DNA of 64,000 nt from Devosia sp. 1566 (GTDB taxonomy: Bacteria > Pseudomonadota > Alphaproteobacteria > Rhizobiales > Devosiaceae): NCBI RefSeq assembly GCF_004005995.1, contig NZ_CP034767.1:1860001-1924000 (forward strand), written 5' to 3'. This document shows positions 1-64,000 of this stretch, piece after piece (position 1 is the first letter of the stretch; every line of letters starts with the position of its first letter). The notes under the pieces are model-generated. The model searched no databases. It saw only the letters and a list, made by a program, of their open reading frames with translations, and was not told the DNA's origin. A program made the position numbers and the translations under genes.

Positions 1-2
1 CA

Positions 3-1361
3 CCTTTCCAGACCTGGATGGCTGCCAGGTGGGGTGGTCAGAAAGATCCCGCGAACTGGTTGGATCAGTTTCCGTTTTATGTTGCCGCCGAATGGTGTGA
101 GGCGCTTGGTATCTCCGCGCTTCATTCGCCAAAGGTGCGAACCTCGCAACTTACCGAACGCGATTGGGCAGAAGCCGGCAACGCTGGCTTCAACATTGCA
201 TTTCAGGGAGCGCCGGCAATTGAAGAACTGCTCGCGCGCCTGAACGAAGGGCAACGTGAGACTCGGGGGTTTTGGGGCGTCCACGACACATATGGCTACG
301 CCTACAAGTTTTTGATGCGCACGCTCGAAGACGAGGATTTTAGCCGGATCCGCGATCTTGTTCGCAATTTTGCTAACAGGACCATGCCTCTCGAACCTGG
401 ATCCGATGTGCTGGGTGTAGCCATTGCTGACCCCGGCGTTGTCACTGTCCGGTCCGCTGCCAAACAATCCGGTGTTCACGATCGGACCATCAGGCGCATT
501 TTCGACCGCAAGGGGCTCGCGCCAGCCGCCTTTGACGATAATTTGCGTAATCATCGAGTGACGGTATCCTCTGGCGACGTCAAAGCGATGCTTGATAAGT
601 TGAAGGGGGCCATCAGCGGTCCGGAGGTGTCGAGACGCTTCGCCATTCCGCGGCTTCACCTTAATGCCTTGCGCAAAGTTGGTGCGTTGCCCACCGCTAC
701 CCAGTCCGAAAATACGCCGCACGCCAAACACCGGTTTTCCCTTAATGACGTCGACAGCATGTTGGAAAGAATGTTCGCCGGTGCGGAGGACGTTGCCGCT
801 CCAACGGATCGTCAGTTGCCGGTAATGGATTGCAGACATGTAGCCGGCGCCAGCCTTGAGACTGTGTTGACTTCGGTTTTCGATGGCACCCTGACTTGGA
901 AAGGTCGACTTGCCGGGCGCTCGGGCTACTCCGCTTTGCTGCTTGACGCAGATGAATTGATTGAACGGGTGAGAACAGAACCCGTCCTTGTAAATTGCCT
1001 TAAGTCGGATCTCCCTTCCCTGATTCCCGGTCTCAGTCCCCTCGCGATCGAACCGCTTGTTGCTGCTGGCATCCTCATTACGGCAACGGAATTTAGTCGG
1101 AACGCGCGTCGAAAGGTTCCAGTGGTTCTCCGAACGAGCGTCGACGATTTCAACCGACGGTATGTCTGCCTTGGCGGCTTGGTCAAATCCACCGGCCTGC
1201 ATTTCAAGCAGGTCCAATCGGTACTCTCACGCCATCGAATTACCCCAGCTTTCGAGCCGGATGAGATGAAGGTTTGGTTATACAATCGTCAGAAGCTGCG
1301 GCCTCTGGTCGAGTCCGAACCGAACGTCTGGGCAAACGAGCAGGATGAGGCGCCGATCTGA
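3..1361 (+). CDS. TniQ-like protein, 5' end outside window
   Basis: The reading frame is open to the window edge, so the ATG at 18 need not be the start and the N-terminal zinc-binding part expected of TniQ is probably outside. The visible 447 residues begin with a WLDQFPFYVAAEWCEALG segment followed by an AAGFNIAFQG stretch, which resembles the TniQ core where a transposition/target-selection protein of Tn5053/Tn7-like elements recognises DNA or partner proteins. From about residue 135 there are repeated helix-turn-helix-like segments (SAAKQSGVHDRTIRRIF; SGPEVSRRFAIPRLHLNALRK). No tniA or tniB is visible downstream, so the partner genes, if any, lie to the left. The family call is from recognition of the fold pattern, not a search. 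Confidence 0.6.
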   Translation, partial: PFQTWMAARWGGQKDPANWLDQFPFYVAAEWCEALGISALHSPKVRTSQLTERDWAEAGNAGFNIAFQGAPAIEELLARLNEGQRETRGFWGVHDTYGYAYKFLMRTLEDEDFSRIRDLVRNFANRTMPLEPGSDVLGVAIADPGVVTVRSAAKQSGVHDRTIRRIFDRKGLAPAAFDDNLRNHRVTVSSGDVKAMLDKLKGAISGPEVSRRFAIPRLHLNALRKVGALPTATQSENTPHAKHRFSLNDVDSMLERMFAGAEDVAAPTDRQLPVMDCRHVAGASLETVLTSVFDGTLTWKGRLAGRSGYSALLLDADELIERVRTEPVLVNCLKSDLPSLIPGLSPLAIEPLVAAGILITATEFSRNARRKVPVVLRTSVDDFNRRYVCLGGLVKSTGLHFKQVQSVLSRHRITPAFEPDEMKVWLYNRQKLRPLVESEPNVWANEQDEAPI

Positions 1362-1639
1362 TGTGATTTCGCAATTGCGCTTGAGCATAGCGCTTCCGAG
1401 GCATTGCCCAGCCTATCCCTGGTCAAGGATCAAGCACCGGTGCGGCGATGCATTTTTCTAAGAGATTCGTAGCAGTATATCAGTTCGACAGCGTCGCAGT
1501 CCCCAGCACCCATCATGATTCCGATATTGCAGCACTGCGTTCGAATACCTCGATCACCGGCCGCTCTGGATCCGGGTCCACGCGGGCGGCCGGATGCCGG
1601 GTAGATTGCATATTGGACGATGTAGTTCTGGTGGAGTCC

Positions 1640-1830
1640 GCGAAATTCGGGCAACTCGACAGGATGCATTCCGGCATGAGCGAGCTCCATGAATTCGGTC
1701 CAGATCGCGACAGGCAAGGTTCCACCACCCGCGGATCGTCGTCCCGACCGAGCCAAACGCCGTGATGACGTTCGCCGTGTAGCTGACGAAGCTTGCATCT
1801 CTGGAGTTCTGGCTTTGTGCAAAGACTTGA
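1640..1830 (-). pseudogene. Ghost of a PBP1A-type penicillin-binding protein (C-terminal transpeptidase part)
   Basis: On the minus strand one frame reads DASFVSYTANVITAFGSVG (about 1799 downward), which matches the DAWFVGYT segment near the end of class A penicillin-binding protein transpeptidase domains. In another frame, from about 1729 to 1650, it continues with GGTLPVAIWTEFMELAHAGM, the matching next block (GGxLPAxIW). A frameshift near 1735 separates the two blocks and no catalytic SxxK/SxN/KTG region is visible upstream. This is therefore a decayed fragment of a cell-wall synthase. Nothing else coding is seen between 1362 and 2124. Confidence 0.6.
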
Positions 1831-1906
1831 GAGTTGCCTAGAGTTTGTGCATTGCGCCGGTCATCTGACTGGTCACATGCGAGGCGCAAGAAGGGCCTTG
1901 GCCGAA

Positions 1907-1927
1907 CACATGAAAAGTTTTCATGTG
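1907..1927. promoter_or_regulatory. Perfect 21-base palindrome, possible operator
   Basis: The arms CACATGAAAA and TTTTCATGTG are perfect inverted repeats around a single central G. The site lies about 200 bases upstream of the LysR gene at 2125, in a stretch with no gene. It could be a regulator binding site or a relic of the decayed neighbour. No T-run follows on either strand, so it is not a typical terminator. Confidence 0.4.
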
Positions 1928-2124
1928 AACGTCTGCTTCGGGATGGTGAGAAAGCAGCCGGAATAGCGGTTACGGGCCGACCTCTGCCGCCTCCGGCCGT
2001 TACCCGCTTCTGAGCATTACTTCAGTGGCTGTTCAAAGTGCATGGGCTGGCGCAATGGCTTGTTATCTGACGCTTATGGTAGCTTTCCAAGGCAAACACA
2101 GATCAACATTCGAGTGAGCGCGTC

Positions 2125-3039
2125 TTGAAACTGCCCCAATCAATCGACTCCACGGCATTGCGCTATTTTCAGGCTGCGGCCACTGCCTGCTCGATGCGAA
2201 GGGCCGCCGATCAGCTCAACGTTTCGCCTTCGGCGCTGTCGCGGCAAATCTCGGCGCTTGAGGAAAAGCTTGGGGCCCCTTTGTTCGAGCGCATGCCGCG
2301 CGGGGTGAAGCTGACCAGCGCTGGTGAAATTCTGCTGTTTCATGCTGAACAGAGCTTTAAGGAGCTGGACCGGGCGCAGAAGGCTATCGCCGAGCTGAAG
2401 GGGCTGCGGCGTGGCCAGATCAATATCGCCATCGTTGAGTCTGCCGCACGCGGGCTGTTGCCGCCGGTCCTGGCGGCGTTGTGGGCCCGCCATGCCGACG
2501 TGAAAGTTTCCGTGCAGGTGGCCGGCACATATGAAGTGCTGCGGCGCGTGGAGCGGGGCGAGGCTGATATCGGCATCGCTTTTAATGTCTTGCGCGAAAC
2601 CGACCTGATGGTTGTCGATGTAGCGCGGCTGCGTATCGGGGCTATCATGTCGAGGAACCACGAACTTGCCGGACGCAAATCGCTCAAGGTTCAGGATCTG
2701 GTCGGACGGCCGGTCTTTCTGGCCGACTCGTCGCTGATGCTGCGCGACGCCCTGGCCGATGCGGAGCGCAGCTGGGCGCTCGATGTGCGGCTCGTCACCA
2801 ACTCGATCACGCTGATGAGCGCTTTGGCCGCGACCACGAACGGCATCGCCCTCAAGACGAAAGTGGGAGTGAGTGAGGAAATTGAGAGGGGCGAGCTCAA
2901 CTTCGTTCCGGTGGATGACAGGCGATTGCCGGTTCAGCACCTGGCCGTCGTGGTGCGGCGCAACCTGGCCTTTCCCGCCTTGGTCAACACCATTGCCAAG
3001 GAATGCACCACCGCCCTATCGCGTATCCGCGAAGATTAA
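2125..3039 (+). CDS. LysR-family transcriptional regulator
   Basis: A 304-residue protein of normal LysR length. The winged HTH is at residues 8-65 (LRYFQAAATACSMRRAADQL, SPSALSRQISALEEKLG, LFER), followed by the periplasmic-binding-protein-like effector domain from about residue 90. The start is TTG at 2125; no ATG or GTG in frame allows the complete HTH. The gene ends tail to tail with the amidohydrolase gene, overlapping it by 4 bases, so it faces the UbiD/ABC operon rather than diverging from it. Its adjacency suggests that it senses the operon's substrate and acts at the promoter region near 8393-8605; this is inference. Confidence 0.85.
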   Translation: MKLPQSIDSTALRYFQAAATACSMRRAADQLNVSPSALSRQISALEEKLGAPLFERMPRGVKLTSAGEILLFHAEQSFKELDRAQKAIAELKGLRRGQINIAIVESAARGLLPPVLAALWARHADVKVSVQVAGTYEVLRRVERGEADIGIAFNVLRETDLMVVDVARLRIGAIMSRNHELAGRKSLKVQDLVGRPVFLADSSLMLRDALADAERSWALDVRLVTNSITLMSALAATTNGIALKTKVGVSEEIERGELNFVPVDDRRLPVQHLAVVVRRNLAFPALVNTIAKECTTALSRIRED

Positions 3040-4346
3040 AAGGCGGTGGCCCGGGCCCTTTGTGCCAGCTCTTCCGCCACGAGACGGTGTTCCGCCAGCG
3101 CTGCCCTGTGCGCCGCCCGAACCAGAACGCCATCGCGCACCAGAACCTGCCCGTCCACCATGGTTAGGCTCACATCGCTTCCGCGCGCCGCGTGGACCAG
3201 ATTGGTTTCCGCCGTGTCGGGCAGGCAGGGCTGCAGGTGAAAAGCGTGCGTGTTGATCATGACCAGATCGGCAGCCATGCCCGGCGCAATGGCTCCGACG
3301 CCCACTGCCCCTATGGCAGCCGCACCGCCGCGCGTGGCCATGTCGAGAACCTGCCGCGCCCCGAGAAGCGTGGGGTCCCGAGCAAGCCCCTTGTGCAGAA
3401 GGGACGCAAACTTCATCACGTCGAACATATCGAGCCGGTTATTGGCCTTGGCCCCGTCCGTGGCGAGCGCGACATTGATGCCGCAACTGCACATGAGCGG
3501 CACCTCGGCAATACCGGAGCCAAGTTTGAGATTGGCGTGGGGGCAATGGGCGACATGGGCGCCCGCTCCCGCGATGATGCGCCTGTCATCATCGTTGAGC
3601 CACACGCCGTGGGCGAGCAAGGTGGTCGCTCCCAATCCGCCCAGATCATGCAGATGCGCAACCGGGCTTCGCCCGGTTCGTGCCCGAGTTCTGTCCACCG
3701 AAAAGCGCGTTTCGCTGCAGTGCAGATGCAGTCCGACCTCGTATTGCGCCGCAATTTCGATGCCCTGACGAATCTGAGCATCGCTGCAGCTTTCCAAATC
3801 GTGCAGGCCCACCCAGACCCGCACGCGCGGATCAGTGTCCCTGAACGCCTCAAGCAAACTGACTGTGTCATCCAGATGAGGCGCAAAAGGCTTGGTATCG
3901 GCAACATAGGGGGCGACCACAAGGCGAATGCCGCATTCAAGCGCAGCGTCCACTGCCGGACGCGGGCGGATGCACATGTCCAACATGCTGGTCGTGCCCG
4001 ACATAAGCGCCTCGCCATAAGTGGCAAGGGCGGCCACCCTGGCTTCGGCATCGGTCAAATTGGCTTGCTCGCGCTCGATGACGCCCAGCCAGTCTTCTAG
4101 CACCACCCCTTCGGCACTGCCGCGCGTGAGACTGGAGTGGGAATGGCAATGGGCATTGACCAGACCCGGCATGAGGACATTGCCATTGCCATCTATGGTT
4201 TCGCCAAAGCCATTAAGTTCGGCAGGATCGTCTTGGCCGAGGCCCGATATACGGCCATCCCTGACGGCAACCCAGCCCGCGAACGGTCGGGTGGTGCCCG
4301 CGGCTCCTACCACGAGGACATTTTGGAAAAGAGTGCTCGATGTCAT
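3036..4346 (-). CDS. Amidohydrolase-superfamily deaminase/hydrolase (TRZ/ATZ-like)
   Basis: 436 residues with the hallmarks of the cytosine-deaminase/chlorohydrolase group of metal-dependent hydrolases: NAHCH near the N-terminus (H66 and H68), HLHCSE (H209, E212), AHGVW (H246) and ATDGAKANN (D297), all metal or catalytic positions in the family. Such enzymes remove amino, chloro or amide groups from N-heterocycles or open rings. It is the last gene of a minus-strand operon and its ATG overlaps the permease stop (ATGA). Together with a NitT/TauT importer and a UbiD decarboxylase this suggests catabolism of a carboxylated aromatic or heterocyclic compound. The exact substrate cannot be read from the sequence. 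Confidence 0.85.
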   Translation of the reverse strand: MTSSTLFQNVLVVGAAGTTRPFAGWVAVRDGRISGLGQDDPAELNGFGETIDGNGNVLMPGLVNAHCHSHSSLTRGSAEGVVLEDWLGVIEREQANLTDAEARVAALATYGEALMSGTTSMLDMCIRPRPAVDAALECGIRLVVAPYVADTKPFAPHLDDTVSLLEAFRDTDPRVRVWVGLHDLESCSDAQIRQGIEIAAQYEVGLHLHCSETRFSVDRTRARTGRSPVAHLHDLGGLGATTLLAHGVWLNDDDRRIIAGAGAHVAHCPHANLKLGSGIAEVPLMCSCGINVALATDGAKANNRLDMFDVMKFASLLHKGLARDPTLLGARQVLDMATRGGAAAIGAVGVGAIAPGMAADLVMINTHAFHLQPCLPDTAETNLVHAARGSDVSLTMVDGQVLVRDGVLVRAAHRAALAEHRLVAEELAQRARATAF

Positions 4347-5128
4347 CCGGCAGCCTCCGCGCCTTCTCCGCGCGTTGCCAGCCTCTCAAGCCGTCCGAAG
4401 AGGACGAAGGAGGTCACGCCCAGAGCTGCGAGCACCGCCACACAGACAAAGAGCAGATCGGTACGCAACTCGGTGGCCGAGGTGATGATGAGATAACCCA
4501 GTCCCACCCCGGAGCTGTAGAACTCAGCCACCACGGCCCCGACCAGCGAGAGAGATGCAGCAATCTTGAAGCCGGCGAAGATGAAGGGCAGCGCGGTGGG
4601 CAGCTGAACCTTCAGCAGCAATTGCAGCCGGCTGGCATTGATCGAGCGCATGAATTCAACCACCCGCCTGTCTGCCGACTTCAAGCCACGCGTAGTGTTG
4701 GTGACGACAGGGAAGAAGGAAATAATCGCGCAGATCAGGACCTTGGGCAGAAGGCCAAATCCGAACCAGATGGTCAGAAGCGGCACGAGTGCGATGACCG
4801 GTATTGCGTTGGATACGATGATGAAGGGCAAGAGGCCCTTTTCAAGGAACCGCGAATGCACGATGCCGGCAGCGATGCTGACCCCAAGCACGGCCGAAAT
4901 CGTAAAACCGAGAACGGCTTCGAGCAGGGTAAGGCCGGTGTGATACCAAAGGTTCTGCGTGCTCTGGAACCGCACCGCGATATCGCTGGGCGCCGGAAGC
5001 AGCCATGCGGGCACATTGAGCAGTTGAACGCTCCCCTCCCAGGCCGAGATGATGACGACGAGGATAATCAGCGGAGGAAGCACCGCCCAGGATAGCTTGT
5101 GCAGTGTCATCTTCGTGGAGGTTTTCAT
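4343..5128 (-). CDS. NitT/TauT-type ABC transporter permease
   Basis: 261 residues with about six hydrophobic segments. The cytoplasmic EAA-type loop that docks on the ATPase is visible near residues 175-205 (EFMRSINASRLQLLLKVQLP, then ALPFIFAGFK). Members of this family (SsuC, TauC, ThiX-like) move small organic anions or heterocycles across the inner membrane with one ATPase and one periplasmic binding protein, both encoded directly upstream. Start and stop codons overlap those of both neighbours by 4 bases (ATGA), indicating translational coupling. Confidence 0.9.
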   Translation of the reverse strand: MKTSTKMTLHKLSWAVLPPLIILVVIISAWEGSVQLLNVPAWLLPAPSDIAVRFQSTQNLWYHTGLTLLEAVLGFTISAVLGVSIAAGIVHSRFLEKGLLPFIIVSNAIPVIALVPLLTIWFGFGLLPKVLICAIISFFPVVTNTTRGLKSADRRVVEFMRSINASRLQLLLKVQLPTALPFIFAGFKIAASLSLVGAVVAEFYSSGVGLGYLIITSATELRTDLLFVCVAVLAALGVTSFVLFGRLERLATRGEGAEAAG

Positions 5129-6003
5129 GACCGCAACGCATCCCTTGCTTCGCGCACCAGACGCATGAACTCGGGTGTCTCGCGCATGTCCTCGTGCCTG
5201 GGTCGCTCAAGATCGACAGGCAATATTGTCTTGATCCGCCCCGGATGGGGCGACATAACGACGACCCTGTCGGCCAGATAAATGGCCTCGGAAATATTGT
5301 GAGTGACGAACAGGATGGTTTTCTTTCCCACCGACCACAGTTTGAGCAGATCGTCCTGCAACTGCATCTTGGTCAGTTCATCCAGCGCGCTGAACGGCTC
5401 GTCCATCAGCAGAATGGAGGGGTCCCAGGCGAGTGCGCGCACGATGGCCACGCGTTGGCGCATTCCGCCCGACAGTTCATGCGGGTAGGCATTGCGAAAA
5501 TCCCCGAGACCGACGGACTTGAGCAAGTCCATGCAGCGGGCCTCCCGCCCCTCGGCCGGCACATTCAGGACTTCAAGCGGCAGCAGCAAATTCTCGATCG
5601 CCGTGCGCCAGGGCAGAAGGGCGGGCTCCTGGAACACGAAGCCGAAGTCGTTTTCCCGCCTGGCTGCCTCGGGGGGCGCCCCGCGAATGAGGATTTGCCC
5701 TGCAGTGGGCGCAACCAGATCACTCACCAGACGCAGTAGCGAGCTCTTGCCGCAGCCGGTCGGGCCGAGCAAGGCAATGAACTCTCCCTCTCCCACGCTC
5801 AGATTGACGTCCGAGAGTGCATTGACGCGTCGACGCGGCGTTTCGAAGCTTAATGAGACCGAACGCACCGAAATGCAGGCCGGCGCCGCCAGGCTTTGTA
5901 CGGTAGAGCCCTGCTTGAGAATGGCTTCGTCACGGCCAGCAAGCTGGCCGTGACTGGGATCTGGTCTAGTGGTTAGCGACATCGCCTGCCTGTCGTGGGT
6001 CAC
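5125..6003 (-). CDS. NitT/TauT-type ABC transporter ATP-binding protein
   Basis: 292 residues. Walker A GPTGCGKSS is at 80-88, the signature LSGGMRQR near 176, Walker B ILLMDEP near 197 and the H-loop in FVTHN. The roughly 40 residues before the ABC domain are longer than usual and low in conservation. The product energises import with the permease at 4343-5128 and the binding protein at 6000-6977. Its ATG overlaps the stop of the binding-protein gene by 4 bases. Confidence 0.92.
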   Translation of the reverse strand: MTHDRQAMSLTTRPDPSHGQLAGRDEAILKQGSTVQSLAAPACISVRSVSLSFETPRRRVNALSDVNLSVGEGEFIALLGPTGCGKSSLLRLVSDLVAPTAGQILIRGAPPEAARRENDFGFVFQEPALLPWRTAIENLLLPLEVLNVPAEGREARCMDLLKSVGLGDFRNAYPHELSGGMRQRVAIVRALAWDPSILLMDEPFSALDELTKMQLQDDLLKLWSVGKKTILFVTHNISEAIYLADRVVVMSPHPGRIKTILPVDLERPRHEDMRETPEFMRLVREARDALRS

Positions 6004-6977
6004 TGCGCAATGAAATCGGTGGTGAACAGGCTTGATGCCTCGGGCGCCGCATCCACCAGGCCCAGTTTGGCGGCCAGCTCGGAAGTGCTCTGCCAGCGCG
6101 CTTCGCTCATTGCGCCGATTTCGCGGTCCGCACTGCCAGTCCAGTAAGGCGTGGTCAGCTCCAAAACCTTGGCTTCACGATCGGTGTCGACTTCGTCAAC
6201 TGCCCCTGCAACAGCGGCGATCGCTTCGTGGGGATTGTCCATGCTCGCCTGCATGGCCGCAAGGGTCGCCCGTACGAAGCCGGCCACCAGGTCGGGATTG
6301 TCCGCGATCACATTCTGGCCGGCAACCAGCGTCAGTCCATAGGCGTCAACGCCGAATTCCGACACCGGCATGACATGGACAGCCATGTCCAAGGTGGCCG
6401 CCTCGATTGGCTCATTCATCTCGAAGCCCATCATCGCCCCGACCTGGCCGACCAGAAGCGGCTGCACGCCGAAGCCAACGTCGGCCATTTCCACATCGTC
6501 TTCCGATATGCCGTTCGCGCTGAGCATGGCACTCAGGCCCTGGCTGGTGGCGCTGCCCTTCTTGTTGCCCAGCAGCACGCCGTCGGTCAGCTGGTCGGGA
6601 GAGGTGATCGGGCTATCCTGGGGACTGATGACCACGGTCGGATTGTCCTGATAGAAGCCGGCAATGGCCACCACCGGCACATCCTGAGCCTTGGCCTGCA
6701 CCAGCACGAGACCATCCACCAAGCCGAACTCGACGGCGTTGGCGCCAACCTGCTTGACGGTATCGGACGAGCCGGAACCGGAAATGATCTCCAGATCAAT
6801 CCCCTCCTGCGCATAAAGCCCCGAAGCCTGACCGTAGTAGAACGGTGCGTGTTGTGCGCCCGGACGCCAGTCGAGTCTGATTTGTACCGAGGTCAGGTCG
6901 TCCTGGGCAAAGCTCGGCATAGCCGAGAGCGCAGTCGTGGAAAGAATGAGAGCAGCAAGAAGGGAGCGTCTGTTCAT
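6000..6977 (-). CDS. NMT1/THI5-like ABC transporter substrate-binding protein
   Basis: 325 residues with a Sec signal peptide (NRRSLLAALILSTTALSAM, cleavage likely after SFA before QDD). The mature start VQIRLDWRPGAQHAPFYYGQ is the typical NMT1/SsuA/TauA opening, and GSGSSDTVKQV follows as in family members that bind small heterocycles or sulfonates. A GGAG ribosome site lies before the ATG. It follows the UbiD gene in the same operon and would capture the substrate that the decarboxylase and amidohydrolase degrade (inference). Confidence 0.9.
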   Translation of the reverse strand: MNRRSLLAALILSTTALSAMPSFAQDDLTSVQIRLDWRPGAQHAPFYYGQASGLYAQEGIDLEIISGSGSSDTVKQVGANAVEFGLVDGLVLVQAKAQDVPVVAIAGFYQDNPTVVISPQDSPITSPDQLTDGVLLGNKKGSATSQGLSAMLSANGISEDDVEMADVGFGVQPLLVGQVGAMMGFEMNEPIEAATLDMAVHVMPVSEFGVDAYGLTLVAGQNVIADNPDLVAGFVRATLAAMQASMDNPHEAIAAVAGAVDEVDTDREAKVLELTTPYWTGSADREIGAMSEARWQSTSELAAKLGLVDAAPEASSLFTTDFIAQ

Positions 6978-7003
6978 TGCGGTTTACTCCAGCGCGGGGG
7001 GAT

Positions 7004-8392
7004 TTAGCGAATTGATGTAAGGGTTTCTCGCGCCCATTTCTGGGCGCTTTCGGGCAACACTGCCCGCTCGACGTCCCAATTCATCGGGGCCGTGGCATCC
7101 AGGGCCAGTTTTGCCGAAGTACCGTTGCGAGACGAGGGATCGAGTTGGTTGCACAAGGCATTGGGCACGCAGAACATGTCCGTGTCGGCCTGAAAGCGGG
7201 TCGCCAGCGCCCACATCACCTCGTCCTGATTAAAGACGTCTACGTCCTCATCGACGGCAACCACGAGCTTGATATAGGGGTCGAGCCCCATCAGCAGCAT
7301 CATGGCGTGGTTGGGTTGTCCCTCGGCCGATTTCTTGAGAGACATATAGGCGTGAAAATGCGTGCCGGATTTGGGCCAGTTCACCGCCTTGAGGTTGGGA
7401 ACCATTTCCCGCAGCCGCATGACAACATGGGCTTCCTTGCTCGAGCGGCCCAGCAGCAGGTGCTCTGCGGAAAAGCCGGGAATGATGTCGTGGAAGATCG
7501 GCCGCTCGCGGTGGGTGATGGCCTTGGCGACAAAGACATTCTTGGTGGAACGATAGGTGGAATAGCCGGTATATTCGCCGAACGGCCCCTCCTCCTCCTC
7601 GACGCCGGCCAGGATCTCGCCTTCGATGACCATCTCGGCCCAGGCGGGAACCTCGACTTCGATGGTCTTGCACTTGACCAGATCGACCGGCTGTCCGAGC
7701 AAGCCGCCGGCGATGTCCAGCTCATCGACCTCCATGGCAACTTTGGCGGCTGCAGCGAGATTGATTGCCGGGTGCACCCCGATGACTATGGCAACTTCCA
7801 GGTTCTTGCCCCGGGCAGCGCAGCGCGACAGGTGCTCCCAGATATGGCCGCGGGAATGCAGGCTGGCACCCAGCCGATTTGGTCCCTTGAGCTGCAGCCG
7901 CTGGTAGGACAGGTTGCGCACCCCGGTATCGGGATCCTTGCATATGAGAATGCCCGAGCCGATGTAGCGGCCCGCATCCTTCTCGAAATGCCGGCTGATC
8001 GGCAGCGCACCGATGTCAAGTTCGTCGCCTTGAATGACATGGTCATGCACCGGACCGCTCTCCACCAGACGGGGTGCAATGGTCTTTTCGGCGGCCTGCG
8101 CCCAACGCTCATGGAACTTGCCCGGCTCGACACCGCAGAAGCGGGCGATGCGCTCGCGGCTTGCAAACAGATTGCTCACTACCGGCATGGTGAAGCCGTC
8201 AGGGTTGTCAATCACCACCACGGGATCGCGACCCTGCCGCTCCAGTTCGAGCACCAGTGCGGTGGGCAGATAGTCGATATCGGTGGGCTGATCGAGTGTC
8301 AGGATTTCGTGGTCCTGAAGGTCTGCTAGCCAGCTTCGCAACGAAGGCGCTTCATTGCGTTTCATGCTGGAAATTCGGTCGAACAGAGACAC
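7004..8392 (-). CDS. UbiD-family (prenylated-FMN) decarboxylase
   Basis: 462 residues, normal UbiD length. Visible family blocks are LSYQRLQLKGPNRLGASLH (substrate/prFMN side), the EEEGPFGEYTGY block with the acidic residues that carry the active-site glutamates, and SAEHLLLGRSSKEAHV. These enzymes reversibly decarboxylate unsaturated or (hetero)aromatic acids using prenyl-FMN. The start is GTG at 8392, preceded by GGGAG at suitable distance; the ATG at 8365 has no ribosome site. It is the first gene of the operon and its cofactor enzyme UbiX is encoded divergently at 8606. Linkage to an importer argues for catabolism, not ubiquinone synthesis. Confidence 0.92.
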   Translation of the reverse strand: MSLFDRISSMKRNEAPSLRSWLADLQDHEILTLDQPTDIDYLPTALVLELERQGRDPVVVIDNPDGFTMPVVSNLFASRERIARFCGVEPGKFHERWAQAAEKTIAPRLVESGPVHDHVIQGDELDIGALPISRHFEKDAGRYIGSGILICKDPDTGVRNLSYQRLQLKGPNRLGASLHSRGHIWEHLSRCAARGKNLEVAIVIGVHPAINLAAAAKVAMEVDELDIAGGLLGQPVDLVKCKTIEVEVPAWAEMVIEGEILAGVEEEEGPFGEYTGYSTYRSTKNVFVAKAITHRERPIFHDIIPGFSAEHLLLGRSSKEAHVVMRLREMVPNLKAVNWPKSGTHFHAYMSLKKSAEGQPNHAMMLLMGLDPYIKLVVAVDEDVDVFNQDEVMWALATRFQADTDMFCVPNALCNQLDPSSRNGTSAKLALDATAPMNWDVERAVLPESAQKWARETLTSIR

Positions 8393-8605
8393 GTCAGCAA
8401 ACTCCCGTCACTCGAGGCGACACATTTTCTAGTGCGATGAGTGCAATCTTCCACGCTCAAAAGCAGCGGTAAATTACCGATTTGTCACCCGCGTGTTGTT
8501 GAAAAAGCAACGCTTGACCAACTTGACGCACCCCAGGAGATTGGGATTATCTCTGGGCGAGCGGCGGAGGATGACAGCCGAGATAACAGCCAAGGAAAAG
8601 GCGAC
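8393..8605. promoter_or_regulatory. Divergent promoter region of UbiD operon and UbiX gene
   Basis: 213 bases separate the divergent UbiD and UbiX starts and must hold the promoters of both. An imperfect inverted repeat (CCCAGGAGAT ... ATCTCTGGG, about 8529-8554) could serve as a regulator site. No -35/-10 pair is assigned with confidence. The LysR protein encoded at 2125 is the nearest candidate regulator. Confidence 0.35.
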
Positions 8606-9196
8606 ATGAAGAGGCTGATCGTGGCCATTACCGGGGCATCCGGGACCATTTTCGGGATACGCGCCCTGCACATGCTGCGAAGCCAGGATGATGTCGAAAC
8701 GCATCTTATCCTGTCGCCCTCGGCGGCGCGTACAATCGTCGAGGAGACCGATTATTCGGTCGATGAGGTCAAGGCGCTGGCTGATGCTGTTCATGCTTTT
8801 AAGGATATCGGCGCCTCTATCGCTTCGGGTTCATTCCTGACGCAGGGCATGCTGGTGGCTCCCTGCTCGATCAAGACGCTGAGCGGCATCGCCAATTGCT
8901 ATGCCGAAGAACTGATCGTGCGCGCCGCCGACGTCTGCCTGAAGGAGCGTCGCCGCGTGGTGCTGATGCTGCGCGAAACGCCTCTGCATGCCGGGCACAT
9001 TGCATTGATGGCGCAGGCCACGAGCAATGGCGCTATCATCATGCCGCCGGTTCCGGCCTTTTACGCCCAACCCAAAACGCTGATCGAGATGGTGGATCAA
9101 TCTGTCGGGCGCGCACTGGACCTGTTCGATATCGACCTGCCTACCGTCAAACGTTGGAGGCAGACGCAGCCCGGAGCGCACGCAGAACAGCCTTGA
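8606..9196 (+). CDS. ubiX: UbiX-family flavin prenyltransferase
   Basis: 196 residues from the ATG at 8606, preceded by AAGGAAAAG; the frame is open further upstream but conserved sequence starts here. The N-terminal VAITGASGTIFGIRAL is the FMN/phosphate-binding loop of UbiX, and APCSIKTLSGIA and LMLRETPL are the conserved blocks that bind dimethylallyl phosphate and FMN. The enzyme makes prenylated FMN, the cofactor of UbiD decarboxylases, which fits the divergent UbiD gene. The 3' end overlaps the convergent DUF2390 gene by 50 bases. Confidence 0.93.
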   Translation: MKRLIVAITGASGTIFGIRALHMLRSQDDVETHLILSPSAARTIVEETDYSVDEVKALADAVHAFKDIGASIASGSFLTQGMLVAPCSIKTLSGIANCYAEELIVRAADVCLKERRRVVLMLRETPLHAGHIALMAQATSNGAIIMPPVPAFYAQPKTLIEMVDQSVGRALDLFDIDLPTVKRWRQTQPGAHAEQP

Positions 9197-9677
9197 GACT
9201 TTCGCTGCTCTCTGCACGAGCCTGGGGTCCACCGAAATATTCGAGGCACGCAGCCAAGCCGCGCTCAACTCTGTGCGGATCGCCGGTATCGTGTTTGCCG
9301 CCTTGCCAGCGCTCGGCAAACTGCTGCAATACGTCAAGCTGATAGAGTTCTGCCTCCAACTCCGCAGCCTTGATCCTGTTGCGAATACTATCAGATGCAG
9401 AATCCGGCGCTGGAGCGGGCCCGCTTTTAAGCCGGCGGCGAATTGCCCGAAGCGGCTGCACTACTTCGGAGCGCCAAGCCTTGACCCGCTCGTCCGCCGC
9501 CGCGATATCGCGCAGCTCTAGCGCTTTCCCACCTTCATGCGCCACCCAGGCAGTAAAGAGGAGCATATTGACGTCGACCGCATAAGTGTCCTGCAGCTCT
9601 AGGCACATGGTGGAAACGCCATCCTGAGCGTAGATATGAACCGCGAACTGGCGCAGGGATTTGAAGGTGGTGCTCAT
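9147..9677 (-). CDS. TIGR02444/DUF2390 family protein
   Basis: 176 residues. The block GVSTMCLELQDTYAVDVNMLLFTAW near the N-terminus is typical of TIGR02444 proteins (cytoplasmic, unknown function), and the rest is helical with many charged residues (LRAIRRRLK; RNRIKAAELEAELYQL). An ATG with GGAAGCGAG upstream gives the full family length. It converges on ubiX with a 50-base overlap of coding regions, which is unusual but both frames look conserved. Its ATG also overlaps a short upstream open frame (ending at 9674) that I cannot identify. Confidence 0.8.
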   Translation of the reverse strand: MSTTFKSLRQFAVHIYAQDGVSTMCLELQDTYAVDVNMLLFTAWVAHEGGKALELRDIAAADERVKAWRSEVVQPLRAIRRRLKSGPAPAPDSASDSIRNRIKAAELEAELYQLDVLQQFAERWQGGKHDTGDPHRVERGLAACLEYFGGPQARAESSESLKAVLRALRAASASNV

Positions 9678-9948
9678 GGCTCGCTTCCGTCGTGTTCATG
9701 CCGATCTGCCAGACGCGGGAGCGATATCCAGGACATGAGTTTCTCGGCACGCTGGCTGGCAATTCTGGCTATCGCCGCCGCTTGCTCCGCAGAAGCAGCG
9801 TCAACGACTGCGAGGCCCCTACGACCAAGCACTGCAAGTGCTATGCCATTCAGATGGTGGCGAAACCCTGCAGAAATTACTGTGGATCCCGCCGGATGAT
9901 CAAAATCTGGGCAGGCTTCTGCTTCATGCTTGCGCTGCCCCCGTGCTC

Positions 9949-10215
9949 CTAACGCATGCCTAACACAGACCAGGGCGCGATCAGACGTTGGAGCAAAGTA
10001 AGGGCGCGAAAGAGCAGGAGGCCGAGCGTGAACAGGATGATCCGGCCGGCAAACGCCAATGGAATTCGGAACATCGAGGTGGACTAGGCGATGAAATAGC
10101 CCAGTCCGCAGTCGGCGGCCACCAGTTGAGCAACGACCGCCCCGATCACCGCGAGAGTGATCGAAACTTTGAGCGCCCGAAAATACATAGGGCATGGAAT
10201 AGGGCAGAAGGATCC
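9949..10215 (-). pseudogene. Ghost of a NitT/TauT ABC permease (C-terminal part)
   Basis: On the minus strand the first bases encode RILLPYSMPYVFSGA, then after a one-base frameshift near 10170 the sequence continues KVSITLAVIGAVVAQLVAA and GLGYFIA, meets a TAG at 10084-10086, and continues STSMFRIPLAFAGRIILFTL to LLQRLIAPW and a final stop at 9949. This is the last third of a permease of the same family as the intact one at 4343-5128. One frameshift plus one in-frame stop and absence of the front part make it a dead fragment. The stretch 9678-9948 shows no gene I can support. Confidence 0.75.
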
Positions 10216-10690
10216 GTGTGATTTCGCTCCAACGCCCGGGGCCTACCCTCGCCCAGCACCTCGGTTTTCACGCCATATCGAGCACTCAGCTTGAGCAAGG
10301 CTCGCTCCGACAAGCCGATCTGGCTATCTGAATCATGGCGCTCAAGCTCGAGATCATCATCAGCAACACTCGCCGCGGGTGGGTTTGCCATCCCCCGATT
10401 CCACACCAAAAGCTGCCTGCCCTCTCACAACCCCTACCCTGCCCTTCAACTTTCTTGGCCGATTGTCAGAAATGGGGTGGGTTGCGGACAGTCGGCTTTC
10501 GGGGGAGTTATGCTATAGGTGACCGTTGCGAAGCCAGTCTTATGCCTCCTTTAAGATGGTCAAAGTGCTGAAGCGATGCCAAACTTTGAGGTAACTATGC
10601 GCGGAGCTTTCCTCGTCTTGTTGCGCTAGCAGCCAGGCACTCATCAGAGGCCCGGGCGAGCGACAGTGGCCCCAGGGTTGGTTTCCGGCA
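10216..10690. other. Gap with no supported gene
   Basis: Short open frames on both strands lack family features. A minus-strand frame at 10146-10409 begins MVWNRGMANPPAASVADDD and runs into the out-of-frame permease ghost, so it is probably chance or a remnant. The stretch also holds one copy of the dispersed GGGGTCG-type motif (10465-10501). Confidence 0.5.
10465..10501 (+). repeat. Dispersed motif copy 1
   Basis: Reads GAAATGGGGTGGGTTGCGGAC followed by AGTCGGCTTTC. It shares the order GAA-(T/A)GGGG-TGC-GGAC with the copies at 32743, 52753 and others, and is the most diverged in the core (GGGGTGG instead of GGGGTCG). Confidence 0.4.
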
Positions 10691-11122
10691 CTATTCGCCC
10701 ACAGACGTGAGGTTGACGACCTTGTAGGTGGAAGTGAGATAGGCAAGAGTCTTGACGCCCCGTAACCTGGCATTGGACTGCACCTCTTCCTCGAGCAGCC
10801 GCTCGGCGTCCGCGCGATCGGCACCGAACCGCACGCCGATGACCACGAAGTCGCCGTCGGTCTCGACCATGAGGAGGGTCACCCCGGCATCACTCTCGTT
10901 CAGGCAGAACCGCTCGTAATCTTGCGTGGTCAAGACCGTCCCGTCCGGCCCGCGGTAAGCGCCTCCGGATTGCGGGACCATCTCTGCATCATCCACCAGA
11001 ACGCGTTCGAACTCCTGCCTGGTAGCCGCCGGGCACTGCAGGTCCATGGAGGCTCGGGCGACCGTACTGCCCATGCCCACGAGGACCGACATGCCGAGCA
11101 ACTACAGGCGCAATTTCGGCAT
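10691..11122 (-). pseudogene. Small secreted protein with in-frame TAG in its signal peptide
   Basis: Translation from the ATG at 11122, preceded by GGGAAC, gives MPKLRL, then a TAG stop at 11104-11102, then LLGMSVLVGMGSTVARA, so the positive head and the hydrophobic core of one signal peptide are split by an amber codon. The remaining frame codes about 135 residues of a mature domain with two Cys (LQCPAAT; RFCLNES) and helix/strand mixture (VTLLMVETDGDFVVIGVRFG). Restart at the ATG at 11092 would give a protein with a shortened signal. Function is unknown. A single base change would restore the gene, so it may be recently inactivated or a sequencing error. Confidence 0.55.
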
Positions 11123-11354
11123 CGTATGTTCCCGGTGGGCTGTTCTTAGGCGGCGTGATTGTCGTCACAACTTAAAATATCAAAAGGTTACCTGCCTATA
11201 TACCACCAGACAATACTGCTCCGTCGTATATAAAAGGTGACAACCTGAGAACACCAAATCCGATTCCCCGCGTAGTTGCCCGGCCACTCGGGCTCGGAGG
11301 ATACGCGGTCCGAATGGTTAGTTTAGTGTATCGGTCCCCGAAGTGGGTCGAGCG

Positions 11355-12632
11355 ATGTCCAACCACGTGAGCCGCGACTTCCGCCCCGTCTCCGCCTTCC
11401 GAGGCATCCCTTCCTTACTCTGGCTGCTTGCCTGTGCCTGGTGCGCGTATTGGACTTGGCATCTCGTCTGGTGGACCATCCCCGCTCCCCACGGCCTCGT
11501 CTTGTTCACGGCAGGGTTCGTCGTTTCGCCGTTCGCCGTGTTGTTCATTGCAACCGCATACGAGTGGTGGCGGCGGCTGGAATCGCGTCATTCCACCCGA
11601 AAGGCAATGCATCTCCATTGCGCGGTGATGATAGTGGGCAGTGTCTTGCTGTTCACGTTCGGCGGTAACCCAAAACCGGGGAGCTTGGAGGACATCAGGT
11701 CCTACGGCTTCCTTCTCGCGTTCTACACCCTGTTGGACCTGCCGATACTCCTCCTGCTGTGGATTGAACGGCGTGCCGGGAGGCATGGCCCGGGATGGGT
11801 CCGGCTGACGTGTCTGGCGGTGGCCGTTCCGGGTATCGTCGCCTTGCTGTTCGTGTGGTCGGCGGCGAACATCGGCCTGGTTGCCTGGAAGGCCAAGTCC
11901 ACCGCGGGTACGGACCCCTACTGCCTTCAGGTCCATGGTGACCCCTACAAGGTGGTGAACGCTTGGGCCGACTTGTCCGGGTTGCGCATGACCACCCCGG
12001 AGACGGTCAGGGGCGGCGTCACCAGCGACGACTATATACGGGCGGTCTTTCACGCCGTTCTCGTGGTCAGGACCGCGGAGGGGAACAAGGCCTACAATTG
12101 GTCGTACCGCGCCCAGGATTTCCTCTCGTTACCCATCGGTCCCTCACTGGGACGCACGTTAGGGCCTTCCCGCGTCACGATAGCGTGTACGCCCGTGCAC
12201 GACTATCTTGGCAAGCTGGGGAGCCATGTCCCGGCCTCCCCGCCACTCGATTACTTCCCCCCGCTGAACTTTCCCGCGAGGCCGCATCGGGTACTGCCGC
12301 CCCTGCCGGAGGGCGAGCCCTTCCTGCCTCCGGTTCCCGCCGGCAAGGAATTCTGGCACGGCATCATGGTTCGCTACCTCAGCCTGGAGGCCCTGCTCGA
12401 GGCCTGCGAGATCGAGGTGACGCGAGAGGCATTGGAGGAAGTCCGTGCGTTGGCCGAGAAGGCCAGGGTGATGACGGGGTACACGGAGGACCAGGGACTG
12501 CGTGCATATCGGGGCATCCTGTTCAGTACAGGGTTGCTTGGCGACTACGCTTGCCGAACGGAAGCGGGATCTCGCCGGGAGCTCATGCAATACTTGCCCC
12601 ATTCGGGCCTCCGCCCGAAGTCCACCCGGTAA
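11355..12632 (+). CDS. Hypothetical membrane protein with periplasmic/cytosolic C-terminal part
   Basis: About 425 residues from the ATG at 11355 (GGGTCGAG upstream; a GTG at 11343 is the alternative). Four to five hydrophobic segments lie in the first 190 residues (SLLWLLACAWCAYWTWHLVW; LVLFTAGFVVSPFAVLFIAT; MIVGSVLLFTF; FLLAFYTLLDLPILLLLWI; LAVAVPGIVALLFVWSAA). The C-terminal 235 residues are soluble and proline rich (PPLDYFPPLNFPARPHRVLPPLP). I do not recognise the family. It stands alone between decayed genes. The base composition is high in GC at third positions, which supports it being coding. Confidence 0.6.
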   Translation: MSNHVSRDFRPVSAFRGIPSLLWLLACAWCAYWTWHLVWWTIPAPHGLVLFTAGFVVSPFAVLFIATAYEWWRRLESRHSTRKAMHLHCAVMIVGSVLLFTFGGNPKPGSLEDIRSYGFLLAFYTLLDLPILLLLWIERRAGRHGPGWVRLTCLAVAVPGIVALLFVWSAANIGLVAWKAKSTAGTDPYCLQVHGDPYKVVNAWADLSGLRMTTPETVRGGVTSDDYIRAVFHAVLVVRTAEGNKAYNWSYRAQDFLSLPIGPSLGRTLGPSRVTIACTPVHDYLGKLGSHVPASPPLDYFPPLNFPARPHRVLPPLPEGEPFLPPVPAGKEFWHGIMVRYLSLEALLEACEIEVTREALEEVRALAEKARVMTGYTEDQGLRAYRGILFSTGLLGDYACRTEAGSRRELMQYLPHSGLRPKSTR

Positions 12633-12642
12633 AGCAACCCGG

Positions 12643-12862
12643 TTAGCGACGAGATAAAGCCACCCGGTGCATCTCCGCGATGGCCCGGCCATGGTCGGGC
12701 ACATGGTACAGCATATGCATGGCAATGACGACGTCGAAGTATGGGCGGCGAACGGCAGGTCGGACGCGTCGGTCGTTTCACCCTTGACCGATGCGAATGG
12801 CAGGGCGGCACAGCGGCAGCTTTTCGGCAACGGGCGCGCTTCGAAGAGGCCGCGCCTGTCCA
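12643..12862 (-). pseudogene. Ghost of a class I SAM-dependent methyltransferase
   Basis: The minus strand encodes GETTDASDLPFAAHT, then after a one-base shift near 12760 FDVVIAMHMLYHVPDHGRA followed by IAEMHRV and a stop at 12643. This is the motif II/post-II part of a Methyltransf_11-type enzyme (DAxxLPFxxxxFDVVIAxHMLYHVPD). The SAM-binding glycine motif upstream and the C-terminal third are missing. Confidence 0.7.
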
Positions 12863-12865
12863 AGG

Positions 12866-13372
12866 TCAACCCAACATCTTGAGTTGGGTCATCAGCTCCA
12901 GCTGATCCGAACTGAGCCAGTACTCCGCCACCTTGCCGTTTTCGATGCGCAGGAAGTCGGCGCCGGCAAATCGCACCGCTGTGCCGGGCTCGGCCTGGGC
13001 ACCGGGAAAACCGCCTTGGTAGACACCGCTCGCCAACCACCGCCCGGCAATCATGCCATCGCCGAAGAGTGGCGGAACCTGGACATCGAAGACCAAAGGT
13101 TTGATCGCGGCATGAAGCTGGCCGATCCAGCCCGCCATCCCGGCCGCGCCGGCATAAACGGATAGGTCGCCGCCACCGATGGGGTACATGTTGAGCTTGT
13201 AGTCTTCGGCCATGATCTGCTCGGCCATTGCAAGATCGCCATTCCACATGGCAATCCACTTGTCCCAGATCGCCACTAGTTCGCTTTCACCGGACTGTGC
13301 CAGGCTCATTAATGTCATTCCCAGCAGCGGCACTGCGGCAAGGCTGGCAGTCATCATCGTACGTCGTTTCAT
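12866..13372 (-). CDS. Secreted NTF2-like (SnoaL/ester-cyclase type) protein
   Basis: 168 residues. A signal-like N-terminus (KRRTMMTASLAAVPLLGMTL) precedes an NTF2-like cone fold: WDKWIAMWNGDLAMAEQIMA helix, GAAGMAGWIGQLHAAIKPLVF, then strands FGDGMIAGRWLASGVYQGGF and FLRIENGKVAEYWLSSDQLE. These proteins are small-ligand isomerases, cyclases or orphan binding proteins. Its ATG overlaps the stop of the NmrA-like gene by 4 bases, so the two are co-translated and divergent from a LysR gene. Confidence 0.8.
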   Translation of the reverse strand: MKRRTMMTASLAAVPLLGMTLMSLAQSGESELVAIWDKWIAMWNGDLAMAEQIMAEDYKLNMYPIGGGDLSVYAGAAGMAGWIGQLHAAIKPLVFDVQVPPLFGDGMIAGRWLASGVYQGGFPGAQAEPGTAVRFAGADFLRIENGKVAEYWLSSDQLELMTQLKMLG

Positions 13373-14247
13373 TGTTCAGCTCCTGGCTTGATGGTGAAAG
13401 CAGTCTTGTAGTCGGCGAGGAAAGCCGCGAATGAGCGGGGCTCACGCCCCGTCACCGCTGACACTGCCGGGCCAACCCCGTCGGCCTCGTGGCGGGCGTA
13501 GTGGGCGTAATCCTCGATCAGCCCATCGGCTTGCCATTGGGGAAATCCCGCCGTGAGCGCGGCATCGCGCATGACACCGGGCGAGATCTCGACAAAGGTG
13601 ACGGCTTGGCCGATGGCCATGCCGATCTGCCTTGCTATATCCTCATGGGTCAGCGCCTGCGGGCCGGTGAGATCATACACTTGGCCCTCGTGACCGGAGG
13701 TGGTCAGCACGGTGAGGGCGACGGCGGCAATGTCACGGCTATCGATCAGGCTGACCCTGGCGTTGCCGATGGGCGCAAACAGCTTGCCCGTGGCGGCGAT
13801 GGCGCCGCCGAAACCCACAAATCCCTGCATGAACAGATTGGGCCGCAAGAAGGTAAAGGTCATGCCGCTGTCGCGGATCGCCTGCTCCACCGCCGCGTGA
13901 TAGCGCAGGAAGCGCACCGGGGAACTGGCTGCGGCATGCAGTTGCGACAGCTTGGTGATATGCCTGACCCCCGCCCGCTGGGCCGCAGCGACAAAGGTTA
14001 GTTGCTGCTGCTCGGCCCGCTCGGTGGAATTGGTGAGCAGGAAGGCCCGCTCAACGCCCTGCAAAGCCGCCCCAAGCGAGGCCAGGTCGTCGAAGTCACC
14101 AGTGACCGGCGTGATGCCCGCAAGGCCTTTGAGCTTGTCGGCGGCGGCGGCGGAGCGTGTCATGGCCCTGGCCGCTAGACCCTGGGCGGCAAGCTGTTTC
14201 GCCAGTTCAAGGCCGACCTGCCCGGTGGCACCTGTAAGAAGGATCAT
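13369..14247 (-). CDS. NmrA-like NAD(P)-binding oxidoreductase
   Basis: 292 residues from the ATG at 14247, which has AGGAGC at proper distance; the frame extends upstream but without conserved sequence. The Rossmann motif TGATGQVG opens the protein, followed by RAMTRS (NADP side) and a central KLSQLHAA block; this is the NmrA/QOR2/azoreductase-like SDR group. It is the first gene of a two-gene unit with the NTF2-like protein and is divergent from the LysR gene at 14336, a common layout for quinone or electrophile responses in which the regulator acts in the 88-base gap. Confidence 0.88.
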   Translation of the reverse strand: MILLTGATGQVGLELAKQLAAQGLAARAMTRSAAAADKLKGLAGITPVTGDFDDLASLGAALQGVERAFLLTNSTERAEQQQLTFVAAAQRAGVRHITKLSQLHAAASSPVRFLRYHAAVEQAIRDSGMTFTFLRPNLFMQGFVGFGGAIAATGKLFAPIGNARVSLIDSRDIAAVALTVLTTSGHEGQVYDLTGPQALTHEDIARQIGMAIGQAVTFVEISPGVMRDAALTAGFPQWQADGLIEDYAHYARHEADGVGPAVSAVTGREPRSFAAFLADYKTAFTIKPGAEQ

Positions 14248-14335
14248 CGTCAGCTCCTGTTGTGTCCCACCAATATGAATGCGGACAGCCATCAAGCAAA
14301 TTGACAAGAGCATTCAGGCGGTCAGTATATAATGT

Positions 14336-15238
14336 ATGAGCATAAGTGCCCCGAGTGCGAGCATCGACTGGGAGCGGCAGCGGGCCTTCATGGCCGTGAT
14401 GCGCGAGGGCAGTCTGTCGGCTGCGGCCCGGGTCCTCAATGTCGCCCAACCCACCGTTCGGCGTCGCATCGAGGATCTGGAGCGCGAGCACGGCATCGTG
14501 CTGTTCACCCGGTCGCCCACTGGACTGCTGCCGACCGCCATTGCCCATGAGCTGACCGCGCATGTCGAAGCCATGTCGAGCGCCGCCCAGTCCTTTGCGC
14601 GTGCCGCCTCTGCCGAGGCTGGATCGCCCGCCGGTGCGGTGCGGATCACCGCCAGCGAGGTCGTGGGGGTCGAAGTTCTGCCGCCAATGCTGGCGGCGCT
14701 GCGGGCGCGGCATCCGGGACTGGTGATCGAACTGGGGCTCAACAATCGCACCGAGAATCTGCTCGATCGCGAGGCCGATATAGCCATTCGCATGGTGCGT
14801 CCGGTGCAGGAAGCGCTGGTGGTCAAGCGCATCGGCGCTATACGGCTCGGTCTTTACGCCTGCCGGAGCTATCTGGCCGCCCATGGCACGCCCACCTCGT
14901 TTGAAGAGGTCAGATCCGCCGGACTGATCGGCTTTGAAAGCGAGACGCCTGGCATCCGCACCTTGCGTCAGCGCGGCCTTTCATTCGGGCCCGAGGATTT
15001 CATCTTCCGCACCGACAGCGACCTTGCCCAACTAGCGGCGATCCGCGCGGGCGTTGGGATCGGCGTCTGTCACGTCGGGCTGGGCGAACGCGACCCCGAG
15101 CTGGTCCGGGTGTTGCCGGACGCGTTCAGGATGGAGTTTGAGACATGGGTGGTCACGCATGAGGACCTGCAGCAGGTGCGGCGGGTGCGTCTCGTCTTCG
15201 ACGCCCTGGTCGAGGGCCTGACAGCCTACGCCCGGTGA
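14336..15238 (+). CDS. LysR-family regulator, divergent to NmrA-like gene
   Basis: 300 residues. The HTH is at residues 12-70 (AFMAVMREGSLSAAARVLNV, QPTVRRRIEDLEREHGIVLF) and the effector domain from about 95 (VRITASEVVGVEVLPPML). The start is ATG at 14336. Organisation head to head with the NmrA-like reductase gene suggests it controls that gene in response to a small molecule. Confidence 0.88.
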   Translation: MSISAPSASIDWERQRAFMAVMREGSLSAAARVLNVAQPTVRRRIEDLEREHGIVLFTRSPTGLLPTAIAHELTAHVEAMSSAAQSFARAASAEAGSPAGAVRITASEVVGVEVLPPMLAALRARHPGLVIELGLNNRTENLLDREADIAIRMVRPVQEALVVKRIGAIRLGLYACRSYLAAHGTPTSFEEVRSAGLIGFESETPGIRTLRQRGLSFGPEDFIFRTDSDLAQLAAIRAGVGIGVCHVGLGERDPELVRVLPDAFRMEFETWVVTHEDLQQVRRVRLVFDALVEGLTAYAR

Positions 15239-15448
15239 GCCGGTTCGCGACAGCTCGCTGATTGTACACGGCAGGCGCCAAGCCGTTCGGGTGACCCGAT
15301 GCGTCGACCGAATGCTGGCCATGCGAAAACCGCCTTCCGCATCGCGTCATCAAGGTCATTTGCATCATGAGCTGCTTCCTGCCTGCCACTGTGACGGCTG
15401 CCGCGGCGTGAAGGAACGGCGGCTTCCGGGAAATGGAGGCGCTGACGC

Positions 15449-16968
15449 TCACGGCCGATAAGGGGTCGGCAGCAGTTCCTTGCCCCACTTCAACTCTGGG
15501 GTGGTTTCCTGCCCGTCCGCTTTCAGGGGCGATATGTAAGAAGGAGACGGAAATAAAACATATGGACATCTGCCAACCGTGGCGCCGACACGTGGTCGAT
15601 ATGTCATGATAGGAGGTTGCATCTGGCGGCTACTGCGATGCGCCCTCATCTCGATGCTAGACCCTGGTCTCAGTGTTACCTTCATAGTGGGCTCTGGGGT
15701 GTGCTGGGTGACGTTTTTGAAACTGAGTCGCTGCAGCAAAACGGCAAGGACCGCAACGGCCTCCATCATGGCAAACATTGACCCTATGCAGACCCGTGGC
15801 CCGGCGCCGAACGGAAGATAAGCATATCGGTGACGAGATCTTGTCGCTTCCGGTGCAAAGCGATCAGGATCGAAGAACTCTGCGTCCAGCCACAAGCTGG
15901 CGTGGCGATGCACGGCATAGATCGGCACATAGAGGATGGTGCCGGTGGGAATGTCATACTGACCCAAACGGAACCCCTGCTCTGCGGTCCGGGTAATAAT
16001 AGGCGCCGCAGGATACAGACGCATCGCTTCGGAAAACACCTGGCGAGTGTAGGCAAGACGATCGATGTGCTCAGACTGAAGCTCTTGCCCACAGGTGACG
16101 GTCTCAATCTCCTCGATCACTTTGGCTTCGTACTCGGGATGTTTTGCAAGCAGGTGCAGTGTCCATGCCAATCCCAGCGCCGTTGTCTCATGACCAGCGG
16201 TGATGAAGGTCATAAGGTTATCGATGACCTCTTGATCCGTCATGGCTCGACCTGTCTCCGGATCGGAAGCCTGGATGAGCATCGAAATCAGATCGTGATG
16301 CTCAGCACTGCTCGAGCGACGGTGGGCAACTATCGCCGCCAAGCTCGACTGCAAGAAAGCGACAGCCTCATTTGCTCGCCGGCGACCAGGATATGGGACC
16401 CAGGCTGGGGCGCCTGACATCGCCAGGGCAAAGGTCCATCCACTTGGCTCCAGATAGTCGGTGATGCTTTGTTCAACGCGATCGACATCGATGCCTTCAC
16501 CTGCCGACATCATGGTTTGCACGATGATGTCGAATGTGGTCCGCATCATCTCATGACCGATATCGATGGGCGCAGCGGCCTTCAGAAGTCGGTCTCGCGT
16601 TCTTGTCGCGGCGTCGATCATGGCTGGTTGCAGATCGACAAGTTTTCATGCCGAAAAGCTCCAGCAACCGATTGCCTTTGCCACTTCCAATGTGGGCCAT
16701 CAGCGGTCAGCAGCCCCTCGCCTAGGGCCGGGCCAAGGGCGCACCGCATCTCTTCGCCTTTGCTCAATGCACCCGCATTCTTCACCAGGGCTTCATGGAT
16801 CAGGACGGGATCGAGCAAATGCGTTCGAAGCTTGCCAGCGATACGGGAGAAAGCAATCGGCTCTGAGAAGGCCTCAGGTGGTATCGTCTTGAGGGGGTTA
16901 CGAACCAAGGCGGTCAATGTCGGCAACACCGCCCGTCGTTGGGGACGGATGGGGGCAGTGGAAGACAT
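15449..16968 (-). pseudogene. Cytochrome P450, one frameshift
   Basis: The N-terminal part (ATG at 16968) runs in one frame to RHEN near 16645, and the rest continues in another frame as KLVDLQPAMIDAATRTRDR. Adding one A to the AAAA run at 16643-16646 joins both parts into a continuous P450. The helix I motif AGHETTA, the ExxR motif (EAMR), PDRF and the heme loop FGAGPRVCIG with its Cys are all intact. After the usual end (VTLRPGSSIEMRA) the frame runs on about 55 residues into sequence that looks noncoding and holds a copy of the dispersed motif. The gene is either inactivated recently or shows a homopolymer sequencing error. Confidence 0.85.
15455..15485 (+). repeat. Dispersed motif copy 2
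   Basis: Reads GATAAGGGGTCGGCAGCAGTTCC. It keeps the GGGGTCGGCAGC core found at 53500 (GGGGTCGGCAGC, identical 12 bases) and lies at the very 3' end of the P450 frame. Confidence 0.45.
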
Positions 16969-17197
16969 GTTCTCGAGATACAGTATGATCACCCATATAG
17001 AAGCGATCCTTTGGCCAGTGCTACCGCATAAGGCGTTTTGGCTAAGTGCGCTTTTCGTCCAGCATGTAGAAGTGCGGCCACCTGACCGGGGTAACTGCAA
17101 CGCAAACCATTCCACTTCACTGTGTACGTTGAATGCAATACGGCTCTGTCCTACAAAGCGTCAGCTCAAGTTCCCGCTGGCAGCCTCAGGTGCAGAT

Positions 17198-17914
17198 ATG
17201 AACTCCAGCCTGTACCCTCCCGATTTCTATGCTGACCGCCGCAGCCATACCGCACATGCCGCGCGGCAAATCCTTTCCGCCCTCCCTCCAGGCCTCCTCA
17301 CCGGAAGCGCCGCCGATATCGGCTGCGGCACCGGCACCTTCCTTGTCGCGGCGCTGGAGTTGGGCGCCACCAAGACCTTCGGCTTTGAAGGCGATTGGGT
17401 GGGTCCCGAAATGCAGGACGATGCCCGCATCGTCTTCATGTCCAACGACCTCGAAAAGCCTCTCGCCGCGCCGAAGGTTGATCTCGCGCTCTCGCTTGAA
17501 GTGGCCGAACACCTGTCCCCCGCCCGCGCCGCAAGCTTTGTCGCCGACCTCGTTGCCATGGCCCCGGCCGTGCTGTTCAGCGCCGCCATTCCCGGCCAGG
17601 GCGGCGTCGGGCACCTCAACGAACGATGGCAAAGCTTTTGGGCCACCCACTTCGCCACCCATGGCTACGCGGCCTATGACCTGATCCGCGACGCGATCTG
17701 GTCGGACGAAGCCGTCCCCGCCTGGTATCGGCAGAATATCGTGCTCTATCTCGACAGCCAAACCGCCCAGCGCCTCGGTCTCCCCCCGACAGCACCGGCG
17801 CTGCTCGATCGCGTTCACCCCGCCTTTTGGGAGCGCGCCAACCGCGAACTGCGCTATGCCAACGCCCTGCCCGAGTCCGAAGTGCTCAAGCGCCAAGCGC
17901 AGCAGCAGCAGTGA
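17198..17914 (+). CDS. Class I SAM-dependent methyltransferase
   Basis: 238 residues from the ATG at 17198; the upstream open frame is dismissed because it is antisense to the P450 gene and lacks conserved sequence. Motif I is DIGCGTGTF at 40-48, followed by an acidic residue strand (FGFEGDW) and motif LALSLEVAEHL (about 95-105). The HLNERWQSFW and WYRQNIVLYL blocks are seen in Methyltransf_23-like enzymes often found with sugar or glycan genes. It ends one base before the end of the convergent ThuA gene. Its role in the saccharide locus is possible but not shown. Confidence 0.85.
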   Translation: MNSSLYPPDFYADRRSHTAHAARQILSALPPGLLTGSAADIGCGTGTFLVAALELGATKTFGFEGDWVGPEMQDDARIVFMSNDLEKPLAAPKVDLALSLEVAEHLSPARAASFVADLVAMAPAVLFSAAIPGQGGVGHLNERWQSFWATHFATHGYAAYDLIRDAIWSDEAVPAWYRQNIVLYLDSQTAQRLGLPPTAPALLDRVHPAFWERANRELRYANALPESEVLKRQAQQQQ

Positions 17915-18556
17915 TCAGCGCGCCGCCCACAGCAGCCCGCGCTTCAAAATCGTTCGGACCTGCGGGATTTCCAGCTCATCGGCAGTGTGCCCGAGCGAGG
18001 AGTAAAACACCCGCCCCTGGTCATGCATTGTCGTGAATACGACCGGCATGACCACGTCCTTGCGCCAGGCATGGAGCTCGCCCGAAAAGGTCGTCGTGGC
18101 AAGCACATCCACCGCCGGATCGTAGTTGAGATAATACTGTTCGCTGGTGTGCTCAAAACTTTCGATCCCCGCCATGATCGGATGATTGGCCTGCGTCACA
18201 TCCACTCGATAGGTGATGATATTGCCCGGATGCTGCACCCAGTAGCAGCTCGCCGCATAGCGAAACTGCACGCTGGCGCGAAACGTCGTCGCCAGTCCCA
18301 TGTGGTAGCCTGCCAGCCCCGTCCCCGCCCGGATCGCAGCGATCAGCTTTTCCATCTTCTCGGGCGCCAGGGTCCCGTCGGTAATTACCGGCACGACAAG
18401 ATCAACGCGGCCCACATCGTCAGCGCCCAACGCCTCGTAATCAGGCGTTACAGTGACCGCAAACCCTTCTTCCTCCAGCAGCTGCCGCACCACATGGGCG
18501 CCGCGTTCGGGCGTATGGAGCTCCATGCCGCCCCAGACCACCAGCGCCTTTTTCAT
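17915..18556 (-). CDS. ThuA-domain protein
   Basis: 213 residues covering the whole ThuA fold: KALVVWGG start, GRVDLVVPVI, GTGLAGYHMGLA and HPIMAGIESFEHTSEQYY, then TTMHDQGRVFYSSLGHT near the end. ThuA proteins have a glutamine-amidotransferase-like fold without its triad; in rhizobia ThuA with ThuB processes disaccharides such as trehalose to 3-keto forms. It is the last gene of the saccharide operon and overlaps the preceding gene by 4 bases. A role in processing the imported sugar is likely by context. Confidence 0.88.
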   Translation of the reverse strand: MKKALVVWGGMELHTPERGAHVVRQLLEEEGFAVTVTPDYEALGADDVGRVDLVVPVITDGTLAPEKMEKLIAAIRAGTGLAGYHMGLATTFRASVQFRYAASCYWVQHPGNIITYRVDVTQANHPIMAGIESFEHTSEQYYLNYDPAVDVLATTTFSGELHAWRKDVVMPVVFTTMHDQGRVFYSSLGHTADELEIPQVRTILKRGLLWAAR

Positions 18557-20193
18557 AGTCCCAGCCCCACCGCTTCGGTTCGATGCACGCCTTTGGGCAC
18601 GTACGCAAAATCATGCTCAAGCCCGAGGAGCTTGGCCGAAAGGTGCACCACCGAAAGCCACATTTCGGTGCCCTGCAAGCCTGGCTCCTGCCCATCGGCA
18701 AAGGCAAAACCCTCGCCATCGATCCAGCGCTGCCCCGCCCGCGCAATCACCGATCGCGCGATCTGCTCGCCTTCGGCGCGCCGATGATCAGTCTGTCCCA
18801 GGCATAGCAACATCGGATGGATCGTATCGAGCAGGTTGCACGCGGTATAGGTCGGCCCCGAGAACCCGCCATAGTTGCGATGGTTCAGCAGCACGGAATC
18901 GATCGCCGCTTCCGGCCGCGGCACGGCGACGCCAAACTGGGCATAGGTGCCCCGGGTCAGCCGATAAAAGCCATTGACCGGCTGCAGCAGGCCTTCCGCT
19001 GTTGTTGGCGAACCCCACAGGCCCGAGCCCCGGTCCTGCCGCATCGCCAGCCAGCCGAACAAGGTTTCGCGCGAGGTGCCGGTCGAAAAATAGCGCGCGT
19101 TGAAATAAAGCGCCGTGCCGATAGCATCGACGCCCGCTCCCGCGCCCCAGGCCCGTTCTCGCCAGGTCAGCCCCTCGAGCCACTCCCGCAATTCTGGCGC
19201 CGGCACTTCAACCGCCGCGACAGGGTAGAGCGGCCGGCTGCCCAGCGTTTCAAGCGCATAGCCGACGGCGAGGACATTGTAGAGCGCCAGCCCGTCATCG
19301 CGCATGGCGACACCGGTCTTGGGACCCTGATAGGGATCGGGAAAAAGCCCGTTGGCCTTGTCCTGCACCGCCTGCAATCGCGCGATCACCGCGGCAACAT
19401 TCAGCCCCTCCGGCAGTCCACCAAACCCGGTGGCGATTTCGATCGCATCGCAGAGGTGCCTAATGCTCGGCCGCGCCGCGCCATGGTTTTCGCGCGACAG
19501 ATACTCTCCATCGTTGCGGTTCCGCCGCAGGATATCCTGCCACTGCGCGCCGGCTCGCTCGCTTAGCGCCTGCAACTGTGCGCGCGTTTCGTCGGCACGA
19601 CCGCGTCCGCGAAAACGCAACACCTTTGCCGGCACGCCAGCAACCATCGCCATGGCTGGTACGTCCTTGCTAACCACCGCGCCGGCCGCGATCACCGCAC
19701 CCTTGCCAATTGTCACACCATCGACCACCACCGCATTGGCGCCGATCCACACATCGTCGCCGATGGCGATGCCGATCGTCTCGTGCTTTTGCATGTGGAT
19801 CGGCTGATCGGGATCGTCATAGCCGTGATTGAAACCGACCAGCGACGCATGGCTGGCAATACGCACGCCATGACCGCAGGTCACCTTGCCAGAGATCATC
19901 GCATAGGGATTGACGGTGCAATGATCACCAAAGGTCACGTCGCCCCGCACCAGCGCGTGGCCGGCAATCCAGCTTTCGGCGCCGAGCACCAACTGTGTAG
20001 TAAAAACGTCGGCGTCCGCAGCCACGTAGGCGGTGGGATGAAACGTCGCCCCGGCCCGCTCTCGGAGGGCATCGAGCCGTGCTTGATGCGCGGGACCCGC
20101 GATATCCTCAGGCCTTCGATCCCAGGTCAGGAACTGCAGGCGCGCTTCATGCCAGTCAATGTCCGCAGGCGAAGTGAACGCGGGTCGATCCAT
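18553..20193 (-). CDS. Hexapeptide-repeat acyltransferase fused to an alpha-helical domain
   Basis: 546 residues. Residues about 50-195 form a left-handed beta-helix acetyltransferase of the LacA/NodL/WbbJ type: TFGDHCTVNPYAMISG, candidate catalytic H123 in GFNHGYDD, and IGDDVWIGANAVVVDGVTIG, ending in AGVPAKVLRF. Residues about 235-546 are a separate helical region (RHLCDAIEIATGFGGLP; GPTYTACNLLDTIHPMLLCL) that resembles alpha/alpha barrel folds of glycan-active proteins, without a family I can name. A soluble acyltransferase inside a catabolic operon is uncommon; it may acylate or, in reverse sense, recognise an acylated oligosaccharide. Start overlaps the previous stop (TGATG). Confidence 0.75.
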   Translation of the reverse strand: MDRPAFTSPADIDWHEARLQFLTWDRRPEDIAGPAHQARLDALRERAGATFHPTAYVAADADVFTTQLVLGAESWIAGHALVRGDVTFGDHCTVNPYAMISGKVTCGHGVRIASHASLVGFNHGYDDPDQPIHMQKHETIGIAIGDDVWIGANAVVVDGVTIGKGAVIAAGAVVSKDVPAMAMVAGVPAKVLRFRGRGRADETRAQLQALSERAGAQWQDILRRNRNDGEYLSRENHGAARPSIRHLCDAIEIATGFGGLPEGLNVAAVIARLQAVQDKANGLFPDPYQGPKTGVAMRDDGLALYNVLAVGYALETLGSRPLYPVAAVEVPAPELREWLEGLTWRERAWGAGAGVDAIGTALYFNARYFSTGTSRETLFGWLAMRQDRGSGLWGSPTTAEGLLQPVNGFYRLTRGTYAQFGVAVPRPEAAIDSVLLNHRNYGGFSGPTYTACNLLDTIHPMLLCLGQTDHRRAEGEQIARSVIARAGQRWIDGEGFAFADGQEPGLQGTEMWLSVVHLSAKLLGLEHDFAYVPKGVHRTEAVGLGL

Positions 20194-21200
20194 CAGGCCA
20201 ATCGCTCCAAAAGTGCCGGCTCAACCTCGTAAAGCAGCGGTTCGCCGCGCACAAAGCGCTCCACTTCTTCCACCGCCATCAATCCCAGCCGCCCCCGTTC
20301 CGTGCCGATCGCGCCGGCAATATGGGGCGTCAGGAACACGTTTGGCAGGGTGAAAAACGGCGAACTCGGCGCCGGGATTTCAGGATCCGTCACATCGATC
20401 ACCGCCTGGATGCGCCCGGTCTGCAGTTCCGCCAACAGCGCTGCTTCATCCACCAGCGCCCCGCGCGCCGTGTTGATAAAGGTTGCGCCATCCGCCATCA
20501 GCCGCAATTGCCGCGCCCCGATCATCGCCCGATTGTTGGGCAGCGACGGGGCATGGATCGACACCACGTCGGAGCGGGCCATCAAGATATCGAGATCGAC
20601 CAGTTCGGCCCCTTCGGTCACCGGATCGCCCGGCTGCACAAAGGGATCATAGAGCAGCACGGTAAAATCGAACCCCCGCAGCATGGTGACCACCTTGCGG
20701 CCGATGCGCGAGGCACCGACCAGCCCGACGGTACGACGGAAATTACCCACATTGCCGTCCATCAGCGTGTGGGTCGAGCGCCGGCTGGAATCGGCGCGGT
20801 AAAGATCGCGGAACTCGAAAATGCGCTTATGAGCAAACAGGATTGCCGCCAGCGTGAACTCGGCCACAGGCACCGCATTGGCCTCGGCCGCATGGGTCAC
20901 GCGGATGCCTCGGTCATAGGCGCTCGGGTCGACAGTGAATTTCACCGTTCCCGCCGCATGTGCAATTAGGCGCAGCTTGGGCGCGCTCCTCAGGATTTCC
21001 GGACCCAGCATCGGACAACCCCAGCCGGTCACCAGCACTTCGGTTTCTGCCAGCATGCGCCGGTTGTCCGCGCTCGCCAGATCCTGCAGTGGCTTTGGGG
21101 AAAGCACGTCGCAGCAGGCGGCCAGCCGATCCAGCAGGCCAGCATCGAACACGTGAAGGGTCTTTTCGGGGCTCATGGCAAAGGCGAGTTTTGGCCGCAT
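20193..21200 (-). CDS. D-isomer-specific 2-hydroxyacid dehydrogenase
   Basis: 335 residues. The NAD-binding motif is GLVGASRIG near 159-167, followed by the acidic end LLYDPF. Catalytic residues are visible as R246 in NTARGALVDE, an acidic residue in VTDPEIP (about 275) and H293 in TPHIAG. These enzymes reduce 2-keto acids or oxidise D-2-hydroxy acids and accept bulky sugar acids in some subfamilies. In this operon it could act on a keto sugar acid released by the lyase, which is inference. It is coupled to both neighbours by TGATG overlaps. Confidence 0.9.
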   Translation of the reverse strand: MRPKLAFAMSPEKTLHVFDAGLLDRLAACCDVLSPKPLQDLASADNRRMLAETEVLVTGWGCPMLGPEILRSAPKLRLIAHAAGTVKFTVDPSAYDRGIRVTHAAEANAVPVAEFTLAAILFAHKRIFEFRDLYRADSSRRSTHTLMDGNVGNFRRTVGLVGASRIGRKVVTMLRGFDFTVLLYDPFVQPGDPVTEGAELVDLDILMARSDVVSIHAPSLPNNRAMIGARQLRLMADGATFINTARGALVDEAALLAELQTGRIQAVIDVTDPEIPAPSSPFFTLPNVFLTPHIAGAIGTERGRLGLMAVEEVERFVRGEPLLYEVEPALLERLA

Positions 21201-23053
21201 CAGAAGCGCTCCGGCACCAGAATGGCACTGACATCGACACCTGCCCGGGCAAACAGGGCATCAAGCTCGGCAAGGTCTGGCGCCTGGGGCGGATTGCCCA
21301 GCGCCGCCTCGGCATCGGCACTCGCCGGCAGCGCCATCGCTGCCGTGACCAGGATCGTCGTTCCCGCCGGGATATCGCCCCGCAATTGCGGCACAATGGT
21401 TTTGGATGCGATCAGGTTGGTATTGGGCAACGCGCGAAATGCCCTGCCCTCACGCTGGCCTCCCAGATCGACAATGGCGCTGACGTCCGTCTGGCTCTGG
21501 GCAACGGCTCGGCCCTTTTCGTCGATGTAAGTATCGGTATTGCTATCGGCCCGGGCGATGGCAAAACCACCCTCGGTGCCGTGCAGGGCGCGGGGCGTTT
21601 CGATCCGATGCACGCGGATATGCCAGTCGCCGGACGGCAGCAGCCAGGTTTCTACCGATACGTCGCTCCACGGCTTCCAGCGCGCAAAGAGCGTGTTTTC
21701 GGCGATCTGAGCGGTTTCGTTAGTCTCGCGCACCCGGTAGTGCCGGCCATCATCGCTCAGCGCCAGGGTGCCGTCGAAGGCGCCGGAATGGTAAGCGCGC
21801 TCGTCCACTTCCACCGAAAACGCATAGCGGCTCGAATACACGAACTTGGCGTATTTTTCGGTGCCATGGCGCATCTGCCAGTTTTGCTGGCCACCCGCCA
21901 ATGCCACCACATTGCCTGCCGTATGCTGCATCACCATGCCGGGATGTTTCAGTGGCACCGGTTCCGTGCCAAAGTCTGCCGGCAGTTCCTCGGCGGTCCA
22001 GAAGGGATGATCGGCCGGCAGTGCCAGTGGCAGAAAGGCTTTCAATGCCCAATAGGGCGAGCCGGCAGAATTGTAGCTCTCCGACATGAAAAGGTTGGGA
22101 TATCCGTAGCCGATCGAGAGCACACCATTGCCATGGGCGATCGGCAGCTTGCTCCACCAGCGCAAGTGGCGCAGGAAGTGCCCTTTGATCACGCCCCATG
22201 GCATGGCTTCCAAGTTGGCGAAGGCCAGCGCGCCCCAAAAGCCGCCACAGGCAAAGCGATAGGTCAGCGAACGGCCGAAAGCGAGCGTGCCGCCGTCCTC
22301 GTCGAACCAGTGCCGGATATCCTTTGCAAAGAGCCGCGCGCGCTCCTTGAATTTTTCCGCCCGCGCATCGTCGCCCGTGGCGAGACGGGCATAGATCAGG
22401 CCATAATAGTGCATGGCGAAGGGAATGTAATGGTCGATGCGGCGGATATTGCCGTCTCGATACCAGCCATCGCCCAGATAAAAGCCGTCGAGTTCCTCAA
22501 GGTACTTTTCGGTCGGCGAGCGATCGAACTCGACCCCGCATTCCTCCAGCCCCAGATCGATCAGGATGCGGAAGAACTTCCAGTTGTTGTCGGCAAAGTC
22601 GAACTTGCGGGCATGCTTAAGGTAGGCCGCAAGATTGTCCTTGGCTTGGCCGCTTAGCGGCTCCCACACCAAGTGCGGCAGCATGCGCATGGTGAAGCCA
22701 ATAGCCGCCAATTCGACCTGGCGCTGGTCTGTGCCGTTGACCATGCCCCAATATTCGGGATGGTTGGGATCGGTGCCATTGGCGAGGCCCTGTCGATAAA
22801 GCGCCCAGTGGTCGAAGTCGCCACCACCAGCCGCCAGCGGGGTCAGGCCCCAAAGCGGTCGGGCAAAACCTTCAAGGTCCGCCGCTGCCCGATCGAAATG
22901 CGCTCCTGCTCCATCGAGCCGCACGCGCGCGCCGCCTTCGGAAAAGTACGGTAGCAGCGGCGCAAAGAGATCACGCACGCCCTTTTCGACATCGTCGCGC
23001 GTCTGGAGCGGATTGCCGAACAGGGGATTGGCACTCGCAGGATCGTAGGTCAT
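21200..23053 (-). CDS. DUF2264 protein, probable glycoside hydrolase-like enzyme
   Basis: 617 residues. The N-terminal about 370 residues hold the DUF2264 blocks: RPLWGLTPLAAGG, HPEYWG, DNNWKFFRILIDLGL, DGWYRDGNIRRIDHYIPFAM, RHWFDEDGGTLAFGRSLTYR and SIGYGYPNLFMSESYNS. This is an (alpha/alpha)6-type fold. As far as I recall, members of this family have been assigned to a glycoside hydrolase family with beta-glucuronidase activity; I cannot confirm that here. The C-terminal part is beta rich. No signal peptide is present, so it would act on oligosaccharides after import, next to the heparinase-like lyase. Confidence 0.85.
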   Translation of the reverse strand: MTYDPASANPLFGNPLQTRDDVEKGVRDLFAPLLPYFSEGGARVRLDGAGAHFDRAAADLEGFARPLWGLTPLAAGGGDFDHWALYRQGLANGTDPNHPEYWGMVNGTDQRQVELAAIGFTMRMLPHLVWEPLSGQAKDNLAAYLKHARKFDFADNNWKFFRILIDLGLEECGVEFDRSPTEKYLEELDGFYLGDGWYRDGNIRRIDHYIPFAMHYYGLIYARLATGDDARAEKFKERARLFAKDIRHWFDEDGGTLAFGRSLTYRFACGGFWGALAFANLEAMPWGVIKGHFLRHLRWWSKLPIAHGNGVLSIGYGYPNLFMSESYNSAGSPYWALKAFLPLALPADHPFWTAEELPADFGTEPVPLKHPGMVMQHTAGNVVALAGGQQNWQMRHGTEKYAKFVYSSRYAFSVEVDERAYHSGAFDGTLALSDDGRHYRVRETNETAQIAENTLFARWKPWSDVSVETWLLPSGDWHIRVHRIETPRALHGTEGGFAIARADSNTDTYIDEKGRAVAQSQTDVSAIVDLGGQREGRAFRALPNTNLIASKTIVPQLRGDIPAGTTILVTAAMALPASADAEAALGNPPQAPDLAELDALFARAGVDVSAILVPERF

Positions 23054-24087
23054 CAGGCAAAAACCGGTTGCGGCGCCGCGTCATAGGCGCCTTGAAGATC
23101 GAGTGTTTCGGCAAAATGGCAGGCCGCGAGCTGGCTCGCGCCATTGATGGGGCGCAGTGCCGGCTTGTCGGCGCGGCAAATGTCCTGGGCGTATTTACAG
23201 CGCGTGTGGAAAGGGCAGCCCTGGGGGCGATTGCCGAGATAGGGTATTTCGCCCTTGAGTTCCTTGTTGCGCCCCTTGCGCCGGGTCGGGTCGGCGATCG
23301 GCAGCGCTTCGAGCAGCATTTCGGTATAGGGGTGGCGCGGCCGCTCGAACAGCATTTCGGTGGGCGCGCTCTCGACCACATGGCCCAGATACATCACTAC
23401 CACGCGGTCAGCGATGTAGTTGACGACGCCCAGATCGTGGCTGATGAAAATGTAGGTCAGCCCGAACTCGGCTTTGAGGTCATCGAGCAGGTTCAGCACC
23501 TGCGCCTGGATGGAAACGTCGAGCGCCGAAACCGCCTCGTCGGCAATCACCAGTTTTGGATCGAGCACCAGTGCCCGCGCGATTCCGATGCGCTGCCGTT
23601 GCCCGCCCGAAAAGGCGTGCGGGTAGCGCCCGGCGCCGTCGGCGGCAATGCCGACCTTGGCCAGCGTTTCGATCACCCTGTCTTCAAGCTCGCGGCCCTT
23701 GGCAATCTTGTGCACCCGCAGCGGTTCGGCGACGATGTCGAACACCCGCATATTGGGGTTGAGCGAACTCATCGGGTCCTGGAAGATCATGCGCATATCG
23801 CGCCGATAAGGCTTGATCTCGCGCTTGTTCAACTGCGTCAGGTCAACCTGCTCGCCACCGGGCCGACGATAAAACACATGGCCCTCGGTCACTGGCTGCG
23901 CCTTGATGATGCAGCGCCCCAGCGTTGTCTTGCCGCAACCGCTTTCGCCCACGATGGCCAGCGTTTCCCCGGCTTCCACCGTTAGGTTGATGTCGTTGAG
24001 CGCCACTAGTTCGCGGCCTTTACTGAAAAGGCCGCCCCCGAGCGTAAACACCTTGGAGAGATGCTCGACCGTCAGCAGCGTGCTCAT
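23053..24087 (-). CDS. Peptide/oligosaccharide ABC transporter ATP-binding protein (DppF/OppF type)
   Basis: 344 residues from the ATG at 24087, preceded by GAGGAGGT and overlapping the upstream stop by 4 bases. Walker A is GESGCGKTT, signature FSGGQRQR, Walker B LVIADEAVSALD, H-loop FISHD. The C-terminal oligopeptide-transporter extension with CPFHTRCKYAQDIC supplies the Cys cluster seen in DppD/DppF ATPases that bind an iron-sulfur cluster or form a conserved tail. It pairs with the ATPase at 24084-25091. Confidence 0.93.
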   Translation of the reverse strand: MSTLLTVEHLSKVFTLGGGLFSKGRELVALNDINLTVEAGETLAIVGESGCGKTTLGRCIIKAQPVTEGHVFYRRPGGEQVDLTQLNKREIKPYRRDMRMIFQDPMSSLNPNMRVFDIVAEPLRVHKIAKGRELEDRVIETLAKVGIAADGAGRYPHAFSGGQRQRIGIARALVLDPKLVIADEAVSALDVSIQAQVLNLLDDLKAEFGLTYIFISHDLGVVNYIADRVVVMYLGHVVESAPTEMLFERPRHPYTEMLLEALPIADPTRRKGRNKELKGEIPYLGNRPQGCPFHTRCKYAQDICRADKPALRPINGASQLAACHFAETLDLQGAYDAAPQPVFA

Positions 24088-25091
24088 GCCAGTACCTCCT
24101 CGCGAACATGGGTCAGGAGGTGACAGCGGGCAAAATGACCCTCGCTGATCGGCGTGCGTTCCGGCCGCACCGTCGGGCATGGCGCAAAGGCGTAGGGGCA
24201 GCGGCTGGTGAAGGCGCAGCCCACCGGCCGGTCCTTGGGCGAAGGCACCGTGCCCTTGATCGGCGACAGCCGTTGCCGATCCGCCTTGCGCGAGAGTTTG
24301 GGCACCGAGTTCATCAGCGCCTGCGTGTAGGGGTGCTTGGGCGCGCGAAACACGTCGAACACGTCGCCCTGCTCCACCACATCGCCCAGATACATGACCG
24401 CCAGGTCATCGGCGATCTCGGCCACAACCCCCAGGTCATGGGTGATAAACAGCATGGCCATGCCGAAATCGTCCTGCAGTTGCCGCAGCAGGTCGAGGAT
24501 TTGCGCCTGCGTCGTCACGTCGAGCGCCGTGGTCGGTTCGTCCGCAATCAAGAGCTTTGGCGTACAGGCCAGCGCCATGGCGATCATCGCGCGCTGCCGC
24601 AAACCACCGCTCAACTCAAACGGATAGGCATTGGCGCGATCCTTGGCCCCCGGCACCCCGGCCTGGTCGAGAATGCCGATCGTCCGTTCCCGCGCCTGCT
24701 TCTTATTCAATCGTTCATGAAGGATAATGATTTCGTCGATCTGGTCGCCAATCGTGTGCACCGGCGAAAGCGAGCTCATCGGCTCCTGAAAAATCATCGA
24801 GATTTGCGCCCCGCGGATCGCGCGCATGGCGAGACTATCGGACTTGAGTCGGGCGATATCCTGGCCCTCGAACACGATCTCGCCGGTGCGAATGTCGGCG
24901 TTCTTGTCGAGCAGGCGCAGCACTGCGCGGGCGGTGACAGATTTGCCACAGCCGCTTTCGCCCACCAGCGCCAGCGTCTTGCCCGGCGTCAGCGTCAGGT
25001 CGACCTGGCGCACCGCCTCGATGTCGGCCTCGTCGGGCGAGGTGAAGACGATCGACATGTCGTTGATGGTGAGAAGAGGTTTAGCGGCCAT
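24084..25091 (-). CDS. Peptide/oligosaccharide ABC transporter ATP-binding protein (DppD/OppD type)
   Basis: 335 residues from the ATG at 25091; an upstream alternative at 25139 is open but overlaps the permease gene by about 60 bases. Walker A is GESGCGKSV, signature LSGGLRQR, Walker [14 protein letters not shown]-loop FITHD. The C-terminal segment with [14 protein letters not shown] is the usual DppD tail. It forms the second ATPase subunit of the importer in this operon. Confidence 0.92.
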
Positions 25092-26223
25092 GGGGATCTG
25101 CGGCATCGCGGAGGCCGTCTCCAAAGAAATTGAGGGCAAGGATGACGATGACGACGCAAAGGCCCGGCGCCAGCAGCCAGGGTGCCGTCGCCAGCGTCCT
25201 GATATTCTGCGCGTCCTGCAGCAGCGTGCCCCAGCTGACGATCGGGGCCTGCAGCCCGAGCCCGAGGAATGAGAGCGCGGTTTCCGCCAGGATCATGCCG
25301 GGAATGGCCAGCGTCGCCGCCGCAATGATGTGGCTGGTAAAACTGGGCACCATGTGCCGCGTCACGATGCGCCAGTCGCTGGCACCATCGAGTTGCGCCG
25401 CAGTGACGAAATCCTCGGTCCGCAGCGACAGGAACCGCCCCCGCACCACGCGCGCCAGCTCTGTCCAGCCGATCAGCGACAAGATCAGCGTGATGGCGAA
25501 GTAGGTCTGGAGTGCGCTCCAATCCTTGGGCATCGCTGCCGCCAGTCCGAGCCAGAGCGGGATGGTGGGCATTGAGCGGATGAACTCGACCACGCGCATC
25601 ACCGCGCTATCGAACCAGCCGCCGTAAAACCCGGCAAAGCCGCCGATCACCACGCCAAAGAACAGACTCATGACCACGCCCGCCAGACCAATCGAGAGCG
25701 AAATGCGCGTGCCATGAATGAGCCGGCTCAGCATGTCGCGCCCCAGCCGATCGGCGCCCAGGATATAGAAGGGGTCGCGCGGGTTCTCGACGCCCATGAA
25801 CTTGATCGACATCGGGATGAACCCGGCCAACAGATAAGGCTCACTTTCGGCAAAAAAGCGCACCGGCAACCGCGCCTCCTCGTCGACCACAAAGGTGCGC
25901 CGCAGCGCCACCGGGTCGATCTCGGTCTTGTAGCCGTTGACATAGGGCCCAATACTCCAGGAGCCATCCTCGTTCTGGGCAAAGAAATGCAGCCCTTGGG
26001 GCGGCGCGTAGGTATAGCGCGCGCTGTAGTCGGAGGGGTCCTGCGGCGCCAAGAACTCGGCGATCAGCGCCACGAGGTAAAACAGCACCACGACCCAGAG
26101 GCTGACCAGCGCCAGCTTGTGCCGGCGGAAGCGGCGCCACATCAGGCCAAGCTGGCTTTCGCGCCGAGCACGCAGCTTGGGCACATCGACATGGATGGTG
26201 GGCTGAACGGTATCCACGGCCAT
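25081..26223 (-). CDS. ABC transporter permease, DppC/OppC type with long periplasmic insert
   Basis: 380 residues. A cytoplasmic N-terminal stretch leads to TM1 (LALVSLWVVVLFYLVALIAE), a periplasmic insert of about 100 residues, then five TM segments. The EAA loop EFIRSMPTIP is visible. The long insert is a trait of permeases that import oligosaccharides or uronide conjugates together with family 5 binding proteins (as in YejE-like permeases). The start ATG is in a TGATG overlap with the DppB gene. Confidence 0.9.
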   Translation of the reverse strand: MAVDTVQPTIHVDVPKLRARRESQLGLMWRRFRRHKLALVSLWVVVLFYLVALIAEFLAPQDPSDYSARYTYAPPQGLHFFAQNEDGSWSIGPYVNGYKTEIDPVALRRTFVVDEEARLPVRFFAESEPYLLAGFIPMSIKFMGVENPRDPFYILGADRLGRDMLSRLIHGTRISLSIGLAGVVMSLFFGVVIGGFAGFYGGWFDSAVMRVVEFIRSMPTIPLWLGLAAAMPKDWSALQTYFAITLILSLIGWTELARVVRGRFLSLRTEDFVTAAQLDGASDWRIVTRHMVPSFTSHIIAAATLAIPGMILAETALSFLGLGLQAPIVSWGTLLQDAQNIRTLATAPWLLAPGLCVVIVILALNFFGDGLRDAADPHGR

Positions 26224-27212
26224 CACTTGCCTCCGTAACGAATGCGCGGATCGATCAGCGCCAGGAGAATGTCGGAGATCACCGTGCCGACCACCGTCAG
26301 CACGCTGAGCAGGAGGATGATCGCGCCGGCCAGATACATGTCCTGCGTGGTTAGCGAGCGCAGCAGCATCGGGCCCGCGGTAGGCAGGTTCAGCACCACG
26401 GACACGATCACCGAGCCAGATACCAGCGCTGGCAGCAGCCAGCCGATGGTGGAGACCAGCGGGTTAAGCGCCAGCCGCACCGGATATTTGAGGATGACCT
26501 TCCATTCCGGCAGGCCCTTGGCCCGCGCCGTCACCACGTATGGTTTTTTCAGCTCATCGAGCAGGTTGGCGCGCAGGATGCGGATCAGCTCGGCCGTGCC
26601 GGCCGTCGCCAGCACCAGGATGGGCGCCCAGGCATGGCTTAAAAAGTCCCAGATGCGCGGCAGGCTCCAGCGGGCATTCTCAAATTCGGGCGAGAACAGT
26701 CCGCCCATCGTGGTGCCGAACCAGATGTAGGCGAGATACATCAGGATCAGCGCAAAGAAGAAATTGGGAATGGCGAGGCCGATAAATCCGGCAACGGTCG
26801 CCAGGTAATCGCCCAGCGAATATTTGCGCACTGCCGCATAGATGCCGATCGGCAGCGCGATCAGCCACATGACGACGACGGCCATGCCTTCGACCAGTAC
26901 TGAATTGCCGAGACGGCCCCAGATCAATTCCCAGACCGGACGCTTCCATTCGAAGCTATGGCCAAAATCACCCTGGACGATGCCGGTGATCCATTTCCAG
27001 TATTGGACATAAAATGGTTCGCCGAGCCCATATTGGCGGCGCAGGTTTTCGATGACGCGCGGATCGACCTGGTCACCGGTCGAGGCGAGCTGGGCGATAT
27101 AGCTCGTCAGGTAATCGCCAGGCGGCAATTGGATGATGGCGAAGGCCACGATGGACACCGCCACCAGCGTCAAAAGCATGGCGATAAGACGCCTGATGAT
27201 GAAGCCAATCAT
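26223..27212 (-). CDS. ABC transporter permease, DppB/OppB type
   Basis: 329 residues with six predicted membrane segments. The N-terminal GFIIRRLIAMLLTLVAVSIV is the typical DppB TM1, and the EAA loop is visible as YVVTARAKGLPEWKVILKYP. It forms the membrane channel with the DppC-type subunit encoded downstream. Confidence 0.93.
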   Translation of the reverse strand: MIGFIIRRLIAMLLTLVAVSIVAFAIIQLPPGDYLTSYIAQLASTGDQVDPRVIENLRRQYGLGEPFYVQYWKWITGIVQGDFGHSFEWKRPVWELIWGRLGNSVLVEGMAVVVMWLIALPIGIYAAVRKYSLGDYLATVAGFIGLAIPNFFFALILMYLAYIWFGTTMGGLFSPEFENARWSLPRIWDFLSHAWAPILVLATAGTAELIRILRANLLDELKKPYVVTARAKGLPEWKVILKYPVRLALNPLVSTIGWLLPALVSGSVIVSVVLNLPTAGPMLLRSLTTQDMYLAGAIILLLSVLTVVGTVISDILLALIDPRIRYGGK

Positions 27213-27241
27213 GAGTGCTGCCTGTTGCGCGAGGGATCAGG

Positions 27242-27276
27242 TTCCCCTCGCGGCTGGGGTAGTGCCGCGAGGGGAA
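27242..27276 (-). promoter_or_regulatory. Intercistronic stem-loop between binding-protein and permease genes
   Basis: A perfect 13-base inverted repeat (TTCCCCTCGCGGC / GCCGCGAGGGGAA) with a 9-base loop lies in the 147-base gap after the binding-protein gene. No T-run follows, so it is less likely a full terminator. Such hairpins after binding-protein genes typically stabilise the upstream mRNA or attenuate transcription so that the binding protein exceeds the membrane subunits. Confidence 0.75.
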
Positions 27277-27359
27277 GGAAGCGGGTGGGAGGTCGTGCCC
27301 GCTTGTTGTGGTGGTCGCCGTTCCGAACCGGAAAATGGCGGCCACTTCTCTTGGAAGGC

Positions 27360-29267
27360 TTATTCGAAGTACCAGACCACGGGGTCCATCGGCGCCGGGG
27401 TCGGGAAGAGCCAGGCGTTGAACATCGTGTCAGGCACGTTCTTGAGGTTGTTGCGAACGATCGAGTAGCTGTTGGGCATCAAGCTCACGCCAATCACCGG
27501 GAATTGCTCCTTGGTGATCGCCAGCACCTGGTTGAACAGGTCGGCGCGCTTTTCCGGATCGGCTTCGGCACGGACCTGGTTGTAGAGGTCCATCTGCTCC
27601 TTGGCCCAATCGGCCGGCTCTTCGGCGATTTCAGGACGCGTGCCGTTGAACCACTGTGCCCAGCGATAGGCCCAGACCGATTCATCGGAGAACGGGAAGT
27701 AGTAGCGCGGCTCCTGCAGCGCCTCGATGCCACCGTCGCCCGCCCATATCTGGGCGTCGAACTCACCGGCCGGACGCTTTTCGTAGAACAGCGTGCGGTC
27801 GATATTGTTGAGTTCGAGATCGATGCCGAAAGCTTCAAGCTGCAGCTGCATGATTTCGAGCATGTCGATCCATTCGGGGCGCAGCGCCGAAATCACGTCG
27901 ACCGTGATCTTGGCCGGAGTGCCATCGCTCAAGAGATAGATGCCGTCGCCATTACGCTCGGTGAGACCCGCGGCCTCGAAATGCTGGGCGGCGAGATCGG
28001 GATCGAACTCGGTATATTGCTTGGCCAGTTCCTCGTCATAGAACTGCGATTCCGGGCGTGGCGCGACCTGGAAGGGTTCGCCCTGGCCGGTAAACACCAC
28101 ATCGATGATTTCCTGGCGATCGATGGCGTGGGAAATGCCGACGCGGAAGTCCTTGGAGTTGAAGAGTTCGTTCTTGACCGGATCGAGATGGTTGAGATTG
28201 AGCTGCAGCACCAGCGTGTTGGACGCTGAAGGGATCACTTCGCCCAGGTGGTAACCGCCCGCTTCCTGTCCATCAAAGAACAGGGGCTTGCTCACATTGG
28301 TGGCGATGTGGCGTTCCTGGAAGTCGATTTCGCCATTGAGCGCAGCAAGTGTCAGTTCTTCAACACCACCCTGGCTCACGCGCATATCGAGATTGTCGAT
28401 ATAGGGAAGCTGGTTGCCCTCGGCGTCGGTCTTCCAGAAGTATGGGTTGCGGGTCCAGGTGACGCGCTGGGCATTGGCCGAGAGCGGCGTCTCGATCACC
28501 CAGCCATAGATGGTGGGAAGGTCAGCATTGGAGAAGCGGATGGTTTCCCAGCCCCAGGCGCAACGATCCTGCAGGTAAAGCGCCCAGCCGTCGAAGCCGG
28601 CAGAAGTCGCGTCAGCATCGGCGTTTTCGTTGTAGGTGGGGTGGAACTGGCTGCAATAGGCTTTCTGCAGCGAAGTGATGTGGATGCCGTCGGTCGAGGC
28701 GAGGGTCTCAAGGAACATGCCGTTCGGCTTTTCGAACGTGAACTTGAAGTTCAGATCGTCGATGACGGTCAGCGTCATCGGATTATTCTGGTTGTCGATC
28801 CAGCTATTGGCCGCGTAATCGGGGTCCTGGTACATTTCGACGGTGAAGGCGATATCTTCGGTCGTGTACGGCGTGCCATCGGACCACTTCACGCCGTCGC
28901 GCAGCGTGAAGGTATATTCGGTGGCGTCGTCACTGGCTTCCCAGCTTTCCGCCAGGTTGGGGAGCACGGTCTTCCATTCGTGGTCGTAGCGAACAAGGCC
29001 TTCATAGGCCACGGTCTTGACGATCAGGCCGTTGTCACCGCCGCCATTGAGGCCCATGCGCCAGGTGCCGCCATACTTGCCGACACTGTCGCCCTCGACC
29101 ACCAGCGGATTGGATGGCAGGCGCTCTCCTACCGCCGGCAGCTCGCCGCTTTCCACCATCGCGTCAAGCACTGGCGATTGTTGCTGCGCCAATGCCGGCG
29201 CGGCCCCAACCATCAAGGCCGCCAGCGCTACTGCGCCGGTCAGGCCACCCATTCGGTCTATCCTCAT
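27360..29267 (-). CDS. ABC transporter substrate-binding protein, family 5
   Basis: 635 residues from the ATG at 29267, preceded by GGAGG; a GTG lies one codon upstream. The signal peptide (GLTGAVALAALMVGAAPALA) is followed by a long SBP_bac_5 fold: LAESWEASDDATEYTFTLR, DGVKWSDGTPYTTEDIAF, RVGISHAIDRQEII and DLFNQVLAI. Length over 600 fits the subgroup that binds oligosaccharides or uronides rather than dipeptides. It is followed by a stem-loop and the permease genes. Confidence 0.92.
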   Translation of the reverse strand: MRIDRMGGLTGAVALAALMVGAAPALAQQQSPVLDAMVESGELPAVGERLPSNPLVVEGDSVGKYGGTWRMGLNGGGDNGLIVKTVAYEGLVRYDHEWKTVLPNLAESWEASDDATEYTFTLRDGVKWSDGTPYTTEDIAFTVEMYQDPDYAANSWIDNQNNPMTLTVIDDLNFKFTFEKPNGMFLETLASTDGIHITSLQKAYCSQFHPTYNENADADATSAGFDGWALYLQDRCAWGWETIRFSNADLPTIYGWVIETPLSANAQRVTWTRNPYFWKTDAEGNQLPYIDNLDMRVSQGGVEELTLAALNGEIDFQERHIATNVSKPLFFDGQEAGGYHLGEVIPSASNTLVLQLNLNHLDPVKNELFNSKDFRVGISHAIDRQEIIDVVFTGQGEPFQVAPRPESQFYDEELAKQYTEFDPDLAAQHFEAAGLTERNGDGIYLLSDGTPAKITVDVISALRPEWIDMLEIMQLQLEAFGIDLELNNIDRTLFYEKRPAGEFDAQIWAGDGGIEALQEPRYYFPFSDESVWAYRWAQWFNGTRPEIAEEPADWAKEQMDLYNQVRAEADPEKRADLFNQVLAITKEQFPVIGVSLMPNSYSIVRNNLKNVPDTMFNAWLFPTPAPMDPVVWYFE

Positions 29268-29374
29268 CACGTCCTCCCTTGTCCGGGCTTTGCGCCCGGG
29301 GTTTCCATTGGCATCCGGCTGTTCCTCAAAGCCGGCGCCGCGCTTAGACTTGCCGCCTGGGCAAGACCCTCCGC

Positions 29375-31195
29375 TCAGCCGAGCGGCGAGATGCAGAGCG
29401 CGATCCGTCCTTCCCGGGCTTTTTGCCTTGGGGTGAACACCACGCGAATAAGATCGACGGCGGGTTGATATTGCTTCTCCACGCCCTCATGCCGGTTGAG
29501 CGAGACGTCGAGTGCGGCCGCGTCATAGTCCACGCGCAGGCCTGACTTGGCGTCTCCGATGCGAACCACGCCATTGTCCGCTTCCGCCGCGAGCGGGGTG
29601 ACCAGCACCGACTGGAATTCCCCTTCTCCTACCGAAAACTGGAATAGGTCTTCGAGCAGCACCCGCCCACCCTTGGTCTGCCGATCGAGGGTCAGGCTGC
29701 GGCGCAGCAATGCAAGACCTGCCGGTGCCGGATAGGCAGCGGTCAGGTCGAGCTCCAGCCGGTCGGCCTCAGACGTGTGAGAATGGTGCTGCACTTCAGC
29801 GGCATGCTCGCGCCCCTCCCGCTGCTCGAACCCGTTGACCACCGGCACCGAATGCCCGCGCGAAGAGGCCATCAGGTTGTCGTATCGATCCGGCCCGAAA
29901 TAGGCCTTCGAGTAGCGACCGCGGCCAGGATCGGTCAGGACAACCTTGCCGCCCGAAACCACCATGAATGAGCCAAGATCGTTCTGGTTGTGCATCTCGT
30001 CATTGTGGCCGCCCTTGGCCGCCACACGGATTGAATTGGCGTCGGACGGATCGAGGCGGCTGATCATCCAGCCCATCTCGTCGTACCAGTCGTGCGGACC
30101 AAGCTGCGCCGGCGCCGCCTCTTGCAATGGCCACGCAAACTGGCGCAGTGGCCATGCAAACTGGTTGAACACCGAGACGGCAAAGTCATTGCGCATCCCG
30201 AGCCCCAGCAGTTCCGGCAGGTCCATATGCCTTGCCAGCAGCGTCAGCAGGCCCGGATGAAAGCTCGGATTGCTGTCGGAATCGGAAAAACTGACCCAGG
30301 TGCCCGGTGCCAGCATGGTGCGAACCGGAAACTGCGCGATGGAGCACAGAACGTCCCCTTCAAGCAGGTCGATCTTGCCGCCACTGCGTTCGAATAGCAA
30401 ATGCGCCAGCACGGCATAATTGCCAAAACCGTAGGTCCAGTAATCGGGACCCTCGGAAGAGCCGCCTTCGGCGTCAAAAGTTTCGAGATAATCGGCAAGG
30501 CTATGGATGCCGCGCGTCACGATCTCGGCCAACCGGCCGGTATCGCTCTCAAGATAAAGCGCCGCGCCTACAGCTCCGGCGACGCAGACCGCCGTCCAGT
30601 TGTTGACCTGCTTGGCCGGCGTCGTATGCAGCCACCAATGATCGTTGCGATCAAGAAACGGCCCCACGACACGGCGTTCGACTTCGGCCCGCAACCGCGC
30701 GCGAAGGTTGACCGAAAGCCGCTCGCCGATCAGATAGTCCATCTCGGCCAGATCCAGCGCCGTCATCGCGGCTGCCAGATCCACCGTGGGACGGTCAGGA
30801 TGGTCGAGCTCTCGGGCATGGGCCGGCCAGGCCCAATTGGTTTCCTCGAGCCGCGCCCAGGCGATCTCCTCTAGCGCAGGCAGGAAGCGCCCCTCGCCTG
30901 CCAGCCATTCGGCAAGGGTCAGCCGATAAAGCATCGACCGTCGTGCGCGCTGTGCATCTTCATAGCCTTCGCGACGGCCGGTCTCGCGGAACTCGGCATA
31001 AAGCCGCGCAGGCAAAGGCGGCATCGCCGTTTCGGCGTCACGCTGGGCATCTCCGATTAGGTCGGCGACCACCCCATCGCCAAGACGCGCCCTGAGCGCG
31101 TCGAGCTTGGACCCGTTTCGGGGAAACGGCAGGAAGTCAGGCGCGCTTTCGAGCACCATCCTCACATGCTTGACGTTCCACCCTCGCAACTCCAC
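29375..31195 (-). CDS. Heparinase II/III-family polysaccharide lyase
   Basis: 606 residues with the two-part layout of the family: an alpha/alpha toroid (YRLTLAEWLAGEGRFLPALE; NNWTAVCVAGAVGAALYL; GSSEGPDYWTYGFGNYAVLA) and a C-terminal beta-sandwich (GGHNDEMHNQNDLGSFMVVS, GKVVLTDPGRGRYSKAYF). The Asn in NNW, Tyr in GPDYWTYG and His in GGHNDEMHNQ are positions used for catalysis in related lyases. The start is GTG with GGAGGAAACGG upstream. There is no signal peptide, so it acts in the cytoplasm on imported uronate oligosaccharides. An in-frame 21-base tandem duplication (30125-30166) repeats QFAWPL(R/Q) in the toroid. First gene of the operon after the LacI operator-like region. Confidence 0.85.
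   Translation of the reverse strand: MELRGWNVKHVRMVLESAPDFLPFPRNGSKLDALRARLGDGVVADLIGDAQRDAETAMPPLPARLYAEFRETGRREGYEDAQRARRSMLYRLTLAEWLAGEGRFLPALEEIAWARLEETNWAWPAHARELDHPDRPTVDLAAAMTALDLAEMDYLIGERLSVNLRARLRAEVERRVVGPFLDRNDHWWLHTTPAKQVNNWTAVCVAGAVGAALYLESDTGRLAEIVTRGIHSLADYLETFDAEGGSSEGPDYWTYGFGNYAVLAHLLFERSGGKIDLLEGDVLCSIAQFPVRTMLAPGTWVSFSDSDSNPSFHPGLLTLLARHMDLPELLGLGMRNDFAVSVFNQFAWPLRQFAWPLQEAAPAQLGPHDWYDEMGWMISRLDPSDANSIRVAAKGGHNDEMHNQNDLGSFMVVSGGKVVLTDPGRGRYSKAYFGPDRYDNLMASSRGHSVPVVNGFEQREGREHAAEVQHHSHTSEADRLELDLTAAYPAPAGLALLRRSLTLDRQTKGGRVLLEDLFQFSVGEGEFQSVLVTPLAAEADNGVVRIGDAKSGLRVDYDAAALDVSLNRHEGVEKQYQPAVDLIRVVFTPRQKAREGRIALCISPLG
30125..30166 (-). repeat. In-frame tandem 21-base duplication within the lyase gene
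   Basis: Two adjacent 21-base units differ at only a few bases and encode the repeat QFAWPL-R-QFAWPL-Q. The unit adds seven residues without breaking the frame. Confidence 0.7.
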
Positions 31196-31289
31196 CCGTT
31201 TCCTCCTTGCGGCGCTCTCAACGTTAGCAGTCTGCTAACCGATCGCTTTCTGACGCTATTCCGCAGACACAAAACTACACACGCTTTTC

Positions 31290-31348
31290 ACGCAAATTCA
31301 AGAAATTTGCGTACTTCATGCAAATTACGCAAGTTTTCGGAATTTGCG
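31290..31348. promoter_or_regulatory. Cluster of CGCAAA/TTTGCG half-sites upstream of the lyase operon
   Basis: A 9-base perfect inverted repeat (ACGCAAATT at 31290-31298, AATTTGCGT at 31304-31312) is followed by further half-sites (GCAAA at 31320, ACGCAA at 31327-31332, TTTGCG at 31343-31348). The same half-site pair forms a tight palindrome at 32465-32477 before the lacI gene. This lies 95-155 bases upstream of the lyase start, as expected for the operator and promoter of the operon. Confidence 0.65.
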
Positions 31349-31437
31349 TTGTCGGGACAAGGTCATAGTTGCTTCTGACCACAGGAAATATGAGGCTTTT
31401 CAATACGGTGCGGCAAAAAAGATTTGCTCAACCGCGG

Positions 31438-32445
31438 CTAAATCAGGGGATGGACTGTCTCACCCTCGACCAGCGACACGCCAGTTTCCAACTGCTGGAC
31501 CGCTTGCTCACCTTGCATCTGGCTGGCGAGCAGCCGCACCACGCCACGGCCTATGGCCTCACGATCGACGCGAATGGTGCTCAGCCGCGGACTGGCCATG
31601 GTGGCAATCGGCAGATCGTCAAAACCGATCAGCGAGAAGTTCTCGGGCATGGGCGAATCCTGGCCAAGGAGCGCATCCACCATGGTGACAGCGACGCTGT
31701 CGTTCCAGCAAAACACCGCTGTCGCATCGTACTTTTTCTCGAGCAGGCCCGAGAGCAATTCGCGGCTCGAATGCTCGTTAGAAATGACCAGAATGCCCTC
31801 GGCATCCGGATGGTCCGCGATTGCGGCCTCGAAGCCGCGACGACGCTGCCTTATGGTCGGACGGTGGTGATAGGTGTAGTGCAGGATCTTGCGATGGCCA
31901 TGATCCAGCAAATGCTTGGTCGCCATATAAGCACCGTAGAAATTGGCCGGCGAGACTGAGCTGAAGCGCATCAGCGGGTCGCTGCCATTGGCCAGGACGA
32001 TCGCAATTCCGGTGTCCATCGACCATTCGACCATCTCGTCGTCGGGATCGATGCCGGCCAGCACGACCGCATTGGCACCAGACTTGGCCACCTGCTTCTT
32101 GACGAAATCGAGGGTGACCATGTCCTCTTGCACGAGCCGGACATCGATGGCGATGCCTGACTCCGCCGACTGGCTGCGCATGCCCTCGACGATCCCGTGG
32201 TAAAAGCTTGCTAGGTTGCCGATGGCGCTGTTGAGGGGCACAAGTGCCAGCGCCCGCTTGTCGAGCTTGCTCCTGTCAACGGGGTGCTTGCTCTTGTATC
32301 CTAGGCTGCGCGCTACCCGCTGCACATCCCGGCGCACCGCATCGCTGATGCCAGTTTCATTAGCCAGCGCCCGCGACACTGTTGAAACCGATACCCCTAA
32401 CTGTTCCGCAATGTCGGCTTGACCAGCCCGCCGTATAAGCGCCAT
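31438..32445 (-). CDS. LacI-family transcriptional regulator
   Basis: 335 residues from the ATG at 32445, with GGAGAGAG upstream. The HTH with hinge helix is at the N-terminus (QADIAEQLGVSVSTVSRALA ... VQRVARSLGY) and is followed by a periplasmic-binding-protein-like sugar domain (LALVPLNSAIGNLASFYHGI; SLIGFDDLPIATMASPRLST; VRLLASQM). It is encoded directly upstream of, and codirectional with, the saccharide operon, and palindromic half-sites precede both. It probably represses the operon and itself until an oligosaccharide or keto sugar acid binds. Confidence 0.9.
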   Translation of the reverse strand: MALIRRAGQADIAEQLGVSVSTVSRALANETGISDAVRRDVQRVARSLGYKSKHPVDRSKLDKRALALVPLNSAIGNLASFYHGIVEGMRSQSAESGIAIDVRLVQEDMVTLDFVKKQVAKSGANAVVLAGIDPDDEMVEWSMDTGIAIVLANGSDPLMRFSSVSPANFYGAYMATKHLLDHGHRKILHYTYHHRPTIRQRRRGFEAAIADHPDAEGILVISNEHSSRELLSGLLEKKYDATAVFCWNDSVAVTMVDALLGQDSPMPENFSLIGFDDLPIATMASPRLSTIRVDREAIGRGVVRLLASQMQGEQAVQQLETGVSLVEGETVHPLI

Positions 32446-32464
32446 CGCAGCTCTCTCCACCTCG

Positions 32465-32477
32465 CGCAAAATTTGCG
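32465..32477. promoter_or_regulatory. LacI-type operator upstream of the lacI gene
   Basis: CGCAAA and TTTGCG arms flank one central base, 20 bases upstream of the lacI ATG. Compact palindromes of this kind are typical LacI-family sites, and the same half-sites recur before the lyase gene. Suggests autoregulation. Confidence 0.6.
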
Positions 32478-32832
32478 TTTATTGAGAGAAGCAGGTGTCT
32501 ACTATAAAATCAACCGTGACTTCACTAAACCTCGAATCCGAATGAGGAAAAGCGCCTTCTGAGTTCTTCTGGACTAAGAAAGCGGACTGGAGATGGACTT
32601 TACGCCATGAGGTTGCAGTGCGCCTTGACGAATTTTAAGGGACACTCAGGAGGGGCTGACGGGCGAGGGCACGCCGGGCCTAGGAGACCCTTGGACGTCT
32701 TGAGCGTCAGCTTTCAGGCCCGGGCACTGCAAGTTCCTACGACCGAAATGGGGTCGATTGCTGCCGGGCGGCAACGCGCCCCTGCCCTGCCCTGCCTCCG
32801 TCCAACCATCCATCTGATCAGGGTCGAAGCGA
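32478..32832. other. Gap with promoter of lacI and a dispersed motif, no gene seen
   Basis: No open frame with family features is found. The right part contains a short direct repetition of CCCTG (about 32779-32795) and the dispersed motif at 32743-32770. Confidence 0.5.
32743..32770 (+). repeat. Dispersed motif copy 3
   Basis: Reads CCGAAATGGGGTCGATTGC then TGCCGGGCGGC. Shares CCGAAAYGGGGTCG with the copy at 53500 and GAA(A/T)GGGGTCG with those at 39388 and 52753. Confidence 0.5.
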
Positions 32833-33525
32833 TCACAGCGGCCCTTCGATCAGCGGTGCTGGATCGCCCTTCCAAATCATGCGGTAGACGGCGCCCTGGC
32901 GAACGGACTGAACGGCAGCCGGCCGCAAGGCGACAATGCAAGTGCCGCCCGGGTGTCGTACGGATGGGTAGATGATGCCGTTGAGGCCAGTGACCCGGGC
33001 GCGCTCCGCGATGGCGTTGCCGACCGGGTAGGCCCTCGCCGTGTCCGGATCGAGCGCAGGATGGTCGGGTACCTGCCTAAGGTCGAGGAACTCGCCGGCA
33101 AGGCTACAAAACATCTCCGCGTACTCCACCGTGGCGTGGTAGTCCCCCGCATCTGCCAGCATGTTGGTCAGGTGATATCCGACTTCGCTGATGCAGGTGG
33201 CGACATCCAGAGCGGCATACCAGGCACCCCGGTCGGCGCCATTGAAGCGGTTCGGCTGCTGCGGCTTGGCATAGGCAAACGAAGCGTTGATGAAGTGCGC
33301 GTGTGGGACATCGTAGACGAGCTCGTTGGCGGCGAGCCCCGCAATGCCGCGATCCTGCGCCATTAAGCGACTGCTCGTCGCGTCTTCGATCTCAGCCAGC
33401 GCGGCGAGATCATCCTCGTTATCGACCAGGGGCCTTAACACCGCCGCACGCAGCCGCGCCGTCGTTACCAGTCGAACCGTCCTCGGAAAGGCTTCGGTGA
33501 CAACCGGCACACCGTCGATCGACAA
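32833..33525 (-). CDS. RES-domain toxin (NAD+-degrading type)
   Basis: 230 residues with the RES fold: NRFNGADRGAWYAALDVATC followed by ISEVGYH contains the conserved Arg, Tyr and Glu of the NAD-binding pocket, and GLNGIIYPSVRHPGG the conserved Ser region. RES toxins degrade NAD+ by phosphorolysis or hydrolysis and are neutralised by a Xre-type antitoxin, which is encoded immediately upstream. The frame begins with TTG directly after the antitoxin TGA, with no separate ribosome site, so translation must be coupled. The length of 230 is normal when the N-terminal extension is included. Confidence 0.88.
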   Translation of the reverse strand: MSIDGVPVVTEAFPRTVRLVTTARLRAAVLRPLVDNEDDLAALAEIEDATSSRLMAQDRGIAGLAANELVYDVPHAHFINASFAYAKPQQPNRFNGADRGAWYAALDVATCISEVGYHLTNMLADAGDYHATVEYAEMFCSLAGEFLDLRQVPDHPALDPDTARAYPVGNAIAERARVTGLNGIIYPSVRHPGGTCIVALRPAAVQSVRQGAVYRMIWKGDPAPLIEGPL

Positions 33526-33954
33526 TCACAGGCCCCCGCGGACGGCGTCCACATAGCGGCGCACCGCGAGCATTTGCGGAATGCCGCCCTTGAGCATGGA
33601 GTCGATTGGGCTCATCCCGGCAAACAGCGGTGCCTTGTTGACCAACCAGGGCCAGCGGTCGGCCATATCATCGGCGAACAGCAGATGGAGCCCCTTGTAG
33701 ATGCCGACCAGGGCGGAGATGCGCGTGAGTTGATCCTGGCTGAGGGTCTTGTCCTTTCCCTCCTGCTTCATGCGCTCCCAAGTGCTCGTGGACACATCGA
33801 GCAGCGCCGCCGCCTGTTCACCCTTGAGACCCCACTCTTGGACGAGACGCTTGTAGGCTTTCAGGGCGACCTTTGAGAGCCGTACGCGGTCACTCTCGGC
33901 CGAGAAGTCCTGCCGGTTGGGCATTGTCGGCATTAGAATATCGATCTGCAACAC
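33526..33954 (-). CDS. Xre/MbcA/ParS-type antitoxin of the RES toxin
   Basis: 142 residues from a GTG at 33954, which is chosen because GGGAGGT lies 5-11 bases before it. Helical Xre-like part (LSKVALKAYKRLVQEWGLKG, EQAAALLDVSTSTWERM) and the C-terminal toxin-binding domain (ALVGIYKGLHLLF, KAPLFAGMSPIDSMLKGG, LAVRRYVDAVRGG) follow the DUF2384/MbcA pattern. It acts as antitoxin and likely autorepressor of the pair. Confidence 0.88.
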   Translation of the reverse strand: MLQIDILMPTMPNRQDFSAESDRVRLSKVALKAYKRLVQEWGLKGEQAAALLDVSTSTWERMKQEGKDKTLSQDQLTRISALVGIYKGLHLLFADDMADRWPWLVNKAPLFAGMSPIDSMLKGGIPQMLAVRRYVDAVRGGL

Positions 33955-34049
33955 CGTTACCTCCCTCATATGATAAGCAATGCATACCCATATGACGGCG
34001 ATTTGTCCACAGATCAAGCTCTGGGCTTGCCATCACCTGCGGGGAAACC

Positions 34050-34212
34050 CCGTTCTGTTGATTGCCGCCAAGATCTGACCCGCTAAGGGCAGAAGTTTCG
34101 CTGAGAATTGACCCATGTTTTGATCGTTTCCCCGGCTGTTGGTCGGGGGACACAGGAGTGATCGACATGGCGTTATCGAGCGTAATCAAGGCGCTGGCAT
34201 TTCCGTGAGGGG
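34050..34212 (+). mobile_element. Possible left-end remnant of an insertion sequence
   Basis: The stretch has repeated CTGACCCG/TTGACCCA blocks, a GC-rich inverted sequence (CCCCGGCTGTTGGTCGGGG), a ribosome site AGGAG and an ATG at 34170 that opens only MALSSVIKALAFP before a stop. This layout looks like the end of an insertion sequence with the first codons of its transposase, perhaps IS21-like. It abuts the truncated Crp/Fnr gene. Identity is a guess without a search. Confidence 0.3.
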
Positions 34213-34671
34213 GTGCCGATCCGAGCTCAGCCCCCCACCATCTTCATGCAGGTTGCCGGAACCGGGCACCGCATCACCTGCGAACACCCATTGCCTGTGC
34301 TGGCGGAGCGTCCCGCAGTCCGCGATTTGCTGCTGCGCTTTGTGCATGTCATGTACACCCAGGCGGCCTACAGCGCCTTGACCAACGCAGTCCATCATCT
34401 TGATCAACGCCTCGCCCGCTGGCTGCTGATGTGCCACGATCGGTCAACTGGCGACGAGATGCCGCTCACGCATGAATGGCTGTCCTTGATGCTGGGGGTT
34501 CGTCGTCCGAGCGTTACGACGGCCCTGCATGAGCTTGAAGGCAAACACCTCATCGGCATGGATCGCGGCTACATCACGGTCCGTCGTCGCGAAGCGCTGG
34601 AGGAGTTTGCAGCCGACGCCTATGGCCGACCCGAGCAGGAATATCGTCGGCTGGTCGGGCCGATGCGATAG
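34213..34671 (+). pseudogene. Crp/Fnr-family regulator lacking its cNMP-binding domain
   Basis: Homology starts at FMQVAGTGHRI and continues through the dimer helix (RDLLLRFVHVMYTQAAYSAL) to the C-terminal HTH (PLTHEWLSLMLGVRRPSVTT, ALHELEG) and end EYRRLVG. The normal protein has about 90 more N-terminal residues forming the cyclic-nucleotide-like sensor domain, absent here. The truncation point coincides with the end of the possible IS remnant, so an insertion event is a likely cause. If the ATG at 34246 were used, a DNA-binding fragment could still be made. Confidence 0.75.
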
Positions 34672-34676
34672 CGCTT

Positions 34677-34916
34677 CTATTTCAGCGGCTGGATGGCGAA
34701 GTTCAGGGACAGCTGTAACACGGCCTCCCCCTGCTCGTTGCGGACCCACATTGTGACGTTCTTCTGCGGGGCCCCACCAGGAATGAACTCCTTAGCAAGC
34801 TCAGCCATGCTCAACGACGCCTCATCACGAGCAGCCTGGTCGTTCGCAAGCTCAGAGCCTTCCTCGTCCCTGAACAGCACGGTGCCATCGTCCGTGTCGA
34901 AGAAATAACGGGGCAT
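34677..34916 (-). CDS. DUF6894-type small protein
   Basis: 79 residues from the ATG at 34916 with AGGAG upstream. It begins MPRYFFDTDDG and has the pattern DEEGSELANDQAARDEA, typical of the DUF6894 family of small alphaproteobacterial proteins of unknown function, and ends in a beta-rich VTMWVRNEQGEAVLQLSLNF. Often occurs as single genes in accessory regions. Confidence 0.85.
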   Translation of the reverse strand: MPRYFFDTDDGTVLFRDEEGSELANDQAARDEASLSMAELAKEFIPGGAPQKNVTMWVRNEQGEAVLQLSLNFAIQPLK

Positions 34917-34975
34917 GGCCAACTCCTAAGTGCTTGAGGGCAACGGCGCCTCGGCCCCGAAGTTTCGTGGCTATC

Positions 34976-35204
34976 CTATGTGGCACCCGAGCTCTTGGTG
35001 TAGAGCCTGTAAGTGACACCGTGCCAGGAGGCGCCTCAACGTAGACCTTAGCTTAGCCCGCGGGTTGGCGGGGACGCCGTTCCGGCGCAGATCCAGTCCA
35101 AGGGACAGCCGAGCTGCCTCCTCAGGTGAGCCCGCCCTCTGGATGAACTCCGTGGCGGCACCCTCAGTCGGGGCACAATCCACAACTCGATACTTTCTTC
35201 TCAA
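34976..35204 (-). pseudogene. Small protein gene with two frameshifts
   Basis: The intact front reads RKYRVVDCAPTEGAATEFIQ then RAGSPEEAARLSLGLDL and NPRAKLR. The rest is coherent only when the frame is changed twice: KVYVEAPPGTVSLT in the second frame and RLYTKSSGAT with a stop at 34976 in the third. The combined product would be a roughly 80-residue protein of a small family common in rhizobia-like genomes. In the present sequence the original frame runs into unrelated residues. Confidence 0.55.
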
Positions 35205-35263
35205 CCGCCTACCTCTCTCCCTTGTCGCTAATCAAATCAGCCGCTGGCTGTTGAGAGCTGCGA

Positions 35264-35449
35264 TCAATCAGGCGTCCCCGGAACATCCCCGTGGCGGAAT
35301 ACGACGGTTCGCTCCACAACCTCACCACCGCCTGCCTCTCTCAGCTGAGTCCACGCCATCACCGCCGGATAGGATCGCACCAGCTGCTCGGCAGCGTTGT
35401 ACGCGGCTGCTTCATTCCGCATCTCACGGGGCGCGAACGCCGGCACCAT
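35264..35449 (-). CDS. Small hypothetical protein
   Basis: 61 residues with the segment AYNAAEQLVRSYPAVMAWTQ, an amphipathic helix followed by a strand (EVVERTVVFRHGDVP). This resembles short uncharacterised proteins seen in Hyphomicrobiales, but I cannot name the family. It lies in a cluster of small genes on the same strand. Confidence 0.4.
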   Translation of the reverse strand: MVPAFAPREMRNEAAAYNAAEQLVRSYPAVMAWTQLREAGGGEVVERTVVFRHGDVPGTPD

Positions 35450-35659
35450 CTTGCCCGCCTAGTCTTCCCGGAAGGCCTGTAGCAAAACCAGCTTTGACGA
35501 GGTGAGTTTTTTCGTATCCATGAGGCGTTCTATCGTGAAACCGCTGCGAAGTAGCGAAGAACAGGACATTCTCAACAGCGTACGCGAACGCGGTGCTCGG
35601 GTGCACGTGGCCAGGTGCCAGTTGGGGAAGCCCGGTCACCTCGCAGGCGCCAGCCCTAG

Positions 35660-35806
35660 CTACGGATCCGAGGGTTTCTTGTTTGGATTGGGAGGCGTCT
35701 TGGCTGGCTCCTCAACCGGGGTCGCATCGGCATCGCTACCAGGCTCGACGTCGGCGAGGGCGGGGTCGGGTTTCTTCTTCTCTGTGTCCTTCGGAGAATT
35801 GGGCAT
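35660..35806 (-). CDS. 48-residue hydrophilic, proline- and lysine-rich protein
   Basis: The frame from the ATG at 35806 (GATGAGGT upstream) reads MPNSPKDTEKKKPDPALADV, an acidic middle rich in D, A and E, then a tail KTPPNPNKKPSDP and a TAG. The composition is that of an intrinsically disordered stress-type peptide and is not expected from a random frame of this GC content. Function unknown. Confidence 0.5.
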   Translation of the reverse strand: MPNSPKDTEKKKPDPALADVEPGSDADATPVEEPAKTPPNPNKKPSDP

Positions 35807-35814
35807 GGCTGACC

Positions 35815-36270
35815 TCATCTGAAACAGAACCAATCCGCGCTGGAGGTAATTTGTTCCACGGCACGGGATGACACGGCCTTAGCGCTACCCGAGGGATCGC
35901 CGCCGATCTGGCTGGACTTCATAGTGACACAGTCAACATCACGAAAGAAACTGGCCTCACCGAAACCGGCGCTGTCGTCAGCGGAGGTGGAGATGAACTC
36001 GATCAGCACGACATCCTCACCGGATCGAACGCGGACGGAACCATGGCCGCCGGGAAAAACTTGCGGCGATTGGACCATGAACGGAGAGGGGTCCGCCATG
36101 GTGGGCCAACACGACCGTTCCGGCCGTGACACCCTGGCTACTGACACTTCCTGGAACGCGGCGCACCCTTCACGAGGCTGCGGACAGGAAGCCTTGGTGG
36201 GAACCGGAGCGCTGGCCTGCTCTACTGCTTTGCGGCTTTGCCGGTCGGTAACGGTGGCCTCAATGCCCAA
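35815..36270 (-). CDS. Hypothetical protein, uncertain
   Basis: A 151-residue open frame without recognised family. The C-terminal half has an alternating pattern (GGHGSVRVRSGEDVVLIEFI; ASFFRDVDCVTM) compatible with a small beta protein, while the N-terminal 40 residues look random. The opposite strand is also open over most of it (35924-36373), so coding status is unclear. It precedes the 48-residue gene on the same strand. Confidence 0.25.
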   Translation of the reverse strand: MGIEATVTDRQSRKAVEQASAPVPTKASCPQPREGCAAFQEVSVARVSRPERSCWPTMADPSPFMVQSPQVFPGGHGSVRVRSGEDVVLIEFISTSADDSAGFGEASFFRDVDCVTMKSSQIGGDPSGSAKAVSSRAVEQITSSADWFCFR

Positions 36271-36437
36271 ATTAGCCTACGGCGACTCGGTGGCATACTG
36301 GGGCCGCACTGGCTTGAACTGGTCGGACGAACATGTGGAGCCGCTGATTTCCCCCCAGTCGCGCGTTACTTAGCGGTCTGCATCGCCTTTCACCGGCCTA
36401 AAGAGGGTGTAATCCGGACTGCCTGCTGTTCTGCAAC

Positions 36438-37277
36438 TTAAGAAATGAGCCGCACGCCCCGTGCCCTCGTTGCGTACCGCCACAGCCACTGCAGGCTGAC
36501 AAGCAGCTTCTTTTCGAAGCTGACCAGCAAATAGACATGTACAAAGGCCCAGAGCAGCCAGGCAAGCCGCCCCCTCATCTGAAAGCGCCCAAAATCGAAG
36601 ATGGCAGCGTGCCGGCCAATCACTGCTGTGTTGCCGCGGTCATGAAAGCGAAACCCTGCGGCTCGATCCGGTCCTTGCCGTAACGCACGCCCCAGATACT
36701 CTCCTTGCTGTTTGGCGACTTGCGCCAGACCCGGCAACATTCGTCCGTCCTGCTGCAAGGCGGCAATGTCCCCAATGGCGTAGACATTTTCCATATTCAT
36801 CACCGCCAGGCGCTCATCGACCTCGATGCGTCCGCCTGCAGTGGGTTCAATACCGAGCCACTCGGCTACCGGAGTGGCACCTACGCCTGCTCCCCAGACA
36901 ATGGTTCCGGCGGGAACGAACTCTGCATCAATCGTGACCCCCCTGGAGGTCACGTCACGAAGGCGGCGCTTGGTCAAAACCGTAACCCCCAGCTGCTGCA
37001 GCTGCTCAGTGGCATATTGTGCCAGGTGCTCGGGAAACTGGCCAAGAATTCTCTCCCCGCCTTCAACCAGCAACACCCGGGCCTCGGACGGGTCGATGCT
37101 GCGGAACTCGTCCTTAAGTGTCCACCTGCCCAACTCGGCAATTGCGCCAGCCATCTCGACGCCAGTTGGACCACCGCCAATCACCACAGTGGTGGTGAGA
37201 CGCTGCTGCTCCTGCTTATCTTCGCTCAATTCCGCCAGCTCGAACGACCGCAGCAGCCCAAGGGAGACGATGCCAAG
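36438..37277 (-). pseudogene. Type II NADH dehydrogenase, N-terminally truncated
   Basis: The visible part covers the second Rossmann motif VVIGGGPTGVEMAG, the NADH-binding VLLVEGGERIL, GTIVWGAGVGATP and the FAD-site block VYAIGDIAALQQ, and ends with the membrane-anchoring tail (RLAWLLWAFVHVYLLVSFEK). The first FAD-binding GxGxxG motif and about 150 N-terminal residues are missing: upstream of about 37277 the open frame is unrelated and passes through a transcription terminator of the next gene. The enzyme would be a single-subunit quinone reductase of the respiratory chain, but this copy cannot bind FAD properly. Confidence 0.8.
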
Positions 37278-37463
37278 GCGATCCTGCTCGACAACCATCT
37301 CGACAACCAGCTTGAGTTCTTCCGGGTCGGCCGCGAGGTGAACAATAGCCGGCACGAGGGGGCGGATACCAAGAAGCCTCTTTTGAACGCGCTCTAGGAA
37401 CCGAATTCGGGGTCGCTCTTTATCAGGCCAAACGGCGCGCGATACCCCTCCAGCGCGGTTTAA

Positions 37464-37501
37464 GAAAGCCGCAGGCGGTGCCCCCACCGCGGGCGGCTTT
37501 C
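37464..37501 (-). terminator. Rho-independent-type terminator of the receiver gene
   Basis: A strong GC hairpin (GAAAGCCGC...CGGTG / CACCG...GCGGCTTTC, loop GGGG) begins 17 bases after the receiver gene stop on the minus strand, followed by TTCTT. The T-run is weak but the stem is long. Confidence 0.7.
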
Positions 37502-37517
37502 TCTTTCACCCTCGCGT

Positions 37518-37940
37518 TCAGCTTTCGCGCTTCGCGGCCTTCTTGAGCTGCTCCGGCATGATGTCGTCCGGCATAATCTCCTGGAGATGGTCGTAGACGA
37601 CATCTGCCGAGAAGGGCTTCCCGATGAAGACGGCGCCGTCCGGCATGTCCCCGGGCTGCGGTTTTAGATGACCTGACGAAACCACGATGGCGATATCCGG
37701 CCAATTCTTCGCGCAGGTGCGGGCGAGGTCGAAACCGTTAAGTTCACCCGGCGGCATCTCCACATCGGTGAACAGCAACTGGATGCTGGCGTGGGACTCC
37801 TCGAGGATCGCCAGGGCCTCCCCAACTTCCCCCGCCTCGTACACCCGGAAGCCGGCGTCTTCGAGAATTCGCGCCGCATCCATACGGATGAGCACGTTGT
37901 CATCCGAAACCAAGGCAAATGGCGTGTAGTCGTCTGACAT
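37518..37940 (-). CDS. Single-domain response regulator (CheY-like)
   Basis: 140 residues from the ATG at 37940 with GGAGCAC upstream. The receiver fold shows the acidic pair in VSDDNVL (D13, D14), the phosphoacceptor D59 in LLFTDVEMP, and the conserved Lys in FIGKPFS. No output domain is present. It lies just downstream of a sensor kinase gene on the same strand, so the kinase is the likely phosphodonor, with output through protein interaction. Confidence 0.88.
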   Translation of the reverse strand: MSDDYTPFALVSDDNVLIRMDAARILEDAGFRVYEAGEVGEALAILEESHASIQLLFTDVEMPPGELNGFDLARTCAKNWPDIAIVVSSGHLKPQPGDMPDGAVFIGKPFSADVVYDHLQEIMPDDIMPEQLKKAAKRES

Positions 37941-38024
37941 AACGTGCTCCAGCAAGGCGTTTTAGGACAATGCATGGATTAAGGAAGCGATGCTTAACTA
38001 CACTCCGCCATCTCGTTCCACCTG

Positions 38025-39173
38025 TCAGTGAACGGTGTCTTTCAGCCCTGGAAAGTCGATCCAGAACTTGGCACCGGCTCCGTCTTCCCGAGTTCCGAAC
38101 TGAAGAGTCCCGCCTAGTTGACGGGCCAATGCCACGACGACCTTCATGCCCAGCCCACTCGTATTCGCCGGATTGAAGTCCGCGGACAGGCGGTCACCCG
38201 AGTTGGCAACCGAAAGCCTATGCCTTCCGGGTGACGGCTCTTTGAAGCTTACCTTGATCTGACCGCCCCCGTGTTTGGTCGCATTGATGACCAGCTCGTT
38301 CAGGACCAGGCCCAGAGGTACGAGCAGGTCCGCCGCCAATGAGGCAGGCTGTACATCGACCAGAATGGGCACATCCGCGTTCAACGTACCTTGCAGCTCT
38401 GCCATGAGATTTTCAATGTAACCCTTCGCATTCACCGAACCGGCACTCTGGTTCTTGAAGATATGCTGGTGTACCCGGGCCACCGACGCAACTCTCAGAG
38501 CCGCCACACGAAGCTGTTCGGCGGCATGCGAGCCCTCCACCTGCCTTGCCTGGAGCTGCAGCATGGATGAAACCAGCTGCAGGCTGTTCATCACGCGATG
38601 GTCGATTTCCTGCCCGAGCATGCGAGCTGTCTCGAGTGCGTCGGAAAGCTCTGCAACCGCTTTTCGTGCAGCCAGGCGCAGTTCCATCTGGTCCATGACA
38701 ACCGAAGCAAGATGACGAAGCTGCTTGATCTGTTCTTCGGTGACCGGGCGTGGCTCGCGATCGATTACGCAGAGCGTGCCAAGTTTGAATCCATCTGCCG
38801 TGGTTAGCGGAACGCCTGCGTAGAACCTCAGACCGAACTCTCCGGCGACCAGTGGATTGGCCAGGGAACGAACGTCTGTCGCCGCGTTCTCGAGAACCCA
38901 GACCTGATCCTGTACGATCGCCGATGCGCATAGTCCCGGCTCTTTGCCGATCTGCTTGACACCATCAAGCCCGTGATGGGACTTGAACCAGACCCGATCC
39001 GTATCGACTAGGCTGATGATCGAGATCGGCACGTTAAACAGGCTAGCTGCAAGCGCGGTGATCCTGTCGAACGAGCCGTCCGGCGGCGTGTCGAGTATGT
39101 CGTAGCGCCTCACGGCGGCCAAGCGCGCTGCCTCGGCTTCGGCATCCGTCAAATTCGATTGTGTCGACGACAT
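38025..39173 (-). CDS. GAF-domain sensor histidine kinase, HisKA_2 type
   Basis: 382 residues from the ATG at 39173 (an upstream alternative exists at 39218). Residues about 20-160 form a GAF domain (RYDILDTPPDGSFDRITALA; FYAGVPLTTADGFKLGTLCV), then HisKA_2 with the phosphorylated H192 in GQEIDHRVMNSLQLVSSMLQ and a HATPase_c domain with N-box LVLNELVINATKHG and G-box TSGLGMKVV. There are no membrane segments, so it senses a cytoplasmic signal. The GAF arrangement with DILDTPPD is common in general-stress and light/redox kinases of alphaproteobacteria. The receiver gene at 37518 is its probable partner. Confidence 0.88.
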   Translation of the reverse strand: MSSTQSNLTDAEAEAARLAAVRRYDILDTPPDGSFDRITALAASLFNVPISIISLVDTDRVWFKSHHGLDGVKQIGKEPGLCASAIVQDQVWVLENAATDVRSLANPLVAGEFGLRFYAGVPLTTADGFKLGTLCVIDREPRPVTEEQIKQLRHLASVVMDQMELRLAARKAVAELSDALETARMLGQEIDHRVMNSLQLVSSMLQLQARQVEGSHAAEQLRVAALRVASVARVHQHIFKNQSAGSVNAKGYIENLMAELQGTLNADVPILVDVQPASLAADLLVPLGLVLNELVINATKHGGGQIKVSFKEPSPGRHRLSVANSGDRLSADFNPANTSGLGMKVVVALARQLGGTLQFGTREDGAGAKFWIDFPGLKDTVH

Positions 39174-39385
39174 CGTTCTTCCCGGAGAGGCTAAGAGCAT
39201 GGTGTAACTCTCAGTCATCCGCGCCCTTGTTCAGTGGCCATTGATATTCACAGCCTACAGCATTTCCGCTTCATCGATAGCATGCCGCTGCTGAGATATC
39301 GCTTACGTTATCCCCCCGTCAGCGATCTTGACGGTCAAATTGCCGAGCGGCAGTTTTTGGGATCTAGCTATGTCATATCGAAGGT

Positions 39386-39412
39386 CTGAATGGGGTCGTT
39401 AGCAGCGCCCTA
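39386..39412 (+). repeat. Dispersed motif copy 4
   Basis: Reads CTGAATGGGGTCGTTAGCAGCGCC. Shares GAATGGGGTCG exactly with the copy at 52753. Lies in the 700-base gap between the kinase gene and the HxlR gene, next to gene ghosts. Confidence 0.5.
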
Positions 39413-39584
39413 CCCCACTTCGTATTGGGGGTGGGTAGCGGACTGGCAGATTCCGGGGGCCACGTTTCAGAAGCTGCCGCTCTATGAGAAGGCCCGGCAT
39501 ACTCGGGCCTTGTGAGACGTGCGCTGGCACAGGCGGAAGTCTCTGCTCTGCACTCCATTTTTGTCCCTGCTTGGAAAAGCCCTG

Positions 39585-39800
39585 CTCGTCAGCTTGGTCT
39601 TGTCCTCGGTTTCTTGACAGGTGCCTTTTTCCGGGAGGCGGCGGCGTTGGCAGGCCTTTATGTTCTGTTCCTCGGCTTTGCATTCTACGGGCCCCCTCTT
39701 GGCAGGGGAACCCGATGCAGGTGGGGTTTTTCATCAACCATCTCACATTCATGGCCGGCTTGCTGTTCGCCGCCGTGCATGGACCGGGCGGACGCTGACC
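39585..39800 (+). pseudogene. Ghost of a small membrane protein, DoxX-like
   Basis: One frame reads LGLVLGFLTGAFFREAAALA and GLYVLFLGFAFYGPP, and after a shift near 39706 another continues GNPMQVGFFINHLTFMAGLL followed by FAAVHGPG. Together this is the order of the last two or three membrane helices of DoxX-type proteins. The first part and the end are not coherent. Confidence 0.45.
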
Positions 39801-39877
39801 CTCGCTTCGCCGGCGTCATGGCGCGCATGGTCAGCTCACGACACGGATAGTCGTTCATCAGGCAAGAGGAGGGCATA

Positions 39878-39952
39878 ATGCTCAGACGCACTTTCCTGTC
39901 ACTGTCGGCGGCGCTGGTACAGCTCATTGCTGTGCCCACACGAGCCCAATAA
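39878..39952 (+). pseudogene. Orphan signal peptide, rest of gene lost
   Basis: An ATG with GAGGAG upstream encodes a 24-residue peptide starting MLRRTFLSLSAALVQLIAV and ending PTRAQ, a complete Sec-type signal peptide with a cleavage motif, and then a TAA. Nothing secreted follows in any frame. It is the head of a lost exported protein, or less likely a very short peptide gene. Confidence 0.55.
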
Positions 39953-39997
39953 GCCGACCAGCCGCACAACGGGCGGCCAGGTCCTGGCAAATGGATG

Positions 39998-40342
39998 CTA
40001 CTCCTCCGGGGGTTGCAGTTGCCGACGATACAGGATCCCCCATTCATGCAGCCCGGCGAGGACGGGCTCCAGGGAATGGCCCAGCGGGCTTAGTTCGTAT
40101 TCGACCCTGGAAGGAACTTCGGCGAAGACGGTCCTGACGACGACTCCGTCCTGCTCCAACTCTCGCAGCTGCAGCGTCAGCATCCTCGGTGTCGATCCGG
40201 GGACCAGATGGTGAAGTGCGCCAAAGCGACGTCGTCCGCTCAGCAGTGCATAGAAAATCAGTGGCTTCCACACCCCGCCCACAACGGAAAGGGTTGCCTC
40301 TATCGGGCATCCCGTTCTCTGCTCAGACCGCTTCCAGCGCAT
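39998..40342 (-). CDS. HxlR-family transcriptional regulator
   Basis: 114 residues from the ATG at 40342. CPIEATLSVVGGVWKPLIFY contains the redox or electrophile-sensing Cys at the position typical of HxlR proteins and the start of the winged HTH; RFGALHHLVPGSTPRMLTLQ, LRELEQDGVV and YELSPLGHSL complete it. It is divergent from the NTF2-like gene at 40462 and probably controls it. Confidence 0.9.
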   Translation of the reverse strand: MRWKRSEQRTGCPIEATLSVVGGVWKPLIFYALLSGRRRFGALHHLVPGSTPRMLTLQLRELEQDGVVVRTVFAEVPSRVEYELSPLGHSLEPVLAGLHEWGILYRRQLQPPEE

Positions 40343-40461
40343 CGCATTACTTTCAAGAATGGTACTCGCAGCCAAACTTGTGCGTACTTGTTCGTGCCCG
40401 CCGCATCACTCAGTTTGCCGACACAGCGGCCAGAGATGGCGGAAATCGGGAGTGCTGCCAT

Positions 40462-40845
40462 ATGAGCTTAACCGACGAGAACAAGGCGTTCATCCAGGAA
40501 ATGATCAGTTCAAAGAGGCGCCTCGAGGACTACCCCGATCGTTTCGACGATGACCTGATCATGCATGAACCAGCGTCCCTGCCCTTCGGGGGGACATATC
40601 GGGGATTAGGTGAGTTTCAGAAGTTCTATCCCTCGGTGCGGGCGTTCTATGACTTCGAGCGCTTTGAGCTGCTTGGAGTGTACGGTGATGGGGATATCGT
40701 GTTCGCCACCATTCGCGCAGGTCTGGTCGGTTCTGCCGGGACAATCCATTTGGCCGAGCAGTTTCTGTTTGCTGGAAGCAAGCTGGTGGAGGTTCGCTTG
40801 CACATTTGCGACGACGGTGCCGCAGCCAAGCGCCTGCGGCGATGA
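40462..40845 (+). CDS. NTF2-like (SnoaL type) protein
   Basis: 127 residues from the ATG at 40462; the upstream open frame is antisense to the HxlR gene. It has the pattern DRFDDDLIMHEPASLPFGGT, YRGLGEFQKFYPSVRAFYDF and FEEL-type strands ending LVEVRLHICDD, which is the SnoaL cone fold with a probable ligand pocket. Divergence from an HxlR regulator suggests response to an electrophile or aromatic compound. Confidence 0.85.
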   Translation: MSLTDENKAFIQEMISSKRRLEDYPDRFDDDLIMHEPASLPFGGTYRGLGEFQKFYPSVRAFYDFERFELLGVYGDGDIVFATIRAGLVGSAGTIHLAEQFLFAGSKLVEVRLHICDDGAAAKRLRR

Positions 40846-40978
40846 GAGCGGCATTCCGGCTCGGCTCCGGACCGCCCCTTTGGGGTGGGAAACAGTCCGT
40901 CCGGTTTGTGATCCGCAAGTTCAGATAGCGGCCATTCCTGATGCGGGCTCGTCGTTTGGATCACCGTGCCTTCGTAGT

Positions 40979-41722
40979 CTATAAAGACTTCGGGCCGACT
41001 CGCTCCTCGAGTTTGGCTGCCGCTTCCTTGCGCTCGCTGTAACGGGAGGTCAGGTAGCTGGAGACGCCGCGGTTGATCAACGTGAACTTCACCAGCTCTT
41101 CCATGACGTCCACCACCCTGTCGTAATAGGACGACGGTTTCATGCGGCCGGCTTCGTCAAACTCCTGGAAGGCCTTGGCGACCGAGGACTGGTTCGGGAT
41201 GGTCACCATCCGCATCCAGCGGCCCAGGATACGCATCTGGTTCACGGCGTTGAATGACTGCGATCCGCCAGAGACCTGCATAACGGCTAGGGTACGACCC
41301 TGAGTCGGGCGGATGGCGCCGCCCGGCAGGGGTATCCAGTCGATCTGGGACTTCATTACCGCAGACATGGCTCCGTGCCGTTCCGGCGAAGTCCAAACCT
41401 GGCCTTCGGACCACAGCATGGCGTCGCGGAGTTCCTGCACCTTCGGGTGGTTTTCGGGCGCATCGTTGGGCAACGGCAGGCCGTTGGCATGAAAGATGCG
41501 GACCTCGGCGCCGAGGGCTTCAAGAAGACGCTGCGCCTCGAAGGTCAGAAGCCTGCTGTAAGACCGCTCCCGCAGTGAGCCATAGAGCATCAGGATGCGC
41601 GGCTTGTGGTCCATAACCGGGGCAGTGAGCTTGGAGAATTCCGGCACCTCGAAGGCGCCGCTGGTGATATTTGGCCGATCAGACAAGCCGTTTCCCTTCG
41701 GCGTCGATGATGACTTCGCCAT
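40979..41722 (-). CDS. arsH: ArsH, NADPH-dependent FMN organoarsenical oxidase
   Basis: 247 residues, normal ArsH length. The flavodoxin-like core starts with [20 protein letters not shown] (FMN phosphate loop GSLRERS), and continues [20 protein letters not shown] and [20 protein letters not shown]. ArsH oxidises trivalent organoarsenicals to the less toxic pentavalent form. It is the last gene of the ars operon and its start lies 44 bases inside the arsC gene. Confidence 0.95.
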
Positions 41723-42101
41723 CTTCCTTCGTGAACGGGCCGATGTCGGGGTTCTCCAAGATGTCGAGCACGACCTCTGATGGGCGGCAGAGGCGCGTGC
41801 CGATCGGCGTCTCCACGAAGGGGCGGTTTAGCAGGATCGGGTTTGCCCCGATGGCATCCAGAAGCTCGTCATCCGTCTTGGCGGGATCGGCCATCCCAAG
41901 CTCCTCAAAGGGCGTATCCTTCTTGCGCAAGGCATCTCGCAGCGAGAGACCTGCGGCGGAAACCAGCTCCACGATACGGTCGCGGCTCGGCGGCGTCTTG
42001 ACGTACTCGACGACAATTGGCTCGACGCCGGACTGGCGGATCATCGCCAGTGTGTTGCGGGACGTTCCGCAATCAGGATTATGATAGATGGTGACGCTCA
42101 T
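41679..42101 (-). CDS. arsC: Arsenate reductase ArsC, glutaredoxin-dependent type
   Basis: 140 residues from the ATG at 42101, which overlaps the acr3 stop by 4 bases. [14 protein letters not shown] carries the catalytic C11 (equivalent to Cys12 of the plasmid R773 enzyme) and the following helix; [20 protein letters not shown] has the conserved Arg residues. It reduces arsenate to arsenite with glutathione and glutaredoxin, for export by ACR3. As the LMW-type arsC upstream is broken, this is the only intact reductase of the operon. Confidence 0.95.
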
Positions 42102-43159
42102 CCGGTGACCCTCGTTTCGGTGTTGTGACGTACGGCGGGGCCGCGTTCGTACCAGCCTTTGGAGCGGTTCACGATCCAGACGACAGACAGCATGACGGGC
42201 ACCTCGACCAGGACGCCGACGACCGTCGCCAGGGCTGCACCGGAGTTGAATCCGAACAGGGCAATGGCCGCGGCCACGGCCAGTTCGAAGAAGTTCGATG
42301 CACCGATCAGCGCGGAGGGGCCAGCGACGCAGTGCTGTTCTCCGGAGACCCGGTTCAGGTAATAGGCCAGGCCGGAGTTGAAGTAGACCTGGATCAGAAT
42401 TGGCACCGCCAGCAGCAGGATGACGGTCGGCTGTGCGATGATCTGCTCGCCCTGGAAGCCAAAGAGCATGACCAGGGTCAGCAGCAAGGAGGTGATCGAT
42501 ATAGGCTGCAGGACGGACAGCACCCGGTTCATGGCGTCGATGCCCCCATTGGCCAGCAGCCAGCGTCGATAAAGCTGCGCGGCGATAACCGGCACGACGA
42601 TGTAGAGTCCGACCGAGAGCAACAAAGTGTCCCATGGCACGGTGATTGCCGACAGTCCCAACAGCAGGCCGACGATGGGAGCAAAGGCGACGACCATGAT
42701 GGCATCGTTCAGCGCAACCTGAGACAAGGTGAAATGCGGCTCTCCCCGCACCAGGTTCGACCACACGAACACCATGGCTGTGCATGGGGCTGCCGCCAGG
42801 ATGATCAGACCGGCGATATAGCTATCGATCTGCACCTCAGGCAGCATCGGCCGGAACAGCCAGCCGATGAAGAGCCAGCCGAGCAGAGCCATGGAGAACG
42901 GCTTGATGGCCCAGTTGATGAAAACAGTGACGCCCATGCCACGCCAATAAGAGCCGACCTGGCGCAGGCTCATGAAGTCGATGCGGACCAGCATGGGGAT
43001 GACCATGAGCCAGATCAGCACCGCCATGGGGAGGTTGACCTGGGCGTACTCGAACGAGCCCAGCCCCTGGAACACGGCAGGGAAAAAGTGGCCAGCGGCG
43101 ATGCCCACAACGATGCAGGTTGCGACCCAAAGCGTGAGGTAGCGTTCGAAGATGGACAT
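42098..43159 (-). CDS. acr3: ACR3-family arsenite efflux permease
   Basis: 353 residues from the ATG at 43159, ten predicted membrane helices. The hallmark AAAPCTAMVFVWS contains the conserved C126 needed for arsenite transport, and GASNFFELAVAAA the conserved Glu. This is an ACR3 carrier, not ArsB. It extrudes As(III) by proton exchange. Its 3' end overlaps arsC by 4 bases. Confidence 0.95.
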   Translation of the reverse strand: MSIFERYLTLWVATCIVVGIAAGHFFPAVFQGLGSFEYAQVNLPMAVLIWLMVIPMLVRIDFMSLRQVGSYWRGMGVTVFINWAIKPFSMALLGWLFIGWLFRPMLPEVQIDSYIAGLIILAAAPCTAMVFVWSNLVRGEPHFTLSQVALNDAIMVVAFAPIVGLLLGLSAITVPWDTLLLSVGLYIVVPVIAAQLYRRWLLANGGIDAMNRVLSVLQPISITSLLLTLVMLFGFQGEQIIAQPTVILLLAVPILIQVYFNSGLAYYLNRVSGEQHCVAGPSALIGASNFFELAVAAAIALFGFNSGAALATVVGVLVEVPVMLSVVWIVNRSKGWYERGPAVRHNTETRVTG

Positions 43160-43163
43160 GGTT

Positions 43164-43602
43164 CTACGCGGCCTTCGACGACTTGGTGGTGGTGCCGTCC
43201 ATTGCTCCGATGCCTTCAAGCCTCGAGTTCAATGCCATGCGATCGATGCTGGCGATCGGCAGGTTGATGAAGGCGCCGATGCGGTTGCAAAGGTACCGCA
43301 GGGCATCCCCAAACGCGGCCCGCTGCTTGAACTCGGGGCCGTCAACCGCTGCGGGATCTTCGATGCCCCAGTGGGCGGTCATCGGCTGGCCGGGCCAGAT
43401 CGGACAGGTCTCGCCGGCGGCGTTGTCGCAAACTGTGAAGATAAAATCCATCTTGGGCGCGCCCGGCACCCTTCGGCGTCGAACCGGCGGAGTATGCCTG
43501 GAAGCGGCCGCTGCCTACATGGTTGAGGATAGCCTCGCCCAGGATGGAGCGGGCCGAATTGCCAGTGCAGAGGAATAGGACGTTGTAGACGCGGTCAGAC
43601 AT
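43164..43602 (-). pseudogene. LMW-phosphatase-type arsenate reductase with internal deletion
   Basis: The N-terminal part (ATG at 43602) reads [20 protein letters not shown] with the CX5R active site and ends at [10 protein letters not shown]. The sequence then jumps, in another frame, to [20 protein letters not shown] and the normal C-terminus with GIEDPAA. Roughly 28 codons that carry the middle region between these blocks are absent, and the deletion is not a multiple of three. The junction lies at about 43465-43473. The redox Cys pair that the enzyme needs cannot be placed in one product, so this thioredoxin-type arsenate reductase is inactive. Confidence 0.85.
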
Positions 43603-43951
43603 GGCTCGTCTCCATGGGAGAGCAGCACGGGGTGAATTCGGCGACTAGGGGTTCGCACAGTTCCGGGCGACCCCCGCAACAGTCCTGCACCAGAAAGCTC
43701 GCGATCTCGCGCACGCGTTCCACTACGGCGCGGTAGACGATCGAGCGACTATGCCGTTCCGACTCAACAAGCCCAGCTCGCGCCAGAACCGCTAGATGCG
43801 ACGACATCGTGTTCTGCGGAACTCCCAGGCGCCGCGCGATCTCCCCTGCCGGAAGACCATCCGGCTCGTACTCCATCAAAAGACGGAACGTTTCGAGGCG
43901 TGTTGCCTGCGATAAGGCAGAGAAGACGTCGATGGCTGCACGTTGTTCCAT
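43595..43951 (-). CDS. arsR: ArsR-family arsenic-responsive repressor
   Basis: 118 residues from the ATG at 43951; a TTG at 43987 is an alternative. The winged HTH shows [36 protein letters not shown] and [10 protein letters not shown]. The classic CVC site of the R773 repressor helix is absent; instead CCGGRPELC (C91, C92, C99) and CC (109, 110) sit in the C-terminus, like the C-terminal thiolate site described for ArsR of Acidithiobacillus. It represses the ars operon, of which it is the first gene. Confidence 0.92.
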
Positions 43952-44030
43952 ATATCTAGCATTATGGATTAACTGGTTCTCCGTCAAGTATACTTACGCC
44001 GCGACCCTGGTGCGGAAACATTTGGACTGA

Positions 44031-44129
44031 TGTGTTGGCTATCTCGTCGCGGCCTTGACCGTGCTGGTGCATGGGCTCAGGCTGATCCGCGCCATTGGCG
44101 CCATTTCTGCTGATCGGAGCAATGCATGA
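44031..44129 (+). pseudogene. C-terminal membrane-helix remnant before the DUF421 gene
   Basis: An open frame without start codon reads YLVAALTVLVHGLRLIRAIG followed by AISADRSNA and ends in a TGA that overlaps the ATG of the DUF421 gene (ATGA). It looks like the last membrane helix of a former upstream gene that was coupled to the pair downstream. Confidence 0.35.
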
Positions 44130-44629
44130 ACTGGACCGGAATGTTCTTCCAGGACTGGCAAGGGCTCATTCGCACCTTGGTCGTCGGTGTGCTGGCCTAT
44201 GGTACGATTGTGCTGTTCCTGCGCATCTCGGGCAAGCGAACGCTGGCTAAGCTCAACGCCTTCGACCTTGTCGTTACCGTTGCACTCGGCTCAACGCTGT
44301 CTGCCATTCTGCTCCAAGAGTCCATTGCCCTGGCAGAGGGTGCCTTGGCTCTGGGGCTGTTGATCCTCATGCAGTTCCTGGTTACCTTTGCCTCCGTCCG
44401 GTGGCGACCTTTTGCCAAGGTGGTCCGCTCCGAGCCGACGCTGCTGGCCCGAGACGGAGCCTTTTGTTCTAGGGCAATGAAGCGCGAACGGGTGACCGAA
44501 GACGAAGCGCTCAGCGCCATCCGCTCATCGGGGGCCAGGGGCATCGCCGAGGTCGAGTATCTAGTGCTGGAGAGCGACGGCACGATAAGTGCCTCATTGC
44601 GCTCGGCCGCCGCCAAGGATCCTGCATGA
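44126..44629 (+). CDS. DUF421-domain membrane protein (YetF-like)
   Basis: 167 residues. Three N-terminal membrane helices (LIRTLVVGVLAYGTIVLFLR; FDLVVTVALGSTLSAILLQ; GALALGLLILMQFLVTFA) contain the RISGKRTLAKLNAFDLVVTV signature of the family, followed by the small soluble domain ending IAEVEYLVLESDGTISASL. Function is unknown; some homologues are linked to spore germination or membrane stress. It overlaps the DUF2254 gene by 4 bases. Confidence 0.9.
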   Translation: MNWTGMFFQDWQGLIRTLVVGVLAYGTIVLFLRISGKRTLAKLNAFDLVVTVALGSTLSAILLQESIALAEGALALGLLILMQFLVTFASVRWRPFAKVVRSEPTLLARDGAFCSRAMKRERVTEDEALSAIRSSGARGIAEVEYLVLESDGTISASLRSAAAKDPA

Positions 44630-45858
44630 GTCAGGTTTCGTTCTATCTCCGGCGCTTGCTGCGCAAAATGTGGTTCTTGCCAGCAGTATTTTCCGCGCTC
44701 GCCGTGCTCACGATCCTGGCAGCGTTTTATCTGGCGCGCTGGGCACCCGAGGAGCTGCCCTTCACCATCACCCAACAAGCTGTGCAATCCATACTGGAAA
44801 TCCTTGCGACCAGTCTGTTGACGGTGTCGGTGTTTGCGCTTTCCACGCTGGTTGCTGCGTTGTCGTCGGCTTCTGCATCTACCACGCCGCGCGCTGCTCA
44901 GCTCATCGTGGGAGATCGATCTGCCCAAACCTCCATATCCCTTTTTATCGGTGCATTTCTGTTTTCCATCCTGGCGATCCTTGGGCTATCGGCAGGTATC
45001 TATGGCTCGGCGAGCCGAATGCTCCTGTTTTCCGTCACCTTGGGCGTTGTTGCACTGGTGGTTGTGGCCCTTATTCGATGGATAGCTCAAATCTCGGACA
45101 TTGGGCGAGTGGGACATACAATCGATCGGGTCGAGACTGCCACGGCTCATGCACTGCGCACCCTTGAGGAACATCCACTGTTCGACTGCCGCTTATTGGA
45201 AGGAGAGCCTGAAGGGGTACCAGTCAGCACTGACAAGCTCGGATACATCCAGCACTTCGACGCAAAACGGCTGCAAACGCTCGCTGTCGAGCATGATCTT
45301 CAGATTGCTGTCACTGCACGTCCGGGATCGTATGTGTCAGCGGCACGGCCGCTCATGATGGTGGAAGGTGAACTCAACGATAAGCTCACAGCGGAACTGA
45401 TCAGAGCTTTTGTTGTAGGCGGTCAGCGGAGCTTCGACAGCGACCCGCGGTTCGGCCTGGTAGTTCTTGCCGAAATCGCGGATCGGGCGCTTTCGCCAGG
45501 GGTGAATGATCCCGGCACAGCGATCGATGTGATTGGGACACTCACAAGACTTTTGTCCAGCTGGCAGCCCAGCACCCCGACTGATCCTGAAAACGACCGG
45601 GTTGTCGTCCCGCCACTCGCCCCTCAAGATCTCCTGGAAGATGCCTTCCGTCCCATAGCACGCGACGGGGCCGGCATTATCGAAGTGGTGCTGCGTCTTT
45701 TGCACAGCTTGGAGATCGTGGCCGAATTGAACCCGGAACTACGCAAAGCCGCGCTCACCACTGCCCTGGATGCTGCAGGCCGCGCCCAACAAACACTTAA
45801 GGCGCCAGGCGATTTGCATGCTTTGCATGCTGCTGCCCATTTCACCCAGAGCGCCTAG
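44626..45858 (+). CDS. DUF2254-domain membrane protein
   Basis: 410 residues with four membrane segments (LPAVFSALAVLTILAAFYLA; ILEILATSLLTVSVFALSTL; ISLFIGAFLFSILAILGLSA; LLFSVTLGVVALVVVALIRW) in the first 165 residues, then a soluble region with the DUF2254 patterns HFDAKRLQTLA, GQRSFDSDPRFGLVVLAEIA, DRALSPGVNDPGTAIDVI. Function unknown; the ALSPGVNDPGTA motif is invariant in the family. Co-translated with the DUF421 gene, which suggests the two products form one envelope complex. Confidence 0.9.
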   Translation: MSQVSFYLRRLLRKMWFLPAVFSALAVLTILAAFYLARWAPEELPFTITQQAVQSILEILATSLLTVSVFALSTLVAALSSASASTTPRAAQLIVGDRSAQTSISLFIGAFLFSILAILGLSAGIYGSASRMLLFSVTLGVVALVVVALIRWIAQISDIGRVGHTIDRVETATAHALRTLEEHPLFDCRLLEGEPEGVPVSTDKLGYIQHFDAKRLQTLAVEHDLQIAVTARPGSYVSAARPLMMVEGELNDKLTAELIRAFVVGGQRSFDSDPRFGLVVLAEIADRALSPGVNDPGTAIDVIGTLTRLLSSWQPSTPTDPENDRVVVPPLAPQDLLEDAFRPIARDGAGIIEVVLRLLHSLEIVAELNPELRKAALTTALDAAGRAQQTLKAPGDLHALHAAAHFTQSA

Positions 45859-45959
45859 GCAGTGCTGAACAGGCGAACCCAGGGCCCTTGAGCTCGCAGT
45901 AAGGAGTTTTGACCACCAGAGTGTTCGAGGGTGCATGTATGCCTTGCCAGGGGCGCAAA

Positions 45960-46177
45960 GCGGTAATGTCCGGCCCCCCCCTGATGAAGCGAAAGCACTG
46001 GAACGACCCAAATATGAGGCCGGCGAAAAACGCGGCGGTGACTGCCCTAACAGCAACCGAACTCGCACCGGCATTGGTCATCCGCCAGCCAATTGTGGTG
46101 CTGAGCGCACCATCGGCAAGCATCAGTATGGCGACACTGGCAAGCACCGGCAGGATAGGACGGATGGATAGCAGCAT
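45960..46177 (-). pseudogene. 5' fragment of a major facilitator superfamily transporter
   Basis: The ATG at 46177, with AGAGGGTAG upstream, starts an intact head: PILPVLASVAILMLADGAL (TM1), VAVRAVTAAFFAGLIFGSFQ (TM2) and then FRFIRGG, where homology stops. The frame then runs through unrelated sequence to 45842. Only the first two of twelve helices remain. The rest of the 45859-46281 interval holds no gene. Confidence 0.6.
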
Positions 46178-46281
46178 GCTACCCTCTGCGCTTGTACCGA
46201 CCTTAAGGTTGCCGGTGCATCCGTGCGGGCCGAGTCTGGGCCGGCTTGCATGCCAGCCCAGTTGCGGTGTTCAGCCTTGTG

Positions 46282-47310
46282 CTACGAAGCGGCAGACCGC
46301 GCTTGTTCAATCCAGCCATCGACCAGATCGCGGTTGTTTGCAATCCATTCTGCAGCCTGCTGCTGGATATCTTGGGTGCTGCCGGCTCCGCTGTTCATCG
46401 CGGCGTTCTGCTCAAAGATCGCAGGGAGCGGGATGGCGGCAACTTCCAGCAGCTTTGCGGCAGCCGGATTGTCCTGGAGAAAGGCGCTATTAGCCACCGG
46501 CACGATGTCGTTTGCCGGAAAGCCGAGTGTGCACGGATCCGCCACACAGCCTTCAACACCCGCGATCACCGCGGCGTCGGCCAGATCGGCCATGTCCTCT
46601 GGCAGGTCCACTTCCGGAACCTCGATCCACATGACATCCTCGCCTGGGACGAGTTCATTGACGGTCCAGTTGGGTGTCCAGGTGTAGAAGAGGATCGGCT
46701 CGCCAGCCTGGTGAGCGGCAACAGCATCAGCCATGGAGGCTGAATAAGCAGCTTTGATCGGGTTGATGTGCTCGCGCAGTTCATAGGCATCGAGATGGTG
46801 TTCGATATTGATCTCGCAGCCCCAGCCCGGCGGGCAAGCCACGAGATCGGCCTTGCCGTCGCCGTTCCGATCGAAGGCTTCCTGCACTTCGGGCCGCTTG
46901 AAGTCGTCCAAGGTCCTGATGCCGAACTTCTCGACCGAAGCCTTGTCGACCAGGTAACCTTCGAGTGCTCCTGCCTTGGCTACAGCGCCAACGATTTCTG
47001 CCTGGCCCTCAAAGGCAGGGCGGTAGGTGTTGTGCAGCGGGAACCAGCCGTTGACCCAAAGATCGACATCACCCTGAGCGACAGCTTGATAAAAGGGTGG
47101 ATTGTCGAGCGTGGTTGGCCCTTCAACCTTGTAGCCCAGTTCTCCGAGCAGTTGCTTGTAGATCTCGGCGTGGAACCAGCCAGTGTCCCAGGTGGCTTGC
47201 GCCATGTTGACGGTCTTGCCTTCGCCCGGGTTGTCCTGGGCGATAGCGGGGGCAGCTACGATAAGCGTGGAAAGTGCGACGGCAGTCAGCGTCTGGGTGA
47301 GTCTGAACAT
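46282..47310 (-). CDS. proX: Glycine betaine/proline ABC transporter substrate-binding protein
   Basis: 342 residues from the ATG at 47310, with GGGAGC upstream; upstream open frame is rejected. A signal peptide (TLTAVALSTLIVAAPAIA) precedes the ProX fold with VNMAQATWDTGWFHAEI, DLWVNGWFPLHNTY and LVACPPGWGCEINIEHH. Several Trp residues (W in ATWDTGWF, NGWF, YTWTPNW) form the aromatic cage that binds the quaternary amine. Third gene of a proVWX operon for osmoprotection or betaine nutrition. Confidence 0.93.
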   Translation of the reverse strand: MFRLTQTLTAVALSTLIVAAPAIAQDNPGEGKTVNMAQATWDTGWFHAEIYKQLLGELGYKVEGPTTLDNPPFYQAVAQGDVDLWVNGWFPLHNTYRPAFEGQAEIVGAVAKAGALEGYLVDKASVEKFGIRTLDDFKRPEVQEAFDRNGDGKADLVACPPGWGCEINIEHHLDAYELREHINPIKAAYSASMADAVAAHQAGEPILFYTWTPNWTVNELVPGEDVMWIEVPEVDLPEDMADLADAAVIAGVEGCVADPCTLGFPANDIVPVANSAFLQDNPAAAKLLEVAAIPLPAIFEQNAAMNSGAGSTQDIQQQAAEWIANNRDLVDGWIEQARSAAS

Positions 47311-47387
47311 TGGATCAGCTCCCTTTTTGGCGTTGGAAGACAGATGCGGACGCGCCAACGTCCGCTCGAGAGGGCACCAGAACGGCG

Positions 47388-47415
47388 CCCGGGAAGGCTC
47401 AGACGGCCTTCCGGG
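47388..47415 (-). promoter_or_regulatory. Stem-loop around the proW stop codon
   Basis: CCCGGAAGGC and GCCTTCCCGGG pair with one bulge; the loop contains the proW TGA. Such a structure in the 88-base proW-proX gap can protect the upstream message or tune expression of the binding protein. Confidence 0.5.
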
Positions 47416-48331
47416 TTTCCCCGGAGGACACAGGTGTCCCCCGGCGGAAGAAGGAAAGAAGTGTCTGGCGAAGCGAGACGGTGCGGAAGCCCTGAGACTC
47501 ACCTAGTGCTTGAGTGATGCGGTCGAGGATAATGGCGAGCAGCACGATGGCCAACCCACCGGCCGTGGCGCCGCCGACATCGAGGCGTCCAAGTCCGGTA
47601 TAGACGGTGAGACCGAGCCCGCCTGCGCCAATCATGGAGGTAATGACCACCATGGACAGCGCCAGCATCAGCGTCTGATTAAGACCAGCCATAATCGTGC
47701 GCAGCGCCAAAGGCAGCTGCACGCTGATCAGCATCTGCCACGGGGTGGAGCCGAAGGCCTCGGCTGCCTCGATCAGATCGCCACGCACATTGCGGATGCC
47801 TAGATTGGTCAGCCGTACGATAGGCGGCAAGGCAAAGATGATGGTGGCGACGATGCCTGGAGCCATGCCCACGCCAAACAGCATGACTATGGGCACCAGA
47901 TACACAAAGGACGGAATGGTTTGCATGATGTCGAGCACTGGCCGCACGACCGTCAGCACACGATCGCTGCGTGCGGCGGCAATGCCCATGGGAATGCCCA
48001 AGACGACGCAGAACAGTACCGAGGTTACAATCATCGAGAGCGTTGTCATGGTTTCGGGCCATAGCCCGATAAGGTCGATAAACAGCAGGGCGAGCAGAGT
48101 GAAGATCGCCATGCCCCGTCCAACAAGGCGCCAGGCAACGAACGCGAGCACAGCGGTGAACGCCATCATGGGCACGGTGTTGAAGAAGGTGTCGAGCCAA
48201 TCGAGAATAAGGGTAACAGGCACCTGCAACGCCCGAAAGAACGGCCGGAAGTTCGGCACGAGCCACTCGCGGACCAGCACGTTGATCCAGTCGGAGAACG
48301 GCAACAGGAAGAAATCGGAAGGACTTAACAT
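47399..48331 (-). CDS. proW: Glycine betaine/proline ABC transporter permease
   Basis: 310 residues with a periplasmic-side N-terminal region (SDWINVLVREWLVPNFRPFF) and about seven membrane helices. The EAA loop is visible as GSTPWQMLISVQLPLALRTI. The C-terminus ends in IILDRITQALGES, typical of ProW/OpuAB. It is encoded between proV and proX. Confidence 0.93.
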   Translation of the reverse strand: MLSPSDFFLLPFSDWINVLVREWLVPNFRPFFRALQVPVTLILDWLDTFFNTVPMMAFTAVLAFVAWRLVGRGMAIFTLLALLFIDLIGLWPETMTTLSMIVTSVLFCVVLGIPMGIAAARSDRVLTVVRPVLDIMQTIPSFVYLVPIVMLFGVGMAPGIVATIIFALPPIVRLTNLGIRNVRGDLIEAAEAFGSTPWQMLISVQLPLALRTIMAGLNQTLMLALSMVVITSMIGAGGLGLTVYTGLGRLDVGGATAGGLAIVLLAIILDRITQALGESQGFRTVSLRQTLLSFFRRGTPVSSGETRKAV

Positions 48332-48339
48332 GAAACTCC

Positions 48340-49554
48340 TCAGGGCTTCGCCGCCGCGGCAGCATCCACAGATGCAGCCGGCTCACCGGAAAGCTGCGCC
48401 AGCACCGCTCCAGGCTCCACCACCCCGAGCAGGCGGTTGTTGTCATCGGTAACGGCAATAGGCAGGCCATTGCTGGCTGGGGCATAAAGCTCGCTCAGCG
48501 CCGTGTCGGCATCCACTGTCTGGAAATCTGAACTGACCACATCGGCAAGGGTTACGCCGTCCGTCCGAACGGCAGCGGCGGCGTCCTGGTAGGTCACAAC
48601 CCCGGCAATGTCCTCGCCGTTCATCACGTACAGTGCGTTGCGCTGCACATCTTCCATGCTCTGGACAGCCGTTTCGGCCGTGTCGGTACCCAACTGAAGG
48701 AATACCGGTTGCTCGGCCACTGACTCGGCTGTGAAGACCTTGCCCCGATCGATATCGGCGACAAAGGCGGCGACGTAATCGTCCGCCGGATGGTCCACGA
48801 TCTCCTGGGCGGTGCCGACTTGCACCAGTTTGCCGTCCTTCATGATGGCAATCTGATCACCGAGGAGCAGCGCTTCATTGAGGTCATGAGTGATGAACAC
48901 GATCGTTTTGCGGAGCGCCTTCTGCAGGCGCAGCAACTCGTCCTGCACTTCTCGGCGTATCAAGGGGTCCAGCGCACCGAAAGGCTCGTCCATCAACAGC
49001 ACTTCCGGGTCGGTCGCGAGCGCCCGAGCGAGACCGACCCGCTGCTGCATACCGCCTGAGAGTTCATCCGGAGCGCTGTCGGTGTAGGCGCCGAGCCCAA
49101 CCTGCTCCAGAGCGATCTGTGCTCTCTTCCGGCGCTCAGAAGTGCCCACGCCCTTGATCTTCAAACCATATGCCGCGTTGTCTGCAACGCTCAAATGGGG
49201 AAACAGCGCGAAGTGCTGGAACACCATGGCGATCTTGTTGCGCCGCACCGCCCGCAGCGTCTGCGGTGAACACGAGGCAATGTCTTCGCTATCCACAAGG
49301 ATCTCCCCGGCCGTGGGCCGGATGAGTCCGTTGAGCATTCGCACCAGCGTGGACTTGCCGGAGCCGGAAAGCCCCATCACCACGAAGATCTGCCCCTCAG
49401 GCACTTCGAAGCTGACATTGTTCACGCCAACCGTGCTGCCGGTGGCCTCAAAGATTGCGTCCTTGCTTTCGCCAGCTTGCATGCGAGCTCTCGCGGCTTC
49501 CGGCGCCTTGCCGAAAATCTTGGTAAGGTTTTTTATCTTTAACTTGGCTGTCAT
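48340..49554 (-). CDS. proV: Glycine betaine/proline ABC transporter ATP-binding protein
   Basis: 404 residues from the ATG at 49554. The ABC domain has Walker A GLSGSGKST, signature LSGGMQQR, Walker B LLMDEPFGALD and FITHD. The tail (about 285-395) has two CBS-like repeats (ALYVMNGEDIAGVVTYQD; NGLPIAVTDDNNRLLGVV), which in OpuA sense ionic strength. N-terminal KIKNLTKIFGKAPEAARARM is typical of ProV. First gene of the operon. Confidence 0.94.
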   Translation of the reverse strand: MTAKLKIKNLTKIFGKAPEAARARMQAGESKDAIFEATGSTVGVNNVSFEVPEGQIFVVMGLSGSGKSTLVRMLNGLIRPTAGEILVDSEDIASCSPQTLRAVRRNKIAMVFQHFALFPHLSVADNAAYGLKIKGVGTSERRKRAQIALEQVGLGAYTDSAPDELSGGMQQRVGLARALATDPEVLLMDEPFGALDPLIRREVQDELLRLQKALRKTIVFITHDLNEALLLGDQIAIMKDGKLVQVGTAQEIVDHPADDYVAAFVADIDRGKVFTAESVAEQPVFLQLGTDTAETAVQSMEDVQRNALYVMNGEDIAGVVTYQDAAAAVRTDGVTLADVVSSDFQTVDADTALSELYAPASNGLPIAVTDDNNRLLGVVEPGAVLAQLSGEPAASVDAAAAAKP

Positions 49555-49914
49555 GTAATCCAAAAGAGGAAACGCGCTGAATTTTCTGCGCGCTCACTAA
49601 TATACCATAAGTTTTACAGTGTTTCGAAATAGACCCTACGCCCATGCTGGCAGCAAGGGCGTAGTCAATCCGTATGTCGGTAATTCGAATGCGCGAAACT
49701 TATTGCACTTGGCTGGGCAGTTCAACCCTTCGTGGCAATTTTCTGACTTTCCAGAGGCATCGAGGCAACTGCTTGATCATCTATCCCGTTCAATGGACTA
49801 AGGTAATCAGCGGCTGAAGTGATAACTGCTTTGCTCGCCCCTGGCAGGGCGCTGGATTAGAGTCGGGGTCTTGCTTTCCTGACGTCGCGGGATGACACAA
49901 CCAGGAGAAAGTAC
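49555..49914. other. Gap with the proVWX promoter, no gene supported
   Basis: An AT-rich stretch (49580-49640) directly upstream of proV is the likely promoter region. A 60-codon plus-strand frame at 49619-49801 has no family features and is not annotated. Confidence 0.5.
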
Positions 49915-50150
49915 ATGGAAAAAATCATCAACACCTACGAAGCGTCAGCGGCGAATGGCGCTTCGGTCACGGTTTATGAGGTTCAGGACATGGAAATGCA
50001 GGCACCATGGCACACCCCAACCAGAAGGAACCCGGCATCAGGCGCATGCAACTCTCCGACGGTCGAGTGCTGACGATGGTAGGGGATCGGGAGTTCAAAA
50101 TTGCCGGTACTGACGAGGTATTCTTGCTGGACCGACCCTATGCGCCCTGA
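49915..50150 (+). pseudogene. Small protein gene with one frameshift
   Basis: An ATG at 49915 after AGGAGAAAG opens MEKIINTYEASAANGASVTV followed by YEVQDMEMQAPWHT, then the frame degenerates. The next frame continues with HPNQKEPGIRRMQLSDGRVL, MVGDREFKIAGTDEVFLLD and RPYAP to a TGA at 50150. Joined by a one-base shift near 50010 the parts give a coherent 78-residue protein of unknown function. Alternatively the ATG at 50007 starts a separate 47-residue gene overlapping the first. Confidence 0.5.
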
Positions 50151-50279
50151 TGATCGGCCAAAAATGGCCGGCAATGGCTGCAAGAGGGGCCGAAGGACTA
50201 ACTTCAGGACTGTGCGGCGTAGAGGTCCACGACCCACGGCGTGAAATCATCCTTTAGGCACCAGACCTTGGCTCTTGCT

Positions 50280-50430
50280 ACTCGGCGATGTAGGGAGAGC
50301 GGCTCGGCAAGGATCTCACCACCCAGGCCCGCTCCCGGAGCGCGCCGAGATCGACATGGAGCGCCCCTGCGAACAGGAGAAACGCCAGCATGCCTTCGAG
50401 CACGATCTGCTTGCTTTTGACCCGAGGGCT
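50280..50430 (-). pseudogene. Ghost of a CPA1-type cation:proton antiporter
   Basis: The minus strand reads KQIVLEGMLAFLLFAGALHV followed by DLGALRERAWVV, the characteristic second-helix region of NhaP/CPA1 antiporters (FLLFAGALHVDLxxLR). After that the frame is not coherent. Upstream to 50774 another minus-strand frame is hydrophobic (GLGLPFLMLALGQTG; SGAAAALGCFAAIMCTALIW) but cannot be assigned. No intact gene is seen from 50151 to 50824. Confidence 0.55.
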
Positions 50431-50824
50431 ACCCAGCTGCGCGGCGATCTAGCCTTAGCCCGGGCAGAAGGACAGGGCGCCCAGATCAATGCAGTGCACA
50501 TGATGGCCGCGAAGCACCCAAGAGCAGCTGCGGCACCTGACAGCTGCCAAAGTGTTCCGAAAAGTGGCGCCCCGCCCGTTTGCCCAAGGGCAAGCATTAG
50601 GAATGGCAGCCCCAGACCAAATGCCGGGCGGTCGGCATAAAGCTCTATCCCCCACAAGACACCGTTCAATGCTCTTTGGCCGGCAACACGGAGCCTGCTT
50701 CCCAAAGTTAGGATCGTTGTCGATGAGCTGGTACGGCGGGCTGAACGCCGGGAGCTGTAGTCGCAAGCGTTCATGTCTTTTGGGGGGTGGTTTTCTGCCA
50801 GTCTGCAAATGGGTGATGCTCAGA

Positions 50825-51679
50825 CTAAGCGGACAACACCCGCCGGCACCACGACCGGACGGCGGGATCGTCGTGCGCAAAGCACCAGCAACTGGCTATC
50901 CATCGCTTGGCACTCAGATAGTCGCTATCCAAGCCCTCGGACCTAAGCCATTCGAGAGCCAAGCCTCTGTCATCTTCGGATGCCAACGGAGAAAGTTCGT
51001 GGTCGAGATAAGCGACTGCCGACCAAACATCGAGACGCCTGTCCGCCATCCTGGATGAGGGGCCGAAGTCGATTATGGCGCTGACACTGCCCGCCAACAC
51101 GTTGTCAGGGAAGATATCGAAGTGCACCAAGGAAGGGGTCGAGCAGTCCGGCATTTCTCCGGGCTCCACCATGACAAGTTCGGCCAAAGGCCCACCGACG
51201 AGCTGGACGCTGCGCAACTTTTCAATGAGGTACTCGCTGTAGGTGGTGGAACGAATGCCGGGCGGCACAAAAATATCGCCCCAGAAGGGCATGTGGATTT
51301 GGATGTCGCCTATCGATGCCGCTGCGTCCAAATAGCTGCAAACCAGGCGATCGCGAGATCGACCTTGAGTAGTCTTCAAGGTCTCGGTCAGCGTTATGCC
51401 GGTCAGCCTTTCCTCGATCACCGCCACGCGCCCGCCGACGTTGAAGATGTCGATCACTTTGGGTGTTCTGAAGGCTGCCGCCGTGTGCGCAGCGGAAATC
51501 TTCTGCAAGAGTTCTGCACGCGTCCGCTGAGCGCCTGCTTGCCCGCCGGGCCGCACCAATCTCAGAACTCGATCACCGCCGATGTCGAACACCCGCGCGT
51601 CGCTACCCTCACCGATAAGAGGAACGCCTCCCCATCTGAGGTGCGACAGCACTTGTTCGTCGGACCACTGGTTCTGCAT
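50825..51679 (-). CDS. Aminoglycoside-phosphotransferase-like (APH/choline-kinase fold) protein
   Basis: 284 residues from the ATG at 51679 with GGGAAAG upstream; a longer frame starts at 51739. The N-lobe has the loop IGEGSDARVFDIGGDRVLRL and the Lys replaced by Arg in the strand VLRLVRP. The catalytic loop LVHFDIFPDN has H186, D188 and N193, and the metal-binding Asp is in IIDFGPSSR. These kinases phosphorylate small molecules, for instance sugars or antibiotics; resistance function is not implied. It is a single gene between remnants. Confidence 0.8.
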   Translation of the reverse strand: MQNQWSDEQVLSHLRWGGVPLIGEGSDARVFDIGGDRVLRLVRPGGQAGAQRTRAELLQKISAAHTAAAFRTPKVIDIFNVGGRVAVIEERLTGITLTETLKTTQGRSRDRLVCSYLDAAASIGDIQIHMPFWGDIFVPPGIRSTTYSEYLIEKLRSVQLVGGPLAELVMVEPGEMPDCSTPSLVHFDIFPDNVLAGSVSAIIDFGPSSRMADRRLDVWSAVAYLDHELSPLASEDDRGLALEWLRSEGLDSDYLSAKRWIASCWCFAHDDPAVRSWCRRVLSA

Positions 51680-51951
51680 CGGTGAGCTTTCCCACTGCAA
51701 GGAGGCTGCAACAGGTGGGTCTCGGAGCTGCGTGGTCAATCGTTACGTGTGGAGTGGCCGCTTCCTTGCTCACCCCTAAGATCTACAACCAGGTGGCATT
51801 CTCCGCGGGACGTGGCCCCGGACGGCAGGCGGACCTCTCAACGACCACTTATGAAAAGTGGCGGAGGGGATGGGCCTACCGTCGAACCTTCTCCACCAGC
51901 GGAAGCCGCCGACGGCCCGTGCAAGCACTGTGGGCGTGGGCGCCTGCCGTC

Positions 51952-52263
51952 TCAGTCGCGAAAATCTTCCTTGAACCTGTCGATCTGGTGCATGCGCTCA
52001 TGCAGAATCGCGACGATACCGATATCGCCGTCGGACAGTCGGCGCCAATAAACGAAGTGGTGCTCGTACCGGAAGAAGAACCCTTCGACGCCGAACTCTG
52101 CCGGGATGGGCTTTGAGGCGACGCCATGCGCCTCGATCCGTTCGAACGCTTGGAACATGCCGGTAATGTAGCGATCGGCCTGAACCTCGCCCCATCGGTC
52201 GCGCGTATAGCGGTAGATGTCATCGAGGCGGAGTGATGCCGCCTCCTGAACCCGGATCGCCAT
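51952..52263 (-). CDS. parE: ParE/RelE-family toxin
   Basis: 103 residues. ASLRLDDIYRYTRDRWGEVQ, ADRYITGMFQAFERI and FFRYEHHFVYWRRLSDGDIG then AILHERM are the ParE pattern. The ATG lies 4 bases downstream of the antitoxin stop. ParE toxins poison gyrase and are neutralised by the ParD antitoxin, present here directly upstream. Confidence 0.9.
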   Translation of the reverse strand: MAIRVQEAASLRLDDIYRYTRDRWGEVQADRYITGMFQAFERIEAHGVASKPIPAEFGVEGFFFRYEHHFVYWRRLSDGDIGIVAILHERMHQIDRFKEDFRD

Positions 52264-52267
52264 CCGG

Positions 52268-52531
52268 TCAGGCCCGGTTGCGAGCGATGACTTCGGCCGC
52301 TGTCAGCTGCCCGTAGCTGGTCTCGGGCGCGGCGAATGCGCGGGTCAGCTCGGCCTTCAGCCGGTCGAAAGCCTCCTGCTCGGCCCGCTCCTTGTCTCGC
52401 CGGATCAGGTCACGGACATATTCGCTGATGTTCTCGTAGGAGCCGTTCTCGCCGACATTGGCCGCGACGAAATCGCTGAGCGCACCGCTCAGACGTACGG
52501 TCATGGTCGTCGTGGTCGTAGTGCGGGACAT
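52268..52531 (-). CDS. parD: ParD-type ribbon-helix-helix antitoxin
   Basis: 87 residues. After a run of seven Thr with one Met the RHH domain reads MTVRLSGALSDFVAANV and ISEYVRDLIRRDKE; the C-terminal part (FDRLKAELTRAFAAPETSYG) binds toxin. GAGGAGCC precedes the ATG. It represses its own operon and blocks ParE. Confidence 0.9.
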   Translation of the reverse strand: MSRTTTTTTMTVRLSGALSDFVAANVGENGSYENISEYVRDLIRRDKERAEQEAFDRLKAELTRAFAAPETSYGQLTAAEVIARNRA

Positions 52532-52937
52532 GGAAGGCTCCTCATGCTTGGCGTGTATTCAATATAACCAAAAAACACGACACATCAAGGAAGGCGGCGG
52601 CCCAGTTTGGGCTCCGCGCCGTGGCCGGACCCCAGGCCACCTCAAATCTGGATTCGATAGTGAACTAACTTCCACCGTCTGCCGGCCGCGTAGCTACATC
52701 TGTTGTCAGACATGTCTGCTTTTCGGAATTTGCATAAGTCCATTTATCGGCTGGAATGGGGTCGACTGCGGACCATCAGTTTCAGCGATAAGCGAACCAG
52801 CAGGACTATGAGCCTAGCCAGGGAGCTGCCACCTAAGAACAGGCAGGCGAGCTTGCAAAGCCACAGACGTTCAGCCCCAAGTCGAGACGCGGTCGCCTTG
52901 GTTCACCAGAGGCGAACTGCCCGAACGCTCGTGAAGT
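52532..52937. other. Gap with promoter of the parDE pair and a dispersed motif, no gene supported
   Basis: AT-rich sequence at 52555-52590 is the likely parD promoter region. No credible coding frame is found. One copy of the dispersed motif is at 52753. Confidence 0.5.
52753..52775 (+). repeat. Dispersed motif copy 5
   Basis: Reads GGAATGGGGTCGACTGCGGAC, the copy closest to the apparent consensus GAA(T/A)GGGGTCGxxTGCGGAC. Confidence 0.55.
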
Positions 52938-53366
52938 CTAGGGCTGAAGGTCGGTCACTGCGCGATTGGTGCCGTCCATGGCCAGTGGAAAGCTGAGGTG
53001 ATCATGCACGATCTTCCACAATCCTGCTGTTCGCTGCAACACAACGGTTCGTCGGCTCCAGGAATCGACCTCGGTCCCGTCAACCTTCGTTCCCACCATA
53101 CGAGATAGCCCGAAAACAACCGCCAGGTCGCCATCGATCATGACTTTAGGATGGTGCAATCGAACTGACACGCCGTTGCGCCACGTGTCCAACCAGACCA
53201 TCAATTCTCCGACGTTGCGAGCTGCTTCGCCTCGATAGACGAGAGGGGGTGGTAGATCGAAAACTACGACGTCCGCTGACATGGCATCTACATTCCCCTG
53301 CGCATCGCCTTTCTCGGTGGCTTCTTCCTGCGCTCGGATGGTGGCTAAAATTCCGCTCTCGATCAT
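52938..53366 (-). CDS. NTF2-like protein (YybH/DUF4440 type)
   Basis: 142 residues from the ATG at 53366, with GAGGAACG upstream. Helix RAQEEATEKGDAQGNVDAMS, strand blocks VVFDLPPPLVYRG, LHHPKVMIDGDLAVVFGLS, and the C-terminal RTVVLQRTAGLWKIVHDHLS follow the SnoaL/YybH fold; the WKIVHDHLS ending is typical of polyketide-cyclase-like small proteins with a conserved His. Function unknown. Confidence 0.85.
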   Translation of the reverse strand: MIESGILATIRAQEEATEKGDAQGNVDAMSADVVVFDLPPPLVYRGEAARNVGELMVWLDTWRNGVSVRLHHPKVMIDGDLAVVFGLSRMVGTKVDGTEVDSWSRRTVVLQRTAGLWKIVHDHLSFPLAMDGTNRAVTDLQP

Positions 53367-53498
53367 CACCGTTCCTCAAGGTTGCCTGGAATGACGAACG
53401 AGCATCCGTCCAATCGACATCACAGCGGGTCGGTATCTATGAAGCAGCCGGCTAACCCATGACTGCTTTCGGAGACTTGAGAATTTTGAATCATCGAC

Positions 53499-53530
53499 CG
53501 AAACGGGGTCGGCAGCGGCCGGACTTCCGC
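53499..53530 (+). repeat. Dispersed motif copy 6
   Basis: Reads CCGAAACGGGGTCGGCAGC then GGCCGGACTTCCGCC. Shares GGGGTCGGCAGC with copy 2 and CCGAAAYGGGGTCG with copy 3. Lies in the gap between the NTF2-like gene and the GT2 gene. Confidence 0.5.
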
Positions 53531-53660
53531 CGTTACAAGGCCGGCGCGATTGGGGCGGCGGTCGGCGCTTCGTTGATATTTGTGGACGGCTCTGCGGCAC
53601 CGACGTGCCTCATGCGATCACTCGGCCGCCGGGACGCCATCAATGGAAGTTTGCCTACAA

Positions 53661-54809
53661 TCATGAAAGCTTTGATATTCGAGCGTTGTCGATCCGGTCC
53701 AGTGCGGCCAGACGTTTCTTGCGGCCTTTGTCGATCAGCGCGAGAGCAGCTAGCCGAAGCCCTGTTCTATTCCTGACAGCAACCTCATCAATCCGTTCGG
53801 AAGGATCGAGTTCGAAAAACCGCGGCTTTAGGGCTTCAGCCGAAGAAACAGCCGGCATATCGGACCCGGCCCTGCTATCAAGCAGCACATGCAGGTAGCG
53901 CTTTGCCAAATGCGCGAACAAGATTGAGCCCTCCACCGGACTATATCTGAAGACCTGCAAGGCAGCCTGAGCTGCTTCCAAAGCCTGGCCTTTGTTGAAC
54001 AAGATGTTTGCCGCCACCATGTGGGTCGAAAAGCGCGAGCTGTTGCGCACGACCCTAGGTAAGTCGGGATTAGCCGCAAGACGCCGCTCCACTGTTGCGA
54101 CGATTGAGCGAGCCATCCTTGTGCTGTCGCTGGACATATTGCCCGGATAGGAACGGTAACCAACGAGATACGAGGGAACTCCGACGATCCGAAATCGCTC
54201 GGCGAGTTTCAGCTCGATATCCAGGTCTTCGCAGCCTCCTATTCCAGCATCCGCGTAGGACGGATCAAAGCCACCAACACTGAGAACTACCGAACGGCGT
54301 GCCATGAGGCTGCTGCCATTCCCGACGAACTTGCCCACTAGGTGGCGAGCCAGTATTGACCCGCTGCAAACGTCGGGATGAGAGCTGCCAACCACTCTGT
54401 CGTCCCAGTCTATCCTGCGGTGCAGCACGTAGCTGGCAGCATAAATCCGGCCGTTCCCATCAGTCATGGCGCGAACCTGTTCAACCAGCTTTGCGGGATG
54501 CCATAGGTCATCGGCATCAAGGAAAGCAACAAAAGCTCCCCGGGCGGCAGCAACACCAAGATTGCGGGCCCGGGCAACGCCCCCATTGCTGATCGTGATG
54601 ATCCGCAGGCGATCGTCCCGGCGGGTGAACTTCTCGGCTATGCTGAGGGTGTCGTCTGTTGAACCGTCGTTTACGACGATAATCTCGAGATGTTTGTAGG
54701 TCTGCTGTGCTGCAGAGTGAAGCGTACGCTCGATATACTCAGCCGCGTTAAATGCGGGGACGACAACGGAAACCAGCGGATCTGGCCGGGATGGTGAAAG
54801 ATCGTCCAT
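53661..54809 (-). CDS. Glycosyltransferase family 2 protein
   Basis: 382 residues from the ATG at 54809. The GT-A fold shows VSVVVPAFN (13-21), VNDGSTD (46-52), the DxD motif as LDADD (97-101) and CEDLDIELKLAERFR further on. The C-terminal third is helical. It transfers a sugar from a nucleotide donor to a growing glycan or lipid. It is divergent from an ABC exporter and lies next to a GT2-methyltransferase-deacetylase fusion, so it likely adds another sugar to the same glycan. Confidence 0.9.
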   Translation of the reverse strand: MDDLSPSRPDPLVSVVVPAFNAAEYIERTLHSAAQQTYKHLEIIVVNDGSTDDTLSIAEKFTRRDDRLRIITISNGGVARARNLGVAAARGAFVAFLDADDLWHPAKLVEQVRAMTDGNGRIYAASYVLHRRIDWDDRVVGSSHPDVCSGSILARHLVGKFVGNGSSLMARRSVVLSVGGFDPSYADAGIGGCEDLDIELKLAERFRIVGVPSYLVGYRSYPGNMSSDSTRMARSIVATVERRLAANPDLPRVVRNSSRFSTHMVAANILFNKGQALEAAQAALQVFRYSPVEGSILFAHLAKRYLHVLLDSRAGSDMPAVSSAEALKPRFFELDPSERIDEVAVRNRTGLRLAALALIDKGRKKRLAALDRIDNARISKLS

Positions 54810-55105
54810 GGGCCCCTGTCTCGTCGAAGATCTCACGCGGCTCGGAGGTAAACCCTCGCTAAATCAATTTCCATACAGACGCCTACCGCAGAGCTCATGA
54901 TAGGTTTTCCCTGGTAAGGATCAATTAACCAAAAGATTGGGGCTATGGGAGTCGGCGAAAAGGGTTCTGCCCTGCACGGCGCGGGCGCTCCAAAACCGCA
55001 ACAGGCACCCTCGGCACCGTGCCGGTGGGTCGGAGCGTCGGATCCGCGGCACTGTCCGGAAGCCGCCTTTCCACGCGCCAATCGCCTCTCTGCGCGGCAA
55101 GCTCG
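54810..55105. promoter_or_regulatory. Divergent promoter region between GT2 gene and ABC exporter
   Basis: The 296-base interval contains an AT-rich core near 54890-54960 and no conserved frame. It must supply promoters for both directions. Confidence 0.4.
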
Positions 55106-56899
55106 ATGAAAGATGACGTCGCAATCTTGCGAGCGCTCTGGCCGTTACTGGCGACTCAACGGTACGCCCTTGCCATTATCATTGGTCTTGGACTGGCGTC
55201 ATCGCTTCTTGAGGGCGTGGGGATCTATCTATTTCTGCCGATCCTGGAGCTTCTGAGCTCGGAGCAGACATTGCCGGCCGGGTTATCCTTTCTGCACCTC
55301 GCCTTGAACCAGATTCCGGCGAATTGGCGAGTTTCGGTACTCGTCCTGCTGGTTGTAATCAGTATTGGCGCCAAAAATGCGCTTTCCTACTGGAACGGGG
55401 CCTACATCGCCCGGGTGGATGCCGACAACAGTCACCGCCTGCGCTGTGAGCTGTTCACGGCAATGTTGCTGGCCGCACCGGCCTATCTGGAAACACAGCA
55501 GTCCGGACGGCTCGCGAATGCGCTGCTTTCGGAAAGTTGGCGCCTGTCGCGCGCTCTTGGCGCCTTTTACCGGATGATCGTCGACGCCTGTGCAATCCTC
55601 ATTTTCGTCGCTGTGCTCCTAACCCTGTCATGGCGCACAACGCTCTATGTCGCTCCTTTTATCGGCTTGATCGTGTGTGTGATGCATTTGGTGACCCGCC
55701 GCGCCAGGGCGATCGGCGAAGGCGCGGTGGCAACAAACACGGCCTACACCGATCGAGCCTGGGAAACCCTCGGCGGCCTACGAACAATTCAGATCTTTGG
55801 TCGTGAAGCATACGAGGACGAGCGTCACGCTGAGACCTCTTCGGGGGTGCGGCACTACTTTCTCCGCGCGCGGCTGCTTGCCAACGCCGTGCCTTTGCTG
55901 TTCGAGACCCTGGTTGCCACCGCGTTCGGGGTCTGGATCGTCGCGCTTTCGTGGCTGGGCACCGGATTCCCCACCATGGCGGTATTCCTGCTGGTGCTTT
56001 ATCGAATGCAACCGCGGGTTCAGTCCATTGTCGCAGCTCGGGCGGAAATACTCGAATTCGGCAGCGCAGCTCTTGAACTGGACGACGTTAGGAGCGAGTG
56101 CGTGGCGTCAAGACTGCCCGAGGGGGCGCATAGATTTAACTCTCTTGAGCATTCCATAGTCTTTCGCGACGTGAGTGCGGGATATGCGGGCAGGAACTCG
56201 CCGGCTCTATCCGACATCGACTTTACTCTTTTGAAGAACACGACAACCGCCCTGGTCGGTCCTTCGGGGTCCGGCAAGAGCACTCTCGTCAACCTCCTCC
56301 TGCGAAGCATGCTGCCCGACAAAGGCGATGTTCTGATTGATGGCGTGCCGATGCGCCACATCAGGGCGCGGGATTGGCATGCCCGCATCGCGGCCGTAAC
56401 GCAGGACATCTTCCTGTTCGAAGGCAGTATTGCCGACAACATCCGCTACGGGAAACTGGATGCGAGCTTGGACGAAATTGTCGAGGCAGCGCGGCTTGCC
56501 CATGCCGATGAATTCATTGCCAACCTGCCAAAAGGCTACGACACCGAAATCGGGGAGCGCGGCATGCGCCTTTCTGGCGGGCAACGCCAGCGTATCGCCC
56601 TGGCCCGCGCGCTGGTTCGACAGCCCGAGATCCTGGTGATCGACGAGGGGACAAACGCGCTCGACAGCCATTCGGAAAGGCTCATCCAGCATGCTCTGGG
56701 CGAGCTGTCGAGGACGACGACAATCGTCGCTGTGGCCCATCGGCTATCCACGGTGCGCAATGCCGATCAGATTCTCCTCGTCGACAAGGGCCGCATCATC
56801 GAGCGCGGAACCTACAACGAACTGATCGCCTGCGGCGGCATGTTCACCGAAATGGTGCAGCTGCAGGCCCTAGACGCCGACGAAAGGGTAAGGCTTTGA
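55106..56899 (+). CDS. ABC exporter, fused membrane and ATPase domains (MsbA-like)
   Basis: 597 residues from the ATG at 55106; an upstream open frame lacks conserved sequence. About six membrane helices in residues 15-300 (ALAIIIGLGLASSLLEGVGI; VLVLLVVISIGAKNALSYW; MIVDACAILIFVAVLLTLSW) precede the ABC domain: Walker A VGPSGSGKST near 384, D-loop signature LSGGQRQRIA near 488, Walker B ILVIDEGTNALD near 509 and H-loop VAHRLS. This architecture is that of lipid or glycolipid flippases/exporters. The last bases overlap the start of the trifunctional gene (TTGA), so exporter and glycan enzyme are made together. Confidence 0.92.
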   Translation: MKDDVAILRALWPLLATQRYALAIIIGLGLASSLLEGVGIYLFLPILELLSSEQTLPAGLSFLHLALNQIPANWRVSVLVLLVVISIGAKNALSYWNGAYIARVDADNSHRLRCELFTAMLLAAPAYLETQQSGRLANALLSESWRLSRALGAFYRMIVDACAILIFVAVLLTLSWRTTLYVAPFIGLIVCVMHLVTRRARAIGEGAVATNTAYTDRAWETLGGLRTIQIFGREAYEDERHAETSSGVRHYFLRARLLANAVPLLFETLVATAFGVWIVALSWLGTGFPTMAVFLLVLYRMQPRVQSIVAARAEILEFGSAALELDDVRSECVASRLPEGAHRFNSLEHSIVFRDVSAGYAGRNSPALSDIDFTLLKNTTTALVGPSGSGKSTLVNLLLRSMLPDKGDVLIDGVPMRHIRARDWHARIAAVTQDIFLFEGSIADNIRYGKLDASLDEIVEAARLAHADEFIANLPKGYDTEIGERGMRLSGGQRQRIALARALVRQPEILVIDEGTNALDSHSERLIQHALGELSRTTTIVAVAHRLSTVRNADQILLVDKGRIIERGTYNELIACGGMFTEMVQLQALDADERVRL

Positions 56900-59800
56900 A
56901 CGGCGCCCTGACCTTTGTTATCCCGGCATACAATGCTGCCGGAACCATCAGGGATACACTCAAAAGCCTGGTGAGCCAGGGCCGGACCGACTGGAACGCT
57001 TTGGTGGTGGATGATGGCTCCACGGACGCAACATTGGCCATTGTGTCCGAACTTGCCGCCTCGGAACCCAGGATCAAGATTATCCGGAGTCAGCATCTTG
57101 GTGTGTGTGGTGCACGCAATGCCGGCCTTTCCGCCACTTGGACCGAATGGGTCTGCTTTCTTGATGCCGATGATCGCGTCCTTCCTCATTACGTCGAACG
57201 GATGATGGCTGCAGCTCGGAACGGGGCCGACCTCGTGTATTGCGGCTATGACCGCGTCACTACGGCGGGCGAACTCCTGCTGCGCAACCTCGATGCCTCG
57301 TTCGAGAGGCTGGGGTTTGCTTGCGTCGCGCGATACTGCCCGGTTTCTATCCACTGCGTTGCCACCCGCACCCGAGTGCTTTCCGATCTGGGCGGTTTCG
57401 ATCCAGCACTAGAAGTCTGCGAGGACTGGGATCTGTGGCAGCGGGCCGCCCGAACTGGAATTCGCATCCGGATGGTCCCGGAGGCCCTGGCGATCTATGT
57501 CGCCAGTGACCACTCCCTGTCGTTTGACAATGCGCGCATGCTCCGCGACGGCCTCAAGGTACTTCGGCAGGGCCACGCCGCCGACCCGCGCGTGCGTCGG
57601 CCTGCTACAGAGTTCGCCATCGGGCTGGCGCCGGATGGTCTGCCGGCGCAGGCCTTTTACTTCGCATGTTGGTGCGCGGCGGCGGAAGTGGGCGCCGGTA
57701 GAGATGGAACAGCTTTGCTGGCGGAAGTGGCTAGCCAATCCGTGGTCAATCCGGGAATCAACGCTTTGGGGGAGATCATCGCCAATGGAATAATCGTGGG
57801 GTCACGCCAGCCCTCCGCCATGCTCGCTGCTCATTGGGGAACGATAAAGCCGCAGCTGCTTGCCATGGTAGAGCGGCTGTGGCTAAAGCTGAATTGCGCG
57901 GGTTTCGACACGGCAATTCTGTATGCAGTTGAATGCTGCATACTCGGGTTGGGTGGCACCAAAGAGCCGCGACACCTTGACCTGACTTGCCGCCTGGCAA
58001 TGGATTTGAGCGCGCTTAGAACAATCCAAATTCCAAGCGATAGGGACCTGGTGATCGTCGACCTCATGGCAAACTCGCGCCACGTCGGCACCGTGAAGGT
58101 TGGTAGTTTCGGCGGGATCACGGACAAAGTTGTCGCCGAAAGCGCGATTGAAAAGCTTGGCGTTCGGCACTTCATCCGGCACAGCCATGTCTGGGACCAA
58201 CCGAAATTCTGGCTGGGATTCGCAGGTGGATTGCTACGCGAAGCGGCATCGGCCGGCAGCTATGCTTGGCGCACGCGATCCACACGACACCTCGGATTGC
58301 GAGCGAGAGGAGGTGCCGTCCTCAGAAGAGCGGCTTTGGACCTGTACCTGGGCTGCTCACGACCCGTGACACGATCTGTAATGATGAAAGAGGGGGGGAG
58401 CGCAAGCGGAATGGCGCTCGCCCCTCCATCAACGACCGCCGGGGCACCTTTGCGCAAGCCGCCAGCTTCTGCAGTTGACGTCTGGGAGGACGTGTTTTCC
58501 TCCCCCGATCCATGGCAATACGCTTCCGACTACGAGCAGCAAAAGTATCAGTATTCACTTGATCTGCTGCCCGAAGGAACGATCCACCATGCCCTCGAAC
58601 TGGCCTGCGCTGAGGGTCACTTCACCGTCCAACTTGCCTCGAGGGTGACATCTCTAATAGCCGCCGACATCTCGCCCACGGCGATCACGAGGGCCAGGCA
58701 ACGCTGCGAAGGCCTTGAGAATGTCGAGTTCAGAACCCTTGACCTCATCATTGATCCTCTGCCCCATTCCCAGGACGTTATCTTCTGCTCGGAGGTTTTG
58801 TACTATCTGGACGGTGTCGCCGAGATCGCTGCAGTAGCGGGCAAGCTTCGCGATGCCTTGGCACTAGGCGGGCAGCTGATAATGGCCAACCACTTCCTGC
58901 TCAAAGACGACATGACCGCAACCGGCTTCGATTGGGACCAAAATTTTGGTGCCAAGGTGCTGCACCAGCAATTCTTGGCCACCCCAGGACTGCAACTGGC
59001 GCGCTCACTGGTAACCGAACTCTATCGCGTCGATGTTTTCAAGCGCTGCGAGGTCGGCAGTGTTCACCTTGAACCCCAGTTACGTCGAGCGGACCTTGGC
59101 TGCACCCTCGAGACGTCACTGAAACGGAACATTGTTTGGGGCGGCGCCATCCTAAGACGGCGTGAAGTTGAGCACCACCGCACCTGGACTTTGCCGATCC
59201 TCGCTTACCACCGGATCGCCACGGAAGGACCGGAAGAACTCAGGCAATGGCGGGTGGGACCTGGTGAGTTCGAAAAGCAGATGAGGCTCCTGCGCGCGAA
59301 TGGCTATCATGCGATTTCGTCCGAGCACCTAATTGGCTTGCGCCGCTCAGGCAGGTCGCTCAACGGACGGCCAGTCCTTATTACCTTCGATGACGCCTAT
59401 CTCGACACAGCCACGACCGCCTGGCCGATCCTGGAAGGCAACGACTTTACTGCCGAGGTCTTCGTGCCCACAGATCTTGTCGGAAAGGAAGCGGCGTGGG
59501 ATGCCCGCTTCGGCCCTGGCGCCGCGCTGATGGATTGGGACACCATCACTCGCCTCCACGACGAGGGAATGCGTTTTGGCAGCCATCTCGCGAGCCATAC
59601 TTCAGCCCGCCATCTCTCCAGCAAGAACCTGTTGTACGAGGCGGTCAAATCGCGAGAAGTGCTGATGGATCGCCTGCAGGTCGAGATCAACTCTATCGCC
59701 GCACCCTATGGTGCGATCGATGACAGGTTCATACAAATATGCAAGATGGCAGGGTATCAGCTTGGATATTCCTGCGAGAATACCACTGCCAGAATCTCAA

Positions 59801-59922
59801 GGCCCAACTTTATTTTACCCCGCATCGAGGTCGATGGATCTTGGGACCTGGAGCAATTTGCTTCGTTTCTATCACTGGACCCCAACAGGTCGGATGCGAG
59901 TGCAACGGCACTATGCCTCTGA
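56896..59922 (+). CDS. Trifunctional fusion: GT2 glycosyltransferase - NodS-like methyltransferase - NodB-like deacetylase
   Basis: 1008 residues starting at a TTG coupled to the exporter stop. Residues 1-230 form a GT2 domain: FVIPAYNAAGT, VDDGSTD (38-44), LDADD (89-93) and CEDWDLW (175-181). Residues 230-525 are helical with no known family. Residues about 530-750 are a SAM methyltransferase of NodS type: SSPDPWQYASDYEQQKYQYS, then motif I as ALELACAEGHF (near 568-578), and EVLYYLDGVAEI. Residues about 765-990 are a NodB-type polysaccharide deacetylase: ITFDDAY (metal D832/D833), SHLASH (H897, H901) and APYG (936-939). In rhizobia these three activities on separate proteins (NodC, NodS, NodB) make N-methylated, deacetylated chitin oligosaccharides. 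The fusion with an adjacent exporter suggests a secreted N-modified amino-sugar glycan. Confidence 0.88.
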   Translation: MNGALTFVIPAYNAAGTIRDTLKSLVSQGRTDWNALVVDDGSTDATLAIVSELAASEPRIKIIRSQHLGVCGARNAGLSATWTEWVCFLDADDRVLPHYVERMMAAARNGADLVYCGYDRVTTAGELLLRNLDASFERLGFACVARYCPVSIHCVATRTRVLSDLGGFDPALEVCEDWDLWQRAARTGIRIRMVPEALAIYVASDHSLSFDNARMLRDGLKVLRQGHAADPRVRRPATEFAIGLAPDGLPAQAFYFACWCAAAEVGAGRDGTALLAEVASQSVVNPGINALGEIIANGIIVGSRQPSAMLAAHWGTIKPQLLAMVERLWLKLNCAGFDTAILYAVECCILGLGGTKEPRHLDLTCRLAMDLSALRTIQIPSDRDLVIVDLMANSRHVGTVKVGSFGGITDKVVAESAIEKLGVRHFIRHSHVWDQPKFWLGFAGGLLREAASAGSYAWRTRSTRHLGLRARGGAVLRRAALDLYLGCSRPVTRSVMMKEGGSASGMALAPPSTTAGAPLRKPPASAVDVWEDVFSSPDPWQYASDYEQQKYQYSLDLLPEGTIHHALELACAEGHFTVQLASRVTSLIAADISPTAITRARQRCEGLENVEFRTLDLIIDPLPHSQDVIFCSEVLYYLDGVAEIAAVAGKLRDALALGGQLIMANHFLLKDDMTATGFDWDQNFGAKVLHQQFLATPGLQLARSLVTELYRVDVFKRCEVGSVHLEPQLRRADLGCTLETSLKRNIVWGGAILRRREVEHHRTWTLPILAYHRIATEGPEELRQWRVGPGEFEKQMRLLRANGYHAISSEHLIGLRRSGRSLNGRPVLITFDDAYLDTATTAWPILEGNDFTAEVFVPTDLVGKEAAWDARFGPGAALMDWDTITRLHDEGMRFGSHLASHTSARHLSSKNLLYEAVKSREVLMDRLQVEINSIAAPYGAIDDRFIQICKMAGYQLGYSCENTTARISRPNFILPRIEVDGSWDLEQFASFLSLDPNRSDASATALCL

Positions 59923-60209
59923 GCTAAGCGCTGGCCTCGGCTTACTGCAAACCATCAAGCAGGAGTCCGCTCTTGAAGTTGGTGCCTTCAAGCTGGCCGC
60001 TGCTCTGGTGCAAACGCATCTCGCTTTACCGCGCTCATGGTCACTACCCCCCGTAACTCAGAAAGAGCAGTCAGTCGCCTTCCCGAGCCACACCGGCAGT
60101 TGGAGCGCCAAGCATCAGACTGTCGGCTATAGGTACTCGAGTCGCTCAAAGCCGTCATTCTGCAAACGGCCCCAAGTGCCACTCGAAACGGGGCTGCCTG
60201 ACAGACCGT

Positions 60210-60866
60210 CTAGCTTTTGTCCTCCTTTCGCTTGTTGTCAGCTCTAGCCGCGGACTCTGTGAGAGGTTCGAGCCGCATCAAGGCGGCGAACTCCTCATGC
60301 GTTAGAAAACCTAGCGCGACCGCCGTCGCCTCGACTGAGTGTCCGCTCCCCTGGGCCGCCTTCGCAACGGCGACCGCGTTCTCGTAGCCGATACGAGGCA
60401 CTAAGGCTGTTACAGCAACGAGGCTGTTGCTCAAAAGACTCGCAATTCGCGTCTCGTCGGCAACGATCCCTGTCACGCATCGCTGTGTCAGCACCGTCAT
60501 GGCGGCTTCCAGCATACGGATCGACTGGAGGATGTTGAAGATGACAACCGGCTCCATCACGTTGAGCTGAAGCTGCCCTGCTTCAGCGGCGAGGGTCACC
60601 GTCAGGTCGTTTCCGATCACCTGGTAGGCTGTCTGGTTCACGACCTCGGGGATCACTGGATTGACTTTGCCCGGCATGATGGATGATCCGGCCTGCACTG
60701 CCGGCAGGATGATCTCGCCGATCCCGGCCCGCGGTCCGCTGCCGAGCAGCCGCAGGTCGTTGCAGATCTTCGAGAGCTTCACCGCAATGCGCTTCAGCAC
60801 CCCCGAGAAGGTCACGAAAGCACCGAGGTCCGAAGAGGCCTCTACCAAGTCGGTTGCCGGGATCAG
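60210..60866 (-). pseudogene. C-terminal fragment of aspartate ammonia-lyase/fumarase class II
   Basis: The fragment reads YSLIPATDLVEASSDLGAFV from the IS border, through the GSSIMPGKVNPVIPEV signature with the catalytic loop and conserved Ser/Lys, then ALVPRIGYENAVAVAK, to the normal end. About 250 N-terminal residues are missing at the IS border (60867). The sequence EPVVIFNILQSIRML and GIVADETRI fit aspartase better than fumarase. It cannot be active as it lacks the other conserved regions. Confidence 0.85.
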
Positions 60867-60925
60867 TGAATAGCCCCTAGATTTGTAGACGTCTTCTTCC
60901 CTAATTTTGAGGCAAGGAGGCCTGC

Positions 60926-61195
60926 ATGGGCAAAAGCAATTTCACTGACGAGTTCAGGCGCGATGCGGTGCGTCAGATCACCGAGCGGGGCTATCCGGTT
61001 TCGGAGGGTTCGCAGCGCCTAGGGGTGAGTGCCCACTCGCTTTATGAGTGGCGCAAGAAGTATGCCGGGGCGATCGACAAGGGCGATGAACAGTCCGAAG
61101 AGATCCGACGGCTCAAGCGCGAACTGGTGCGGGTCACCGAGGAGCGCGACATCCTAAAAAAAGCGGCCGCGTACTTCGCCAGGGATGCAAAGTGA
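60926..61195 (+). CDS. IS3-family transposase OrfA (HTH protein)
   Basis: 89 residues with HTH SEGSQRLGVSAHSLYEWRKK and the leucine-zipper-like tail RRLKRELVRVTEERDILKKA, the usual OrfA layout. AAGGAGG precedes the ATG. An A-rich heptamer run (CTAAAAAAAGC) at about 61155 resembles the slippery site that produces the OrfAB transposase by frameshifting. The stop overlaps the orfB GTG (GTGA). Confidence 0.92.
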   Translation: MGKSNFTDEFRRDAVRQITERGYPVSEGSQRLGVSAHSLYEWRKKYAGAIDKGDEQSEEIRRLKRELVRVTEERDILKKAAAYFARDAK

Positions 61196-62049
61196 GGTAC
61201 GCGTTCATTGCCGAGCATCGCCAGCAGTTCTCGGTGCGCACCATGTGTCGGTGCCTGCGCATCCACCCCAGCGGCTTTTATGCGTGGATCAAAACGCCAT
61301 TGAGCAAACGGGCCCAGGAAGACATCCGTCAGACCCGGCTGATCGAGGACGCCTGGAGCCAGAGCGGCAAAGTCTATGGCTACCGCAAGCTGCATGACGA
61401 CCTGCTTGATCAGGGCGAGACCAGTTGTGCCAACCGCATCGCCCGGCTGGCCAGACTGGCCGGGGTCAAGGCCCAGATCGGTTATCGGCGCCGACCTGGC
61501 ACCTATGGCGGCAAACCATCGGTGGTGATCGACAACACCCTAAACCGGCAGTTCGACGTCGCTGCACCGATACCGCCTGGGTGCCGACATCACCTATATC
61601 AGGACCCTGGAGGGCTTTGCCTATCCGGCCGTGGTCATCGATCTGTTCTCGCGCCGCGTCATCGGCTGGTCATTGCAAAGCCGGCAGACCAGCGAGGTTG
61701 TCCTGCAGGCTCTTCACATGGCGCTCTGGCGCCGCAAGCCACAGAACCCGGTGTTGATTCATTCCGACCAGGGTGCCCAGTTCACCAGCATGGACTGGGC
61801 CAGCTTCCTGCGGCACCACAATCTGGTTCACTCAATGAGCCGGCGCGGAAACCGCCACGACAATGCTGTGGCTGAGAGCTTCTTCAATCTGCTCAAACGC
61901 GAGAGGATCAGGCGCCGGACCTATCGAACGCGGGACGAAGCCCGCCAGGATGTGTTCGATTACATCGAGATGTTCTACAATCCGACCCGTAAGCATGTCC
62001 GCAACGGCTGCTATCGCCCGTCGAGTTCGAGAAGCCGCACCGAACCTAA
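61192..62049 (+). pseudogene. IS3-family transposase OrfB, multiple frameshifts
   Basis: The N-terminal part reads RYAFIAEHRQQFSVRTMCR and YGYRKLHDDLL with the HTH_21 domain. Near 61570-61590 two one-base deletions disrupt the block VAAP-DTAWV-ADITYIRT, so the first catalytic Asp of DDE falls in a new frame. The second Asp (HSDQGAQF) and Glu (NAVAESFF) are in that frame. A third shift near 62005 changes the end; the original terminus SPVEFEKPHRT with TAA at 62047 lies in another frame. The catalytic residues are present but not in one product. Confidence 0.88.
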
Positions 62050-62083
62050 CTCCGAAGGTGTCTACAGAACACGGGGCTATTCA

Positions 62084-62304
62084 CCTTGCTGGTGACCGAT
62101 GTGGGACTGCCCGGAGGCATGAACGGGCGCCAGGTCGCGGATGCTGCGCGACGTACCCGGCCCGATCTGGAGTTGCTCTTCATCACCGGCTATGCCGAGA
62201 ATGCGGTACTGAACCATGGTCACTTGGACCATGGTATGCATGTGATGACCAAGCCTTTCGCCGTGGAAGACTTCGCTCGAAGGATAAAGGCGCTGATCGC
62301 GTAA
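62084..62304 (+). pseudogene. Response-regulator receiver fragment, 5' truncated at the IS border
   Basis: From the IS border the frame reads LVTDVGLPGGMNGRQVADAA with the phosphoacceptor Asp, then LLFITGYAENAV and the Lys in VMTKPFA, ending KALIA. The front of the receiver (first strand and acidic pair) is missing. Such receivers often end hybrid kinases; the sequence to the left was lost together with the IS event. It precedes an HWE kinase gene on the same strand. Confidence 0.8.
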
Positions 62305-62372
62305 AGCTACGACTTGACGGCTATGCCTGTTCAAACTCGCTTCCGGCATGTAGGGAGCCAATTGGAGAAACA

Positions 62373-63383
62373 ATGACCTCAGCCACGCAAAAACCGAACC
62401 CAACCCTTTGGCAACCCAAAAACTTGGCCCGTGCCGTTGAAGCAGCGGGATTGGGGCTATGGTCATGGAACGTCGACACCGACGCCCTGACGATGGACGA
62501 CGTAGCCTATGATCTTTGGGGATTGGAGCGGGGTCTGGAAGTCAACTTCGAAGATCTTTCCGCTCATATCCACCCCGCCGACCGGGACCGGGTCCGAGCT
62601 GCCTTCCAGGCGACAAGGGCTTTGCTGGGAGCCTACGACATCGACTTCCGCATCATGGCCAGGGACGAGGTCCGGTGGATTTCGGCACGCGGTCAGGGAG
62701 ACGATCATGGTATTGTCGAGCGGGTTATGTTTGGCATTTTCGTGGACGCAACTGGCCGCAAGCAGGCGGAAGAAAGCCGTGAGCTTCTCGCTGGGGAAAT
62801 GAGCCACCGCGTTAAAAACCTGCTCGCCATCGCCACCGGTCTCACCGCCATAACGTCGCGTTCCACCTCGACGGTGAACGACATGGCCCGGGAACTGACA
62901 CAACGGCTGACTGCATTGGGCCGTGCTCATGACCTTGTGCGGCCTGTTCCGGGACAGAGCGGAGCGGCAGCGGCGCTGCTTGGTGACCTGCTGACGGTGC
63001 TGCTTGCCCCATACGATGACTTGGGTGCTTTCAGTGGGCGCATTCGGGTTTCAGTGCCACGGATGAGCGTAGGAGAGACTTCAACCAGCACCCTTGCGCT
63101 CATCGTGCATGAGCTCGCGACCAATTCCCTTAAATATGGGGCTCTGTCGGTGGATACCGGCACGCTCGACGTGTCGTGCTCGGCTCAAGACGAAGCCGTC
63201 ACCATAGTCTGGACGGAAAGAGGCGGCCCGCCCGTTCAGCGGCCTACAGGTAACCCCGGCTATGGCAGCAAGCTGGTGGAACGCAGCGTCACGGGAGCTC
63301 TTCGGGGTTCGATCTCCTACGATTGGGATAAAGCCGGGGCGGTCATTACCCTCAAGCTCCACCCTGATCGCCTCGCACAATGA
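62373..63383 (+). CDS. PAS-domain sensor histidine kinase, HWE family
   Basis: 336 residues from the ATG at 62373, with GGAGAAACA upstream. Residues about 15-130 are a PAS domain (AVEAAGLGLWSWNVDTDALT; HIHPADRDRVRAAFQAT; GIFVDATGRKQAEES). The HWE dimerisation domain has H145 in GEMSHRVKNLLAIATGLTAI, the ATPase N-box HELATNSLKYG and the WTE motif of the family. There are no membrane segments, so it is a soluble sensor, probably for redox, light or starvation as in other HWE kinases. Its receiver partner upstream is truncated. Confidence 0.9.
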   Translation: MTSATQKPNPTLWQPKNLARAVEAAGLGLWSWNVDTDALTMDDVAYDLWGLERGLEVNFEDLSAHIHPADRDRVRAAFQATRALLGAYDIDFRIMARDEVRWISARGQGDDHGIVERVMFGIFVDATGRKQAEESRELLAGEMSHRVKNLLAIATGLTAITSRSTSTVNDMARELTQRLTALGRAHDLVRPVPGQSGAAAALLGDLLTVLLAPYDDLGAFSGRIRVSVPRMSVGETSTSTLALIVHELATNSLKYGALSVDTGTLDVSCSAQDEAVTIVWTERGGPPVQRPTGNPGYGSKLVERSVTGALRGSISYDWDKAGAVITLKLHPDRLAQ

Positions 63384-63728
63384 GCTCACATGGAGGGCTT
63401 GCGGAAGCAGACCCTCAGGCAGCGCGGGATGACGACGATCAATCTGGCGACCGATGCCTGGGCAACTCCGCTGAGTATTGGTTTGGGTGTGCGACAGACA
63501 AACTATTGTTAAGCAGAATACGGGCCCGTACCGATAATCCTATACTCGGACGCTCCTACGTGCAATAAAGTATTTACGTTTTCAGCCTCCGTTGGCTGCC
63601 TGTTCTGCCGGTTTACTGGCCCCTGGCTACCCTCCTATTTTGCGAACGTTTAGACATCTGCAGGCACATCGCTTGTGGATCATCTGCCCGCTCGCTTTAG
63701 CTCCGGGCTACAATCTCAGGACTTTCAA
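63384..63728 (+). promoter_or_regulatory. Leader and promoter region of the cold-shock gene
   Basis: 345 bases without a supported gene. The AT-rich part at 63500-63590 likely holds the promoter. A long 5' untranslated leader is normal for cspA-type genes, where RNA structure changes with temperature. No cold-box sequence is claimed. Confidence 0.45.
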
Positions 63729-63935
63729 ATGATTAACGGCACCGTTAAATTCTTCAATGCCACTAAGGGCTTTGGCTTCATCTCCCCTGAAGGCGGCGAG
63801 AAGGACGCGTTCGTTCATATCTCCGCTGTCGAGCGTTCGGGCCTGAATGGTCTCTACGAGAACGATAAGGTAACCTACGAACTCGAGACCGGCCGTGATG
63901 GCAAGATTTCGGCGACCAATCTGACCCTCGTCTAA
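63729..63935 (+). CDS. cspA: CspA-family cold-shock protein
   Basis: 68 residues from the ATG at 63729. The OB fold is complete with RNP1 KGFGFI and RNP2 DAFVHIS, followed by YENDKVTYELETGRDG and NLTLV. It binds single-stranded RNA and DNA as an RNA chaperone. It has no close neighbour downstream and is followed by a terminator. Confidence 0.96.
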   Translation: MINGTVKFFNATKGFGFISPEGGEKDAFVHISAVERSGLNGLYENDKVTYELETGRDGKISATNLTLV

Positions 63936-63943
63936 GCGACTTC

Positions 63944-63963
63944 AGCCGGGCCAAGGCCCGGCT
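63944..63963 (+). terminator. Terminator hairpin after the cold-shock gene
   Basis: AGCCGGGCC and GGCCCGGCT arms with an AA loop form a perfect hairpin 8 bases after the stop; the following sequence has only scattered T, so termination may be partly Rho dependent. Confidence 0.7.
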
Positions 63964-64000
63964 CCTGCCTCCCATTTTGGTCGAGGCACACCATCCGAAG

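Follow-up and report, generated by a model that had tools for sequence, protein, structure and literature searches.

A trifunctional glycosyltransferase, NodS-type methyltransferase and polysaccharide deacetylase gene coupled to an ABC exporter gene in Devosia sp. 1566

The window, that is, the whole 64,000-nucleotide stretch of the Devosia sp. 1566 genome analysed here, contains a real, intact and coherent locus in which a single gene encodes a GT2 glycosyltransferase, a NodS-type methyltransferase and a polysaccharide deacetylase, and overlaps the gene for an ABC exporter. The fusion is an already known protein type, named by NCBI but uncharacterised as far as the literature was searched. 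We give roughly even chances to the reading that this cytoplasmic trifunctional enzyme, a partner GT2 and the MsbA/HepA-type exporter together produce a surface glycan or glycolipid. The initial annotation, which had interpreted the locus as an assembly line analogous to NodC, NodS, NodB and NodIJ, is partly supported. The features discussed below are the following.

53661 to 54836, minus strand: divergent GT2 glycosyltransferase, likely partner of the fusion (391 aa; PF00535, 5.6e-36)
55106 to 56899, plus strand: single-chain ABC exporter of MsbA/HepA type (597 aa if started at ATG 55106; possible upstream GTG at 55019)
56896 to 56899, plus strand: 4-base overlap TTGA (exporter stop TGA, fusion start TTG)
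56896 to 59922, plus strand: trifunctional GT2, NodS-type methyltransferase and polysaccharide deacetylase (1008 aa, TTG start)
56908 to 57585, plus strand: GT2 domain (residues 5-230; DxD at D90-D92, without QxxRW)
57586 to 58476, plus strand: linker (residues 231-527)
58477 to 59100, plus strand: NodS-type SAM methyltransferase domain (residues 528-735)
59179 to 59877, plus strand: polysaccharide deacetylase domain (residues 762-994; TFDD 830-833, H897, H901)
60867 to 62083, plus strand: insertion element downstream of the fusion locus, context only (transposase-like ORFs)

The fusion protein and its exporter

The three domains that the initial annotation had read in the 1008-residue protein were all recovered by Pfam above the curated cut-offs: PF00535 at residues 7-127 (2.3e-32), PF05401 (NodS) at residues 533-664 (2.5e-18; 67.1 bits against a cut-off of 24) and PF01522 at residues 822-956 (1.1e-17). 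The claim that the key motifs are intact held as well. In an alignment of 65 sequences, the window's included, D90 and D92 of the DxD motif, D832 and D833 of TFDD, and H897 and H901 of HxxxH are identical throughout. Possession of PF01522 together with invariant D833, H897 and H901, which we take to be the metal-binding ligands, places the third domain among polysaccharide deacetylases of the CE4-type fold. Full-length relatives, from 71% identity downwards, argue against chance or misassembly as the source of the ORF or of the fusion.

An AlphaFold2 model built from the 65 sequences reached a mean pLDDT of 90.5 and a pTM of 0.84, with values below 50 confined to residues 500-520 and 996-1008. 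Structure comparison matched the model domains to NodS, to PplD/IcaB/PgaB and to GT2 sugar transferases such as chondroitin polymerase and WrtF. The linker (residues 231-527) is predicted to be mostly helical, with a beta segment at 364-403 and low confidence at 500-520. Linkers are 391-441 residues long in the cyanobacterial and Chthoniobacterales fusions (L035, L040, L106, L032), where, judged by eye, the beta segment seems to be duplicated, and 192-276 residues in the remaining 28 loci measured. Since the chain begins with the GT2 fold and hydrophobicity analysis gave one marginal peak and no clear membrane segment, we expect the enzyme, which shows no sign of a signal peptide, to be located in the cytoplasm and to work ahead of export.

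The exporter gene ends within the fusion gene, as first noted, the two sharing the 4 bases TTGA; the purine-rich stretch AAAGGGTAAGG lies immediately 5' of the fusion TTG. The exporter combines PF00664 and PF00005 (Pfam) and carries Walker A, LSGGQ and Walker B DE motifs. Among the NCBIfam matches listed, HepA scored best (435.8 bits), followed by MsbA (377.1) and PglK (216), all below the respective equivalog cut-offs (725 bits for HepA); the window protein shares with these three the single-chain TMD-NBD architecture. The NodIJ exporter consists of separate ATPase and ABC-2 permease chains, whereas PF00664 and PF00005 here form one chain of MsbA/HepA type, so the proposed analogy with NodIJ does not hold. 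A Pfam search for Wzt_C in the window exporter found none.

Relatives and their gene neighbourhoods

A protein search in which 7995 candidates were scored returned 209 relatives at E<=0.001, the best 120 of which were listed. Among these 120, the closest after the window's own entry shares 71% identity across 99% of the query; the organisms named among the relatives listed include Mesorhizobium and Bradyrhizobium, and identities to the window fusion range from 36 to 71% in the alignment of relatives. A number of the source-named relatives carry the NCBI name 'trifunctional glycosyltransferase/class I SAM-dependent methyltransferase/polysaccharide deacetylase', and the window protein belongs with them, having the three domains in the same order on one chain. 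With WP_094088823.1 of R. leguminosarum pSK03, for example, this domain order is common to the whole length. Literature searches on the trifunctional family, including the phrase 'trifunctional glycosyltransferase' and the topics of NodS fusions and deacetylases, yielded no paper describing it. Some members (P0119, L039) naturally lack the methyltransferase, which suggests that methylation is an addition onto a GT2-deacetylase core.

The unit had been given an extent of 55106 to 59922; both genes are present there, but the divergent GT2 at 53661-54836 was left out and probably belongs to the unit, since similar GT2s adjoin the protein or are fused to it elsewhere. Compared with the three GT2s of the R. 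leguminosarum operon, it is nearest GT2c (246 bits, 46%), then GT2b (192 bits, 41%). Among the 120 relatives listed (out of 209), 27 have a length of 1100-1400 residues; a second, C-terminal GT2 is present in 25 of them, in each case nearest GT2b of five GT2 queries. On R. leguminosarum pSK03 and Sinorhizobium sp. B11 p1, where the fusion of the latter is simply annotated 'glycosyltransferase', the gene order is NAD-dependent epimerase/dehydratase (SDR), GT2, fusion, GT2, ABC exporter, GT2; BLAST showed the identical order on a plasmid of Rhizobium sp. WYJ-E13. A Sulfitobacter plasmid has a GT2, the fusion and then a convergent exporter. In Pararhizobium antarcticum (L026), an SDR gene, an exporter gene and a fusion frame follow one another; this exporter, directly upstream of the frame, is 61% identical to the window's, and the frame reaches the contig end inside the methyltransferase, before the deacetylase. 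The exporters of the window and of the Rhizobium operons are just about 30% identical. Fusion and exporter relatives P0003/P0151 and P0005/P0152 probably share a contig each, judging from the equal contig sizes (97,779 and 14,146, respectively). Some relatives have a fuller operon and others, in Mesorhizobium, lack a nearby exporter or partner GT2; in the window, the fusion is preceded by the exporter and accompanied by a single divergent GT2. In the vicinity of the Rhizobium operon (L104, 21572-25592) are YcaO and TfuA-like genes, together with one annotated as peptide antibiotic resistance.

Neighbourhoods were counted for 35 fusion loci, defined by a best frame matching methyltransferase and deacetylase (34 also match the GT2; the frame of L124 has no GT2 match), and for 56 non-fusion GT2 loci taken from the same scan as controls. 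Within 5 kb, an MsbA/HepA-type exporter occurs in 16 of 35 fusion loci (including a weak one 4.6 kb away in L106) as against 9 of 56 controls, a partner GT2 in 18 of 35 against 4 of 56, a UDP-xylose-synthase-like SDR in 12 of 35 against 1 of 56, and GTup in 12 of 35 against 2 of 56; these 35 loci are not mutually independent, some lie on short contigs (L032 has fewer than 600 bases on either side), and they include the window and L104, the sources of the queries. With these two removed, the counts become 14, 16, 11 and 11, respectively, out of 33.

Four loci without an MsbA/HepA-type exporter (L027, L033, L035, L040) have an ABC2_membrane gene beside an ABC ATPase gene, and Wzt_C was detected in three of the four ATPases tested (L027, L035, L040). 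The pair sits right beside the fusion in L035 and L027; the distance to the ATPase gene is 3.2 kb in L040 and 3.7 kb in L033. With the four pairs as queries, no further Wzm/Wzt pair was found within 6 kb in the rest of the 35 loci, leaving the total at 4 of 35. Both genes occur somewhere in 7 of the 56 controls, and fusion loci are thus not above background. The association with an exporter seen in the window recurs in part: 14 of 35 loci (10 from Mesorhizobium, L022 from Reyranella and three genomes of one genus) lack both types, MsbA/HepA-type exporters having been sought within 5 kb and Wzm/Wzt pairs within 6 kb. Thus, an adjoining exporter is not obligatory for the fusion. Orphan fusions of the Mesorhizobium type (L107, L029, L023, L030, L121) may share a neighbourhood of a small ORF and genes for an OmpA-family protein, a Rab-family GTPase and an adenylate cyclase, as annotated in L107, with OmpA shown in L029 and the rest read from ORF size alone.

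Relation to Nod enzymes and proposed function

The label 'NodS-type' is correct at the level of the PF05401 family; the domain is a relative of NodS and not NodS proper, with 79.9 bits against the 300 of the NodS equivalog (NCBIfam NF041650). In the tree, six NodS rows form one clade (100/100) that excludes the 32 fusion rows, and, as distinct from NodS, the window domain is part of a fusion. By structure comparison it is 24-25% identical to NodS over the aligned domain. NodS nonetheless ranks first among methyltransferases for the fusion by sequence and by structure, with DPW and EVLYYL stretches in common. In seven whole genomes, nine PF05401 matches were obtained at E<=1e-8: seven are fusions and two are separate NodS-type genes, which stand alongside a fusion in two genomes. 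The same threshold revealed no separate PF05401 gene in the window genome.

The domain labelled 'NodB-like' is a deacetylase by family and residues, and it appears nearer PplD/PgaB/IcaB than NodB. It scored 74.3 bits with PgaB and 59.3 bits with IcaB, below the NCBIfam cut-offs of 321.9 and 248.35, respectively, and no NodB model is among the best 25 of 45 NCBIfam families. The family's own deacetylase profile gave 15.0-23.4 bits on five NodB candidates, named only by their position beside nodS. Enzymes of the PgaB, IcaB and PplD types work on polymers or linkage units. The domain of the fusion differs from them in its place behind two enzymes with cytoplasmic substrates, on a protein with no sign of a signal peptide. 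The comparison of the GT2 with NodC fails: NodC is a processive GT2 defined by QxxRW and membrane helices, and the fusion GT2 has no QxxRW and one marginal hydrophobic peak.

We propose that the GT2 domain would transfer one N-acetyl-amino sugar from a nucleotide donor onto a lipid-linked oligosaccharide, that the deacetylase domain would take the N-acetyl group off this newly added residue, and that the NodS-type domain would then methylate the freed amine with SAM. The partner GT2 (53661-54836) would add a neighbouring sugar, and the co-translated exporter would translocate the lipid-linked product through the inner membrane, yielding a surface glycan or glycolipid. We infer the substrates, the lipid carrier and the identity of the exporter's cargo with this product. 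Methylation of the freed amine is suggested by the fusion of a NodS-type domain with a deacetylase and, as for the order of the two steps, by analogy with Nod factor genetics: according to PMC5080398, chitooligomers in Nod factor mutants were never N-methylated without prior deacetylation.

Such modification might instead fall on a residue in every repeat of an exopolysaccharide or O-polysaccharide, the GT2 acting once per repeat and deacetylation and methylation altering the charge of the polymer. We regard this as possible but clearly less likely than the main reading. It is favoured by the closeness of the deacetylase to PgaB/IcaB/PplD types, by unfused GT2 and deacetylase genes within larger glycosyltransferase clusters (L066, L070 and L087, for example), and by the Sulfitobacter locus, which has polysaccharide genes about 3 kb off along with a 'polysaccharide biosynthesis C-terminal domain-containing protein' that is presumably Wzx-like. 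However, no polymerase or Wzx-type gene surrounds the fusion in the annotated Rhizobium and Sinorhizobium operons, and NodS and NodB, the characterised pair with the same chemistry, act on the non-reducing terminal residue (PMC5080398). A bolder possibility is a one-chain cap synthase that would add, deacetylate and N-methylate the last sugar of a growing lipid-linked glycan, thereby stopping growth and marking the chain for export. Wzt carbohydrate-binding domains belong to transporters of capped O antigens, where they recognise the caps (PMC6379404), and E. coli O9a synthesises but does not export unterminated chains (PMC3482155), which allows the cap reading. The WbdD systems of O9a and O8, with Wzm/Wzt, likewise pair ABC export with a methyltransferase-bearing modifying enzyme, a kinase-methyltransferase in O9a and a methyltransferase in O8; the available text of PMC3482155 names no GT2 or deacetylase for WbdD, unlike the fusion. 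That Wzm/Wzt pairs are no commoner at fusion than at control loci lowers the odds of this reading, which we consider unlikely, and it is weaker still for the window, where, in contrast to the WbdD systems, the exporter is of MsbA/HepA type and shows no Wzt_C. Were it true, the non-reducing-end chemistry of Nod factors would be a special case of a more widespread end-capping, served by Wzm/Wzt with Wzt_C in cyanobacteria and Novosphingobium and by MsbA/HepA-type exporters in rhizobia.

It is somewhat less probable again that the methyltransferase acts on oxygen or on another sugar and that the fusion just groups three separate activities. The low identity to NodS, the missed equivalog cut-off and the variants devoid of the methyltransferase would agree with this; the first rank of NodS by both sequence and structure, the shared DPW and EVLYYL stretches and the placement of the methyltransferase next to the deacetylase in three-domain members speak against it. 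A small secreted lipo-oligosaccharide signal resembling Nod or Myc factors, as the chemistry shared with NodB/NodS and the presence of the fusion in Mesorhizobium, Bradyrhizobium and Rhizobium, including plasmids of nodule isolates, might evoke, appears very improbable. The GT2 lacks QxxRW and a clear membrane helix and is accompanied by one to three extra GT2s, the exporter is not of NodIJ type, two genomes have a separate NodS-type gene besides the fusion, and the relatives extend to cyanobacteria, to Sulfitobacter and to a deltaproteobacterial MAG, some of them lying near Wzm/Wzt-type exporters.

Distribution, origin and significance

The methyltransferase-deacetylase part was found in 1 of 75 genomes of the genus (E<=1e-40), in 11 of 397 of the order and in 2 of 385 of the class sample (E<=1e-60 for both), the window genome being counted; the window-type exporter occurs in 1 of 75 genus genomes (E<=1e-120). 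The insertion element at 60867-62083, which we take to be of IS3 type, is a repeat in several genus genomes. A second copy (96%, same orientation) lies at C1:1858368-1859587, 414-1633 bases left of the window, and positions 60115-60866 are 91% identical to C1:1249669-1250442 of the same genome. The rarity of the fusion in the genus, together with the nearby insertion element and genomic repeats, makes the gene look horizontally acquired, a pattern that fits such an origin but is not proof of it. The two element copies bracket about 61 kb including the fusion locus, a possible composite element. Segment 60115-60866 resembles a truncated lyase gene adjoining the insertion element (ORF 60210-60848, presumably fumarase/adenylosuccinate-lyase-like). 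From reading of its ORFs, the region 46282-49563 presumably encodes a glycine-betaine/proline-type ABC importer.

Members of the family turn up repeatedly in soil and plant-associated bacteria as well as in cyanobacteria. If the proposed chemistry is true, NodS-type N-methylation would take place outside Nod factors and surface glycans with N-methyl amino sugars are predicted; a connection of end modification with ABC export could then be tested, and NodS would gain a functional relative outside symbiosis.
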